This document shows positions 1 through 64,000 of a stretch of DNA of 64,000 nucleotides, one piece after another. This DNA comes from Candidatus Coprenecus avistercoris (GTDB taxonomy: Bacteria > Bacteroidota > Bacteroidia > Bacteroidales > UBA932). The translations under genes were made by a program, and so were the position numbers. A model generated the notes under the pieces. The model saw only the letters and a program-made list of their open reading frames with translations, was not told the DNA's origin and made no database searches. The stretch spans positions 1-64,000 of the forward strand of contig DVHI01000074.1 in NCBI GenBank assembly GCA_018712275.1. The letters run 5' to 3'. Within the stretch, counting starts at the first letter, position 1; every line of letters starts with the position of its first letter.

Positions 1-237
1 TATCTTGGGCAGCTTATGGCCTATCTGCGCATTCTGGACGACCATGTGAAAAAAACACATGAAAATCCGAGTATAGGAATTGTGTTGTGCAAGGAGGCGG
101 ACAAGGAATATGTGGAATATGTCATCCAGGACTACAACAAACCGATGGGCGTAGCTACCTACACTACCTCGGCAGATATGCCGGAAAAATTGCGCAATGC
201 TTTACCAGACAGTGAGGAATTGAAGAAGTTGCTGTAA
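1..237 (+). CDS. C-terminal fragment of a DUF1016/YhcG-type PDDEXK nuclease-like protein, truncated by window start
   Basis: Frame open to base 1 (YLGQLMAYLRILDDHVKKTHENPSIGIVLCKEADKEYVEY...); 'ENPSIGIVLCK..YVEY' resembles the DUF1016 C-terminal nuclease region. Confidence 0.75.
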   Translation, partial: YLGQLMAYLRILDDHVKKTHENPSIGIVLCKEADKEYVEYVIQDYNKPMGVATYTTSADMPEKLRNALPDSEELKKLL

Positions 238-343
238 GACATACATGATGTAAAAGCTGATTTGCACTAATGTCAGTGCTCAACAAGTGAGGCGGTATCG
301 GATTTTTTTGTAAATTGCAACGATGTTTTAAATTATACTGAAT

Positions 344-544
344 ATGGCTGAAATGGAAAAAATGAAATATGAGGAGGCGCTCGGACGCCTGGAGAAGATA
401 GTGGCTCAGATCGAGGACCCGCAGACGGCGGTGGGGGATATCCCCGCGAAGGTGAAGGAGGCGGCGGAGCTGCTGACTTACTGCCGGAAGATGCTGAAAG
501 AGAGCGAGGAAAGCATCGGGAAAATACTCGATGATGAACAATAG
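344..544 (+). CDS. xseB: Exodeoxyribonuclease VII small subunit
   Basis: 66 aa, 'KYEEALGRLEKIVAQIEDPQTAVGDIPAKVKEAAELLTYCRKML' typical XseB. Confidence 0.9.
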   Translation: MAEMEKMKYEEALGRLEKIVAQIEDPQTAVGDIPAKVKEAAELLTYCRKMLKESEESIGKILDDEQ

Positions 545-571
545 TCAGGTGAAACATTAAAAATAACAGCT

Positions 572-2545
572 ATGATATTCGACAAGGATCCATATCTGAT
601 GCCCTACCGGGGCCAGATTGAAAAACGCTACAGGGAACTGGTAATCAGGAAACAGGAACTGGCCGGATATGGCCGCAGGCTCTCTGATGCAGTGAACAAC
701 CACCTGTACTACGGAGTGCACGCCGACAAGAAGGAAGTGGTCTTCAGGGAGTGGGCTCCGAACGCCACGGCGATATACCTCATCGGGGATTTCAACGGCT
801 GGCGGAAGGATGAGAGATACCGGCTGAACTCCGTCGGAGGCGGCAACTGGGAACTCCGTCTGCCGGCTGCGGAGGTGCCTCACGGCTCTCTGTTCAAATG
901 GCTGGTGGAGTGGAACGGCGGCAGCGGCGAGAGGCTTCCGGCCTATGCGACCCGCTGCGTCCAGGATCCGGAGACGAAGATTTTCTCCGCCCAGGTATGG
1001 CTTCCTCCTAAGAAATACCGCTGGCGGCATACCCGCTTTGTCCCGCACAACCGCTGCCCCCTCATCTACGAGGCCCATATCGGCATGAGCTCCGAGGAGG
1101 AGAAGGTCGCCTCGTTCGACGAGTTCCGTCAGAACGTGCTGCCGCGCATCCGCGACCTCGGGTACAACACCCTGCAGATCATGGCCCTCCAGGAGCATCC
1201 CTACTACGGCTCCTTCGGCTATCAGGTCTCCAACTTCTTCGCCCTGAGCTCCCGCTTCGGCACTCCGGAGGAGTTCAAGGCCCTGGTGGACGAGGCGCAC
1301 GGGATGGGTATCGCCGTGGTCATGGACCTGGTGCACTCCCACGCGGTGGACAATGAGGTGGAGGGTATCGGGATGCTTGACGGGACTGAATACCTCTACT
1401 GTCATGCCGGAGCCAGAGGACGGCATCCTGCATGGGGCTCGCGCTGTTTCAACTACGGCAAGCCCTCGACGGTCCATTTCCTGCTCTCGAACATCAAGTT
1501 CTGGATGGAGGAATATCATATCGACGGTTTCCGCTTCGACGGGGTGACCAGCATGATATATCTGGACCACGGCCTTGGCAAGGACTTTACGGACTATTCC
1601 TGCTATTTCGACGGCAATCAGGACGAGGACGCCCTGCTATATCTCGGCCTGGCCAACATCATGATAAAGGAGATAAATCCCAAGGCCATCACCATTGCGG
1701 AGGACGTCAGCGGCATGCCCGGGCTGGCGGCTCCTGCGGGAGTGGGCGGCATAGGCTTCGACTTCCGCCTGAGCATGGGCATAGCCGACCACTGGATCAA
1801 GTGGATAAAGGAGCGCAAGGACGAGGACTGGAGCATGGGCGAGATATACTACGAGCTGACCAACAAGCGGGCCGACGAGCGCACGGTCTCCTACGCCGAG
1901 TGCCACGACCAGGCCCTGGTGGGCGACAAGACGATCATCTTCCGCCTGATGGACAAGGAGATGTACACTGCCATGAACAAGGCCTCGCAGAACCTGACCG
2001 TGGAGCGCGGCATGGCCCTGCACAAGATGATCCGCCTGGTAACCATCGCCACGGCCGGAGACGGCTACCTGAACTTCATGGGCAATGAGTTCGGCCACCC
2101 CGAGTGGATAGACTTTCCCCGCGAGGGGAACGGCTGGTCCTATTTCTATGCCCGCCGCCAGTGGTCCCTGAGCGACAACCCGGACCTGCGCTACGGCGAA
2201 CTCCGGGATTTCGACCGGGCGATGATACACCTCTTCGCCGAAAACAACATCCTTACCGAGCGCCCCGTGCAACTTTACGTGGACGAGGCCCGAAAAGTTT
2301 TGATTTTTGCCAGAGGATGTTTTATCTTTGCGCTCAATTTCCACCCCTCTGAGTCGGTGGCAGACTTCAAGTTCCGGGCACCGGCAGGAGAATACAGGCA
2401 AGTCCTTGACACTGATGCGCCTGCATTCGGAGGCTTCGGTCGGAACGACGAGAACACGGCTCATTTTACCGTGAAAGATAACGACTGTGACACACTTTCC
2501 CTTTACCTGCCCAGCAGGTCGGCCATAGTCCTGAAAAGAAAGTAA
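572..2545 (+). CDS. glgB: 1,4-alpha-glucan branching enzyme (GH13)
   Basis: 657 aa; CBM48-like N-terminus (EWAPNATAIYLIGDFNGW) and GH13 motifs (DGFRFDGVTSMIY, ITIAEDVSGMP). Confidence 0.93.
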   Translation: MIFDKDPYLMPYRGQIEKRYRELVIRKQELAGYGRRLSDAVNNHLYYGVHADKKEVVFREWAPNATAIYLIGDFNGWRKDERYRLNSVGGGNWELRLPAAEVPHGSLFKWLVEWNGGSGERLPAYATRCVQDPETKIFSAQVWLPPKKYRWRHTRFVPHNRCPLIYEAHIGMSSEEEKVASFDEFRQNVLPRIRDLGYNTLQIMALQEHPYYGSFGYQVSNFFALSSRFGTPEEFKALVDEAHGMGIAVVMDLVHSHAVDNEVEGIGMLDGTEYLYCHAGARGRHPAWGSRCFNYGKPSTVHFLLSNIKFWMEEYHIDGFRFDGVTSMIYLDHGLGKDFTDYSCYFDGNQDEDALLYLGLANIMIKEINPKAITIAEDVSGMPGLAAPAGVGGIGFDFRLSMGIADHWIKWIKERKDEDWSMGEIYYELTNKRADERTVSYAECHDQALVGDKTIIFRLMDKEMYTAMNKASQNLTVERGMALHKMIRLVTIATAGDGYLNFMGNEFGHPEWIDFPREGNGWSYFYARRQWSLSDNPDLRYGELRDFDRAMIHLFAENNILTERPVQLYVDEARKVLIFARGCFIFALNFHPSESVADFKFRAPAGEYRQVLDTDAPAFGGFGRNDENTAHFTVKDNDCDTLSLYLPSRSAIVLKRK

Positions 2546-2562
2546 CATATTAATAAAGGTAT

Positions 2563-4506
2563 ATGTCGTATCTTAAGTTTGACAAAGAAGAACTGGTGAA
2601 CCTGGAGTACTCTCTGGTCAGGGAAGTGCTCGCCACCAATAAGACCGGCGGATATCTGAACACTACGCTCGTAGGCTGCAATACCCGCAAGTACCACGGT
2701 CTGTTTGTGCTCCCCGTCAAGAACTTCGACAACAGAAGGTATGTCCTTCTATCCTCGCTGGATGAGACGCTTATCCAGCATGGCCGGGAATTCAATCTCG
2801 GCATTCACTGTTATGGCAAGAACAACTATGAGCCCCGCGGACACAAATACATCGTGGATTTCGAGTTCGACAAGTACCCCACGATTACCTACAGGGTCGG
2901 AGGTATCCTCTTCAGCAAGTCCATGCTCTTCCTGCACAACAAGGAGCAGTTGCTGATCAAGTACACCCTGCTCGATGCCCACTCGGCCACCACGCTGCGC
3001 CTCAGGCCGTTCCTTTCATTTAGGGAAATCCACACCCTGACCCATGCCAATGAGGACGCGGAACGCGGATACGTGACCGTGGAGAACGGAGCCGCCTACA
3101 GGCTCTACGACGGCTTCCCCACCGTCAACCTCCAGCTCAATAAGCAGAACGATTATTTCCACAACCCCGACTGGTACTACAACATCGAGTATCTCGAGGA
3201 GAAGCGCCGCGGCTTCGAGTATCAGGAGGACCTCTATACCCCCGGCTACTTCGAGCTTCCCATCAAGAAGGGAGAATCGATAGTAGTATCGGTATCCACT
3301 TCCCCCGTAGCGGCCAAGGGCCTTTCCGGAGTGTTTACCCGCGAGGCCGCCAGGAGGATTTCCCTCCAGAGTTACGACGACTGCCTGCACCGTGCGGCCA
3401 AGCAGTTCATCGTCAATACGGGCAAGGGCCTCAAGGAAATATACGCCGGCTACACCTGGCTCGGCAAGGGACTGCGCGAGACCTTTATCTCCCTGCCCGG
3501 CCTGACCCTCTTCGCCGACGGTGACACCGCTCAGTTCGAGGAAGTGCTCGACAGCACATTCAAGATATACAACCACCAGCTCCTGCACGGCTCCAAACAG
3601 GTGGACGCCGCCCTGTGGCTGTTCTGGGTTGTCCAGCAGTATGCGGCCTTCACCGGTGACGCCCAGGGTACATGGCTGAAATACCGCGCAAAGCTCAAGG
3701 CCATCCTCAAGAGCTTCCTCGACGGGGGCCGCATGGGAGTGTCCCTGTCCGACAACTGCCTGCTGTGGGCCAGGATGAACGGTGTGGCCATGACCTGGAT
3801 GAACGCCTACGACAAGGACGGAGTGCCCGTCACCGAGCGCAGCGGCTTCCAGGTGGAGACCAACGCCTTCTGGTACAACGCAGTCAGCTACATGATCGAC
3901 ATGGAGACCAAGTACGGCTCCGACACCCGCTTCGTATATCAGCTCCAGGCCGTGAAGGATAAGCTGGACGCCAACTTCTACAACGTCTTCTGGTGTGAGG
4001 AGCGTCAGCATCTGGCCGACTACGTGGACGAGAACGGACAGAATGTCTTCACCCGTCCCAACCAGATCTTCGCCTGCAGCCTGGACTACTCCCCTCTGAG
4101 CGAGGAGGTCAAGGGCAAGATCATGGAGGCTGTCAAGAGGGAACTGCTCACCGAGCGCGGCATCCGAACCCTCTCTCCCAAGAACTCTCTCTACAAGGGA
4201 GTCTACGATGGAAATCAGGATCAGAGAGACCATTCCTACCATCAGGGCTCGACCCGGGTATGGCTCCTGACATACTATATCGAGGCCATGCTGAAACTCT
4301 ACGGAGGCATGTTCGTCCGCAGGGCCACCGAGCTCATCAACGCTTTCGAGGAGGATATCGAGCGTCACGGCGTCGGAGCCATCTGCGAACTCTACGACGG
4401 CGATCCCCCGCACAATCCTCACGGAGCCATCTCCAGCGCAGTGGCCACCGCATCCCTGCTTCGTTCCGAATATCTTGTAAACAAATATAAAACGGAGGAG
4501 TTATGA
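2563..4506 (+). CDS. Glycogen debranching enzyme, amylo-alpha-1,6-glucosidase family
   Basis: 647 aa; 'TNKTGGYLNTTLVGCNTRKYHGLFV' N-terminal GDE domain and C-terminal (alpha/alpha)6 glucosidase region. Confidence 0.9.
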   Translation: MSYLKFDKEELVNLEYSLVREVLATNKTGGYLNTTLVGCNTRKYHGLFVLPVKNFDNRRYVLLSSLDETLIQHGREFNLGIHCYGKNNYEPRGHKYIVDFEFDKYPTITYRVGGILFSKSMLFLHNKEQLLIKYTLLDAHSATTLRLRPFLSFREIHTLTHANEDAERGYVTVENGAAYRLYDGFPTVNLQLNKQNDYFHNPDWYYNIEYLEEKRRGFEYQEDLYTPGYFELPIKKGESIVVSVSTSPVAAKGLSGVFTREAARRISLQSYDDCLHRAAKQFIVNTGKGLKEIYAGYTWLGKGLRETFISLPGLTLFADGDTAQFEEVLDSTFKIYNHQLLHGSKQVDAALWLFWVVQQYAAFTGDAQGTWLKYRAKLKAILKSFLDGGRMGVSLSDNCLLWARMNGVAMTWMNAYDKDGVPVTERSGFQVETNAFWYNAVSYMIDMETKYGSDTRFVYQLQAVKDKLDANFYNVFWCEERQHLADYVDENGQNVFTRPNQIFACSLDYSPLSEEVKGKIMEAVKRELLTERGIRTLSPKNSLYKGVYDGNQDQRDHSYHQGSTRVWLLTYYIEAMLKLYGGMFVRRATELINAFEEDIERHGVGAICELYDGDPPHNPHGAISSAVATASLLRSEYLVNKYKTEEL

Positions 4507-5783
4507 GAGTCTTAATGTTCGGATGGGAGTTCCCGCCCCATATCTCGGGCGGACTCGGAACGGCCTGCTACGGCATGGTCAGAGGCTTGGCCAACAATGA
4601 TGTGGATGTACTTTTCGTAATGCCTTCGGCATCCGGAGACGAGGACGGCTCTGTGGCCCATATCATCAACGCGAGCGATGTGGAGGCCACGGACATCAAG
4701 TGCAGTCCCATGGATTTCCTGCAGAGGATCAATTTCCTCAGGATAGGCTCCAATCTGGTGCCCTACGTAGATCCCCGGGATTTCTCCGAGATGGTCGAGG
4801 AAGACAGGCACAATCAGGTCAATGACTTCAAAATCAACTTCAAGCAGAAATACAAATTCTCCGGCAAGTATGGCACCAACCTCATGGAGGAGGTGGCCCG
4901 CTACGCCCTTGTGGGAGGTACCATCGCCCTGCAGAATCAGTTCGACGTCATCCACGCCCACGACTGGCTTACCTACGCTGCGGGAGTGGCCGCCAAGAGA
5001 CTGACCGGCAAGCCGCTGGTGGTCCATGTCCATGCCACGGAGTTCGACCGTACCGGAGAGAATGTCAACACTCAGGTCTACGCCCTGGAGAAGATGGGCA
5101 TGGAGGCTGCCGACAAGGTAATCACCGTCAGCAACCTCACCCGCAACATCGTCATCAACCGCTACGGCATCTCGCCCGACAAGGTGGTTACTGTCCACAA
5201 CGCAGTGGATTTCAGCGGCCGCAACGAGATAGACGTGCAGCGCGGGGTATCCGAGAAGGTGGTCACCTTCCTGGGCCGCATCACCTTCCAGAAAGGACCG
5301 GAATACTTTATCGAGGCCGCCAACAAGGTCCTCAAATACTATAAGAATGTGCGTTTCGTGATGGCCGGCAGCGGCGACCTGCTCAACCGCTCTATCCGCC
5401 GCGTCGCAAAACTGGGCATATCCGACAGGTTCCATTTCACCGGTTTCCTCCGCGGAGCCGACGTTCAGAGGATGTTCGCAGTCTCTGACGTGTACGTGAT
5501 GCCCTCCGTCTCGGAGCCTTTCGGTATCTCACCCCTCGAGGCCATGAGGACGGGAGTGCCCACCATCATATCCAAGCAGTCCGGCGTGGCCGAGGTCCTG
5601 AAGCACTCCATCAAGGTGGACTTCTGGGACATCGACGCCATGGCCGACGCCATCTACGGCCTTCTCAGATATCCCGCCCTTGCGGATATGTCTTCCCGCT
5701 GCGGACTGGAGGAGGTCAATACCCTCAAGTGGAACAACGCAGCACAGAAAATCAAACAAGTTTATTTGTCAACATTGGATTAA
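4503..5783 (+). CDS. Glycosyltransferase family 4 protein (alpha-glucan/glycogen synthase-like)
   Basis: 'MFGWEFPPHISGGLGTACYGMVRGL' and GT4 motif 'SVSEPFGISPLEAMRTGVPTI'; overlaps upstream stop by 4 bp. Confidence 0.88.
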   Translation: MRVLMFGWEFPPHISGGLGTACYGMVRGLANNDVDVLFVMPSASGDEDGSVAHIINASDVEATDIKCSPMDFLQRINFLRIGSNLVPYVDPRDFSEMVEEDRHNQVNDFKINFKQKYKFSGKYGTNLMEEVARYALVGGTIALQNQFDVIHAHDWLTYAAGVAAKRLTGKPLVVHVHATEFDRTGENVNTQVYALEKMGMEAADKVITVSNLTRNIVINRYGISPDKVVTVHNAVDFSGRNEIDVQRGVSEKVVTFLGRITFQKGPEYFIEAANKVLKYYKNVRFVMAGSGDLLNRSIRRVAKLGISDRFHFTGFLRGADVQRMFAVSDVYVMPSVSEPFGISPLEAMRTGVPTIISKQSGVAEVLKHSIKVDFWDIDAMADAIYGLLRYPALADMSSRCGLEEVNTLKWNNAAQKIKQVYLSTLD

Positions 5784-5795
5784 AAGCACATTATT

Positions 5796-7001
5796 ATGGA
5801 AACAAAACCTTCAATCTGCATATATTTTCAGGTTCATCAGCCTGACCGTCTCAGACAGTACCGTTTCTTCGATATAGGAAACGACCACCACTATTACGAT
5901 GACTTCGCCAACAGGACCATCCTCCGCCGTGTGGCCGAGAGGTGCTACCTGCCCATGAACAAGCTCCTGCTGGAGGTGATAGCCGCCTGCGGCAAGAAGT
6001 TCAAGGTGGCATTCTCCCTCTCCGGCTCCGTGATAGAGCAGTTCGAGGCATACGCCCCCGAGGTGCTCGACAGCTTCAAGGCCCTGGCCGCCACAGGCTG
6101 CGTGGAGTTCATCGGCGAGACCTATTCACATACCCTGGCCTCTCTCTTCTCGCCCTCTGAGTTCGAGAAACAGGTCAAGCTGCACTCGGCCCTCATCGCC
6201 AAACATTTCGGCAAGAAGCCCAAGACCTTCAGGAACACCGAGCTGATCTACTCCGACGAGATAGGCTCGCTCGTCAGCAAGATGGGCTTCACCTGCATGC
6301 TGACCGAGGGTGCCAAGCACATCCTGGGATGGAAATCCCCCAACTACGTATATACCAACGCTATCAACCCTAAGCTCAAGCTCCTGCTCCGTAATTTCGG
6401 CCTGAGCGACGACATAGCGTTCCGCTTCTCCGACAAGTCCTGGGACAAGTGGCCCGTGGACACCGGCAAGTATATATCATGGCTGACTGACTCGATTAAG
6501 GACGGAGAGGTCATCAACCTCTTCATGGACTACGAGACCTTCGGCGAGCATCAGAACGCCTCCACCGGCATCTTCGAGTTCTTCCGCGCCCTTCCCGAGG
6601 CCGTCCTCTCGCAGACCGGTTTCGAGTTCTGCACCCCTCAGCAGGTGATCAAGAAGCATCAGCCCGTGGCTCCTCTCAACGTACCCTTCCCGATTTCCTG
6701 GGCGGACGAGGAGAGAGACACCACCGCATGGCTCGGAAACGAGTTGCAGAACGAGGCATCCTCGAAGCTCTACGCCCTCACCGATAAGGTGATAGCCGCC
6801 GAGGACCAGAAGATTGCCAAGGATTTCCTGAAGCTGCAGGAGAGCGACCATTTCTACTACATGTGTACCAAGTTCTTCTCAGACGGAGCCGTGCACAATT
6901 ACTTCAATCCGTACGACACCCCGTATGAGGCATTTATCAACTACATGAACGTTTTAAGTGACTTTATGCTGAGGATCGACGGACGTCTGAAACAAGAATA
7001 A
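5796..7001 (+). CDS. GH57-family alpha-amylase-like glycoside hydrolase
   Basis: 'ICIYFQVHQPDRLRQYRFFDIG' GH57 N-terminal motif; 'LFMDYETFGEHQ' GH57 catalytic region. Confidence 0.88.
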   Translation: METKPSICIYFQVHQPDRLRQYRFFDIGNDHHYYDDFANRTILRRVAERCYLPMNKLLLEVIAACGKKFKVAFSLSGSVIEQFEAYAPEVLDSFKALAATGCVEFIGETYSHTLASLFSPSEFEKQVKLHSALIAKHFGKKPKTFRNTELIYSDEIGSLVSKMGFTCMLTEGAKHILGWKSPNYVYTNAINPKLKLLLRNFGLSDDIAFRFSDKSWDKWPVDTGKYISWLTDSIKDGEVINLFMDYETFGEHQNASTGIFEFFRALPEAVLSQTGFEFCTPQQVIKKHQPVAPLNVPFPISWADEERDTTAWLGNELQNEASSKLYALTDKVIAAEDQKIAKDFLKLQESDHFYYMCTKFFSDGAVHNYFNPYDTPYEAFINYMNVLSDFMLRIDGRLKQE

Positions 7002-7027
7002 TTCCGTTACCAACATCAAGACATTTT

Positions 7028-10000
7028 ATGAGTACTGAAAAAGTTGTGATGCCCGACTATCTGTTCGAGGCAAGCTGGGAAGTCTGCAATAAGGTAGGAG
7101 GCATCCATACCGTATTGGCTACAAAATCCCTGAACCTTTCCGAGGAGCTGGGAAGCAACCACATCCACATAGGACCGGATGTATGGGTGGACACCGCCCA
7201 GAATCCGGAATTTACCGAGGATCCCATACTCTTCCGCACCTGGAGGATTGCCGCCGCCGAAGAGGGGCTGCGCCTGAGGGTGGGACGGTGGAACATCCCC
7301 GGGAAGCCGATTGCCATCCTCGTGGATTTCTCCCAGTTCATTTCCAAGAAAAATGAGATATTCACCGCCCTGTGGGAGAAGTTCAAGCTGGACTCCCTCT
7401 CCGGACAGTGGGACTTTATAGAATCCGCCCTGTTCGGCTATGCCGCCGGAAAGGTGATAGAGAGTTTCGTCAATTTCAACCTCCAGCCCCACCACCGCGT
7501 AGTGGCTCATTTCCATGAGTGGATGACCGGAGCCGGAGTGCTCTACCTCAAGAGCATCAATGCCCATGTCGGTACCATTTTCACTACCCACGCCACAGTC
7601 GTGGGCCGTTGCCTTGCATGCAACAACGTGCCTCTGTACGAGACGCTTAATAACTGCAACGCCGACGAGAAGGCCCGTTACTACAATGTGATGGCCAAGC
7701 ACTCCCTCGAGAGATGCGCCGCCGTCAACGCCGATGTGTTCACCACAGTCAGCGACATCACAGCTACCGAGTGCGAGCGTCTGCTTGGCAAGAAAGTGGA
7801 CCTGATCACTCCCAACGGCTTTGACAACAGCATTCTGCCTTCCAAGGAAAAGAAGGCGGAGGCCGTGGCGGAAGGACGCAAGGCTCTGCTGACACTGGCC
7901 TCGGCCATGTGCGGGGAGGACTGCTCCGATGCCTTCATCATGGGTATCAGCGGACGTTATGAGTACAAGAACAAAGGTATAGATGCATATCTGGACGTGC
8001 TCGGCCGTCTCAACAATTCCGGCAGCTGCAGCAGGACCGTGGTGGCATTCATCATGGTACCGGCAGGGCACAACGGTCCGGACAAGGAACTGGTTGCCAA
8101 GCTCGCAGGAGACGGCTCCGGCTATCAGTGCCTGACTACCCACAGTCTCAACGAGCCCGGAAACGACATTATCCTCAACCGTATAAAGGCCCTGGGTCTG
8201 GTCAACAGCCCCGGCAGCAAGGTCAAGGTCATATATGTGCCCTCGTATCTGAACGGAGACGACGGCGTGCTCAACAGGAAGTACTATGACCTTCTTATGG
8301 CCATGGACCTGACAGTCTTCCCTTCGTATTACGAGCCTTGGGGATATACTCCGCTGGAGTCCCTGGCGTTCGGCGTGCCTACCGTGACCACCACACTGGC
8401 CGGTTTCGGCCTCTGGGTGCGCAGCCACTACAATGCCGCCCATCCCTCGATTACCATTGTCCCCCGCAACGACTCCAACTACGACCAGGTGGTGGATACC
8501 GTCCTCAAGCAGGTACTGGAGATGACCCGCCTGACTCCGGAGACTATGGAACACTACCGGGCCAATGCGGTGGAGGTATCCGAAATCGCTCTCTGGAAGC
8601 ACAACATCTACTATTACAAGCAGGCCTATTCCCTGGCCCTCGACCGCATCGTGCATGCTATGGGTGCCTTCCCCGAATACAGGGAGGACCAGGTGCAGAA
8701 CTATCACCGCATAGAGGTCAACCGCCCCTCGTGGAGCCGTATCATCGTAACCCGCGTGATGCCCGAGAGGCTCCGCTGGCTGGATACCATATCCAAGAAC
8801 CTGTGGTGGTGCTGGAATCAGGAAGCCATGGACCTCTTCATGAGCATCAATCCCGATCTGTGGAAGAAGTGCGAGAAGAATCCTATCGCCCTGCTCGACC
8901 GTCTGACCCTCGACGATTACAAGCGGCTCGAGGCCGATACCGATTTCCTGGCCCGTCTGGATGCAGTGACCGAAATCTTCAAGACCTATATGGAGGGCAA
9001 GAATGACCGTCCTTCTCCTTCGATAGCCTACTTCAGCATGGAGTACGGCCTGGACACTTCCCTGAAGATCTATTCGGGAGGTCTGGGAATCCTTGCCGGT
9101 GACTACCTCAAGGAGTCCAGCGACATGAGGGTCAAGATGACAGGTGTCGGTCTGCTGTACCGCTATGGCTATTTCAGCCAGAGACTTACCGCTCAGGGTG
9201 ACCAGGTGGCCGACTACGAGCCTCAGGACTTCTTCAAGATCCCGGCCATGCCAGTCAGGGACGAGAACGGCAACTGGATGATGGTTTCCATAGTATTCCC
9301 CGGACGTACTGTCCACGCCAAGATCTGGAGAGTGGATGTAGGCCGCACGGAACTCTATCTGCTCGACACGGACTTCGAGGACAACCTGCCCGAGGACCGT
9401 CAGATTACCCATCATCTCTACGGAGGTGACTGGGAGAACCGTCTGAAGCAGGAGCTGCTGCTCGGCATCGGCGGTATCCGCGCCCTGCGTGCCCTGGGTA
9501 TCCACTGCGACATCTACCACTGCAATGAGGGTCATGCCGCCTTCATAGGACTGGAGCGTCTGCGCGAGTATGTGGCCGCCGGCATTTCCTACAACGAGGC
9601 GCTCGAGCTGGTAAGATGCTCTTCGCTCTTCACCACCCATACCCCGGTGCCCGCCGGTCATGACGCCTTCAGCGAGGACCTGCTCCGCACCTACATGAAT
9701 CATTATCCCCAGAGGATGAAGATCGACTGGGAGACCATGATGGCTCTCGGCAAGATCAATCCCACTGACCACGGCGAGAAGTTCTCGATGAGCAACCTGG
9801 CCTGCAACCTCTCCCAGGAGGTCAACGGCGTGAGCTGGATGCACGGCAAGGTAAGCCAGGAGATACTCGGCGGACTGTGGCCCGGCTACCTGCCCGAGGA
9901 GCTGCACATCGGCTATGTGACCAACGGAGTACACTATCCGACATGGACCGCACCCCAGTGGAAGGCCATACATGCCAAGGTATTCGGTCCCGAGTTCGCC

Positions 10001-11263
10001 GCCCACAAGTACGACAAGAAGTGCTTCGACGGTATCTACTCCGTGGATGACCAGGTGATCTGGAATGTCCGCAGCGAGCTCCGCGCCAGGATGATAGAGG
10101 TGGTAAAAAAACGTATCTCCAACCCCGAGATATCCAGCCATTACTCGCCTCACCAGATAGTGACCATCATGGACACCCTGCGCAGTGACGTGCTGACCAT
10201 CGGATTCGCCCGCCGTTTCGCCACCTATAAGAGAGCCCATCTGCTCTTCCGCGACCTGGACCGTCTCAGCGAGATAGTCAACGATCCCGAGCGTCCCGTG
10301 CAGTTCATCTTCGCCGGTAAGGCCCATCCCGCCGACAAGGCCGGTCAGGACCTCATCAAGCGTATCGTGGACATCTCCAAGATGCCTCAGTTCATCGGCA
10401 AGATAGTATTCGTGCCCAACTACGACATGAACCTGGCCAAGGCCATGGTGCAGGGCGTGGACGTGTGGATGAACACCCCGACCCGTCCTCTCGAGGCTTC
10501 CGGAACATCGGGCGAGAAGGCTGCCATGAACGGCGTGATGCACTTCTCCGTGCTTGACGGCTGGTGGATCGAGGGCTACAAGAAGGACGCCGGCTGGGCC
10601 CTGCCCATGGAGCGCACCTACGAGGACCAGAACTTCCAGGACGAGCTGGACGCAGCCACCATCTACAACATCATCGAGAACGAGATCGCTCCCGGCTTCT
10701 ACGACGGCAGGGATAAGAATACGGGTGTACCCGCCCAGTGGATCAAGTACATCAAGAACACTATCGCCCAGGTGGCCTCCAACTTCACCACGAACAGGAT
10801 GCTCAATGACTATCTCGACAAGTACTATATTCCTCTGTATGAGAGAACTCAGAAGCTCAATGCCGACGACTGCGCCGTAGCCCGCGAGATCGCCTTCTGG
10901 AAGAAGAACATCCGCCACAGCTGGCAGCACATCGAGATCAAGGACTATGTCCGTCCTACCGATGCCAACGACCAGCCTATGCTCGGCAAGGAGCGAACCT
11001 TCGAGGTGGAGCTCTTCCTCGGTGACATCAATCCCAACGACATCGGAGTCGAGCTCGTATGGGCTGAGCAGGACCGCAAGGGCGTATACCACGTGCGCAA
11101 GTGCTTCACCTTCGACTACGAGTCGGGTTCCGAGGGCACAGCCCGCTACGTATGCCATCTCGTACCCACAGCGACAGGAGTGTACTATCTGACCGTCAGA
11201 GTATTCGCCAAGAATGACCTCCTGCCTCACCGTCAGGACCTGGAGCTGGTAAGATGGTTGTAG
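7028..11263 (+). CDS. Fusion protein: GT3-type glycogen synthase + alpha-glucan (glycogen) phosphorylase GT35
   Basis: 1411 aa; N-terminus '[23 protein letters not shown]' resembles eukaryotic-type GT3 synthase; C-terminal ~850 aa has DUF3417-like segment ([16 protein letters not shown]) and GT35 phosphorylase motifs ([48 protein letters not shown]). Confidence 0.88.
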   Translation: [1411 protein letters not shown]

Positions 11264-12141
11264 CCGCCACAGGTTTCTTCGACGGAGTGCACGCCGGACA
11301 CCGGGCCGTACTTCAGGTGCTGAAGGATACGGCCCGGGAGGAAGGCGAGGAAAGTGCGGTGGTCACATTCTGGCCTCATCCGCGCAACGTCCTCCAGCAG
11401 GACGCCTCCACTTTCCGTCTGCTCAACACCCTGGACGAGAAGAGAGAACTCATCTACCGTTTCGGCATAGACCATGTCCATGTCGTCCCGTTCACCCGGG
11501 ATTTCAGCCAGCTGAGCACGACCGAATTCATGAAAGAGTATCTCGTGGACCGCTTCCGCGCAGATACTCTTATCATTGGTTATGACCATCGGCTCGGACG
11601 CTCGTCTACGGCCTCCCGGGAGGAACTTGCAGCCTTGGCCGCTTCTGTGGGGCTTAGGACCCGTATCGTGGAGGAGGTGCACTGCGACGACCGGAAGGTC
11701 AGCTCAACCCAGATCCGCAACGCCATCGCCGCCGGAGAAGTTCAGGAGGCCGCCGGGATGCTGGGTTACCGCTATTCCCTCCTCGGGGTAGTAGTCGCCG
11801 GTAACAAGCTAGGCAGGACAATGGGCTTTCCCACGGCCAACATGGAACTCTACGAGCCGTTGAAGATAGTCCCTGCCAACGGGGTCTATGCCGTCGAAGT
11901 GGAGGTCCTCGGGCAGCGTCACGGCGGCATCTGCAACATCGGCACCCGTCCCACCGTTGGCTCCGGCAACGCCCGCACCATAGAGACCAACATTTTCGAC
12001 TTCAACGACGACATCTACGGCCTCGACCTCCGCATCAATTTCATCGCCCGCCTCCGCGACGAGCACCGCTTCGCCTCCCTCGATGAGCTGCGGCACCAGC
12101 TGGAGGCCGACCGCAGGCAGGCTTCGGTATATTTCGTTTGA
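11254..12141 (+). CDS. ribF: Bifunctional riboflavin kinase/FAD synthetase
   Basis: 'ATGFFDGVHAGHRAVL' and flavokinase 'GNKLGRTMGFPTANM'; overlaps upstream CDS by 10 bp. Confidence 0.93.
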   Translation: MVVAATGFFDGVHAGHRAVLQVLKDTAREEGEESAVVTFWPHPRNVLQQDASTFRLLNTLDEKRELIYRFGIDHVHVVPFTRDFSQLSTTEFMKEYLVDRFRADTLIIGYDHRLGRSSTASREELAALAASVGLRTRIVEEVHCDDRKVSSTQIRNAIAAGEVQEAAGMLGYRYSLLGVVVAGNKLGRTMGFPTANMELYEPLKIVPANGVYAVEVEVLGQRHGGICNIGTRPTVGSGNARTIETNIFDFNDDIYGLDLRINFIARLRDEHRFASLDELRHQLEADRRQASVYFV

Positions 12142-12201
12142 AAAGATGAAGTATATTCGGCAATTTCTCTATATTTGTGCTGGCAATATAATTGATTCTG
12201 T

Positions 12202-12597
12202 ATGGACTGGCTGAGTATCATTGTAGCGATTCTGTTATTTGTACTTCCCGCCATCTTCGAGGGCGACAAGAAGAAGAAAAAGCGGAAAGAGGCGCATCTG
12301 CCGCATCCGGTGGAGGATCCGGATCTGATGGAGATGCCGTGGTCCGGGGAGAATATGCCCGGGGAGGCTCCTCAGGCGGAGGAGGTGATGCCGGAGCCGG
12401 TGCAGGAGATGCCCGTCCGGCGGCCTGTTGTGCCTGAGCCAGAGCCCGTAACCGTGCCGGTCTCCAGACCGGAACCCGCACCGGCACCCGTTCCCGTTCC
12501 TACTCCGGCCCCGTCACGGATCCGCAAGCGCCGCTTCAATGCCCGCGACATGGTCATATATTCGGAGATAATGCGTCCGAAGTATTTGGATGATTAA
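12202..12597 (+). CDS. Hypothetical membrane-anchored proline-rich protein
   Basis: N-terminal TM (WLSIIVAILLFVLPAIF), basic stretch, Pro/Glu/Val-rich low-complexity tail; TATATTTG box just upstream. Confidence 0.7.
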   Translation: MDWLSIIVAILLFVLPAIFEGDKKKKKRKEAHLPHPVEDPDLMEMPWSGENMPGEAPQAEEVMPEPVQEMPVRRPVVPEPEPVTVPVSRPEPAPAPVPVPTPAPSRIRKRRFNARDMVIYSEIMRPKYLDD

Positions 12598-12615
12598 TTA
12601 TTATTCGTATCTTTG
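12584..12615 (+). promoter_or_regulatory. Bacteroidales-type promoter upstream of greA
   Basis: TTTG (12585-12588), 19-nt spacer, TATCTTTG (12608-12615), matching -33/-7 consensus. Confidence 0.75.
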
Positions 12616-12627
12616 CATTTAGAAAGG

Positions 12628-12660
12628 GTCCCGTACTGACAGCGCGGGATTCTTTTTTTG
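12628..12660 (+). terminator. Promoter-proximal intrinsic terminator in greA leader (possible attenuator)
   Basis: TCCCG(12629-12633)...CGGGA(12645-12649) stem followed by TTCTTTTTTTG. Confidence 0.6.
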
Positions 12661-12696
12661 ATTTTTGTAAAATAAGCAAACCAAATCAAATCAATT

Positions 12697-13167
12697 ATGT
12701 CAGACACTCATTATGTAACAGCCGAAGGTCTTGAGAAGCTCAAGGCCGAACTGGCGGAGGCTATCAGCCAGCGTCCCGTCATCTCCAGGCAGATTGCGGA
12801 GGCAAGGGATAAGGGCGACCTCTCTGAGAATGCAGAATACGATGCAGCCAAGGAGGCTCAGGGCCTTCTGGAACTCAAGATATCCAAGCTCGAGAATCTC
12901 GTGGCCAACGCCCGCGTCATCGACGAGTCCAAGATCAGTACCGACCATGTGCAGATGCTCACCAAGGTGACACTCAAGAACCTGCTCAACAACACCACCG
13001 TCCAGTACACCCTGGTCGGTGAGAGTGAGGCCAACTTCCGCGAGGGCAAGCTGGCTGCAGGCACCCCTATAGGCAAGGCCCTGATAGGCAAGCGCAAGGG
13101 TGAGGTGGTGGAAGTCAAGGTCCCCTCCGGCATCCTGAAGTTCGAAATCCTCGATATCTCACTCTAA
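12697..13167 (+). CDS. greA: Transcription elongation factor GreA
   Basis: 156 aa; coiled coil 'AEGLEKLKAELAEAISQRPVISRQIAEARDKGDLSENAEYDAAKEAQ' classic GreA. Confidence 0.96.
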   Translation: MSDTHYVTAEGLEKLKAELAEAISQRPVISRQIAEARDKGDLSENAEYDAAKEAQGLLELKISKLENLVANARVIDESKISTDHVQMLTKVTLKNLLNNTTVQYTLVGESEANFREGKLAAGTPIGKALIGKRKGEVVEVKVPSGILKFEILDISL

Positions 13168-13182
13168 CGGCTACAGGAAATT

Positions 13183-13584
13183 ATGGCATCTGTTTTTTCT
13201 AAAATAGTAAAGGGGGATATACCCTCCTACAAGGTCGCCGAGACCGATAGCTGCTACGCATTTCTGGACATCAATCCCCTGAAGGAGGGACATACCCTGG
13301 TTATTCCGAAGAAGGAGGTGGACTACCTCTTCGATCTGGACGAGCAGACCTACGTGGAGCTGCAGCTTTTCGCCCGTAAGGTTGCAAGGGCTGTCAGGGC
13401 CGCAGTCCCCTGCAAGAGGGTAGGAGTGGCCGTGCTGGGGATGGAAGTGCCTCACGCACACATACATCTGGTGCCCCTAGACAGCGAGGGCGACATGGAT
13501 TTCAGAAAGACGAAACTTTCACTGAGCGGTGAGCGCTTCGAGGCCCTGGCGGCCTCCATCGCTGTGGAATATGCTAAGCTCTGA
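13183..13584 (+). CDS. HIT family protein
   Basis: 'IFSKIVKGDIPSYKVAETDSCYAFLDINPLKEGHTLVIPKKE' and HIT triad 'HAHIHLVPL'. Confidence 0.95.
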   Translation: MASVFSKIVKGDIPSYKVAETDSCYAFLDINPLKEGHTLVIPKKEVDYLFDLDEQTYVELQLFARKVARAVRAAVPCKRVGVAVLGMEVPHAHIHLVPLDSEGDMDFRKTKLSLSGERFEALAASIAVEYAKL

Positions 13585-13588
13585 GTCT

Positions 13589-14758
13589 ATGAGATCGAAA
13601 TACTACTGGATTTGTTTATTCTCCCTGCCGTTGTTCACAGCCCTTCTCACAACATGCGGAAACAGGGATACAGCGCGTATAAATCTTACGGTAAAAGGTG
13701 CTCCGGACAGCACGGAAGTAGTGGTCTCACGTCTGGCCATGAACGAGATTCAGGTACTGGATACGCTTTACACGTGCCAGGAAAAAGTATCATGCAAGGT
13801 GACGGTATATCCTGACTCCCCTGAATTTGTATATTTGACATATAGCAATGGCGGGAGCATCTCACTGCTTTTGCAGAGCAGGGACAGGGTGAATGTTACT
13901 GTCGATCGGGATAAGTCGGCGGAAGTTGTGGTGGACGGTTCTGACGAGTCGCTGCTGATGCAGAAGGTGGATTCGGTAATCAATGCATTCAACTCAGCGT
14001 ATGAATCTCTGGCGTCAGAGCTTCTGGCAGCGCAGGAGAGAAATGACAGAGAAGAGGTTTCCCGTCTCCAGAGGGAACTGGGTACGCTTTATGTCAAGTG
14101 CAAGCAGAACGCTATCAAGTATATCTTTTCGCATGACAAATCCATGAGCGTGATACCGGTTCTCTACATGAAGACACCTGACGGACTCCCGGTATTCTCT
14201 CAGGCAACGGATGCAATCCTTATGGAGCGTGTTTATGACAGCCTGAAGACTGTATACCCCGCCTCTCCCTACCTGGTGTCACTTGCTGATGAGGTCAGTC
14301 TGAGATTTACAGCCATGGAGCTCCAGAACAGGATGGCATCGGCGGATGAAGTGGATTTCCCGGAGATTATACTCAATGACGTGAACGGCCGGCAGCAGTC
14401 CTTGACTGCGCTCAAGGGCAAGGTGATAATCCTCATGTTCTGGGATGCGTCCAACATGGAACAGAGAGTCTACAACACAGACTTGAAGATTCTGTATGAC
14501 AGATATCACGACCGCGGCCTTGAGATATATCAGGTGGGTCTCAACTCGAACAAGACAGCGTGGGCCCTGCAGGTTAAGGAACAGCAGCTGCCATGGATCA
14601 GTGTCTGCGATCCTGCTGCCGGAGCTTCTGTCGGAGCAATGCTCTACAATATCACCCGTGTGCCGGCGATGTTCGTGATATCCCGTGACGGCAGCATCCA
14701 GTCCAGGGACGTGTTTGACATGCGTATGCTGGAAAACGAGATACGCCGCCTGCTATAG
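13589..14758 (+). CDS. Thioredoxin-fold (TlpA/AhpC-like) lipoprotein, Bacteroidetes DUF4369-like N-terminus
   Basis: Start at MRSKYYW (lipobox LLTTCGN); C-terminal thioredoxin-like domain 'LKGKVIILMFWDASNMEQRVYNTDLK..YDRYHDRGLEIYQVGLN' without CxxC. Confidence 0.8.
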   Translation: MRSKYYWICLFSLPLFTALLTTCGNRDTARINLTVKGAPDSTEVVVSRLAMNEIQVLDTLYTCQEKVSCKVTVYPDSPEFVYLTYSNGGSISLLLQSRDRVNVTVDRDKSAEVVVDGSDESLLMQKVDSVINAFNSAYESLASELLAAQERNDREEVSRLQRELGTLYVKCKQNAIKYIFSHDKSMSVIPVLYMKTPDGLPVFSQATDAILMERVYDSLKTVYPASPYLVSLADEVSLRFTAMELQNRMASADEVDFPEIILNDVNGRQQSLTALKGKVIILMFWDASNMEQRVYNTDLKILYDRYHDRGLEIYQVGLNSNKTAWALQVKEQQLPWISVCDPAAGASVGAMLYNITRVPAMFVISRDGSIQSRDVFDMRMLENEIRRLL

Positions 14759-15493
14759 CCGGCGCTCCGGATGCAGCACGGCCTCGATCTTCCTGGACGG
14801 GTCGGCTGCAATGAATTCCTTAAGATAGAAGGGTTCGAAGTACGCTGTGTCTTCGAACCTTTTTTCTTGCAGGGCCCGGAAGGCAGCGGCGGCCATGTCT
14901 TCGGCTTCGGGGCGGGAGGGTAGGAATATGCACCTGTCCCGGTACTGCTCAGGGATCATGCTTTCGTATTTGGCGGCTCCGTCTCCGGTGAATACGGCCC
15001 GGCGGTATTCTGCCAGCGTGCCGGAGAAGGTGTCGGGAGCAAGCACCACGGCTTCTGTGTCCGAGATGCGCTGTGCCGATGAATCATAGAGGGCCGTGTA
15101 GACCTCCATGCGGCGGGCGTCTATCATCGGTATTATCACCGTTCCCTCCGGATCTTCCTGTACGGCTCCGGTCCTGATGGCCCCGTACGCGATGGCGGTC
15201 AGGGTCTCTATGCCGATCAGCGGTATTCCGGCGCCGAAGCAGATGCCCTTGGCGGTGGAAACGCCTACCCGCAGTCCTGTGTAGGAGCCGGGACCGGAAC
15301 TGACGGCGACGGCTGCAAGGTCCTGTATCCGCATTCCTGCGCGGCTGACTGTGTCCTGTATCAGCGGAGCCAGCTGTGAGGCCTGGCTCCTGGCCTCCGT
15401 GATGTGTCCTGACGAGAGGATTTCATTTCCTTCCGAGACGGCAACGGAGCATACGTCGGTGGCCGTCTCTATAAGCAGTATTCTATTGTTCAT
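14753..15493 (-). CDS. tsaB: tRNA threonylcarbamoyladenosine biosynthesis protein TsaB
   Basis: 'RILLIETATDVCSVAVSEG', 'VAVSSGPGSYTGLRVGVSTAKGICFG'. Confidence 0.94.
   Translation of the reverse strand: MNNRILLIETATDVCSVAVSEGNEILSSGHITEARSQASQLAPLIQDTVSRAGMRIQDLAAVAVSSGPGSYTGLRVGVSTAKGICFGAGIPLIGIETLTAIAYGAIRTGAVQEDPEGTVIIPMIDARRMEVYTALYDSSAQRISDTEAVVLAPDTFSGTLAEYRRAVFTGDGAAKYESMIPEQYRDRCIFLPSRPEAEDMAAAAFRALQEKRFEDTAYFEPFYLKEFIAADPSRKIEAVLHPERRL
14831..14865 (+). terminator. Intrinsic terminator for the upstream + strand gene, lying within convergent tsaB
   Basis: Perfect GGTTCGAAG(14832-14840)/CTTCGAACC(14851-14859) followed by T6. Confidence 0.75.
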
Positions 15494-16715
15494 TGTCTTT
15501 GGTGTAGTCATTGTCTGTCTGAGGGCGGACTTCCATGCCGTCCTCGAGTATTCTGCTGATGGTGCTGTAGGGCCCGGTGACTATCTCGACCGTGTCCGCG
15601 GCTCCCAGCCCCGATATTACCTCGATATTCCCAATGTCCTGTATGCCTGTGGTGACCGCAACTTTGCGGACTGTCAATGACTGACGGTCCAGAACGAACA
15701 CGCAGCCGTCAGGTGTCACGGCCTGCAGGGGTATCTTCGTCACTCCGTCCTTGCGCTCGGTCTCGATCTCTACCGATGCCGACATGCCGGGGCGGAACGG
15801 AATCGGGTCGGAGGTCAGCAGGTCGGCGTAGGACTCCCGGAGGATGCGTACCTTGACCTCGAAATTGGTCACGTCGGTCAGGGCGGCAGTCGTACTGCCC
15901 AGATTCTTGGCCGAGTTGGCTATCTGGGTCACCACTCCCTTGAACGTCCTGCCGGGGTAGGCGTCAACCTCTATATCCGCGGTGTCTCCCTTGGTTATGC
16001 GGATGATGTCGTTCTCGTTGACATCCACCAGTACTTCCATCATGTCGAAGTCCGCTATACGGAGCATCTCCGTTCCCGCCATCTGGGAAGTTCCGACCAC
16101 TCTCTCGCCCTTCTCCACGCTGAGGCTGGAGACGATGCCGTCAATAGGGGAGTAGATGACGGTCTTGGTGAGGTTCTCCTCGGCCTCGTCGAGGGAGGCT
16201 ACGGCGCTCTCGATGTTGTACTCGGCGGCGTTGAGCTGTTCGCGGGCCATCTCATACTCTGCGGTGGAGGCCTGAAACTCCTGGAGGGATATGGCTTTCT
16301 GCCCGTATAGCTGCTTGTTGCGCATGTAGTTCTGCTCGGCCTGGGTGAAGCTGGCTTTCTGCTGCTGGTACTGGGCCCGGGTCGCGTTCAGGGTGGCGGC
16401 GGCCCTGTCCCGCAGGGAGATGTACACGTCCTGCTTGATCTTGATGACCAGGTCTCCCCGGCTGACGCGGTCTCCCTCCTCTACATTCAGCTCTATAATC
16501 TCTCCCGAGACGTCAGGAGATATCTTGACCTCCGTAACGGGGTGGATCTTGCCGTTGGCCGGAATCCTCTCTACTATCGTGCCTGTGGAGGGTACGGCAA
16601 CAGTGACGGGCTCCCCGTTCTCCTGACCGAGGACGGCGTATATTATGGCAGCCGCCAGAATTACAGCCACGGCTGCAAGGATATTTCTAAGTGCTTTATT
16701 CTTTTTCTTTTTCAT
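15483..16715 (-). CDS. HlyD/MacA-type efflux periplasmic adaptor subunit
   Basis: N-terminal TM; 'ISPDVSGEIIELNVEEGDRVSRGDLVIKI' lipoyl-like motif; coiled coil; beta-barrel domain. Confidence 0.92.
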   Translation of the reverse strand: MKKKKNKALRNILAAVAVILAAAIIYAVLGQENGEPVTVAVPSTGTIVERIPANGKIHPVTEVKISPDVSGEIIELNVEEGDRVSRGDLVIKIKQDVYISLRDRAAATLNATRAQYQQQKASFTQAEQNYMRNKQLYGQKAISLQEFQASTAEYEMAREQLNAAEYNIESAVASLDEAEENLTKTVIYSPIDGIVSSLSVEKGERVVGTSQMAGTEMLRIADFDMMEVLVDVNENDIIRITKGDTADIEVDAYPGRTFKGVVTQIANSAKNLGSTTAALTDVTNFEVKVRILRESYADLLTSDPIPFRPGMSASVEIETERKDGVTKIPLQAVTPDGCVFVLDRQSLTVRKVAVTTGIQDIGNIEVISGLGAADTVEIVTGPYSTISRILEDGMEVRPQTDNDYTKDNEQ

Positions 16716-16725
16716 AATATGTCCT

Positions 16726-18075
16726 TTATAGCGTCAGGGGCAGCCCCTTGTAATAATCTATAATCTTGAGCTGGAAGACGTACTGGTACTTGGCCTGAAT
16801 ATATTCCGAGCGGGCCTTGAAGAGGTTGGTCCGGGCCACGGTATAGTCTGTACCGTTGAGGGCTCCGGCATTGAACTTCTCCTCCACATACCTGAAGGAC
16901 TCTTCCATGGATGATACGTTGGCCATGGCCGCCTCCATCTGCCGGAGATATGTCCCGGCCTCAGTGACGGCTGTCTGGATCTCCTTGTACAGTTCCTGCT
17001 GCCTGATGCGCAGGTCCAGTTCGAGACTCTGTCTGGACAGCCTGGCGTTCTTGACGTTGGTGCGGACTGTCCAGTTGTTGAAAATGGGAATACTCAGGCC
17101 GATGCTTATAGCCGGGTTGATGTTGTCCCGGAACTGCTCGAAGAAGGGATAGGTGCTGCCGTCCGGAGCGTAGGAGGAGGAACTGTAGAATGTTCCGTAA
17201 CTGGCCGACAGGGATATCTTGGGCCAATACTGTCCCTGGGCGGTCCTGAGGTCCAGGTCTCCCTTCTCCAGTGCCAGTCTGGCGCTCTGGATTACGGGCA
17301 TGGACTGGGCGGAGGCATAGATGTCGTCGGTGTTTCCGCCTGTATATGATGCGGCTGTCAGGCTGATGTCCGGAGCGGCAATACGGAAGTCCGGGCTGTA
17401 GGGCAGGTCCAGCAGCTGCTGCAGGGCCAGGGTGTTGGCAGTAACCTGGCCCTGTGCGGTTACTACCTGCACTCTCTCGGATGCCAGCTGTGACTCTATC
17501 TCCAGCAGTGCGGTGTAGGGCTGGCTTCCTGCCTCGACCAGCAGCGCGGTGCGGTCCCTCTGCTCGGATATGGACTGGAAGCTTTCTTCCGCGGCTGCCA
17601 GGATTTCCTGAGACAGAAGGATCTGAAGGTAACTCTTGGCAATGGATACGGATATCTCGCCCTTGAGTCTCTCTACTTCCTGTATGGATATCTCCAGGTT
17701 CTTTCGGGAACTCTGCAGGCTGTACAGCTTGGAGAGTCCGTCCAGGAGGTAGACGGAGGCGTTGGCGGAGGCACTTGTGCTCTGGGACAGTTTGTTGCGG
17801 ATGATTTCCAGGTTCTGCAGGTCGACGGACCGGCCCCAGTTGAGGCTGTGTCCGAAGGATGCGCTAAGACTGGGCAGAAAGTCCAGCTTGTCCTGCAGCA
17901 GCTGATTCCCGCTGCGGGAGACTTCCAGGTTCTGCTTCTGTACCGTAAGGTTGTTGGCCCAGGCATACTCTATGCATCTCTCGAGAGTCCAGACATCCTG
18001 GGCTGTGAGGGTAACTGAGAAGAGCATGGTCAGGGCTATGACCGCAGCCGTATGTTTTATGGCGGAAACCTGCAT
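16726..18075 (-). CDS. TolC family outer membrane protein
   Basis: Signal peptide; 'WTLERCIEYAWANNLTVQKQNLEVSRS' and repeated helical hairpins typical of TolC; start chosen at MQVSAIKHT. Confidence 0.92.
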   Translation of the reverse strand: MQVSAIKHTAAVIALTMLFSVTLTAQDVWTLERCIEYAWANNLTVQKQNLEVSRSGNQLLQDKLDFLPSLSASFGHSLNWGRSVDLQNLEIIRNKLSQSTSASANASVYLLDGLSKLYSLQSSRKNLEISIQEVERLKGEISVSIAKSYLQILLSQEILAAAEESFQSISEQRDRTALLVEAGSQPYTALLEIESQLASERVQVVTAQGQVTANTLALQQLLDLPYSPDFRIAAPDISLTAASYTGGNTDDIYASAQSMPVIQSARLALEKGDLDLRTAQGQYWPKISLSASYGTFYSSSSYAPDGSTYPFFEQFRDNINPAISIGLSIPIFNNWTVRTNVKNARLSRQSLELDLRIRQQELYKEIQTAVTEAGTYLRQMEAAMANVSSMEESFRYVEEKFNAGALNGTDYTVARTNLFKARSEYIQAKYQYVFQLKIIDYYKGLPLTL

Positions 18076-18091
18076 ATTAAAATCCAATCTA

Positions 18092-18099
18092 CAAAAATA
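18092..18099 (-). promoter_or_regulatory. Candidate -7 box (TATTTTTG) for tolC-hlyD-tsaB unit
   Basis: Minus-strand TAnnTTTG just upstream of tolC ATG; no convincing -33 element. Confidence 0.4.
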
Positions 18100-18116
18100 A
18101 CAAAAAATACTCATAG

Positions 18117-18152
18117 ATAAAGTCCGCCGGAGAACAATCCGCTCCGGCGGAC
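18117..18152 (-). terminator. Intrinsic terminator after the peptide genes
   Basis: Perfect 11-bp inverted repeat GTCCGCCGGAG(18122-18132)/CTCCGGCGGAC(18142-18152), followed on minus strand by TTTAT. Confidence 0.7.
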
Positions 18153-18173
18153 CGGTATCAGGTCACGGCGGCG

Positions 18174-18350
18174 CTACCATGCGCCCTCTGCCTGCGGTTT
18201 GCGGTATTCTCCTGTGAGCAGGTCGTAGAGTGCCCTGAGGGCTGCTCCGACCAGTCGTCCCAACATTCTGACTACTCTTCCTTCCTGTGAGGTTGCTCCT
18301 CCTATGACTGAGCATGCCTGGACTCTTTCAATAGTGATGAACCGTTCCAT
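18174..18350 (-). CDS. Putative double-glycine-leader peptide B (58 aa)
   Basis: Own translation: MERFITIERVQACSVIGG|ATSQEGRVVRMLGRLVGAALRALYDLLTGEYRKPQAEGAW*; absent from ORF track (<60 aa); GG with V-4, I-12, F-15; 11-nt gap from peptide A. Confidence 0.7.
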   Translation of the reverse strand: MERFITIERVQACSVIGGATSQEGRVVRMLGRLVGAALRALYDLLTGEYRKPQAEGAW

Positions 18351-18361
18351 AGTCTGAGATA

Positions 18362-18550
18362 TTAGGAGTTAGACATTGAACTTACGATATCCTGCCCTGT
18401 CCATCCTTCAATGATGCCGAGGAAGAACTGGTCCAGGTGTTTCTTGATGACTCTTATGACTCCGGCCCAGATGCCGCCGCCATAGACTGTGGTGCTCAGG
18501 TCGGAATTAATACATTCAAACCCTGCGTAGCTGTTGATAATTCTTTCCAT
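18362..18550 (-). CDS. Putative double-glycine-leader peptide A (62 aa)
   Basis: MERIINSYAGFECINSDLSTTVYGG|GIWAGVIRVIKKHLDQFFLGIIEGWTGQDIVSSMSNS; directly downstream of a C39-peptidase ABC exporter; V-4, I-12, F-15 relative to GG. Confidence 0.72.
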   Translation of the reverse strand: MERIINSYAGFECINSDLSTTVYGGGIWAGVIRVIKKHLDQFFLGIIEGWTGQDIVSSMSNS

Positions 18551-18573
18551 GATGTTTAGAATTTAATGGTGGT

Positions 18574-18597
18574 GCCGCGGATGAAAGGCGCCGCGGC
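18574..18597 (-). promoter_or_regulatory. Intercistronic hairpin between exporter and peptide genes
   Basis: Perfect inverted repeat GCCGCGG(18574-18580)/CCGCGGC(18591-18597), immediately after exporter stop; no T-tract. Confidence 0.5.
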
Positions 18598-20694
18598 TTA
18601 CGCCTGTGAATGCGCATTCTTTTTATTGATATCGATAATGTTGTCTGCCAGTGAGGCCGCCTCCTGCTCGTGGGAGATGAGTATGACTGTGATACCTTTC
18701 TCCTTGAGTGTCAGGATGGTCTCCGTGAGTCTTGTACGGCTGTCGCTGTCCAGGTGTGTGGCAGCCTCGTCCAGTATGAGTACTTTCGGCCTGCGGTACA
18801 GGGCTCTGGCCAGCGCTACCTTCTGCCTCTCTCCGCCGGAGAGCCGGCCGGCGTGTTCTCCTGTGTGGGCCAGCAGGCCTCCGGGCAGGGACTCCAGAGT
18901 GGGAGCCAGGCCCGCGATGGCACAGGCCGCCGTCACTTCCCGGATGTCGTAGCCGCTGTCGCCCATGACTATGTTGTCGAGTATGGTGCCGTCGAAGATG
19001 TCCGGTTTCTGGGGCACGATGCTGATGTGCCTCCTCCATCTGTCCGGAGGTATGTTCCGGATGTCGGTCCCGCCGACGGTGATCCGTCCCTCCTGGGGCG
19101 TGTATCCCCGCATCAGAAGGGCCGCGAGGGTGCTCTTGCCGCTGCCGTTGGCTCCGCGGATGAGATGTACCTTTCCCGGCTCAATGTCGAAGGACAGACC
19201 GTCCAGCAGTTTCATCCGTCCCGGGAAGGAGAAGCCCAGCCCGCGCACTTCTATCCTGTCGTCCGCGGAAGGGGTGAAGTCCAGGGTCTCTCCGCCGGTT
19301 TCGTCATCCATGTCCAGGATGTCGAATATCCTTTCTGCCGATATCCTGGCCTCGGTAATCTCCCTGCTGCTCTCGATGAGCATGACAATGGGGGAGGTGA
19401 GCAGGGCTGCGAAGGAGAAGAACGAGACCAGCTCGCCCACCGTGAGCTCGGAGCGCAGGACGAAGAAGGCGCCTGCCGTAAGGGTGACCGTGTGGACCAG
19501 CCGGCTGACCGTATCGGATGAGGAGGCCATCGCTGAGGTGAACATGCCTCCGCGGTACATGGCGTCCGCAGTCCGGAAATATTTCCGGCCGATCTGCCGG
19601 ACGGCCTCCCGGGAGGCGCCGAAGTATTTGACGGCCCGGACGGAGGACAGCCATTCGATATTGGTCTGCTCGAATGAGGCGTTGGCCTCGATGATCCTGC
19701 GGTTGAGCCTTCGGTTCACCCTGTCGGATATGCGGTACAGCAGGATGAATACGGGAATGAAGCTCATGGTGATGAGGGTAAGCTTCCAGTAGAATGTCAT
19801 GAGTATGGCGGTGGCCAGCAGTAGGGTGAGGACGCTGACGGCCATGATCAGCAGCCGTCCGGTGATGAAGGAGCGTATCCTGTAGGCGTCCGATACCCTG
19901 GAGTTCAGTTCTCCGCTGCTCATGGAGTCGAAGAATGATACCGGCAGGGAGAACAGTTTCCCGAAATAGCTCATGATCAGCCGGCAGTCTATCTGAAGGC
20001 TGGTCCTTACCAGCAGGACCGAGCGCATGTAGGATACCAGCCAGGTGAGGCCGGCCAGGCAGAGCATGGCGGCTCCTATGGCTGCGAGAGCGCCCCTGTC
20101 TCCGGACGGTATGATGTCGTCGATGATCCTCTGCAGGAAGAGGGAGGTGCTGAGGGTGGCGGCGATGAAGGCGGCCGAGCCTGCCAGAACCATCGCCAGC
20201 TCCTTCTTATAATAGAGCAGAATCTCCCTGAACCGGGCCAGGACCGGGGTCCTTCTGTCGCCTTTCTGAAAGGACGGGGAGGGGGCGAGGGCTACTATGA
20301 ATCCGCTCCACTCCTCTTCCAGGTCGGCCGGGCTCATCCTGTGAATCTCTCCGTCCTCGGGGTCCATGACCGTCGCCGTGCTGTCGTCAATGGCATAGAG
20401 GACCACATAGTGCAGCCATCCGTTCTTTTTCCTGAGGTGCAGGATCACCGGCTTGACGGCTTCCTGCAGGTCCGTTATGTGCTTTTCCTTGGCACGCAGC
20501 CCCGCTGCGTCCATTCCCAGCCTGCCGCAGGCGTCTATGATGCCCTGCAGGCTGGTGCCGTCCGGACCTGTGCCGCATGCTTCCCTGATGCGGAGCAGCG
20601 GCAGCCTCAGCCCGTAGTGTGCGCATACCGAGGCGACGCATGCGGCGGCGCAGTCGGTATTGTCATGTTGTCTGACTTTGATCTCCTTCTTCAT
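18598..20694 (-). CDS. Peptidase-containing (C39) ABC transporter, bacteriocin/peptide exporter
   Basis: C39 motif QHDNTDCAAACVASV (Q, C), WLHYVVLY (H), VMDPEDG (D); TM domain; Walker A GANGSGKST, signature LSGGERQKVALARAL, Walker B VLILDEA. Confidence 0.95.
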   Translation of the reverse strand: MKKEIKVRQHDNTDCAAACVASVCAHYGLRLPLLRIREACGTGPDGTSLQGIIDACGRLGMDAAGLRAKEKHITDLQEAVKPVILHLRKKNGWLHYVVLYAIDDSTATVMDPEDGEIHRMSPADLEEEWSGFIVALAPSPSFQKGDRRTPVLARFREILLYYKKELAMVLAGSAAFIAATLSTSLFLQRIIDDIIPSGDRGALAAIGAAMLCLAGLTWLVSYMRSVLLVRTSLQIDCRLIMSYFGKLFSLPVSFFDSMSSGELNSRVSDAYRIRSFITGRLLIMAVSVLTLLLATAILMTFYWKLTLITMSFIPVFILLYRISDRVNRRLNRRIIEANASFEQTNIEWLSSVRAVKYFGASREAVRQIGRKYFRTADAMYRGGMFTSAMASSSDTVSRLVHTVTLTAGAFFVLRSELTVGELVSFFSFAALLTSPIVMLIESSREITEARISAERIFDILDMDDETGGETLDFTPSADDRIEVRGLGFSFPGRMKLLDGLSFDIEPGKVHLIRGANGSGKSTLAALLMRGYTPQEGRITVGGTDIRNIPPDRWRRHISIVPQKPDIFDGTILDNIVMGDSGYDIREVTAACAIAGLAPTLESLPGGLLAHTGEHAGRLSGGERQKVALARALYRRPKVLILDEAATHLDSDSRTRLTETILTLKEKGITVILISHEQEAASLADNIIDINKKNAHSQA

Positions 20695-20731
20695 GGCCTT
20701 CCCCTCCAGAATGTTGATCGCAGGTTATACC

Positions 20732-20878
20732 TTAGAATACTGGAAGCAGAGGCAGCGCCGACAGCAGCAGAACGGCTGTGACGGCTGCGATGTACCACAG
20801 AACTCTTCCCCCGGCCATAGGCGGCAGCATGGTGTCCGCGGAGAGGCCGGCTTTCTCCTTAAAGCTCATTTCTTCCAT
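20732..20878 (-). CDS. 48-aa single-TM small protein upstream of the exporter (immunity, accessory or third substrate peptide)
   Basis: Own translation: MEEMSFKEKAGLSADTMLPPMAGGRVLWYIAAVTAVLLLSALPLLPVF*; same strand, 37 nt before exporter start; not in ORF track. Confidence 0.6.
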   Translation of the reverse strand: MEEMSFKEKAGLSADTMLPPMAGGRVLWYIAAVTAVLLLSALPLLPVF

Positions 20879-20980
20879 ATCCGTGTGTAGTTAAAGTTTC
20901 CGCTACAAAGTAAAGAAAAAATTTTCAATACTTCAAGCAAAACTTTAAATAAATTTCAAAAATATGTAGGAATAATCGTT

Positions 20981-21478
20981 TTAGGAGTTGAAAAGTTGCT
21001 TTAAATAAGGGAATAGCGCGTCAGTGATGGAGGAGATGATCTGCACGCCCTTGGACTTGGCCATCTGCTCGGGGGAGATAAGGGTGAACCAGGTCGTGTT
21101 CACATACTCTATGACGGAGATGATGACTCCTATGAGCAGGACGACGGCGGAGACTGAGAGCAGGACGCCGAGGAGGCGGTTGATCCAGCCGAGGGTTGTG
21201 ATCTTGATGACCTTCTCGAGGAGGCGGCTCAGCAGGACTACGCAGAGGCAGACCACGACTATGATGACGATGAACGAAAGCACCTTCACTACGTTCTCGG
21301 AGAGGGTGGGCGCCACGCGGTGGAGCCAGCCCGAGAGTATGGCCGAGAACCTGCCTGCCAGGAATATACCGAGAATGAGGCCCACGATGCCGCCGAGCTG
21401 CCGCATCAGGCCGTCCTTGATACCCTTGAACACCGCCAGGGCCAGGAGTACGAGAATGATGATATCTATAACTGTCAT
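20981..21478 (-). CDS. CvpA family protein
   Basis: 'IDIIILVLLALAVFKGIKDGLMRQLGGIVGLILGIFLAGRF' CvpA pattern. Confidence 0.9.
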   Translation of the reverse strand: MTVIDIIILVLLALAVFKGIKDGLMRQLGGIVGLILGIFLAGRFSAILSGWLHRVAPTLSENVVKVLSFIVIIVVVCLCVVLLSRLLEKVIKITTLGWINRLLGVLLSVSAVVLLIGVIISVIEYVNTTWFTLISPEQMAKSKGVQIISSITDALFPYLKQLFNS

Positions 21479-21505
21479 GACATGCGAAGATAGGAATATT
21501 TTCCC

Positions 21506-21513
21506 TATCTTTG
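21506..21513 (+). promoter_or_regulatory. -7 promoter box for ileS
   Basis: TATCTTTG 21 bp before ileS ATG. Confidence 0.55.
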
Positions 21514-21533
21514 CCCATTAAAATTCAGAATAT

Positions 21534-24500
21534 ATGTTCAAAGAGTATAAAGGACTGGACCTGACAGGTCTCTCCACCGAGGTGCTGGAGAGTTGGAAGA
21601 AGCAGGATGTGTTTCACAAGACGTTGGAAATGAGGGAGGGTGCTCCCGAGTATGTGTTCTTCGAGGGACCTCCCTCGGCCAACGGCATGCCGGGCATACA
21701 CCATGTGATGGCCCGCTCCATCAAGGACGTGATCTGCCGCTACAAGACTCAGTCCGGCTACCACGTGAGCCGCAAGGCCGGATGGGACACCCACGGTCTG
21801 CCCGTGGAATTAGGAGTGGAGAAGGCCTTAGGCATCACCAAGGACGACATCGGAAAGAAGATATCCGTGGCGGAGTACAACTCTATCTGCCGCCGCGAGG
21901 TCATGAAATATACCAAGGAATGGGTCAACCTGACCGAGCGCATCGGCTACTGGGTGGACACCGACAATCCATACATCACCTACGACAACCGCTATATCGA
22001 GACCCTCTGGTATCTCCTGAAGGAGATCTACAAGAAGGGTCTGCTGTACAAGGGCTACTCCATCCAGCCCTATTCCCCCGCCGCAGGCACCGGCCTGAGC
22101 ACCCATGAGCTCAACCAGCCCGGCTGCTACCGCGACGTGAAGGACACCACGGCCGTAGCCCAGTTCAAGGTCATCCGCGACGAGGCTTCCGAGCCTTTCT
22201 TCCAGAAAGCCGGAGGGGATCCCCTCTATTTCATCGCCTGGACCACCACCCCCTGGACCCTGCCCTCGAACACCGCCCTCTGCGTAGGCCCCGGCATCGA
22301 GTACGTCCTGGTGCGCTCCTCGAACCCCTACACCGGTCTTCCCGGAGTGTACATCGTCGCAAAGGCATTGGTCCATGACCATTTCGGAGGAAAGATACCC
22401 TTCGAGGTGCTCGAAGGCTCCTACAAGGGCACTGACCTGGTGGGCATGCACTACGAGCAGCTGATTCCCTGGGTGCGTCCCGACGAGGGCGCCTTCCGCG
22501 TGATTCCCGGCGACTACGTGACCACGGACGAGGGCACCACCGGTATTGTCCACATTGCCCCGACCTTCGGAGCCGACGACGCCAAGGTGGCCCGCCAGAG
22601 CGGAGTGCCCGCCCTGATGGTACGTGACGCCGCCGGAGTGATGCAGGCCCTGGTGGACCGCACCGGCAGAATGTACCGGATAGAGGACCTCGACCCGGAA
22701 TTTGTCCGCGAGAGGGTGGATGTGGAGCTGTACGGGGAGTATTCCGGCCGCTATGTGAAGAATGCCTACGACCCTGAGGCCACCCCCGACACCCCGACCA
22801 TCGACGTGGATATCTGCGTGATGCTCAAGGGCCAGAACAAGGCCTTCAAGATAGAGAAGCACGTGCACTCCTATCCCCACTGCTGGAGGACCGACAAGCC
22901 CGTGCTGTACTACCCCCTCGACTCCTGGTTCATCCGCACCACCGCCGTGCAGGATCAGATGATCGAGCTGAACAAGACGATAACATGGAAGCCCGCGTCG
23001 ACCGGAGCAGGCCGCTTCGGCAAGTGGCTGGAGAATCTGCAGGACTGGAACCTCTCCCGCAGCCGCTATTGGGGTACACCGCTGCCCGTATGGAGGACAG
23101 AGGACGGGGCCGAGGAGAAGTGCATCGGCTCGGTGGCAGAGCTTTACGCCGAGATCGACAAGGCTGTGGCCGCCGGCATCATGAAGGAGAACCCGCTGGC
23201 AGCGGCAGGTTTCGTCCCCGGGGACTATTCCAAGGACAATTACGAGCGCATCGACCTGCACAGGCCGTATGTGGATGAGATATACCTCGTCTCGGACAGG
23301 GGACGGAAGATGGTGCGCGAGACCGACCTGATCGACGTGTGGTTCGACTCGGGCTCGATGCCATACGCCCAGGAGGGGCTGCAGGCGCTCGGCTCTCCTA
23401 AGTTCGGACAGACCGCCGACTTCATCGCCGAGGGAGTGGACCAGACCCGCGGATGGTTCTTCACCCTGCACGCCATCCATACGATGATCAGCGGCAGCAC
23501 GGCATTCAGGACTGTTATCTCCAACGGACTTGTGCTCGATAAGGACGGCAACAAGATGAGCAAGCGTCTGGGCAATGCCGTGGATCCATTCAAGGCACTT
23601 GATAATTACGGACCCGACGCCCTGCGCTGGTACATGCTCACCAACTCCCAGCCCTGGGACAACCTCAAGTTCGACGAGGCGGGAGTGGACGAGGTGCGCC
23701 GCAAGTTCTTCGGTACCTTATATAATACCTACTCGTTCTTCGCCCTCTATGCCAACGTGGACGGTTTCGGCACTAATCCGGAGCACCTGCAGAAGCAGAT
23801 ACCCGTGGCTGAGCGTCCGGAAATCGACCGCTGGCTGATGTCCCTGCTCAACACCCTGATCAAGAACGTCAAGGAGTGCTACGAGGGCTACGACATCACC
23901 GGTGCCGGCCGTCTGATTCAGGACTTCGTCTGCGACAACCTCAGCAACTGGTACGTGCGCCTGAACCGCAAGCGTTTCTGGGGAGGCCAGATGAATGACG
24001 ACAAGCTGGCAGCCTACCAGACCCTGTACTCGGCCCTCGAGACAGTGGCCGTGCTCGCGGCTCCCATCGCGCCTTTCTATATGGACCGCCTTTTCTGCGA
24101 CCTGAACAGCGCTACCGGGGCTCATGACGTGATGTCCGTACACATGATGCCCATGCCTGAGAGCGACCCTGCCTGCGTGGATACTGACTTAGAGGAGCGC
24201 ATGGCCTTAGCCCAGAAGTCATCCTCGATGGTGCTCGCCCTGCGCCGCAAGGTCAATATCAAGGTGCGTCAGCCCTTAGCCCAGATGATCATCCCCGTCC
24301 TCGACCCTAAGATCGAGGAGCAGTTCGAGAAGGTGCGCAACTTAGTGCTCAGCGAGGTCAATGTCAAGGAGGTGGTCTACATCAAGGATACGACCGGCCT
24401 CATCACCAAGAAGATAAAACCCAACTTCAAGACCCTCGGCAAGCGTTACGGCAAGCAGATGAAGGAGATAGCCGCTGCGTTCGGGACTCTGTCCCAGCAG

Positions 24501-24941
24501 GAGATCGCTGCCGTGGAGCTCGCCGGCATGCAGGAGGAGGTCTACACCCTCCGTCTGCCCTCCGGGGACGTGGAGCTGCAGCCCGCTGACTATGAGGTGT
24601 CCTCCGAGGACATGCCCGGAAGGCTCGTGGCTACTGAGGGCAAGCTGACCATCGCCCTCGACATCACAGTCACTCCGGAGCTCCGCAATGAGGGAGTGGC
24701 CCGCGAGCTGATCAATAGGATACAGAACCTCCGCAAGGACAGCGGATTCGAGGTTACGGACAGGATCGTGGCCCGCATCCAGAGGCTGCCCGAGGTGGAG
24801 GAGGCCATAGCCGGATTCAAGGACTATATCGCTTCCCAGACCCTCGCCCGCGAGATCATCCTGGAGGATGCCGTCTCCGGTGGAGTGGAGGTAGAATGGT
24901 TGGAAGACAATAAGATAACCCTTAAGCTCGAGAGAATATGA
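21534..24941 (+). CDS. ileS: Isoleucine--tRNA ligase
   Basis: 1135 aa; HIGH-like 'PPSANGMPGIHHVMARSIKD', KMSKR 'DGNKMSKRLGN'. Confidence 0.97.
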   Translation: MFKEYKGLDLTGLSTEVLESWKKQDVFHKTLEMREGAPEYVFFEGPPSANGMPGIHHVMARSIKDVICRYKTQSGYHVSRKAGWDTHGLPVELGVEKALGITKDDIGKKISVAEYNSICRREVMKYTKEWVNLTERIGYWVDTDNPYITYDNRYIETLWYLLKEIYKKGLLYKGYSIQPYSPAAGTGLSTHELNQPGCYRDVKDTTAVAQFKVIRDEASEPFFQKAGGDPLYFIAWTTTPWTLPSNTALCVGPGIEYVLVRSSNPYTGLPGVYIVAKALVHDHFGGKIPFEVLEGSYKGTDLVGMHYEQLIPWVRPDEGAFRVIPGDYVTTDEGTTGIVHIAPTFGADDAKVARQSGVPALMVRDAAGVMQALVDRTGRMYRIEDLDPEFVRERVDVELYGEYSGRYVKNAYDPEATPDTPTIDVDICVMLKGQNKAFKIEKHVHSYPHCWRTDKPVLYYPLDSWFIRTTAVQDQMIELNKTITWKPASTGAGRFGKWLENLQDWNLSRSRYWGTPLPVWRTEDGAEEKCIGSVAELYAEIDKAVAAGIMKENPLAAAGFVPGDYSKDNYERIDLHRPYVDEIYLVSDRGRKMVRETDLIDVWFDSGSMPYAQEGLQALGSPKFGQTADFIAEGVDQTRGWFFTLHAIHTMISGSTAFRTVISNGLVLDKDGNKMSKRLGNAVDPFKALDNYGPDALRWYMLTNSQPWDNLKFDEAGVDEVRRKFFGTLYNTYSFFALYANVDGFGTNPEHLQKQIPVAERPEIDRWLMSLLNTLIKNVKECYEGYDITGAGRLIQDFVCDNLSNWYVRLNRKRFWGGQMNDDKLAAYQTLYSALETVAVLAAPIAPFYMDRLFCDLNSATGAHDVMSVHMMPMPESDPACVDTDLEERMALAQKSSSMVLALRRKVNIKVRQPLAQMIIPVLDPKIEEQFEKVRNLVLSEVNVKEVVYIKDTTGLITKKIKPNFKTLGKRYGKQMKEIAAAFGTLSQQEIAAVELAGMQEEVYTLRLPSGDVELQPADYEVSSEDMPGRLVATEGKLTIALDITVTPELRNEGVARELINRIQNLRKDSGFEVTDRIVARIQRLPEVEEAIAGFKDYIASQTLAREIILEDAVSGGVEVEWLEDNKITLKLERI

Positions 24942-25408
24942 ACAGAGACGAACTGATGCTCAGGGCAGTGGCCCTTGCCGAAAGCAACGCCGCCTCCGTG
25001 ACGGGCGGACCCTTCGGGGCCGTCATCGTCAAGGACGGGAAGGTGGTCGCAGAGGCCTCCAACACCGTCACGGTCGACAATGATCCGACGGCCCATGCCG
25101 AGGTCAATGCGATACGGAAGGCCTGTGCCGCCCTGGGAACATTCGATCTCTCCGGCTGCGAGCTTTATACCAGCTGCGAGCCCTGTCCGATGTGCCTTGC
25201 CGCCTGCTATTGGGCCCATATCGACAGGGTGTACTACGCTGCGGACCGGGAGGATGCCGCCGCGGCAGGATTCGACGACAGCGACATCTACAGGGAGGTC
25301 GCTCTGCCCGTGGACGGACGGAAGATACCGTTTGTCCACATCATGGAGAAGGAGGGGCTCCGTCCCTTCATGCTCTGGGCCTCGAATGATAAGAAAGTGG
25401 AATATTGA
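24938..25408 (+). CDS. Nucleoside deaminase (guanine deaminase/tRNA-adenosine deaminase-like)
   Basis: HAE zinc motif 'PTAHAEVNAIRKAC' and 'SCEPCPMCLAACYWA'; 4-bp overlap with ileS. Confidence 0.92.
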   Translation: MNRDELMLRAVALAESNAASVTGGPFGAVIVKDGKVVAEASNTVTVDNDPTAHAEVNAIRKACAALGTFDLSGCELYTSCEPCPMCLAACYWAHIDRVYYAADREDAAAAGFDDSDIYREVALPVDGRKIPFVHIMEKEGLRPFMLWASNDKKVEY

Positions 25409-25432
25409 CAAAACACATAAAAATTTCAACTT

Positions 25433-25846
25433 ATGGACGACAACATGGATAACAGGAATGAAGTACTCGAGAAGGTACGCTACAGCGATGAAGAGCTGCA
25501 GGAATTCAAGGAAATCATTCTGAAGAAGCTGGAAAAGGCCCGCGATGACTATGAGCAGCTCCGCTCGGCCATCACCCACAACACCAGCAACGACACTGAG
25601 GACACTTCGCCGACATTCAAGGTCCTCGAGGAGGGAGCATCCGCCCTGTCCAAGGAAGAGTCGGGACAGCTGGCCCAGAGGCAGCTTAAGTTCATCAACT
25701 CGCTGGAGGCCGCTTTAGTCAGAATCGAGAACAAGACTTACGGAATCTGCCGTGAGACCGGCAAGCTGATCCCCAAGGAGAGGCTCAAGCTCGTTCCTCA
25801 CGCTACCCTCAGCATAGAGGCCAAACTTAACTCCAAGAAGAAGTGA
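25433..25846 (+). CDS. TraR/DksA family protein
   Basis: 'YGICRETGKLIPKERLKLVPHATLSIEAK' typical Bacteroidetes DksA-like C-terminus. Confidence 0.88.
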   Translation: MDDNMDNRNEVLEKVRYSDEELQEFKEIILKKLEKARDDYEQLRSAITHNTSNDTEDTSPTFKVLEEGASALSKEESGQLAQRQLKFINSLEAALVRIENKTYGICRETGKLIPKERLKLVPHATLSIEAKLNSKKK

Positions 25847-26484
25847 AGCACCTCTCCCGCGGTAAGAAAACAGCCTTCATCGTCATTCTTGCTGTAGCGC
25901 TGCTGGTCTTCGATCAGGTCACCAAGGTCCTGGTCAAGACCGGCATGCACATAGGGGAGTCCATCCCTGTCTTCGGGGAATGGTTCCAGATCCTCTTCAT
26001 CGAGAACGAGGGCATGGCATTCGGCATGGCGTTCGGCGGGGAAGTCGGGAAATACGTCCTGACCTCCCTGCGGATCGTCCTCTCGGTCCTGCTGTTCTTC
26101 TATGTGCGGCATCTGCTGCTCAGGAAGGACGCTCCGCTCGGAGTGCTGCTCGGCCTGACGGCCATCATGGTCGGGGCCATAGGCAATGTGGTGGACTGCA
26201 TGTTCTACGGACTGATATTCGAGCCGTCGACCTACACCCATGTGGCTTCGGCCGTGCCTTTCGGAGAGGGATACGGAACGTTCGGCTTAGGTAAGGTGGT
26301 GGACATGCTGTACTTCCCGATAATCAACACCACGTGGCCGGACTGGGTGCCCGGCAAGGGAGGGGAACCGCTGATTTTCTTCCGGCCCATCTTCAACGTG
26401 GCTGACTCCTGCATCACTGTCGGAGCGCTGTACCTGCTGATCTTCAAGTGGAAGTATTTTCAGGTGCACGAGCTCTCCAAGTGA
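25843..26484 (+). CDS. lspA: Lipoprotein signal peptidase (signal peptidase II)
   Basis: 'DQVTKVLVK', 'IENEGMAFGMAF', 'FNVADSCITVG' LspA motifs. Confidence 0.94.
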   Translation: MKHLSRGKKTAFIVILAVALLVFDQVTKVLVKTGMHIGESIPVFGEWFQILFIENEGMAFGMAFGGEVGKYVLTSLRIVLSVLLFFYVRHLLLRKDAPLGVLLGLTAIMVGAIGNVVDCMFYGLIFEPSTYTHVASAVPFGEGYGTFGLGKVVDMLYFPIINTTWPDWVPGKGGEPLIFFRPIFNVADSCITVGALYLLIFKWKYFQVHELSK

Positions 26485-27779
26485 TGTTCCCGCTGTTCTA
26501 TATCATAGTATCCCTGCTGGTTGTGCTGCCGGATGTGTATATCCGGTGGGTGTGTCTGCGGGGGATGGACTTAGGCTGGTGGAACCTGCTGTTCTGGGCT
26601 CCGCTGGCTTTTTTCGTGTTCCTGCTGGTGATGTATTTTGCCGGCGGGCCGCAGCCCTTTGTGTTCAAGGGGATGGTGTCCGCGATACTGTGCTTCACGG
26701 TGCCGAAGCTGCTCTTCTGCATCGTCTCGATAATCGGAAGGGCGGCGGGCTATATCGCCTGGGACTCAGGCGGGTCGGAAGTGCTGCGCGGGGCTCTGAC
26801 GGGCGGCTTCGATGTGGCGGGGATCGTGCTCGCGGGCTGTTTCTTAGTGTCGGCGGTCTACGGCCTGACCTACGGGCCGAAACGCTTGGAGGTGCGGGAG
26901 GAGACCCTGACCTTCGAGGACCTTCCGGCTTCCTTCGACGGATACCGGATAGTGCATCTGTCGGACCTGCATGCCCGTTCGTACGCTGCGCCTGGGCTGA
27001 TCGAGAAGCTGGCCGCTACGGTCAATGATCTGGATGCGGACCTGATAGCATTTACCGGGGACTTAGTCAATTCCTCCCCGGAGGAGCTGGATCCGCGGAT
27101 GACCGCGGCCCTGTCCTCCCTGCGGGCCCGGGACGGGGTGTTCTCCGTGGTGGGCAATCACGACTACTGCGAGTACCATGACTATGCCGCGGCCGACGGA
27201 GCGGCCCGCGCCTTCGCCGAGGTGGTCCGCCGGGAGCGGGCGATGGGGTGGAGGGTGCTGCTGGACTCTTCGGTGGTGATTATCCGGCCGGCTGTTCCGG
27301 ACAATGGTGAGCCGGAGCGCAGGCAGGACAGCATCTATGTGATAGGGGTGGAGCACTGCGGCAAGCCGCCTTTCGGCAGCAGGGGAGACCTGCAGAGGGC
27401 CCTTTACGGAGTGCCGCCGGTGTTTTTCTCGGCGGATTCCGCTGCTGTCGGTCTTGCCGGTTCTGATACCGTGCGTTCTTCCTCGCCCTTTAAGATTCTC
27501 CTGAGCCATGACCCGAGCCATTGGCGCCTGGAAGTCCTGCGGAACTCCGATATTCAGCTGACCCTCTCCGGCCATACCCACGCCATGCAGTTCCGCATCG
27601 GGCGTTTCTCCCCCTCCCGCTGGATGTACCGCGAGTGGTACGGAGTGTACCGGGAGCCGGCGGCGGACTCTACAGGTGCCCGCGTCCTCAACGTGTCCGC
27701 AGGCATCGGCGGTTCCTTCCCATTCCGCATCGGGGCCTGGCCGGAGGTCGTCGTCATTACCCTCCGCCGTCCCGGATAA
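26484..27779 (+). CDS. Metallophosphoesterase with N-terminal membrane domain
   Basis: Start at MFPLFYI (TGATG overlap with lspA); 'IVHLSDLHARS', 'FTGDLVNSSPEE', 'VVGNHDYCEY', 'LSGHTHAMQ'. Confidence 0.9.
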   Translation: MFPLFYIIVSLLVVLPDVYIRWVCLRGMDLGWWNLLFWAPLAFFVFLLVMYFAGGPQPFVFKGMVSAILCFTVPKLLFCIVSIIGRAAGYIAWDSGGSEVLRGALTGGFDVAGIVLAGCFLVSAVYGLTYGPKRLEVREETLTFEDLPASFDGYRIVHLSDLHARSYAAPGLIEKLAATVNDLDADLIAFTGDLVNSSPEELDPRMTAALSSLRARDGVFSVVGNHDYCEYHDYAAADGAARAFAEVVRRERAMGWRVLLDSSVVIIRPAVPDNGEPERRQDSIYVIGVEHCGKPPFGSRGDLQRALYGVPPVFFSADSAAVGLAGSDTVRSSSPFKILLSHDPSHWRLEVLRNSDIQLTLSGHTHAMQFRIGRFSPSRWMYREWYGVYREPAADSTGARVLNVSAGIGGSFPFRIGAWPEVVVITLRRPG

Positions 27780-27816
27780 AACCATTTATTACATTGACCT
27801 GATATTTTCCTTTATT

Positions 27817-28332
27817 ATGACCAACAGACAGATATCATTGGACAATATTGACAGGGTGGAGAACCTTGCATTTGCCCCCCTTGAAAAGAAGTACCTAAAA
27901 GCGCATACGGCCGCTACGGCATTGGCCTGGCTCGGGCTGATGCTGCTGCCGCTTTTTATTCTCTTAGCCGATGAGCTGGACGGGCGGAACCTGATCGTGA
28001 TATGCGCGGAGGCGGTGCTGCTTGCAGCGGGGCTCGTCAATCTGGCGATTCTGCCCAAGGCATACGCCTACAAGGGCTATGCGGTCAGGGAGCACGATAT
28101 CACCTACCGCTCCGGGATAGTCTTTCCGAAGACAGTTACGATTCCTTTCTGCAAGGTGCAGCAGGTGAGCGTCCGGCAGAATCCCGTTTCACGGATGTTC
28201 GGACTCTATGCGGTGGATGTCGTGAGCGGGGCGCAGACGCTGGCGGAGACCGTCATACCCGGACTTACGCAGGAGAAGGCGGAGGAGATAAAGTCACTGT
28301 TGATAGAGAGGACGCGGAATGAGAACAGGTGA
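27817..28332 (+). CDS. Bacterial PH domain-containing membrane protein (YdbS-like)
   Basis: 'YAVREHDITYRSGIVFPKTVTIPFCKVQQVSVRQNPVSRMFGLYAVDVVSGAQ' bPH2 pattern. Confidence 0.82.
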   Translation: MTNRQISLDNIDRVENLAFAPLEKKYLKAHTAATALAWLGLMLLPLFILLADELDGRNLIVICAEAVLLAAGLVNLAILPKAYAYKGYAVREHDITYRSGIVFPKTVTIPFCKVQQVSVRQNPVSRMFGLYAVDVVSGAQTLAETVIPGLTQEKAEEIKSLLIERTRNENR

Positions 28333-29857
28333 TTTTTCCGAGCCGAGGCGGATGAGCGGGAGTGCTTACTGGGTGTTGATGGCCAAGGGGCTGCGGGAGT
28401 ATGCGAGCCTTTTCGTGATCCTTATCGTCCTGAAATTTATCGATGCCGATGACCAGCATACCTTCATGGAGAAGATGCGGGTGGTGTCGCTGCTGAGTGT
28501 CGGGTATCTGGCCCTGGCGGCTCTGACGGCTTTCATCAGCTGGTATTTCAAGAAATACTATATCGAGGGCGGCAAGCTGATTTTCATTCACGGGCTGCTG
28601 AGCAAGGAGACGACCAGCATACCTCTGAGCAAGGTCCAGTCGATGCGGACCAAGCAAGGGTTCATCTACCGGGTCATGGAGATGCGGGGCGTACTCTTCG
28701 ATACGCTGGCGTCCAAGTCGGCGGAGATAGAGCTTATCCTGGATGACCGGGACTGGAAGGCGCTGATGGAGAGGGTGGAGGTGGAGGAGGCTGTTTCTGG
28801 CTCTTCTGAATTGTCAGACTCTTCTGAATTGTCCGTAGCTTCCGGCACCTCCCGCTTTTCCGAAGCGGCAGAGGAGCGGATCTCCGGGAGTTCGCTCAGT
28901 TTCAGCAATTCCAATTTGATAAAAGGGGCGTTCTGCCAGAACCACCTTCAGGGCATGGCCGTGCTCTTTGCCGCCTTAGCCGCTGTGTATAATACAGTCT
29001 CCACTGTCGACGACCATGCGGTGGACCATATCATAGACTATGTGGACACACATGCCGGGACTCTGTCGCTCCAGCCTTCGGGTTATGTGGTCGTCGCTGT
29101 GGCTCTGTACTTCTTCGTGATGCTGCTGTGGATAGGCAAGGTCTTTCTGCGTTATGCCAACATGGAAGTGCGTATCGCCCGCGGCCAGCTGACCTTCGAG
29201 AGCGGACTTATAGCCCGCAACAGCAGCCGCTTCTCCTACGATAAGATCTGTACGGTATATGTCAAGCGCAATTTCCTGGAGCAATGGCTGCACGGCAGTA
29301 CCGTCATGCTGCGGCAGGCACTGAATGCCACCGATGAGAAAAAGGGTGCGGATGTGAGGGTCTACGGCTCGGAATCGGCTGCGGATTTCCTCAGCTGGTG
29401 GCTCGGAAGCAGCTACGGCTCTTCTCCGGAGATCGTTTCGGCCCGCTCGGGGTACGGCCTGATGTGGCACGTCATGCGTCTGGATATTCTGATATCGCTG
29501 GCCGCCGCGGTCACACTGGCTTGCTTCGGCCTGTATGTGTGGCTCGCTGTGCCGGCGGCCTGGCTGCTGATATCTCTAGCCAAAGGACTCATGGCCGTCC
29601 GCCGGGGCCGTATCACGCTGAAGGAGGACTACATCGAGATCCACAACGGCAGGTTCGCGGACATCCGTAACTACGTCAAATACAGCAATGTCGAGGTGGT
29701 CCGCCTTCGGAGCACTCCCTTCACCCCGTATTCCTGCCGGGTGAGCCTCACCCTCTCCACCAACGGCACTTCCTTCACGCTCCGGAGCCTGCGGGTCGAG
29801 GAGGCCCGGGAGATCTACGAGCTGCTGCTGTGCAACTGCGCGGGCCGGCCCTCGTAG
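28319..29857 (+). CDS. Bacterial PH domain-containing membrane protein (YdbT-like)
   Basis: 512 aa; repeated bPH2 segments 'GLLSKETTSIPLSKVQSMRTKQGFIYRVMEMRGVLFDT' and 'FESGLIARNSSRFSYDKICTVYVKRNFLEQWL'. Confidence 0.82.
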   Translation: MRTGDFSEPRRMSGSAYWVLMAKGLREYASLFVILIVLKFIDADDQHTFMEKMRVVSLLSVGYLALAALTAFISWYFKKYYIEGGKLIFIHGLLSKETTSIPLSKVQSMRTKQGFIYRVMEMRGVLFDTLASKSAEIELILDDRDWKALMERVEVEEAVSGSSELSDSSELSVASGTSRFSEAAEERISGSSLSFSNSNLIKGAFCQNHLQGMAVLFAALAAVYNTVSTVDDHAVDHIIDYVDTHAGTLSLQPSGYVVVAVALYFFVMLLWIGKVFLRYANMEVRIARGQLTFESGLIARNSSRFSYDKICTVYVKRNFLEQWLHGSTVMLRQALNATDEKKGADVRVYGSESAADFLSWWLGSSYGSSPEIVSARSGYGLMWHVMRLDILISLAAAVTLACFGLYVWLAVPAAWLLISLAKGLMAVRRGRITLKEDYIEIHNGRFADIRNYVKYSNVEVVRLRSTPFTPYSCRVSLTLSTNGTSFTLRSLRVEEAREIYELLLCNCAGRPS

Positions 29858-30110
29858 TCTGCTCCTCCATAGCCCGTTTCCTAATACTCCGTTCGTTCCG
29901 GTCCCATTCTCCCTGCCCCGTCCGGAAGGTGCCGACCAACCGACACCTCTGGAGAGATTGCGCCTAAAAGACAAGACCTGAATGCTGGCTGTGAATAACA
30001 TTTTACATAGCGAAAAATCGTGTAAATATCTGATTGTTACGATGGTGTGATGGAGCGTCCGCCATCCTGCCTGTGAATTTATTTATTGCCCCAGGTGAGC
30101 CGTTCAGTAT

Positions 30111-30118
30111 TATGTTTG
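30111..30118 (+). promoter_or_regulatory. -7 promoter box upstream of TonB-dependent receptor-like gene
   Basis: TATGTTTG with TTG 22 nt upstream; implies translation start at 30148 or later. Confidence 0.45.
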
Positions 30119-30147
30119 CGGAAAATTTTCACAAACACGACACGAAC

Positions 30148-32562
30148 ATGAATATGAACATGCCATCACGCTTAACCGCCATCCTCCTATTGACCGCCGT
30201 ATCCGCGCTCTGCGCCTCGGCCTCCTCCCGCGACCTCAAGGGAAAAGTGACCGACCCGTCCGGGACTCCAGTTGAGTCGGCACTCGTCGTCCTGATGTCC
30301 GGGACAGACAGCACCGTCTTGGATTTTACATACGCCGACACCTCCGGATTCTTCTCGCTTGACGGCATTTCAGGCGGGGCATTTGTGGAAGTATCCTTCA
30401 TAGGATTTGAAAAGGTCCTGAGACCGGTGACTGAAGATTTCCTGACCATAGTCCTGGAGCCGTCCGTGGAGCGGCTGGACGAGGTGACGGTTACTGCCAG
30501 CAGGGGGCTCGTGGACAGGCGTCCGGGCAGGTTGGTCTACTCGCCTCCGGCAGAGGTGGCCGCTGCGGTAAACGCATATACCATCCTGGGATACACGCCG
30601 CTTGTGACCGTCTACCGTGAAAACGTCTCGGTGGTGGGCGGGAAGAGCGCAGAGATATGGATAGACGGCCGCAAGCCCGTAATGGGACAGGAAGCAGCAA
30701 TGGACATCCTGCGCAACACCTCTGCTGACAAAATCGAGAAAATCGAAGTCGTCACATCTCCCGGAGCATCCTACAGGGCCGCCGTCGGCAAGGCCGTAAT
30801 CAACATCGTGTTCAAAAAGGAACCGGGCCGGGGATTTGACGGAAGCGCCAGCGTCGAGGGCATATACCAGTTCAAGAAAGTCTCTCCCCGGGCGTCCCTG
30901 AACCTGGGCTATGCCGGGGAGAAACTGATCGTCTCAGGCAACATCGGGTTCCGCAACACCAACACCCTCCTGGAGCAGGACGACGCCTACCACTACCACG
31001 ACTCCGATGAGGACATCAGCTACATATCCAACACCCGCCGCAACAACTGGCTGCTCAACGGCAATCTGAACCTGAGCTATGATTTCAATTCCAAGAACCG
31101 TTTGGGAGCATCGCTCGCCCTCGGAGGAGCATGGCAGGACAGCGACGGCAGCACCTATACTGACTATGCAAGGCACGGCGCTTTGGAGAGACGTACACTG
31201 GTCTCGTCTGTCTCCGACAATCCCGAGGTGAAACCCTCGGTCGGAGCCGCACTGTACTACAACCTCAAGACTGACGACATGGGCAGCAACCTGGACTTCA
31301 GCGTCAACTACTCCTCCTACAGCAGCAACGTCCTCAACGGCACGGACATCTCCGGAACATCCTCATCAGGCGCGGATTCTCTCTTCCAGAGCTACAGGCA
31401 GCACACCGTGCATGACTTCCAAGCCTTGGAGGCAAAAGCCGTCTATGAGCATAACTTCGAGGACGGCAGCATACTGAAAGCCGGTCTGGAAAATTCCACA
31501 GCCTTCCTCTCCAACGACTTTCTCAGGACAGACCTGGACCTGCTGACAGGTGACTATATTCGCAACGACCGGTACTCCAATGTTTTCCGTTACGATGAGA
31601 ACATCAGCAGCGCATACATATCCTACGACAGGCAGTGGAACGATGCCATCTGGTCTGTCGTAGGGGTAAGAGGCGAATACACCGATATCAAGGGAGACCT
31701 CAGGACCACCGGGGAGACCTTCCGCCAGAGCTACCTCAACGTCTTCCCCTCCGCAAGCCTCATGTTCGACCTCGCGGAAGGCATGCACAGCATCTCCGTG
31801 GACTACGCCATGGGCATCGAAAGACCGTTCTACTCCGACCTCAACCCCTTCGAGACATGGACGACCGAGAACACATTCACCTCCGGCAACATCCGCCTGG
31901 GCCCTTCCCTGTCCCACGAGGTGACCCTGACCTACGCCCTGATGTTCGACTACATGGTGGGAGTCAGCTATTACCGGCTCTCGGACGCCATGTTCGACTA
32001 TGACGAGTATGTCGGAGGAAACATTATGAAAACTTCAGTCGGCAACTTCGGCACAAACGACATTGTCATGTTCTTTCTGAACCTGAACCAGAGCATGTTC
32101 AACGGAATATGGCAGATTACCGTAGATGCCGGGGCCGACTACGAGAGTGTCCGGGCCAATATCGCCGGTGACGATATGTCCTACACAGTCTGGAGCTGGT
32201 CTGCAGGAATAAAGAACCTCATCAACCTGTCAAGAAATCACGGCATCAACATGTCCCTGAACTACAGCTACGCTTCCCCCACGAGATCCCTGACATGGGA
32301 AATCCCGGACAGGCACCAGCTGGGTCTGTCCTTCTCCAAGCAGTTCGGTTTCGGAGGAACGATAAGCATAGACGCCGTGGACATACTCGGAAGCTTCGGC
32401 CCCAGGTTCTTCTCCACGGACAGCTACTCATACAGGCGCAACCTCCGTACCTATCCCGGAATCTTCATACTCGCTTACAGGCAGACCTTCGGGGACAAAT
32501 TTGTCAGGAAGGCGTCGAACCGCTCCGCCGGAGGACTTCAGGGCAGGATAAAAGGCGAATGA
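30148..32562 (+). CDS. Outer membrane beta-barrel/TonB-dependent receptor-like protein with carboxypeptidase-regulatory-like N-terminal domain
   Basis: Signal peptide, 'LKGKVTDPSGTPVESALVVLMSGTDSTVLDFTYADTSGFFSLDGI', plug-like region and C-terminal beta-barrel. Confidence 0.83.
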   Translation: MNMNMPSRLTAILLLTAVSALCASASSRDLKGKVTDPSGTPVESALVVLMSGTDSTVLDFTYADTSGFFSLDGISGGAFVEVSFIGFEKVLRPVTEDFLTIVLEPSVERLDEVTVTASRGLVDRRPGRLVYSPPAEVAAAVNAYTILGYTPLVTVYRENVSVVGGKSAEIWIDGRKPVMGQEAAMDILRNTSADKIEKIEVVTSPGASYRAAVGKAVINIVFKKEPGRGFDGSASVEGIYQFKKVSPRASLNLGYAGEKLIVSGNIGFRNTNTLLEQDDAYHYHDSDEDISYISNTRRNNWLLNGNLNLSYDFNSKNRLGASLALGGAWQDSDGSTYTDYARHGALERRTLVSSVSDNPEVKPSVGAALYYNLKTDDMGSNLDFSVNYSSYSSNVLNGTDISGTSSSGADSLFQSYRQHTVHDFQALEAKAVYEHNFEDGSILKAGLENSTAFLSNDFLRTDLDLLTGDYIRNDRYSNVFRYDENISSAYISYDRQWNDAIWSVVGVRGEYTDIKGDLRTTGETFRQSYLNVFPSASLMFDLAEGMHSISVDYAMGIERPFYSDLNPFETWTTENTFTSGNIRLGPSLSHEVTLTYALMFDYMVGVSYYRLSDAMFDYDEYVGGNIMKTSVGNFGTNDIVMFFLNLNQSMFNGIWQITVDAGADYESVRANIAGDDMSYTVWSWSAGIKNLINLSRNHGINMSLNYSYASPTRSLTWEIPDRHQLGLSFSKQFGFGGTISIDAVDILGSFGPRFFSTDSYSYRRNLRTYPGIFILAYRQTFGDKFVRKASNRSAGGLQGRIKGE

Positions 32563-32578
32563 TGACGGGATTTCATGC

Positions 32579-32586
32579 TATCTTTG
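32579..32586 (+). promoter_or_regulatory. -7 promoter box, 4 nt upstream of start codon, inside an inverted repeat
   Basis: TTTCATGCT(32571-32579)/AGCATGAAA(32588-32596) flanks TATCTTTG. Confidence 0.55.
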
Positions 32587-32590
32587 CAGC

Positions 32591-34342
32591 ATGAAAATTC
32601 TATATCTGATAGTACTGCTCTGCTCACTGTGCTCGTGCTCAGGCAGGCATGTGAGCCGGTATCCTGAGCTAGCCGCCGCGGACTCCCTGATGATGACGGA
32701 TCCGCAGGGTGCCCTTGACATTCTGAGCGGTATCGACAGTGCGGAGGTCGGGAGAATGGACAGAGAGGAGCGTGCATTCCATACCCTGCTCATGACAGAG
32801 GCGGAGTATAAGAACTACTTGCCTGTTGCAGAGGACACCGCGATGACGGAAGCTGTTAGTTATTACCGCCGCCGCGGACCGGAAGAGCTGATGGCCCGTG
32901 CGCTGGTCATGCAGGGTGCGGTGCTCTCGGAGCGGGGCGACGCGGAGGGTGCGATGCTCGCCTATAAGGAGGCGGAGCCCTTGGTCGAGCGCATGGGCGA
33001 CATGGAGCAGCTCGGTCTGCTCCACACTCGTATCGCAGAGCTTTACCAAATCAGTCTTGTAAACAGTGAAAGTGCCATCGACAGATATAGGAAAGCACTT
33101 GATTGCTTTGAGAAGGCAGAACTTCCCGAGCGCATAGTCTTTGCTAATATTGCCCTCGCTAGAATGTTGATGATTGACTCCATGGACAAGGCCATACCTC
33201 ATTTAGAAATGGCTTTGCACATGTCGGAACAGTACGGTATGCGAATCCCTGGCCTCAATGCTATGGATCTTATTTATTATATGTACGAGCCTGAATATAA
33301 TGCGCGGGAAATTATAAACTTGACAAGAAAAGTATTTTCACTATATGGCAACGTGCCTCAGAATACTGTCGAAAAGACTATATACAATGCTATGTGGTAT
33401 AAAGCAGCTAGAGCATATATAAATTTGAGGAAGTCTGATTCTGCCATGATTTTAATTGAATCTATCCAGCCCAATGATAAGATAGACAGTATTCACTTGT
33501 ACACCCTTTACAAAGACATAGCGGCATTGGAAAACGACAGCGAGAAAATGCTGAGATATCAGGAGAATGCACACAGAATAGAGTTGTCAATCCTGGAGGA
33601 AGGCTACGAATCCCAGCTCCGGGACTCGGAACTGCGGTATGACCACTCCCGGCTCGAGGCGGAGCTGTACAGACGGGAGAGGAGTATCCTGCTGCTTACC
33701 GTCATTTTCCTTCTGTCAGCCGCGGCGGTGGCAGCTGTCATCTTCCTCCTCAGGACAATGCTCCGGCGGCAGAGGGCCGAGGCCCGCAGGTTCAAGGCCC
33801 TGGCGGATATCCGCGGGAAGGAGCTGGACCGTCAGACAGCGGAGAGCAACAGCCTTCGGGAGGAGAAAATCCATGAGGAGGAGGCAAGAAAATCCATGGA
33901 GCAGATGTTCCGCCGCTATGCTGCGGCCAACAGCGGCCTGATGCGGTTCTACAACCTGACCTACAGTACCATGCGCAAGATCATCGACATCTACGACATC
34001 CATCAGAGCAATCCCGCTCACCTTCTTGACAGATCCGTGGACGTCGCCCGCGACTTCATCCGCGGCATCAACACCTACGGTGACGCGAGCACCTTGATAG
34101 ACGCCGTGTACCCGGGGTTCCTCAGCGGACTGTTCTCGGAATATCCCGGCCTGTCGAAGGACGAGCGGTACCTTATAGTCCTCACCTGCCTGGGCTATCC
34201 CGCCAGCACACTGTGCACCATCCTCGACATCAGCGAGACCAACCTCAGCACCCGCAAGACCAGACTCGCCCGTAAAATGGGCCTTGACGGCAGCCTCGCA
34301 AAGTACCTCAGCAGCCGCTTGGCCGCCTGGGGAAAGCGCTAA
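32591..34342 (+). CDS. TPR lipoprotein with TM, coiled coil and C-terminal HTH-like domain (membrane-anchored regulator family)
   Basis: Lipobox LLCSLCSCSG; TPR-like repeats; TM 'ILLLTVIFLLSAAAVAAVIFLL'; HTH 'PASTLCTILDISETNLSTRKTRLARKMG'. Confidence 0.8.
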   Translation: MKILYLIVLLCSLCSCSGRHVSRYPELAAADSLMMTDPQGALDILSGIDSAEVGRMDREERAFHTLLMTEAEYKNYLPVAEDTAMTEAVSYYRRRGPEELMARALVMQGAVLSERGDAEGAMLAYKEAEPLVERMGDMEQLGLLHTRIAELYQISLVNSESAIDRYRKALDCFEKAELPERIVFANIALARMLMIDSMDKAIPHLEMALHMSEQYGMRIPGLNAMDLIYYMYEPEYNAREIINLTRKVFSLYGNVPQNTVEKTIYNAMWYKAARAYINLRKSDSAMILIESIQPNDKIDSIHLYTLYKDIAALENDSEKMLRYQENAHRIELSILEEGYESQLRDSELRYDHSRLEAELYRRERSILLLTVIFLLSAAAVAAVIFLLRTMLRRQRAEARRFKALADIRGKELDRQTAESNSLREEKIHEEEARKSMEQMFRRYAAANSGLMRFYNLTYSTMRKIIDIYDIHQSNPAHLLDRSVDVARDFIRGINTYGDASTLIDAVYPGFLSGLFSEYPGLSKDERYLIVLTCLGYPASTLCTILDISETNLSTRKTRLARKMGLDGSLAKYLSSRLAAWGKR

Positions 34343-34521
34343 TTGCCTCCGCACCAACGGTGATGTGACCTTTAAAATGTGGAAGCATGTAGGGTGTATG
34401 TGCTTGTATAAAAGCAGTTTGATACTTGAAAGCCGCGCTGTGGCCCGTGATTTTATTTTTATCTTGCCGGAACTTTCCCATATTATATTTGCGGCCTGAA
34501 CCATATAACCGAATCAGAATC

Positions 34522-35304
34522 ATGAGCAAGCTTTCATCACTGTACGCGGCCATCACAATATGCATGTTTGCCGCAGTGTGTAATCCCGCCGTCCTTACAG
34601 CGCAGAACACTGTCAGACTCTACGGCGGCATCGGTTACTGGGGACTCTATTCCGAGTACTCCGGTCCGGCAGCCGGCGGCGGAGTGAACTTCGGGCAGAA
34701 ATACCGAGCCACAGCTGTCTACGGATTCAGTTATCAGAGAGACCTTGTGCGCAGACTGTCCCTGGAGCTGGACATACAGAACTCCTACCGCAACACGTTT
34801 CCGGACATCGCGGATGCTCCGGCCGTCACCACGACGGACAGCCCTGGAGGCTATGAGAGTCTTGCCGATATGCCGTCTGTGCGCGACTATATCGACCGGT
34901 GGATAGCGGCGGGGAATGACCCCAACAATCTCACGTGGCTGCGTCACAACTCCTTGGCCGTCTCGGTCCGTCCAGTCTTCCATATGATCGACACCGAGCA
35001 TCACCGCTTCTCCGCCTATGCCGGCATCGGATGGTACTTTGCCGACGGCCTCTGCTTTGAGACGGCGGCCCTGTTCCCGGAGATTGAGCCCGAAAACTAC
35101 ACCGCCTCCACCTGGCAGTACCATGTCTCCGGCCTGACGGGCAACGCGGGCCTGCGCTATGAGTACACCTTCCTCGAACACTACATGGTCGGCCTGGACG
35201 CAGGAGTGACATTCAACGACAGCGGTGCCCCTTGGCAGGATGACCGCACCATGCTCACTGCTACGGATGCCCGTGCGCTGGTGTACGTGGGTTTCAGATT
35301 CTAA
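34522..35304 (+). CDS. Outer membrane beta-barrel protein, unknown function
   Basis: Signal peptide, 'VRLYGGIGYWGLYSEYSGPAAGGGVNFG', ends in aromatic 'YVGFRF'. Confidence 0.72.
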   Translation: MSKLSSLYAAITICMFAAVCNPAVLTAQNTVRLYGGIGYWGLYSEYSGPAAGGGVNFGQKYRATAVYGFSYQRDLVRRLSLELDIQNSYRNTFPDIADAPAVTTTDSPGGYESLADMPSVRDYIDRWIAAGNDPNNLTWLRHNSLAVSVRPVFHMIDTEHHRFSAYAGIGWYFADGLCFETAALFPEIEPENYTASTWQYHVSGLTGNAGLRYEYTFLEHYMVGLDAGVTFNDSGAPWQDDRTMLTATDARALVYVGFRF

Positions 35305-35566
35305 ATTTACCTCGAATGGAGAAAAGCATCCTCGCAGCGGCAACGGTAAGTGCTGCAGCACCTGCTTTTTGTAAAAGGCCGATAAATAAGAACTTACAAA
35401 AGCAACGAGAGCTTTTCGTGCATCCCGAAGTGTCCGAAAAGAACACGTTGAAAATAGAACGTATTGATAGTAAGGTGATTGTGATTTTATGCCGTGTATC
35501 TGCTTACCGTTGTCTGAGATCGATAAACAAGAGCGGCTTGCGGCATGTTCGGAGCGAAGCGACAAA

Positions 35567-35623
35567 GCCTCCCCAGAGGGGAGGTTTGGAGGGGGTAGAA
35601 AAGAGAAAATGCGCAGCATTTTC
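35567..35623. repeat. Consecutive short palindromes (REP-like)
   Basis: CCTCCCCAGAGGGGAGG and AAAATGCGCAGCATTTT. Confidence 0.55.
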
Positions 35624-35690
35624 ATCCCTCCGCCTCCGCAAAAATAGCCCACAGCGCTGCTGCGGGCTATTTTTGCGGAGGCGGAGGGAT
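35624..35690. repeat. 27-bp perfect inverted repeat including tRNA-Ser 3' end
   Basis: ATCCCTCCGCCTCCGCAAAAATAGCCC (35624-35650) and its reverse complement (35664-35690), 13-nt spacer. Confidence 0.85.
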
Positions 35691-35760
35691 TCGAACCCCC
35701 GGAACGTTGCCGTTCAACAGTTTTCAAGACTGCCGCCATCGACCACTCGGCCACACCTCC
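35676..35760 (-). tRNA. tRNA-Ser (anticodon TGA)
   Basis: Acceptor GGAGGTG/CGCCTCC; anticodon loop CTTGAAA; T-arm GGGGGTTCGAATCCCTC; no encoded CCA. Confidence 0.93.
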
Positions 35761-35819
35761 ATGTCCCTTCATTTCTGAATCGGGCGGCAAAGATAGGAAT
35801 TATTTCCAAACGAGCAAAA

Positions 35820-37127
35820 TTATCTGCGGCCGACGTCCGGGAGGTCTCTGGACCCCGGACTCTTATCATCGTATTTGATGTAGAAGGTCCTTACCGCCGT
35901 GGAGTCAGAGTCATTGTCAGTTATCGTCAGACTCTTCAAACTGAACTGTCTGATAGCGTCAGTGACATCCGTGACTATCCCCATCTCGACAGCGTCGGCC
36001 AATTCGAGATGAATGGTAAATGACTGCCAGGAGTCGGGAACGAACTCGTTGCTTATCCAGCCGATATCGCCGAGGTCCCGCTGTTCTCCGTTCACAGTGC
36101 AGGAATACTCTCCGTCCTGTTTTGTTATGGCGATGTGAATGACTGAATCTTTCTGGATAGCATCGTCAGGTGCGGACTGCCCGCTCACGGGGTCTGAGAT
36201 GCCGGAAGCATAGGGCGGAAGTGTCAGATCCTTGGTCCCGCAGCCGAACGCGAGGAAAGTGGCGGTGAGCAGCGGGAGGGCGGCGGCCAGCCTCAGTGAG
36301 GCGTAGCGGCCGAGTCGTGTCTTTGTCATCATAATAAACCGTTTTTTTGTGAGTGAGTGATTCAACCCGCTGGATATATCCGGATTATAACCAAAGAGTT
36401 GCTTGAAGATGGCTGTTCTATATAGAGTCAGGTCATTTCCTTCGTTGAGAACGTCGCGGTCGGCCTCCCATTCCTGCACCTCCTTCAGGTCCTTCTCGGC
36501 TATCCACAGGAAGGGGTTGAACCACAGGAGGCTGCGCAGGACGGAGAGGACGAGCCTCTCGTAGGAATGCCGGTGCCGTACGTGGCTGACTTCGTGGGAG
36601 AGAATCATCCGGCGCTCGGGGGGACTGTAGTTGAAGCCCATGTAGACCGTCCGCAGGAAGGAGAATGGAGTCTGTATCTTCCCGCTCTCGGCAAGGGTCC
36701 AGTCCTCGATGCGGGTGAGGCGGGCTTCCCGGCGCAGACGGCGTATCTTTATGGTATTGAAGACAATTAGGGCAATGGAGGATGCGGAGATGAGAATATA
36801 GGCGGCAGCAAGGATTTTCAGGACAATGGCTTCTGTGGCGGCCGGGGCTGCGGGAATTTCGTCGGCAGCTCCTTCTCCGGGGACAATTCCGCTTTCCGGC
36901 ATTGCCTTCGGCACCAGGACCAATGCCCTTTCCACAGCTGCGGGAACCGGGGCAGGGGAGTACATCGGTACGTCGAGCAAAGGGATGACCGCCGCAAGCA
37001 GCATTGTCCCGACTATGTAGGCCCTGCATATCCTGTAGCGGACCTTTCCTGCCAGCAGCCACCTGTACAGCGCCAGGAAGAGACCGCTGGATATCAGTAC
37101 TTCTATTATGTATCCGACTGTGTTCAT
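35820..37127 (-). CDS. M56 family metallopeptidase (BlaR1/MecR1-like sensor, no penicillin-binding domain)
   Basis: Multiple TMs, 'MILSHEVSHVRHRHSYERLVL' (HExxH) M56 motif; short periplasmic C-terminus. Confidence 0.9.
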   Translation of the reverse strand: MNTVGYIIEVLISSGLFLALYRWLLAGKVRYRICRAYIVGTMLLAAVIPLLDVPMYSPAPVPAAVERALVLVPKAMPESGIVPGEGAADEIPAAPAATEAIVLKILAAAYILISASSIALIVFNTIKIRRLRREARLTRIEDWTLAESGKIQTPFSFLRTVYMGFNYSPPERRMILSHEVSHVRHRHSYERLVLSVLRSLLWFNPFLWIAEKDLKEVQEWEADRDVLNEGNDLTLYRTAIFKQLFGYNPDISSGLNHSLTKKRFIMMTKTRLGRYASLRLAAALPLLTATFLAFGCGTKDLTLPPYASGISDPVSGQSAPDDAIQKDSVIHIAITKQDGEYSCTVNGEQRDLGDIGWISNEFVPDSWQSFTIHLELADAVEMGIVTDVTDAIRQFSLKSLTITDNDSDSTAVRTFYIKYDDKSPGSRDLPDVGRR

Positions 37128-37165
37128 ATCGTTCGCCGTTGTTTGCCCCGGGCTTTCGCAGGAGG

Positions 37166-37549
37166 TTATTTACCGGATTTGAGGATTCTCAGTATCTCGT
37201 CGGTCTCCTCCACCGATATGGATTTCCGTGAGGAGAAGAAGTTGACCATCCGGCTTACCGAGCCGTCAAAGAAATTGTCCAGGACCGTACGCATGTACGA
37301 GCCGGTGTATTCTTCCTTTGCTACTGTGGGGAAATATTCGTAGGTCCGGCCGTAGGCCTTGTGCGAGACAAATCCCTTGCTTTCCAGTATCCGCACGATG
37401 GTCGATACTGTGTTGTAGGCCGGTCTGGGCTCGGGCATTTCCTGCAGGATGTCGTGTATCAGTACCTTTCCTTTCTTCCAGATTACCTGCATGATTTCAA
37501 GCTCGGCGCGTGTGAGTTCCTGTCTTCCTTCTTTGATGATTTTTGCCAT
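37166..37549 (-). CDS. BlaI/MecI/CopY family transcriptional repressor
   Basis: 'LTRAELEIMQVIWKKGKVLIHDILQEMPEPRPAYNTVSTIVRILESKGFVSHKAYGRTYEYFP'. Confidence 0.94.
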   Translation of the reverse strand: MAKIIKEGRQELTRAELEIMQVIWKKGKVLIHDILQEMPEPRPAYNTVSTIVRILESKGFVSHKAYGRTYEYFPTVAKEEYTGSYMRTVLDNFFDGSVSRMVNFFSSRKSISVEETDEILRILKSGK

Positions 37550-37576
37550 ATACACTGTATTTTCTGAATCTGACAG

Positions 37577-37621
37577 CAAAGCTATAACTAAATTTTTAAA
37601 TATGCAACTAAAATTTTAGTT
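37577..37621 (-). promoter_or_regulatory. Promoter and candidate operator of the BlaI-M56 pair
   Basis: Minus strand: TTG(37607-37605)-N20-TAGCTTTG(37584-37577); palindrome AACTAAAATTTTAGTT (37606-37621) overlaps the -33 element; half-site AACTAAAT starts at 37586. Confidence 0.6.
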
Positions 37622-37808
37622 AATCATGCATGGCGAGAAACATTGTATGAATTTTTGACAAATTCAAAAAATCATACACCATGTGTATAAAAATCATACA
37701 ACGAGCAAAGTGGGTGCACTTGTATAAGTAATTGAATTATAGTAAATTAAAATTAATGGCATGATTTTGGAAAGTCATGACGGCAGAAAAACAAAAGAAT
37801 CATACAAA

Positions 37809-40178
37809 ATGAAATCGTTCCTTAACTTTATCCGGAAAAACGGACTCTATGCGTTTATCAATCTCTTCGGCCTGACCGTGTCACTGGCCTTCGTGCTGCT
37901 ATTAGCCGTGTTCGTGAGCCGGCAGCTGACCACCGACTCCTTCCAGGAGAATGCGGACCGCATCTATATCTACGCCAACGAGAACTTCATCGGCAGCGCG
38001 TACTACCTGCAGAAGCATCTCCTCGACCATTTCCCGGAGGTGGAGAAGGCCACTTCGTATCTGTCAGGTTCGGGAATAACCGGACTCGGGGAACTGCATA
38101 TAGCCGGTAATGATGCGGCGATACCGGCACAGACCTCCTACGCAGACAGCTCGTTCTTCGACATATTCTCCTTCCGTCTGCTCAGCGGCTCCGTCGAGGC
38201 GTGGAAGGCATCGGACCGCAGTGCCGTGATAAGCCGGCGTTTTGCGGATACTTATTTTCCCGATAAGGATCCTGTCGGCCAGGCATTGACTTACAGTATT
38301 GTCGGGGACGGGGATTATACGTTTACCGTGGCTGGAGTTATGGAGGATATCGACCATTCGGTAATCAAGTACTGCGATGTGATGTGCCGCGCCGACATCA
38401 TGACGGAGCTCAACGGTGCGAACGACGAGGAGATGAGCAACACCGGACAGTTCGACACTTTCATCATGACCTGGCCGAATTCCGATATTCAGGCCAAGAT
38501 ACCGGAGATCAGGGATTATCTGGGGAAGGTATGGTGGTCCTATTCGGAAAATATGGTGGACAAGGTCTTCTTCATCCCCTTGAGGGACCTGTATTTTTTC
38601 GATGACTCGCAATCATTTACAGGCAATATCAATCAGGGCGACGGCCAGTTGGTGAAGATTCTGCTGGCCGCCTGCATTATCCTGCTGCTGTTCGCCGTGC
38701 TCAACTACATCAACCTGACCGTGGCCCAGTCGGGAAGGCGGGCCAAGGAGATGGCCACCCGCAGACTGCTCGGTGAGGGGAAGGCCGGGGTTATCTGGAG
38801 GATGATTGCCGAGGCCACAGCGTTTGCCGCCGTATCGACGGTGCTGGCCGTGCTGATTGCCGAAGCCCTGGCCCCGTATGCCTCCCGGCTACTCGGTTAT
38901 GAATTCTCGGTACTGGCGGAGATTACCCTGCCCATAGCCCTGCTTATTGTCGTAGGAATCGCCGTAATAGGCTTCCTCTCGGGCATTATCCCCGCACTGA
39001 CGATTTCAAGGGCCAAGCCTATCGACATCGTGCGCGGCTCGTTCAGCCTGCAGATCCGCTCGTGGTTCGGCAAGGCTCTGATAGTCATACAGCAGGTGGT
39101 TGCAGTGGCCATGATTGCGGTCTCCCTGATGATGCTCTTCCAGATAAGGGCCATGATCCACGCTCCGTTAGGATACAATACTGAGGATATCCTCAATGTT
39201 TCCAGCGACATTTTCACCTCCGGAAGCCAGATCAGGGAGTTCAGGGAGGCGGTGGAGGCAATGCCGTTCGTGGAGTCGGCAGGTTTCGGGGAGGGTACGC
39301 CTCTGTACGGCACGAATAACAATACCATGTATTATCAGGGCGGTCTGCTCGGCTTCCAGCTGGTACGCGGGGACTCGGCGTATTTCAATATTCTCGGTCT
39401 CAGGCTCAAGTCCGACAATCACCTGGCGGAGACGGCATGGTACTGGAATGAATATGCCTTCAAGGAGGCGGGCCTGCCGGAGACGGCTACTGAGGTCCGG
39501 TTCGGAAACGAAAAGGTAGGTTATTACACTCAAACTATTGCCGGAGTGTACTACGACTTCAAGATCCGTCCCCTGCTCCAGGACCAGTCGGCGGCCATGA
39601 TCTACATGTACGATGTTTATCCGGAGAACCGTACGCCATGGAATATCCTGGTCAAGGTGACCGGAGACCATGGCGAGGCATACGACCGCATAGCGGAGGT
39701 GTACAGCCGCATCCGCCCTGACGGGGCCTTCGACGCCTCGTACATTGAGGACGAGATAGCCGCCACCTTCGAGGAATACACCCGGCTGCAGAAGATAATC
39801 ATCATCTTCACGATCATCGCGGTATTCGTCTCGTCCCTCGGCTTGTTTGCCATGAGTACCTACTATATCCGTGCCCGCAGCCGCAACATAGCCGTGCAGA
39901 AGGTGTTCGGAGCCGACAAGCGCCTTGTCCTGCGCCAGATAGTCATCTCGTACCTTATGCTCTCGCTCATTGCCTTCGTAGTCTCCGTGCCCGTCAGCTG
40001 GCTGCTGACCAGCTCATGGCTCAACCAGTTCTCCTACAGCACGGGAGCATGGCTCCAGTGGCTGCTGATCCTTGCCTCAGGAGTCCTCTCCTGTGCAGTG
40101 GCCTTCTTCACAGTCCTGTACCAGAGTATCGTGGCCATCAATACCAATCCGGTCATCGCCCTGCGCAAGGAGGACTGA
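37809..40178 (+). CDS. ABC transporter permease, MacB/FtsX-like, large
   Basis: Start MKSFLNFIRKNGLYAFINLFGLTVSLAF; MacB_PCD region and FtsX TM segments. Confidence 0.88.
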   Translation: MKSFLNFIRKNGLYAFINLFGLTVSLAFVLLLAVFVSRQLTTDSFQENADRIYIYANENFIGSAYYLQKHLLDHFPEVEKATSYLSGSGITGLGELHIAGNDAAIPAQTSYADSSFFDIFSFRLLSGSVEAWKASDRSAVISRRFADTYFPDKDPVGQALTYSIVGDGDYTFTVAGVMEDIDHSVIKYCDVMCRADIMTELNGANDEEMSNTGQFDTFIMTWPNSDIQAKIPEIRDYLGKVWWSYSENMVDKVFFIPLRDLYFFDDSQSFTGNINQGDGQLVKILLAACIILLLFAVLNYINLTVAQSGRRAKEMATRRLLGEGKAGVIWRMIAEATAFAAVSTVLAVLIAEALAPYASRLLGYEFSVLAEITLPIALLIVVGIAVIGFLSGIIPALTISRAKPIDIVRGSFSLQIRSWFGKALIVIQQVVAVAMIAVSLMMLFQIRAMIHAPLGYNTEDILNVSSDIFTSGSQIREFREAVEAMPFVESAGFGEGTPLYGTNNNTMYYQGGLLGFQLVRGDSAYFNILGLRLKSDNHLAETAWYWNEYAFKEAGLPETATEVRFGNEKVGYYTQTIAGVYYDFKIRPLLQDQSAAMIYMYDVYPENRTPWNILVKVTGDHGEAYDRIAEVYSRIRPDGAFDASYIEDEIAATFEEYTRLQKIIIIFTIIAVFVSSLGLFAMSTYYIRARSRNIAVQKVFGADKRLVLRQIVISYLMLSLIAFVVSVPVSWLLTSSWLNQFSYSTGAWLQWLLILASGVLSCAVAFFTVLYQSIVAINTNPVIALRKED

Positions 40179-40736
40179 TTACTTTTTCCGCTTGACGGTG
40201 TGTTTCAGCTTCAGAACGGCGAAGTTCAGTTCTATGGAAGTCTCTGTGTCGCTTACAGGGACTTCCTGATACAGTAAGTCGGACAGGATATCGCCTCCGT
40301 GCCTGATGAGACCTTTCTGTTCCTGCTCGTCATCTGATTCGGAGATTTTGCTGACAGTGCGGGTGAGTTCCTTGATTTTGGCAAAAGTCTCTATGATGGC
40401 GATGGTCGTCTGTGTGGCTTTAGGACTTTTCAGGATGGTGGCGAGCATGTAAAGTCCCTTTTCTGTGAAGGCTTTGGGTGGATATTTTGTGTGCTCGCCA
40501 CGTCCGGCTGTCTCTAAGGTCGAAAAACTCGACCTTAGAGACAGCTCCCATTCCTCTCTGTTCAAAGCCAGAATATATCCGTCGGGGAATTTGTCCGGAT
40601 TATTCTTTACTGCTTCGTTTACGCGTTTGGTCTCAACACCATAGAGTTTTGCGACATCTTTGTCAAGTAAGACCCTTTGGCCCCGGATTTCAAGCAGGGC
40701 TTTCTCAACATCTTTGAAATTTACAATGTTTTCCAT
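40179..40736 (-). CDS. ORF6N domain-containing DNA-binding protein
   Basis: 'ALLEIRGQRVLLDKDVAKLYGVETKRVNEAVKNNPDKFPDGYILAL' ORF6N motif. Confidence 0.92.
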   Translation of the reverse strand: MENIVNFKDVEKALLEIRGQRVLLDKDVAKLYGVETKRVNEAVKNNPDKFPDGYILALNREEWELSLRSSFSTLETAGRGEHTKYPPKAFTEKGLYMLATILKSPKATQTTIAIIETFAKIKELTRTVSKISESDDEQEQKGLIRHGGDILSDLLYQEVPVSDTETSIELNFAVLKLKHTVKRKK

Positions 40737-40839
40737 GTCCATTAAAGCATTTGTATTTGATGCAAAGAAAGCCAAAGCATTCCAGATAATCCGCACTTTA
40801 AACGGCTATAAACGTTTATAATCGTTTAAAAACGGCTGA

Positions 40840-41394
40840 TTACAGCCAGCGTATGATGCGGGCCGGGTTGCCGGCCACTACGGTGCGGGGCGGAACGTCG
40901 CGGGTGACGACGCTTCCTGCGCCTACTACCGCACCTTCACCGATGGAGACGCCGGGGAGGACGGTGACATTGCCGCCGAGCCAGACATTGTCCCCGATGG
41001 TGATGGGGAGGGCCTTCTCGATGCCCTTGTTGCGCTCCTGCGCGTCGAGGGGGTGGACGGCGGTGAGCAGGCTGCAGCCCGGACCTATGAAGACGTGGGA
41101 GCCGATGGTGACGGGGGCCTCGTCGAGTACGGTCAGGTTGAAGTTAATGTAGGTGCAGTCTCCGATGGAGATATGGGAGCCATAGTCACAGAAGAACGGA
41201 GAGAGGATGGTGACCTCGCGTCCCATGTGTCCGATGATGGACCTGAGCAGGATGTCCCTGGTGGCTGTCTCCCGAGGATGCAGGCGGTTCAGTTCGTATA
41301 TCCTGTCCCGGCAGGCATACAGTTCGGAAAGCAGTTCTGGATCGGATGCGGCATCGTACCATTCGCCGCTGAGCATTTTCTCCTTCTCAGTCAT
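40840..41394 (-). CDS. Sugar O-acetyltransferase (maltose/galactoside acetyltransferase-like)
   Basis: 'MTEKEKMLSGEWYDAASDPELLSE' and left-handed beta-helix hexapeptides. Confidence 0.9.
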   Translation of the reverse strand: MTEKEKMLSGEWYDAASDPELLSELYACRDRIYELNRLHPRETATRDILLRSIIGHMGREVTILSPFFCDYGSHISIGDCTYINFNLTVLDEAPVTIGSHVFIGPGCSLLTAVHPLDAQERNKGIEKALPITIGDNVWLGGNVTVLPGVSIGEGAVVGAGSVVTRDVPPRTVVAGNPARIIRWL

Positions 41395-41437
41395 AATTTC
41401 GTGTTTATTGTCGGTTAATTGCTTGTACAAAATTACT

Positions 41438-41445
41438 ATCTTTGC
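41438..41445 (+). promoter_or_regulatory. -7 promoter box upstream of fumarase
   Basis: TATCTTTG, 30 bp before start. Confidence 0.5.
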
Positions 41446-41474
41446 CATCACGAAACAAACAAATAACAACAGAT

Positions 41475-43115
41475 ATGGAATTCAAATACCAGGAACTTTT
41501 CCAGATGGGTGAGGATACTACCAAGTATCATCTTGTCACCAAGGACTATGTGTCTACCGCTCAGTTCGAGGGCGAGGAAATTCTGAAAGTCGATCCCGAG
41601 GGACTCAGGCTGATTGCCCGCCAGGCTTTCCACGATGTGGCCTTCATGCTCCGTCCCGAGCACAACGAGATGGTGGCCAGGATTCTCAATGACCCCGAGG
41701 CCAGCCGCAACGACAAGGCCGTGGCCCTGACCATGCTGCTCAACGCCGACGTGGCCAAGAACCAGAAACTGCCTTTCTGCCAGGATACAGGTACTGCCAT
41801 CGTAGTTGCCAAGAAAGGCCGCAGGGTATGGGTGGACAAGACCGCCGACGGCTCCCGCATCAGCGACGAGGAGGCCCTGCAGCACGGTGTCTACGACACC
41901 TACACTACTGACAACCTGCGTTATTCCCAGACTCTTCCCCTGGACATGTACAAGGAGAAGAACTCCGGCAACAACCTGCCCGCTCAGGTGGACATCTACG
42001 CCACCGAGGGCGGCGAGTACAAGTTCCTGTTCATCGCCAAGGGCGGCGGCTCGGCCAACAAGACCTTCCTCTTCCAGGAGACCAAGGCCCTGCTCAATCC
42101 CGAGAAACTCGAGAGTTTCCTGATCGAGAAGATGAAGACCCTCGGTACGGCGGCCTGCCCTCCCTACCACATCGCATTCGTAATCGGCGGCTCATCGGCA
42201 GAGACCAACCTCAAGACCGTCAAGCTCGCCTCCGCCAAGTACTACGACAACCTGCCCACTACCGGTGACGACCTCGGCCGCGCCTTCCGCGACATCGAGC
42301 TGGAGCAGAAGCTCTTCAAGGCAGCCTGCAACATCGGCCTCGGCGCCCAGTTCGGCGGCAAGTACTTCGCCCACGACATCCGCGTGATCCGTCTGCCCCG
42401 TCACGGTGCGTCCTGCCCCGTCGGCCTCGGAGTATCCTGCAGCGCCGACCGCAACATCAAGGGTAAGATCAACAAGGACGGTATCTGGCTCGAGGACCTG
42501 GACAGCAACCCCATCCGTCTCGTTCCCGAGCAGCTGCGCGGCGGCTTCGCCAAGCATTCCGGCGGTGTGAAAATAGACCTGAACCGTCCGATGAAGGAAG
42601 TCCTCGCCGACCTGTCCCAGTATCCCGTATCGACATTCCTCCTGCTCAGCGGCACCATCATCGTAGGCCGCGACATCGCCCACGCCAAGCTGAAAGAGCG
42701 TATCGAGAGCGGAGAGGGCCTGCCCCAGTACATGAAGGAGCACCCGATCTACTATGCCGGCCCCGCCAAGACCCCCGAAGGAATGCCCTCCGGCAGCTTC
42801 GGCCCCACCACCGCCGGCCGTATGGACAGCTACGTTGACCTCTTCCAGGAGAATGGCGGCAGCATGATCATGATCGCCAAGGGCAACCGCAGCCAGCAGG
42901 TGACCGACGCCTGCAAGAAGCACGGCGGCTTCTACCTCGGCAGCATCGGCGGTCCCGCAGCCATCCTGGCTCAGGACAATATCAAGAAGGTCGAGCTCCT
43001 CGAGTATCCCGAACTCGGCATGGAGGCCATCTGGAAGATCGAGGTAGTCGACTTCCCCGCCTTCATCCTCGTGGACGACAAGGGCAACGACTTCTTCAAG
43101 ACTGTCCTCAAATAG
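41475..43115 (+). CDS. Class I fumarate hydratase
   Basis: '[21 protein letters not shown]', '[16 protein letters not shown]' typical Fe-S fumarase. Confidence 0.93.
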
Positions 43116-43142
43116 GGATGCCGTCAGGAATTTTAAGGAAAT

Positions 43143-43178
43143 GGCCCGGTCTTGCAGGTTCTGTGGACCGGGCCTTTT
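43143..43178 (+). terminator. Intrinsic terminator after fumarase
   Basis: GGCCCGGTC(43143-43151)/GACCGGGCC(43166-43174)+TTTT. Confidence 0.8.
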
Positions 43179-43183
43179 CATGC

Positions 43184-43540
43184 TCATTTCTTAGTCTTGA
43201 AGGACAATATGTGAACAGTGACCCCGGCGGCAATGGCGGCCAGCAGAACTCGCAGCCACAGCTGGTGGACCAGGAAGATACTCAGTGCAATGGTCAGCCA
43301 CAGGGTCGTGACCGAGACGGCCTTCACCCTCCGGGAGATGCACTTGTGCTCCTGGAAGTCCCTTATGTAAGGCCCCAGCTTAGGATGCGCCATCAGCCAG
43401 GCATGCAGCCGCGGCGCCCCCTTCATCCAGCACCACGCCGTCAGCAGCAGGAACGGAGTGGTCGGCAGCACCGGCAGGAACATCCCCGCCACTCCCAGTC
43501 CCAGCGACACGGCACCCAATATGATCAGCAGATAATTCAT
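43184..43540 (-). CDS. YbaN/DUF454 family membrane protein
   Basis: 'LGLGVAGMFLPVLPTTPFLLLTAWCWMKGAPRLHAWL' DUF454 motif. Confidence 0.92.
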   Translation of the reverse strand: MNYLLIILGAVSLGLGVAGMFLPVLPTTPFLLLTAWCWMKGAPRLHAWLMAHPKLGPYIRDFQEHKCISRRVKAVSVTTLWLTIALSIFLVHQLWLRVLLAAIAAGVTVHILSFKTKK

Positions 43541-43613
43541 GATTCTAATTCGCGCCCCAAAAGTAACAAAAATCATTTGTACCGGCTTCTCCCGGCCATA
43601 TTATCCATCCCTC

Positions 43614-43767
43614 TTTCCACAACGGCAGCAAAATCCGCGTTTCGGTGCCGTTGCGGAAGCCGCTTTCCCCATGTACCCTCTCTACAGCCCATGTACGGCA
43701 TCTTCCCTCCGCCTCCCTTTTCCACAACGGCAGTGTAAAATCCACGATTCGGTGCCGTTGTGGAAGC
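43614..43767. repeat. Two copies of a ~48-bp hairpin-forming element
   Basis: Copy 1 43614-43660 and copy 2 43719-43767: TTTCCACAACGGCAG...AAAATCC.CG.TTCGGTGCCGTTG.GGAAGC; internal 13-bp inverted repeat. Confidence 0.7.
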
Positions 43768-44147
43768 CACCGTCAATCTGTAATGGGTGTTATTTCGCTA
43801 AACAGCATAAACTAAGAGCGTTATGCCGCTCGCGGGAATTACAGATACAGGGGTACACCTCATTGTCTGTTTTGTCGTGATGGGCGTATGTGTCTGCTAT
43901 ATCGGCATTTATGTGCATCGTTACAAAACAGACTCAGTAGAGAAAATTCAAGATGGATTGTATACCCCGTCCTGCAGCATACTCAGAAGCGGATTCCGAG
44001 AAACAGTTTCATTCCTATCTCTTCAGTCTGTAATTGTTAATATTAGGACAAATTGCTATAATTCAGCGAGTTGTATATAGTGCTGAAATTACAGACACTG
44101 ATGGCTTTGTATGTTGATGTTGGAAGCCAGACGTTGCGTATCAGTAG

Positions 44148-44250
44148 TTAGTAGTTGAGGCCGAACCACCAGAGCGGAAGGATGTTGCCGGAGGAGAACT
44201 CGATGCCGTCCTTGACGATGTAGCCTTCTTCGGTGGAGGCTGCCGGTAAA
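44148..44250 (-). pseudogene. C-terminal gene remnant, family unknown
   Basis: Minus-strand reading ...LPAASTEEGYIVKDGIEFSSGNILPLWFGLNY* in GC-rich coding-like sequence with no start or upstream domain. Confidence 0.35.
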
Positions 44251-44271
44251 ATTGCACTTGTGAAGTGCAAA
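44251..44271 (-). terminator. Intrinsic terminator after MATE gene
   Basis: TTGCACTT/AAGTGCAA 8-bp inverted repeat followed by TTTT on minus strand. Confidence 0.65.
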
Positions 44272-45624
44272 TTAGAAATTTCTCCTACGGCCGAGGAAGT
44301 AGTAGAGGGCGATGGCGGCGGTGGTGAGGGCCTCGGAGACGGCCATGGCGAGCCAGATGCCGGCGTCGCCGAGCAGGCGGGGCATGATGATGAAGCTCGG
44401 GACGATGAAGACGAGGCCGCGCAGGCAGGCGAAGAGCATGGCGGGCTTCATCTTCTCGAGGCTCTGGAGGAGGCCGATGGAGGCTACGTTGGTGACGTAG
44501 AAGATGTAGCCGAGGGCGAAGAGGGGCAGGCCATCGATGGCGATGCGGGCGGCGTTGCCCTCCTGGCCGATGAACAGGCCTACGAGGGGGCCGGGCAGGA
44601 GCACGAAGAGCATCATGCCGACGAAGCCGCAGATGACGGCGGTGATTATCGACAGGCGGCTGACGGACAGGACGCGGTCCATCTTGCCGGCTCCGTAGTT
44701 GAAGCTGACTATCGGCTGGGCGGACTGGGCCACGGCGTTGCCGAACATGAAGACGAAGGGGGTGTAGTAGCAGGCCACACCGAAGGCGCCTACGCCGTCG
44801 TCTCCGAGGTAGTGCATGAAGACCTGGTTGCCCATGAACATGAGGACTGCGATGGTGGCCTCTCCGAGCAGGGCGGGGGAGCCTATCTTGCACTGGTAGC
44901 CGATGTTGCGCAGGCTCAGGCGCATGCTCTTACGGCTCATTTTCAACTTGATCAGGCGCACCACCCTGGCGCGTAGCAGCAGATAGCCGATGCCCATGCA
45001 CCCGCCCACTATGATGCTGATGCCGGTGGCTATGGCCGCGCCCTTGACGCCCATATCGAGGGGGAAGATGAAGAGCCAGTCGAGCACGGTGTTGATGATG
45101 GCGGTGATGACCGAGCACCACATGGCGTACTGAGGCGCTCCGTCCAGGCGGATGATGAAGAGCGATACCGAGAGCCACATCTGGAATGGCAGGGCCGGGA
45201 CTATCCACAGCAGGTAGTCCAGCACGAGGGGCATCAGGTTCTTCGAGGAGCCGAGCATCCGGGCCGTGGTCTCCGGGAATGTCATGATGAGTCCGGCGAC
45301 CAGAACGGCCACGATGGTAACGAAGAGTATGGCCTGGGTGACATTGAGCCGGGCGGCCTTGACCTTCCCCCTGGCCAGGTGTATCGACGCCACTACGGAA
45401 CTGCCCGCTCCGGCCATCAGACCGAGACCGGTGAATATCATCCACACGGGCACGCAGATATTGACGGCGGCGATGCCGTCGCTGCCTACTCCGTGACCTA
45501 TGAAGATGCCGTCGATGGCCGTGACCGCCGACATGCTCACCATCCCGAGCAGTGTGGTTACAAAATACTTACCGAACAGGGACGGGATATTTACTGTTCC
45601 GAAATCAATAGCATCGCGCTGCAT
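44272..45624 (-). CDS. MATE family efflux transporter
   Basis: 450 aa, 12 TM, 'IDGIFIGHGVGSDGIAAVNICVPVWM' MATE motif. Confidence 0.93.
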   Translation of the reverse strand: MQRDAIDFGTVNIPSLFGKYFVTTLLGMVSMSAVTAIDGIFIGHGVGSDGIAAVNICVPVWMIFTGLGLMAGAGSSVVASIHLARGKVKAARLNVTQAILFVTIVAVLVAGLIMTFPETTARMLGSSKNLMPLVLDYLLWIVPALPFQMWLSVSLFIIRLDGAPQYAMWCSVITAIINTVLDWLFIFPLDMGVKGAAIATGISIIVGGCMGIGYLLLRARVVRLIKLKMSRKSMRLSLRNIGYQCKIGSPALLGEATIAVLMFMGNQVFMHYLGDDGVGAFGVACYYTPFVFMFGNAVAQSAQPIVSFNYGAGKMDRVLSVSRLSIITAVICGFVGMMLFVLLPGPLVGLFIGQEGNAARIAIDGLPLFALGYIFYVTNVASIGLLQSLEKMKPAMLFACLRGLVFIVPSFIIMPRLLGDAGIWLAMAVSEALTTAAIALYYFLGRRRNF

Positions 45625-45685
45625 AAATAAGATATTTTATCCATTCAGCAGCGCGAAGTTGGGCCAAATATTCCGAATTACCAAA

Positions 45686-46582
45686 TCATTTCAGCATCCC
45701 TATCTCATATTCCCTGATTCCAGTCCACCGGATGATGTCCTCTACGGGTATGCCTGAGGCTGCCATGCGGCGGGCGCTGTCTCTCTGCTGTTGTTGGACT
45801 CCGGCGATGATGCCTGTATTGACACCTTCCCTGTACCAGCGGGCGAAGCCCTCCTCGAAGCCTTTGCAGCGTCCGCGCCCGTAACTCTCCTGCATGATGC
45901 CGTGTACCGCTGCCCGGACGGCCTTCGCAGACTGTACGGACCGGGTGTAATCCAGCATTTCCTCCTCTGAGTATGCGGAACTGTCCAGCAGCCTGACAGC
46001 CTTGCCGATCAGGGGATGTGCAGGCAGCTCCGGGGCAATCTCCGTAGCGTCGCCGCCACATTCTTTGAGGAAACGCAGCCACAGTTCTTCTGTTGTGGGG
46101 GGAAGTGCTCCTTCATTTTTGAAACGTGGAAGTTCAATGATTGTCACGTGCAGTCCGCCTTCAGGACCGGCAGCCTCCTCCATCTCCTGACGGTATTCCC
46201 AGCTGTCGGGAATATCGTCATCCACGATAATCAGCGAGTATACCGGAATCTGCGGGTCCGGCCCTTCTCCTGTGTATTGCGGGACGCAGGCTCCTGCGGC
46301 CTCCGTCAGTATCTGCTTCCGGCTTGTCCAGGTGTATATAATGCGTGTGTCAATGATAACCGTACTGCCTCTGCCGTTCATGCAGTGTGTCCTGAGAGTG
46401 GTGCAGAATGGGGACCGGTGGATTTCAGGTAATGGATCCTTCAGGATTTCCACGATGCGGTCTTCCTCCTGTCTGAAGGGAAGCAGCGCGTTCAGTAGAC
46501 TTGTCAACAATTCAGGATTCTGCCCGAAAACTCTCCTGAAAGTAATGTACGCTTTCGGGTCCAGATTCGTAACACGATTCAT
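45686..46582 (-). CDS. Rpn/PD-(D/E)XK nuclease family transposase-like protein, divergent
   Basis: 'FRRVFGQNPELLTSLLNALLPF' N-terminal Rpn motif; C-terminal 'RDSARRMAASGIPVEDIIRWTGI' typical of the family. Confidence 0.78.
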   Translation of the reverse strand: MNRVTNLDPKAYITFRRVFGQNPELLTSLLNALLPFRQEEDRIVEILKDPLPEIHRSPFCTTLRTHCMNGRGSTVIIDTRIIYTWTSRKQILTEAAGACVPQYTGEGPDPQIPVYSLIIVDDDIPDSWEYRQEMEEAAGPEGGLHVTIIELPRFKNEGALPPTTEELWLRFLKECGGDATEIAPELPAHPLIGKAVRLLDSSAYSEEEMLDYTRSVQSAKAVRAAVHGIMQESYGRGRCKGFEEGFARWYREGVNTGIIAGVQQQQRDSARRMAASGIPVEDIIRWTGIREYEIGMLK

Positions 46583-46620
46583 AAGTTTTTGGTTTTAGCA
46601 GTTAGTTAACAAAAGAGTTG

Positions 46621-46628
46621 CAAAGATA
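46621..46628 (-). promoter_or_regulatory. -7 promoter box for the Rpn-like gene
   Basis: Minus-strand TATCTTTG upstream of ATG at 46582. Confidence 0.5.
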
Positions 46629-46630
46629 GT

Positions 46631-46667
46631 AAAAAATATCCCGGAAAACCTTGCAGGCTTCCGGGAT
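46631..46667 (-). terminator. Intrinsic terminator of rimP-nusA-infB operon
   Basis: ATCCCGGAA(46638-46646)/TTCCGGGAT(46659-46667); minus strand then ATTTTTTA. Confidence 0.8.
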
Positions 46668-46696
46668 GTTTGTTCCGCTTACAGATGGAGGCGGGC

Positions 46697-49579
<2,883 letters not shown>

Positions 49580-49614
49580 ATATTATCAATTTAGTTAATA
49601 ACTCGTTTTCTCTA

Positions 49615-50847
49615 TTATTCGAACTCCGCGCGGAGTATCTTCTGAACCTCCTGCACTGTCTCCTCCTCGAGGTCGGCCCTGTGGCATATCTCGTCCACGG
49701 GAAGCGCGAGCACGCTCTTGGCAGTGTCGCAGCCGATACCCTTGAGGGCGTCGATGATCCACTGCTCGATCTCGTCATTGAACTCGTCGAGCATCACGTC
49801 CTCCTCATCCTCACCGGCCTCGTTCTCGCGGAAGACGTCTATCTCGTAGCCTGCGAGCTGACCGGCCAGCTTGATGTTGCTTCCGCCCTTGCCGATGGCC
49901 AGGGATACTTCGGAAGGACTGAGGTTGACACGTATGTGCTTGGTCTCCTCGTCAATCGACATGGAGGATATCTTCGCGGGGCTCAGTGCCCTCTGGATGA
50001 GCAGCTGGGTGTTGGAGGTCCAGTTGATGATGTCGATGTTCTCGTTGCGCAGCTCGCGGACGATGCTGTGGATACGCGAGCCCTTGACACCGACGCATGC
50101 TCCTACGGGGTCGATGCGCTCGTCGTAGGACTCCACCGCTACCTTGGCCCTATCGCCGGGAATCCGGACCACCTTCTTGATGGTGATCAGACCGTCGAAG
50201 ATCTCGGGCACCTCCTGCTCGAAGAGTCTCTCCAGGAAGGCCGGGGATGTACGCGAGAGGGTGATTACGGGTGTATTGTTCTTCATCTCTACGCTCTCGA
50301 TGACGGCCTTGACTGTCTCGCCCTTCTTGAAGTAGTCGGAGGGTATCTGCTCGGACTTGGGAAGCACCAGCTCGTTGCCGTCCTCGTCCATCACGAGCAC
50401 CTCTTTCTTCCATACCTGGTAAACCTCGCCGACGAGGATCTCATGGATGCGGTCCTTGTACTTGTTGTAGAGGTTGGCCTTCTCGATATCGGCGATGCGG
50501 CCCTGCAGGTTCTGGCGCAGGTTGAGAATGCCCCTGCGGCCGAAGTCGGAGAGCTTCACTTCTTCGGGGAAGTCCTCGCCGACCTCATAGGAGGGGTCTA
50601 TCTTGTGTACCTCCTCGAGTGATATCTGGGTGTTGGGGTCCTCGACCTTCTCCACCACCTCGCGGTTCCTCCATATCTCGAGGTCACCCTTGTCGATATT
50701 GATGATGATGTCGAAATTGTCGGCTGAGCCGTACATTTTTTCCAGCTGGGTGCGGAAGATGTTTTCCAGCACGCTCATCATGGTAGGTCTGTCGATGTTC
50801 TTCAGTTCCTTGAACTCGGCAAACGTACTGATCAGGTTTACTTCCAT
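49615..50847 (-). CDS. nusA: Transcription termination/antitermination protein NusA
   Basis: 'MEVNLISTFAEFKELKNIDRPTMMSVLENIF...', S1 and KH domains ('DPVGACVGVKGSRIHSIVRELRNENIDII'). Confidence 0.95.
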   Translation of the reverse strand: MEVNLISTFAEFKELKNIDRPTMMSVLENIFRTQLEKMYGSADNFDIIINIDKGDLEIWRNREVVEKVEDPNTQISLEEVHKIDPSYEVGEDFPEEVKLSDFGRRGILNLRQNLQGRIADIEKANLYNKYKDRIHEILVGEVYQVWKKEVLVMDEDGNELVLPKSEQIPSDYFKKGETVKAVIESVEMKNNTPVITLSRTSPAFLERLFEQEVPEIFDGLITIKKVVRIPGDRAKVAVESYDERIDPVGACVGVKGSRIHSIVRELRNENIDIINWTSNTQLLIQRALSPAKISSMSIDEETKHIRVNLSPSEVSLAIGKGGSNIKLAGQLAGYEIDVFRENEAGEDEEDVMLDEFNDEIEQWIIDALKGIGCDTAKSVLALPVDEICHRADLEEETVQEVQKILRAEFE

Positions 50848-50863
50848 GTCGGTTGTTGTATGT

Positions 50864-51139
50864 TTAATTATTATTTGTTCCGTCCTCATCGCCGTCGATC
50901 CTGCTGTCAGCATCTCCGGCTGAGCTCACCATAAGGGAAAAATCCTCCTTGTCCCTGTCCAGCTGAGACTCGATCCATCGGCTCAGCCCCACGCAGTCGT
51001 CGATACAGGCCGGTCTTCCGATTGCCCTGAAAAACACTTTTATATTGTTGGCCTTGTTTACTGTAACTTTGACCAGGGAGAGGCCGTGCTCTTCCATATA
51101 CGGGGCTGCGGTCTGTTCTATGGTTTGTTTCTCAATCAT
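50864..51139 (-). CDS. rimP: RimP-like ribosome maturation factor, N-terminal domain only (91 aa)
   Basis: Position before nusA-infB; 'CVGLSRWIESQLDRDKEDFSLMVSSAG' matches RimP N-terminal domain; stop 17 nt before nusA. Confidence 0.82.
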   Translation of the reverse strand: MIEKQTIEQTAAPYMEEHGLSLVKVTVNKANNIKVFFRAIGRPACIDDCVGLSRWIESQLDRDKEDFSLMVSSAGDADSRIDGDEDGTNNN

Positions 51140-51172
51140 GCGGATATGTGTTATGTACGTGAGCTGTAGATA

Positions 51173-51199
51173 AAACGAAAGGGACTTGCCGTCCCTTTC
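51173..51199 (-). terminator. Promoter-proximal intrinsic terminator in rimP-nusA-infB leader (possible attenuator)
   Basis: GAAAGGGAC(51177-51185)/GTCCCTTTC(51191-51199), 5-nt loop, minus strand then GTTTTATC. Confidence 0.65.
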
Positions 51200-51215
51200 C
51201 TCTTCCAAATCCGCA

Positions 51216-51247
51216 CAAAAATAAGGGTTTTATGCATATATTCCAAA
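51216..51247 (-). promoter_or_regulatory. Bacteroidales-type promoter of rimP-nusA-infB
   Basis: Minus strand TTTG(51247-51244)-N20-TATTTTTG(51223-51216). Confidence 0.75.
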
Positions 51248-51300
51248 AAAAAGTGCTTTATTTGCAAAATTATTTTAGAATAACGAAACAAAAGTGTACC

Positions 51301-52293
51301 ATGGAGGTTAGTGCAAAAGTCATAGCAGAGCATCTCGGCGGGGAGATTGTCGGCGATCCTGAGGCAAAGGCATCGTCAGTTGCACGTATCGAGTCCGGCA
51401 AGCCCGGTACCCTGTGTTTTTTGGCCAATCCTAAGTATGAGCATTATCTGTATACCTGCAAGGCAAGTATAATTCTTATAAACAAATCTTTTGAGCCCAA
51501 AGAGGCAGTGAGCGCGACTCTCGTGAAGGTAGACAACGCATACGAGGCAGTGGCCTCGCTTCTGGACCTGCTCAATGCACTTAAAGCTGAAAAAAAGAAA
51601 GGACGGGCCTTGTCCGCTCATGTAGCGTGGTCAGCAAAGCTGGGTAAGGGTGTATATGTCGGTTCTCACGCATATATCGGCAGGAAGACCAGTGTCGGCC
51701 GGGGAAGTCAGATCTATCCTCAGGTCTATTTAGGAGACGGGGTCACTGTGGGCGAGAACTGCATCATCTATCCCGGTGTCCGCGTGTACAAGGGCTGTAA
51801 GATAGGCAACAACTGCATAATCCATGCTAATGCGGTAATAGGTTCGGACGGTTTCGGTTTCGCACCCACGGCGGACGGAACCTATAAGAAAATACCCCAG
51901 ACCGGCATCGTCACCATCGAGGACGACTGCGAGATAGGGGCCAATACCGTCATCGACCGTTCCACCATGGGCACCACCCTCATCGAGAAGGGTGTCAAGC
52001 TGGACAATCTCATCCAGGTGGCGCACAATGTGGTGATAGGCTCCAACACCGTCATAGCCGCCCAGGCCGGTATCGCCGGCTCGACCAAGATCGGCCGTTC
52101 GTGCATGATCGGAGGCCAGGTGGGCTTCGCAGGGCATATCACTATAGCTGACAGGACAATGATAGGGGCGCAGGCCGGACTGATGTCCGACGTCAAGGAG
52201 GAGGGCAAGACCCTACTGGGAAGTCCGGCGATGGAGCACAAGGACTTCATGAGGGCATACGCCGTCTTCCGCCGCAACGGCAGGAAGCAGTAA
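51301..52293 (+). CDS. lpxD: UDP-3-O-(3-hydroxyacyl)glucosamine N-acyltransferase
   Basis: '[33 protein letters not shown]', hexapeptide repeats, '[17 protein letters not shown]'. Confidence 0.95.
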
Positions 52294-52317
52294 TCCGGCA
52301 GAATTAATAAGGAATCT

Positions 52318-53238
52318 ATGCAAGACAATCAGAAAACACTCAAAAGAGAATATACATTTGAAGGGAAGGGACTCCATTCTGGCCGTAAGGTCCGGATGAC
52401 ACTATGCCCGGCCCCGGCCGGAACCGGCATCCGTTTTCTAAGGGAGGATATCGGTCCGGATGCGGTGATTGAGGCTCTGGCCGACTATGTCACCACTACA
52501 CAGAGGGGTACTACCCTCGAGAAAGGAGAGATACGTCTTTCCACGCTGGAGCACTTGCTTTCGGCATTTTCAGGTATGGGAGTGGACAATGCACTGGTAA
52601 GAATCAATGCCCAGGAAGTCCCGATTCTGGACGGCAGCGCCCTTCCGTACGTAAGGGCTGTCTCAGCAGACGGCCTGCAGGAGCAGGATGCACCGCGCTC
52701 CTATTATAAAATAACGGAGCGGATCAGCCTGCGCGATGAAGCCTCCGGCTCTGAGATAGTCATCGATCCTGCAGATGACTTTTCTGTGGATCTGAAGATA
52801 GATTTCAATTCCCATGTGCTTGGAGTGCAGGATATTCACTATGACCGCTTGACTGACTATGCCTCTGAAGTGGCTCCATGCCGTACCTTTGTGTTTTTCC
52901 ATGAACTGGAGTTTCTCTTCAACAACAACCTTATCAAAGGAGGTGACCTCGAGAATGCTCTTGTAATCGTCGAGAAACCGGTTCCCGAGGAAGCTCTCTC
53001 GCGGATGGCCGCCCTCTTTAATGTGGAGAAGGTAGGAGTGTTGCCCAACGGTTATCTGGACAATGTCAGACTGCATTTCCCGAATGAATGTGCCAGACAT
53101 AAGTTACTGGACCTGATAGGGGATTTTTCCCTGATAGGGACCCGCATCCTTGGGAAGGTTACAGCGTTCAAGTCCGGTCACAGGATCAATACCGATATGG
53201 CACGGATTGTGAGAGAGAGGATAAAGAACAATAAATAA
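52318..53238 (+). CDS. lpxC: UDP-3-O-acyl-N-acetylglucosamine deacetylase (stand-alone)
   Basis: 'REYTFEGKGLHSGRKVRMTLCPAP', 'LSTLEHLLSAFSGMGVDNA', 'KSGHRINTDMARIV'; ends with no FabZ domain. Confidence 0.95.
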   Translation: MQDNQKTLKREYTFEGKGLHSGRKVRMTLCPAPAGTGIRFLREDIGPDAVIEALADYVTTTQRGTTLEKGEIRLSTLEHLLSAFSGMGVDNALVRINAQEVPILDGSALPYVRAVSADGLQEQDAPRSYYKITERISLRDEASGSEIVIDPADDFSVDLKIDFNSHVLGVQDIHYDRLTDYASEVAPCRTFVFFHELEFLFNNNLIKGGDLENALVIVEKPVPEEALSRMAALFNVEKVGVLPNGYLDNVRLHFPNECARHKLLDLIGDFSLIGTRILGKVTAFKSGHRINTDMARIVRERIKNNK

Positions 53239-53249
53239 ACTGAAAAGAT

Positions 53250-54041
53250 ATGCAATTCTCAACGGTACACCCCAACGCCAAAATAGCCGCGAACGTGGAC
53301 ATCAGTCCCTACTGCTACATCGCGGAGCATGTGGAGATAGGAGAGGGATGCGTTATAGGTCCCCACGCCACTATTCTGGATTACGTGAAAATAGGTAAAA
53401 ACTGCAAGATATTCCCAGGAGCCGTGGTAGGAGCCATTCCTCAGGATATGAAGTTCGCCGGCGAGGTGAGCTGGGTGGAGATAGGCGACAATACCGTCAT
53501 CCGCGAGTGCGCCACCGTCAACCGCGGTACGGCAGCCAGCGGAAAGCTTCTTACCAAGATCGGCGACAACTGCCTCATCATGTCCTACGCCCATGTTGCC
53601 CATGACTGCCATCTGGGCAATCACGTGATCCAGACCAGTTATGTAGGACTGGCCGGAGAGACCGACGTGGACGACTGGGCCATCATCGGAGGCGGCTCCC
53701 TGGCCCATCAGTTCTGCCACATCGGAGTACATGCCATGATTCAGGGCGGCTCCCGCATCACCAAGGACGTGCCTCCGTACGCCCTGGCCGGACGCCATCC
53801 CCTGTCCTTCTGCGGACTCAACAACGTGGGTCTGCGCCGCCGCGGCTTCTCCAATGAGCAGATAGACCGTATCCGCGAGATATACCGCATCATCTACAAC
53901 AGCGGACTCAACCGCAGCGATGCCTGCCTGGAAGTAGAGCGCGAGGTTCCACCCTGCATCGAGAGGGACAACATCCTCAATTTCATCCGCGCCTCCAAGA
54001 GAGGTATCATCAAGTTCACCGACCTTTCGGTAGATGAGTAG
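53250..54041 (+). CDS. lpxA: Acyl-ACP--UDP-N-acetylglucosamine O-acyltransferase
   Basis: 'VHPNAKIAANVDISPYCYIAEHVEIGEGCVIGPHATI', 'AHVAHDCHLGNHVIQ'. Confidence 0.96.
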   Translation: MQFSTVHPNAKIAANVDISPYCYIAEHVEIGEGCVIGPHATILDYVKIGKNCKIFPGAVVGAIPQDMKFAGEVSWVEIGDNTVIRECATVNRGTAASGKLLTKIGDNCLIMSYAHVAHDCHLGNHVIQTSYVGLAGETDVDDWAIIGGGSLAHQFCHIGVHAMIQGGSRITKDVPPYALAGRHPLSFCGLNNVGLRRRGFSNEQIDRIREIYRIIYNSGLNRSDACLEVEREVPPCIERDNILNFIRASKRGIIKFTDLSVDE

Positions 54042-54663
54042 CCGGCCGGACTGCGCCGTGGTGTCCACGGCCTATTTTCCTCCGGTGGAGTATTTCATGG
54101 CGGCAGCCGCTGCCGGCAGACTCCTGATAGAGGCACATGACTCATACGTCAAGCAGACTTACAGGAACCGTTGCAGGATCTATGCCTGCGACGGTGTCTT
54201 GTCTCTGACCGTACCCGTATCGCTGCCTTCCGGTTCGAGGGGGACTGGCGGAGCTCTCATAGACTATTCCAAGCCCTGGCTGCAGCAGCATGAGAGGGCG
54301 CTGATTTCCGCTTACCGCACCTCCGCATTCTTCGAATACTACCAGGACGACATTTTCCCTATTCTGGATGCACGTCCACGCCTGCTGGCGGAGCTGAATA
54401 TCCGCCTTATCCGCAGTCTCATGACTCTGCTGGGAGTGCGCTGCGAGATAGCCCTCACCACAGAGTATATCCCTGTCTATCCCCCGGATTATCTTGACCT
54501 GAGGGATGCGATACATCCTAAAAAAGCGGTTCCCGAAATATTCAGAGACCGCTTCAAACCTTATTATCAAGTGTTTTCAGATAGATTTGGATTTATCCCC
54601 GGTCTGAGTGTCCTTGACCTGCTGTTCAATGAGGGACCGGATGCTGTATCCTATCTTCTCTAG
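54034..54663 (+). CDS. WbqC family protein
   Basis: 'STAYFPPVEYFMAAAAAGRLLIEAHDSYVKQTYRNRCRIYACDGVLSLTVPV'. Confidence 0.92.
   Translation: MSSRPDCAVVSTAYFPPVEYFMAAAAAGRLLIEAHDSYVKQTYRNRCRIYACDGVLSLTVPVSLPSGSRGTGGALIDYSKPWLQQHERALISAYRTSAFFEYYQDDIFPILDARPRLLAELNIRLIRSLMTLLGVRCEIALTTEYIPVYPPDYLDLRDAIHPKKAVPEIFRDRFKPYYQVFSDRFGFIPGLSVLDLLFNEGPDAVSYLL
54520..54554 (-). terminator. Candidate terminator of the minus-strand OMP gene, inside wbqC-family CDS
   Basis: AAGCGGT(54524-54530)/ACCGCTT(54548-54554); minus strand followed by T-tract. Confidence 0.5.
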
Positions 54664-56234
54664 AACCTCCATCCGAGTGTAAGGAGTACCTTCCAGTTGC
54701 GGCTGCTCTCTTTTACGACAGGTGCCGGAGCACCCTCCGCATAGTTCTCGTAGAGGGAGAAGAGATTGTCTACTTTGTTGCAGAGCTGCTGATATGCCGC
54801 ATCGATGAAGAATCCGCCCGCCGTGCGGAAGCCAAGACCGGCCGAGGCGTAGTGGCGGGTGTTGTCGAAATCCCGCTCGGATGAACTGTACCAGTCATAT
54901 CCCAGGCGCACTGCCACCTGTTTGTGTGGCCATAGTTCAAGGCCGGCCCTGATATTGTTTACAGCCTGATAGTAGTCGTTCATATAGTCATTCTCGGCTG
55001 AGAATACGCTGCGGTCTCCGCCAGTAGAGGACATCCGGATGCTGCTGTAGTCAGCCCTTTCGTAGTCCACGCCTATGGCCATGAAGCTGCCGACAGTGTA
55101 GCCCAGGCCCAGATTCCACTTAAAGGGAGCCCTCACGCGGTAGGAGTAGGAACCTACGGGGGAGCTTATCTTGCTGTCTCCGAAGGTGCCCGTGCTGCCG
55201 CTGACTGTCTCCTGCCAGCTCTCGTTGAGGAACATCCAGTCCGGTGTGGATATCGAGCCTCCGATGGTCAGGCCTGCAACGGGTCTGACTATGAACCCGG
55301 CTGAGACGTCGACACCCAGTCCGGAAGTGGTCATCTGATATTCCCGGGTGAAGCGGGAGAACCCGGTCTGGAAGCGGCTCGGATCATCTGCCCGTTCGGA
55401 TATGGATGTGTACTCGTTGGCCCAGATGCTCTGGAGGGTGAGGTTGATGCCGAAGAAGAATATGTTGTCCACGTTTCCGGATATGTTGAAAACGATGTCC
55501 TGAACATATCCTGTCTTCTGGCGGCGGAAACTCTGTGTCAGGTTTTCAGGAGAGGCTATTACAGGATTGCCGTTCTCATCCTCATATAAATTCTCGGTGG
55601 CGCCTAGGAAGAATGACGGGTCTGCGGCCAGGGTGTCCAGCAGTCCTCCGTTCCAGGCCAGGACCTGGGTCCACGACGCTCCGGAGTTGTAGAACGGGTA
55701 GTCGTCATAGTCATCGTACATATCCATGTCGTATCCCAGAACTCCCTGGGGAACCGATGCCGCCAGGCTGCCCAGATAGGATGTGCCGCTCTGGGCTCCT
55801 GATCCTGAGCTGCTGAATGCGAAGTTGTTGGTCTGATTGGCAGTGATGCCTACGTTGATGTTGAGCAGCCCTCTGGTCCGACCGGTCTCGAAAGTTCCGA
55901 TCCAGCCGATGTTGGAGAGGGCAAAACGTGTCCGGCTGTCATTCGTGTTGCTGCCGAGGAAAGACGTGGAGGTGGCCGCCGAATATATTGAAGGTGTTAC
56001 GGTGAATTCTCCGTAACGGTAAACTCCTGATGCCGCAGGGTTGTATGCCAGGGCACCAAGGTCTCCTCCGAGGGCAGTCATTGCGTTGCCCATGGCCAGG
56101 CTTCGGGCAGTGCCGTCATAGTACTGGCTGGAGAACTGCAGGGCATTGAAAGTGTAGCTGGGAGTGAGTTGGGCATGAGCCTGTATGGCACCCAGGATCA
56201 GTACCCAAGCTATAATTGATATTTTTCTGTACAT
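54660..56234 (-). CDS. Outer membrane beta-barrel protein (FadL/OmpP1-like, Bacteroidales)
   Basis: Signal peptide; 'ARSLAMGNAMTALGGDLGALAYNPAASGVYRYGEFTVTPSI' FadL-like N-terminus. Confidence 0.8.
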   Translation of the reverse strand: MYRKISIIAWVLILGAIQAHAQLTPSYTFNALQFSSQYYDGTARSLAMGNAMTALGGDLGALAYNPAASGVYRYGEFTVTPSIYSAATSTSFLGSNTNDSRTRFALSNIGWIGTFETGRTRGLLNINVGITANQTNNFAFSSSGSGAQSGTSYLGSLAASVPQGVLGYDMDMYDDYDDYPFYNSGASWTQVLAWNGGLLDTLAADPSFFLGATENLYEDENGNPVIASPENLTQSFRRQKTGYVQDIVFNISGNVDNIFFFGINLTLQSIWANEYTSISERADDPSRFQTGFSRFTREYQMTTSGLGVDVSAGFIVRPVAGLTIGGSISTPDWMFLNESWQETVSGSTGTFGDSKISSPVGSYSYRVRAPFKWNLGLGYTVGSFMAIGVDYERADYSSIRMSSTGGDRSVFSAENDYMNDYYQAVNNIRAGLELWPHKQVAVRLGYDWYSSSERDFDNTRHYASAGLGFRTAGGFFIDAAYQQLCNKVDNLFSLYENYAEGAPAPVVKESSRNWKVLLTLGWRF

Positions 56235-56268
56235 GTTGTTTCTTCCTTATTGAATGTTTTTCCGTGCA

Positions 56269-57519
56269 TTACCGGCGTCCTCCGCCACCACCGCTGCGGC
56301 CGCCTCTCCCGGTATAGGTCCGGCCTCCGCCGCCCATTGACGAGCGGGAGAAACTGCCGGTGCTGAAGGTGCGGGTTCCGGAGCTGTTGTAGGAGTTCCG
56401 GTTGAAAGTGGTATTACGGGAATCGTAGGTGGTGCCGCGGTTGAATCCGGTATTGTCCCTGCCGGTTCTTAGGTTGAATGACTGGCGGCTCTCGAAGGGA
56501 CTGCGGAAGCTCTCTGTACTCGATGCTGCCGGTCTCCTGTAGCTGGTTGTGCCTGATGATGCGGGTCTGCGGAATGAACTGCCGTTGCCGTAGACGGTCC
56601 TGCCGTCACTTGCAGTGACTCTGGATGTGGAGGCTGTGTTTCTGAAGCTGCCGCGGTTTACGTAACGCTCACCCATATTGACACTGCCTGTGCTTGTAGG
56701 TCTGGACTGGAAAGTCCGTCCAGACACTGTGCTTCTGCCGGAGGTGCCGGAGCCTCTGACGACGGACATCGAGGGTGCTGCTGTCCTGCCGCCTGAGCGC
56801 AGGGATGTTCCGGTGGTCCCGGACGCCAGTCTCCTGCCGCCGGTTACTCCGCTGCCTGTGCGTATCCCGACATTTCTCTTTCCGTAGTAGGTGGGATAGA
56901 AGGATGCCACGGGATAACCCCAGGGGCCGTACCACGGATCGTACCATCCCCAGTATCCTGGACCGTACCATCCTGCATACCATCCTCCCCACGGGCCATA
57001 CCAGGGATCCCAAGCCAGACCGAAGCCGAAGCCCCAGCCGCAGTACCAGGGGTCATACCAGCCCCATCCGTACCACGGGCTGTGCCATCCCCATCTGTAC
57101 CAGGAGGGGCCGAATGCGCCCCAGTATCTCCAGTCCCAGTATGAGTAATAGTCACGGTAGCCGTATCCGGGATACCAGTCGTTGAAATCGAAATTAAAGT
57201 TGAGGTTGACCTGACCGAGAGAGTCCAGCGGTTGGTCAAACATCAGTGTGTACTGTTTTTCCGGTACATAGGATACATCCAGAGTGCTGTTGGCGCTGGC
57301 TATGACTATGGTGTCCGAGAAGCGGGCCGCCTCCTGACGGGTACGGCTTATGAGCTTCTGAACTTCCTCGCTGTCTGCCCTGGCTTCTTCGCGGACGTCA
57401 CCGGAAGGTCTGTAATATATGCCGTCTTCAAATGCGGAAGATGCATAGTAAGAGGATGTTCCGCAGGAGGTCAACAGGACCGCGGAACAGATCGAAAGCA
57501 AAATCAAACTTTTTTTCAT
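56269..57519 (-). CDS. Lipoprotein with Trp/Tyr/Gly-rich low-complexity central region and Ser/Arg/Gly-rich tail
   Basis: Lipobox VLLTSCGTS; 'WYRWGWHSPWYGWGWYDPWYCGWGFGFGLAWDPWYGPWGGWYAGWYGPGYWGWYDPWYGPWG'; tail 'RTYTGRGGRSGGGGGRR'. Confidence 0.75.
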   Translation of the reverse strand: MKKSLILLSICSAVLLTSCGTSSYYASSAFEDGIYYRPSGDVREEARADSEEVQKLISRTRQEAARFSDTIVIASANSTLDVSYVPEKQYTLMFDQPLDSLGQVNLNFNFDFNDWYPGYGYRDYYSYWDWRYWGAFGPSWYRWGWHSPWYGWGWYDPWYCGWGFGFGLAWDPWYGPWGGWYAGWYGPGYWGWYDPWYGPWGYPVASFYPTYYGKRNVGIRTGSGVTGGRRLASGTTGTSLRSGGRTAAPSMSVVRGSGTSGRSTVSGRTFQSRPTSTGSVNMGERYVNRGSFRNTASTSRVTASDGRTVYGNGSSFRRPASSGTTSYRRPAASSTESFRSPFESRQSFNLRTGRDNTGFNRGTTYDSRNTTFNRNSYNSSGTRTFSTGSFSRSSMGGGGRTYTGRGGRSGGGGGRR

Positions 57520-57548
57520 ACCTAACCTCCTTTTTAGTCAATAATTAC

Positions 57549-57556
57549 TACTTTTG
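57549..57556 (+). promoter_or_regulatory. -7 promoter box for proS
   Basis: TACTTTTG (TAnnTTTG), 43 bp before ATG. Confidence 0.45.
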
Positions 57557-57598
57557 CAACACAAATTAACAAAAATCATTCCATATAAACAAGACATA

Positions 57599-59077
57599 AT
57601 GGCAAAAGAGGTTACTAGCAAAGAAGAGAATTATTCGCAGTGGTACAACAATCTGGTAGTCAAGGCTGATCTCGCCGAGAACTCAGCCGTCCGCGGCTGC
57701 ATGGTCATCAAGCCCTACGGCTATGCCATCTGGGAGAAGATGCACGAGCAGCTTGACAGGATGTTCAAGGCCACAGGTCATCAGAACGCATATTTCCCCC
57801 TTTTCATACCGAAATCATTCCTCAGCCGTGAGGCCGAGCATGTGGAGGGTTTCGCCAAGGAGTGCGCGGTGGTGACGCACCACCGTCTCATGGCCAATCC
57901 TGACGGTCCCGGAGTAGTAGTGGACCCGGACGCAAGACTGGAGGAGGAACTCATCGTGCGTCCCACATCGGAGACCATTATCTGGAACAGCTATAAGAAC
58001 TGGATCAAGTCCTACCGCGACCTGCCCATCCTGGTCAACCAGTGGGCCAATGTCGTGCGCTGGGAGATGCGTACCCGTCTCTTCCTACGTACCGCCGAGT
58101 TCCTCTGGCAGGAGGGACACACCGCCCACGCTACGGCTCAGGAGGCGATGGAGGAGGCCGAGAGGATGGTCCATGTCTATGCCGATTTCGCCCGCAATTA
58201 CATGGCCATGCCGGTAGTGGTGGGTCACAAGTCAGAGCACGAGAGATTTGCCGGAGCCCTGGATACACTCACCATAGAGGCGATGATGCAGGACGGAAAG
58301 GCCCTGCAGGCCGGTACATCCCACTTCCTCGGACAGAACTTCGCCAAGGCTTTCGACGTGAAGTTCGCCGACAAGGACGGCAAGCTCGACTACGTGTGGG
58401 CTACTTCATGGGGTGTGTCCACCCGTCTGATGGGAGCCCTCATCATGGCTCACGGTGACAACAACGGACTCGTCCTGCCTCCGGCCATCGCTCCGATACA
58501 GGTAGTGTTCGTACCTATATATAAAGGTCAGGAGGAGCTCGACCGGATGGTGGCATATATGAAGGAGATCGCCGCCGAGCTTGGAAAGGCCGGCATTTCC
58601 ACCAAGATAGACGACCGGGACAATGTCCGCTCCGGCTTCAAGTTCGCCGAGTGGGAGCTCAAGGGAGTGCCCGTGAGGGTGGTGATCGGTCCCCGCGACC
58701 TCGAGAGGGGCGAGGTGGAGATCTGCCGCAGGGATACTCTGGAGAAGTCAGCCGCATCCCGTGAGGGTCTTGCCGGGCATATCAAGGGCCTGCTGGATGA
58801 GATTCAGTCCAATATCTACAACAAGGCCCTCGCTTTCCGCGAGTCCAAGACCGTCAAGGTGGACACCTGGGACGAGTTCAAGGAGCGCATAGAGGAAGGA
58901 GGCTTCCTGCTCTGTCACTGGGACGGCACTCCCGAGACCGAGATGAGGATCCAGGAGGAGACAAAGGCGACCATCAGGTGCATCCCCGTAGACAGCTGTG
59001 TGTGCGAGGAACCCGGCAAATGCGTGTATTCCGGCCGCCCTTCGCAGCGCAGAGTGATATTCGCAAGGTCATATTAA
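57599..59077 (+). CDS. proS: Proline--tRNA ligase
   Basis: '[37 protein letters not shown]', '[59 protein letters not shown]'. Confidence 0.97.
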
Positions 59078-59089
59078 CACTATACGGCA

Positions 59090-59803
59090 ATGAACAGTGA
59101 TGATTCCAGCCCCCGGCAGAGGATAATCAGTCTTCTGAATGTCAAGTCTGTAATCAAGTCGCAGATATTCGACCAGTGTCTGGAGGTGTTCAGCGTGCTC
59201 AAGGACGTGCTGAGCGAGATGAGTAATGACTTGAACGAGATGCTCGTGAATACCGGCTCGCGCCGTGTCCGTCTGGAGTACAGGGACAGGGGCAAGTTCG
59301 AGGCAGAGCTCAAGTTTGCCGACGACGTGCTGATATTCAGCCTGCATACGGATATCTTCCAGTTCGACAGGGAGCACCCTGTGTGGAAGAACCCCTACGT
59401 TAGGAACAGTCCTTATAACGGTTACTGCGGAGTAATCAGCGTCTACAACTTCCTCTACGACTCCCTGAAGTACAACCGCAACGATGACCTGGGCTACCTG
59501 GTGGCACGTATGTTCATCAACAAGGACAAGGCTTTCTTCGTGGAGGGCAAGCGCCAGAAGAGACAGATTACGGACCTTTTCGGAAAGAGCACGCTTACCC
59601 GCGACGACCTGGTGGCCTTCGTGGAGTCAGCGATCAACTATTCCCTTTCATTCGACCTGCTGGTTCCTCCCTATGATATGGTAAAGGAGGCTACGGTGGG
59701 AGAGATGAACACCAAGATAGAGTCATCCAGGATGAGAACGGGTAAACGGCTTGGATTCAAGTATAATTCAGATGATGTTTTAAATACGGAAGATAATGAG
59801 TAA
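59090..59803 (+). CDS. Conserved-looking Bacteroidales protein of unknown function
   Basis: 237 aa, no recognisable domain; 8-bp overlap with next CDS. Confidence 0.7.
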   Translation: MNSDDSSPRQRIISLLNVKSVIKSQIFDQCLEVFSVLKDVLSEMSNDLNEMLVNTGSRRVRLEYRDRGKFEAELKFADDVLIFSLHTDIFQFDREHPVWKNPYVRNSPYNGYCGVISVYNFLYDSLKYNRNDDLGYLVARMFINKDKAFFVEGKRQKRQITDLFGKSTLTRDDLVAFVESAINYSLSFDLLVPPYDMVKEATVGEMNTKIESSRMRTGKRLGFKYNSDDVLNTEDNE

Positions 59804-60872
59804 GAGATATTTTATAGGTTCAGTACTGCTGGCTGCGGTGTTGTGCTGTCATGCTTCCGATGCTTTGGCCTCGGACCGGAAGAAGGAGCGTGCAACGGAT
59901 GTGGACTACAAGGAAATAAAGTCTGTCGAGATCGACACATCAGCTCTTGATCCGGCGCAGAAAGTATGCTTTGGTATTGTCTCGTCCATAGACGGGTCTG
60001 CTGTCGACACTGCCTCCAAGGAAGAACCGAAGTACTGGACCAACGGTATTCTGACTCAGGTGGGTTTCTCTCAGGTCTCATTGACCAACTGGGCGGAGGG
60101 AGGTTCGGCCAATGTCTCCCTGAACGGCTTGATAGATGCCAACGCCAACTATGCCAAGGACAAGATGATATTCGAGAACAGACTGAAGATATCCTATGGA
60201 TTCGTGCAGTCTTTCGAGAGAGGAACTCCACTGAACCAGCAGTTCGACAAGAGTGATGACCGTGTCCAGCTCGACAGCAAGTGGGGATGGATGCTGAAGG
60301 ACAAGCTGTACTTTTCATCTCTGTTCAATTTCAGAACCCAGCTGACACCCACATACGAATATGTAACGGCAGAGGACGGTACGGTGACGCGAAACGCCCA
60401 GTCAAATTTCATGGCTCCAGGTTATCTGTCTCTCGGTTTCGGTATCAACTACAGACCGTTCAATTTCCTGTCATTCAACATTTCCCCTGCAACTGGCAAT
60501 CTTGTTGTAGTGACGGATGAGAATCTGCGGGAGACTTACGGCAATGATCCAGGTCAGGCCGTGAGGGCTGAGTTCGGAGCGCAGCTCAAGATGGATGTGA
60601 ACTATACTTGGAAGATTCTGAAGATAAGCTCTGCACTCACACTTTTCTCCAACTATCTGGACCATCCTGAGAATATCCAGGTGTACTGGGATGTGGACGC
60701 ATCGCTGGCTCTGACCAAGGTACTGACGCTCACTGCCCGTACCAATCTGATTTATGACGAGAACATAATGATCGCCGACGAATTCGGTATTACGGCTCCC
60801 AGAGTGCAGTTCAAGGAGATAGTCAGTCTGGGACTCACCTGGACTTTCGGGCAGTATATCAAGCCGGAATAG
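59796..60872 (+). CDS. DUF3078 domain-containing outer membrane protein
   Basis: 'YWTNGILTQVGFSQVSLTNWAEGGSANVSLNGLIDANANYAKDKMIFENRLKISYGF' DUF3078 pattern. Confidence 0.88.
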   Translation: MSKRYFIGSVLLAAVLCCHASDALASDRKKERATDVDYKEIKSVEIDTSALDPAQKVCFGIVSSIDGSAVDTASKEEPKYWTNGILTQVGFSQVSLTNWAEGGSANVSLNGLIDANANYAKDKMIFENRLKISYGFVQSFERGTPLNQQFDKSDDRVQLDSKWGWMLKDKLYFSSLFNFRTQLTPTYEYVTAEDGTVTRNAQSNFMAPGYLSLGFGINYRPFNFLSFNISPATGNLVVVTDENLRETYGNDPGQAVRAEFGAQLKMDVNYTWKILKISSALTLFSNYLDHPENIQVYWDVDASLALTKVLTLTARTNLIYDENIMIADEFGITAPRVQFKEIVSLGLTWTFGQYIKPE

Positions 60873-60874
60873 CT

Positions 60875-62227
60875 ATGGATATCGTCCGGGAATTTGATGG
60901 TGCCCTTACATCCCTTTCCGACGGGAAAGTGGAAGGGCGCAGATATCTTCTGGGTGTGAGCGGCGGCATTGACTCCATGTGTATGGCGCGGTTGTTCCTG
61001 GATTCTCATCTGTCTCCTGAGTTTGCCATAGCGCATGTCAATTTTTCTCTTAGGGGAGAAGAGAGCGACGGGGACATGGATTCTGTCGTGGAGTGGGGTC
61101 GTGTCCATGGGATACAGGTCTATACCAGGACTTTCGATACGAAGGCATACAGCGCTGAGAATTCGATTTCAACGCAGATGGCTGCGAGAGAGCTCCGCTA
61201 CGGTTTTTTCTCGGAACTCATGGATTCCGAAGGTTTTGACCTTCTGGCCATAGCCCATAACCTGGACGACAGTATAGAGACGATTTTTCTCAACATAGCC
61301 CGCGGTACCGGTCTGAAGGGACTCTCCGGCATACCGGTGCGCAACGGCCGCATAATCCGTCCCCTCATGGGCATCTCCCGTGCCCGGATACGGGAGTATG
61401 TCGAGTCCAACGGCGTGTCCTACCGGGACGACAGGACCAACTTCGAGTCCCACTACGCCCGCAACAGGGTCCGGAACATCATTTTTCCTGAGTTCCGCAA
61501 GATCAATCCTTCCTTCCTCAACACTGTCCGCCGGGATGCGGAGTATTTCCGGGAGGCTTCGGATATCATCGACGGGGTCTATGCGGGAGTCTGCTCCAGG
61601 GTGTGCAGTACTTCCGGGGACGGGGTGCTGACCATAGGCATCCAGGCCCTGCTGCAGGAGGGACACTGCGGATACTGGCTGAACATGATGCTCCGGGAAT
61701 ACGGTTTCAACAGCGGTCAGGTCTCCGATATGGAGCGTTGCATGACATCGGGGCAGAGCGGCAGGGTATTCCGTTCGGGTACCCATGAACTGGTCTTCGG
61801 AGCTGACAGGATGAGGGTCTATCCCCTGACGCAGGAGGAGGAGACGGAGCTCATCATAGACCGGCCCGGAGTGTACAATTTCAAGGGAATGAGGTTCCGC
61901 CTCGATTTCTTTCCCCGTCCGGTAGCCTTCAACCCTGTCTCCGACGGTTCCGTGCTCTATTTTGCGGCGGACAGCCTGAGTATGCCCCTGACCTGCCGCG
62001 GATGGAGGCCGGCGGACCGTTTCCGTCCCTTCGGCATGCAGAGAGGCTCCAAGAAACTCAGTGACTTCTTCACCGACCTGAAAATGGACCGTATGCAGAA
62101 GCTCTCCCAGCCGGTGCTGACCGATGCGGCCGGACAGATCGTATGTCTGCCGGGTCTGCGGATTGACGACCGCTTCAAGATAAAAACCCCGACAACCATA
62201 GTCGCCGGGGTCTCCATTGTCCGTTAG
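60875..62227 (+). CDS. tilS: tRNA(Ile)-lysidine synthetase
   Basis: PP-loop 'LLGVSGGIDSMCMARLF', 'AIAHNLDDSIETIFLNIARGTGLKGLSGI'. Confidence 0.95.
   Translation: MDIVREFDGALTSLSDGKVEGRRYLLGVSGGIDSMCMARLFLDSHLSPEFAIAHVNFSLRGEESDGDMDSVVEWGRVHGIQVYTRTFDTKAYSAENSISTQMAARELRYGFFSELMDSEGFDLLAIAHNLDDSIETIFLNIARGTGLKGLSGIPVRNGRIIRPLMGISRARIREYVESNGVSYRDDRTNFESHYARNRVRNIIFPEFRKINPSFLNTVRRDAEYFREASDIIDGVYAGVCSRVCSTSGDGVLTIGIQALLQEGHCGYWLNMMLREYGFNSGQVSDMERCMTSGQSGRVFRSGTHELVFGADRMRVYPLTQEEETELIIDRPGVYNFKGMRFRLDFFPRPVAFNPVSDGSVLYFAADSLSMPLTCRGWRPADRFRPFGMQRGSKKLSDFFTDLKMDRMQKLSQPVLTDAAGQIVCLPGLRIDDRFKIKTPTTIVAGVSIVR
62182..62211 (-). terminator. Candidate terminator of sppA inside tilS CDS
   Basis: ACCCCG(62186-62191)/CGGGGT(62206-62211); minus strand followed by T-tract. 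Confidence 0.5.
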
Positions 62228-62235
62228 GTCTGCTT

Positions 62236-63990
62236 TTATTCGAAGCAGTAGATGTAGGGAACTCTTGCGTAGATGCCTTTCTCGGCTCTGACTGACTGGA
62301 AGAGGTTCTTCATCAGCTGCTCGGGGTCGGAGAATGTCTCCACTGCCGCACTGGCCGTGCCCAGGCCTTCCATCAGCTTGTCCAGGCTGGTGCGTACTTT
62401 CGGCCAGCTCTCTATCCTGTAGTTGTCCAGACCTGCCGATACGGCGGCGTAGTCCAGGGCTTCCTTAAGACCGCCGATCTCGTTGACCAGATTGATGTCA
62501 AGAGCCTCGCTGCCGCACCATACACGGCCCTGGGCGATCTCATCCACTCTTTCAGGAGTCATGCCGCGGCCCTCGGCCACGATGTTGATGAAGTGGTCGT
62601 AGATCATCTCCACCTGCTCCTGAAATGCCGCTACCTCCTGACGGTTCAGCTTCCGGGTCATCGAGCCCATGTCGGCGTGTGCGTGGGAGCGGATGGTCAC
62701 GGGGTTGACATGCGCTATGTCCTTGAAGGTCTTCTCGAGGGATGGCAGCATGCTGAATACTCCGATGCTGCCGGTGAGTGTGGTGCTGTTGGAGTAGATC
62801 TTGTCGGCTCCGGCCGAGATCCAGTAACCGCCCGAGGCCGCCATCGTGCCGTAGGATACGATCAGGGGCTTCTCCTGCTGGAGCAGCTCCAGCTCGGTGC
62901 GGATAATCTCCGCGGGCTGTACCGAGCCTCCGGGGGAGTTGACCCTGAGTACCACCGCCTTGACAGAACTGTCGGCGCGGAGGTCGCGGATGATGGGCTG
63001 GAATGTCTCCTCGGTGATGCCGTCGCTGCCGTTGGGATTGATCTGACCGTCGGCATAGATGATGGCTATCTTGTCCTTGGCCTTGTAGTTGGTCTTGATG
63101 CGGGCCTTGATGTATTTGTCCAGAGTGATCATCTTCACGTCCTTGAGCTTCTCGGCTCCGGCGAGGGTGCGTAGATTCTCCTCCATGCCGTTGACAGTGC
63201 AGAGCTCGTCCACCAGGCCGGCGTCCACCATGTCCTGGGCGGTGTTGAGCTCCAGGTTATTGACCATGCGGTCCAGGTCGGTGAGGGAAATCTCACGGGA
63301 CTCGCAGATGCTGCCTGCGGCGGCCTTCCAGAGGGCGTCCACCATGGCCTGGTTCTGCTCCCGGTTGGCCTCGCTGATGTCGCTGGCGATGAACTGCTCG
63401 CCGGCTGATTTGTACTTGCCGTGGCGGATGAGCTGCATCTCCACTCCGAAGCGGTCAAGCACGTCCTTGAGGAATATGATGGTGGTGGCCATGCCGAGGA
63501 TGTTGTTCGAGGCGAATTCATCAGCGTAGATCTTGTCGGCTACGGATGCAAGGTAGTAGCCGCCGAAGGAGAAGTTGTCTCCGTATGCTATCACGGGCTT
63601 GCCGGAGGCGCGGAATCTCTCTAGGGCTCCGCGCAGCTCCTCCATGTAGGAAATGCCGCTGGAGTAGCCGCAGTCGGTCAGGTAGATGAACTTGATGGAG
63701 GGGTCGGTGGCTGCATAGTCGATGGCCCTTACGGCGTCGAGGATACCGATGCTGGAGGATCCTGATGCCATGGGTATCGGCGCGATGGAACTCAGGTCCA
63801 GAGGATCCGAGACAGTCTGCTCTCCGATAGCGGAGGACAGCTCGATGCGGAGTATGGACGAGGGTGCCACTGTTACGGTCTCCTCAGCCGGCATCAGCGC
63901 ACCTATCATGCCTACCGCCAGTAGAAAGAGCAGCCCGAGGGCAATAAAACAGCCCAGGAGGGCCGCAAGAAGATTTTTCAGAAATTTCAT
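62236..63990 (-). CDS. sppA: Signal peptide peptidase SppA, 67K type
   Basis: 584 aa; '[65 protein letters not shown]'. Confidence 0.95.
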
Positions 63991-64000
63991 TGCAAGTAAG

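Follow-up and report, generated by a model that had tools for sequence, protein, structure and literature searches.

Two paired double-glycine peptides beside a C39 exporter in gut Bacteroidales: a putative two-peptide system resembling class IIb bacteriocins

The window, the whole stretch of 64,000 nucleotides analysed here, comes from a relative of Candidatus Coprenecus, a genus placed by NCBI in Rikenellaceae incertae sedis. It contains a minus-strand operon with the gene order CvpA, TM48, C39 ABC exporter, peptide A, peptide B, TolC and HlyD, flanked by a divergent IleRS gene on the CvpA side and by TsaB after HlyD. The upstream landmark of the locus is a CvpA family protein (20981..21478; Colicin_V PF02674, E=2.7e-26), and this is followed by TM48, a protein of 48 aa with one hydrophobic stretch (20732..20878). 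The 698 aa exporter (18598..20694) contains a C39 peptidase domain (Peptidase_C39, E=1.7e-27) together with ABC_membrane and ABC_tran domains. It is 66–76% identical to the exporters of named Coprenecus records; the closest record overall, at 99%, is from an uncultured Bacteroidales bin. Beyond the two peptide genes, the operon encodes a TolC-like outer-membrane channel (16726..18114; OEP, E=5.5e-43), the true start of which is probably near 18075, and a HlyD-like periplasmic adaptor (15483..16715; HlyD_D23, E=1.5e-22, with RND_mfp/HlyD models).

The precursor of peptide A comprises 62 aa (18362..18550) and that of peptide B 58 aa (18174..18350); both open reading frames are on the minus strand, separated by 11 nt, and are real, as an earlier note on this DNA had proposed. 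In A, a predicted double-glycine leader of 25 aa (18476–18550) precedes a core of 37 aa (18365–18475), and in B a leader of 18 aa (18297–18350) precedes a core of 40 aa (18177–18296), each core being followed by a stop codon. The double glycine ends the leader in nearly all family members and its second glycine is invariant. Columns invariant among 24 diverse A sequences are Met1, the cleavage-site Gly25, Gly45 and Gly49, and those among 24 B sequences are Met1, Gly17, Gly18 and Gly35. In loci L028–L031, GG-A-G replaces GGG, in agreement with the double-glycine register used in the earlier note. That note had also held that the departure of the leaders from the consensus at −7/−8 weakens the case. 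The deviation exists, but it carries little weight since the A leaders of other genera, which read [LI]NSSEL...GG, lie near the known C39 consensus.

Each core carries a conserved small-xxx-small motif. In A this is the C-terminal G45-I-I-E-G49 (18404..18418, minus strand), with the pattern G[FYIL]xxG across the family; GxxxG is present in 119/121 A sequences and GxxxA in the other two. Mature A contains GxxxG at all 60 curated loci, versus a shuffle mean of 17.6 and maximum of 28. In B the motif is G31-R-L-V-G35 (18246..18260, minus strand); [GAS]xxxG is found in 121/121 members, and the strict form in 48/60, against a mean of 14.7 and a maximum of 24 in shuffles. Of the two motifs named previously, GRLVG of B is thus the conserved one, whereas GIWAG of A was rejected as a partner motif, being confined to the window and its 99%-identical relative.

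The two precursors had been read as paralogues, with a common MER[I/F]I start, and with V at −4, I at −12 and F at −15 from the double glycine. Both sets of likenesses exist, but they cannot share one ungapped register, since leaders of 25 and 18 aa make the MER start and the double-glycine register incompatible without an indel. The gapless alignment claimed for the cores does not hold up: it has 4/25 identities, sets +4 of core A against +6 of core B at its start, and its score is reached by 3% of shuffles. In profile comparisons, the leaders match with an hhalign probability of 95% and the mature peptides with one of 0.3%, so that paralogy survives for the leaders and is rejected for the cores. 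The shared exporter alone would explain the leader likeness, and from these comparisons the word partners suits A and B better than paralogues. Core A has a mean charge close to neutral (+0.5), and core B is mostly cationic; there are no conserved core cysteines in either.

Related loci were fetched after a search for the exporter in 60 relatives and 300 genomes of the host family. Both peptides are present, in the order A then B, at 122/122 orthologous loci, which represent about a dozen genera of the family, and their genes are close or overlapping. None of these loci holds one peptide alone or with an unrelated core, which bears out the expectation that the orthologues always occur together. 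The pair was counted at all 60 loci of the first set and at 61/62 of the second; the remaining one, L142 (genome G107), has A within a longer open frame, and this had been filtered out. Every exporter in the CvpA–TsaB site is followed by two double-glycine peptides, barring L043, the sole CvpA-linked locus without a demonstrated pair, where the contig stops about 475 nt past the exporter. At C39 loci elsewhere there is no A–B pair. Loci L043, L080, L081, L085 and L090 gave A-like matches in the iterated profile and were excluded, as the full locus or B is missing. The sample holds one genome per species, with many draft bins, and the counts are non-independent owing to sequence relatedness.

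Profile searches gave a similar picture. With each genus left out in turn, every A and B, including those of the window, is the best match of its locus. When lists from 200 family genomes were compared, A was found in 115, B in 114 and both in 111; stray matches to one peptide are weak or off-site, except in G165, which has B on inspection. In a sample of 394 genomes of the order, convincing B matches were confined to the host family, and there were no convincing matches in about 390 Bacteroidales genomes of other families. Spread outside the family was rejected, the order-wide B search having given only weak matches, mostly to open frames over 320 aa; judging from PDB matches, these are probably polyprenyl synthetases. 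In a large part of the family the locus is fixed, single-copy and vertically placed beside IleRS, CvpA and TsaB. That A and B invariably occur together beside the same exporter suggests one two-part agent.

Within the genus of the window, dN/dS is mostly 0.1–0.4 for both A and B, indicating purifying selection. One locus differs in a particular way: between L031 and L028–L030, identity of about 93–100% falls to about 46–83% over a segment that runs from mid-A across B as far as the beginning of TolC, and then recovers. Here the A core, B and the spacer have been replaced as one tract between near-identical loci, which is a single event and not a general arms race. Conservation of the peptides is about equal to that of the exporter in the other close pairs, and general diversifying selection on the peptides was rejected in close pairs with this one cassette exchange excepted. 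The joint exchange of the A core and B supports co-specificity. Distances among A and among B are also correlated beyond those of the exporter (partial r 0.65, reached in 0/300 permutations), a value that is not phylogeny-corrected.

AlphaFold predicts for B one helix, residues 22–46, which holds the motif (mean pLDDT 81–91 for residues 21–50). The single chain of A is predicted as two helices, with low to moderate confidence, below that of B. Helices of both peptides are predicted to be amphipathic, with a mean moment of about 0.45, and the angle between the glycine face and the hydrophobic face is fairly fixed across the family, at about −72 degrees in A and +106 in B. No Pfam or NCBIfam family, and no RiPP, bacteriocin or defence model, matched A or B above cut-off, and Bacteriocin_IIc (PF10439) was not detected in the genome of the window. 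Two A members weakly match the lactococcin G-beta model, below cut-off (15.1 bits versus 37 in a member scanned singly), and two weakly match PSMalpha (E=0.0037).

The best solved relative of the exporter is PCAT1 (4ry2; E=1.6e-108), with which the intact catalytic triad C, H and D aligns. By this likeness the exporter would cleave both leaders after the double glycine and export the cores. CvpA adjoins the exporter in nearly all loci and is possibly a production factor. The accessory export proteins, the HlyD-like adaptor and TolC, lie within the operon except in part of genus g15, where loci L039, L062, L063, L067 and L069–L071 keep the exporter, A and B and lack TolC and HlyD; TM48 was not found at these loci either.

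TM48 represents an unannotated family of 46–60 aa proteins with one hydrophobic stretch, presumably transmembrane, and an [ML]LP-like motif, encoded between CvpA and the exporter at 38/60 loci. In the comparison of the 60 loci, homologues were not found in several genera, such as g15 and g11. TM48 may be an immunity or assembly protein, and could confer immunity in those genera that have it. Class IIb immunity proteins can be as short as 42–55 aa, and CbnZ has one transmembrane domain (PMC6957408). TM48 is, however, almost the same in L031 and L028–L030 despite the swapped peptides, which speaks against immunity specific to the exchanged alleles.

Just after B, a GC-rich hairpin is followed by a T-rich stretch (18121..18153, minus strand; MFE −28.9 for a 95-nt segment folded on that strand). 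A pattern scan, the loop limit of which was 8, missed it. Most relatives that were folded also have a hairpin in the gap between B and TolC, with a sequence that differs between loci. This suggests a putative terminator or attenuator, at which the A–B mRNA would end or be attenuated, giving A and B as a separate abundant transcript.

Among known systems, the closest in anatomy are the class IIb bacteriocins, such as lactococcin G and carnobacteriocin XY, which likewise have two adjacent double-glycine precursors, a C39 ABC exporter and an accessory protein, a GxxxG or GxxxG-like motif in each core and, possibly in common with A–B, a very small membrane immunity protein (PMC6957408). Alanine in place of a glycine counts as GxxxG-like in this class (PMC6957408). 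In contrast to these, A and B are found in Gram-negative Bacteroidales, with a HlyD–TolC conduit and a core-genome locus, and they have no database homology above cut-off. The best-supported description is of a pair that would work like a class IIb bacteriocin without being filed as one: it has most of the anatomical features, but no curated model matches above cut-off. The functional analogy drawn in the earlier note, of paired peptides with a GxxxG each, thus gains strong support from the pairing and the motifs.

Among Gram-negative bacteria, Cdz of Caulobacter crescentus (CdzC/CdzD, CdzAB and CdzI) comes closest; it is also a two-protein type I secretion system with GxxxG motifs and a small membrane protein. 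Cdz proteins, however, aggregate and have extended GxxxGxxxG zippers, while A and B have one short motif each, and CdzI has three predicted transmembrane domains where TM48 has one hydrophobic stretch (PMC5380434). In the Bacteroidetes, the nearest precedent is the bacteroidetocins, class IIa-like toxins from the same taxonomic order that share with A–B the double-glycine leader and the C39 ABC exporter; a bacteroidetocin, however, is one peptide with four cysteines, accompanied by a thiol oxidoreductase and a five-transmembrane protein and encoded in a region that species share (PMC6671954), and A–B lacks those partners. Export of class II microcins and colicin V (CvaAB–TolC) similarly combines a double-glycine peptide, a C39 ABC transporter, a HlyD-type adaptor and TolC, with a CvpA family protein nearby, but microcins act singly, unlike the invariable pair with its GxxxG motifs. 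A search of the open-access literature found no two-peptide system of the A–B type for Bacteroidales.

Taken as a whole, these features give about an even chance that A and B are secreted together as one obligate two-peptide agent which works like a class IIb bacteriocin, associating through the motifs, acting on membranes and probably inhibiting relatives. The processed cores would leave through the HlyD–TolC conduit encoded next door, and outside the cell they would form amphipathic helices that associate through the conserved small-xxx-small motifs. The associated peptides might then work as one unit, inserting in a membrane or acting at it. The most likely purpose would be the inhibition of related bacteria, as suggested by the class IIb analogy, the cassette exchange and the anatomy of the locus. 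Bacteriocins are typically cationic and have a patchy, mobile distribution. The antibacterial reading is therefore weakened by the fixed core-genome locus and the near-neutral core A, as it is by purifying selection, under which the peptides of close species usually match the exporter in conservation, and by TM48, which several genera lack and which stayed nearly unaltered in the L031 swap.

The core-genome placement and the missing immunity candidate in some genera leave room for a signalling or a surface role. A and B could form a two-part secreted signal, either a pheromone or a developmental cue, and the stability of a single-copy locus placed vertically in many genera would follow from such a function; purifying selection on the peptides and the want of a clear immunity gene fit it too, and C39 exporters also serve quorum signals (PMC6363468). 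Nevertheless, the window ORFs around A and B include no recognisable histidine kinase, response regulator or other receptor, two obligate partners with a motif each would be unusual for a pheromone, and at about 40 aa the cores are long for a signal, and we regard this explanation as unlikely. To much the same degree we doubt that the peptides are abundant amphipathic surface or surfactant-like products, resembling phenol-soluble modulins or Cdz aggregates, that serve colonisation, spreading or contact-dependent effects with no diffusible killing. The extended glycine zipper of CdzC/D is lacking, and a surfactant would not need to consist of two different obligate partners, each with a conserved GxxxG-like motif; this has to be set against the amphipathic helices, the weak PSMalpha matches, the strong hairpin, which suggests that the A–B mRNA is expressed apart from TolC, and the precedent of Cdz, where such pairs can remain on the cell surface (PMC5380434).

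It is considerably less probable that one peptide is the sole effector and the other its chaperone or secretion helper. The cores are not homologous and differ in charge, as this would allow, but each precursor combines a cleavable leader, suited to one common exporter, with a small-xxx-small motif that is highly conserved, and an export helper need not itself be exported. As to the chance that the open reading frames are spurious or decayed, which is vanishingly small, they are short and without family matches, but their conservation in about a dozen genera, a dN/dS well below 1 and their recovery with the genus left out already refute it.

On a further-reaching reading, to which we give slightly less than an even chance, A and B would be two new peptide families that have co-diverged as partners across about a dozen genera, within a vertically inherited core-genome system of one family of gut Bacteroidales in which partner matching sets the targets; this would be the first known class IIb-like system in Bacteroidota or else a new two-peptide signal. 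Species-specific partner matching, and not gene gain or loss, would then determine who affects whom. Known small peptide toxins of gut Bacteroidales, for example bacteroidetocins, are single peptides encoded in patchy regions, whereas A and B are paired at one fixed chromosomal site, and the locus lets one ask why a bacteriocin-like system becomes part of the core genome. This largely uncultured family supplies a ready series of more than 120 natural sequence pairs for tests of partner specificity, and A–B is a possible narrow antibacterial against gut Bacteroidales.

Other C39-type exporters were observed in the course of the comparison. A second one in the genome of the window (L138, contig C59) is 29% identical to the exporter described here and has no A–B pair beside it. 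In genus g18, runs of other double-glycine peptides lie near or apart from another C39 exporter (L080 and L135), and one of these peptides contains GFVDG, which recalls the motif of A.
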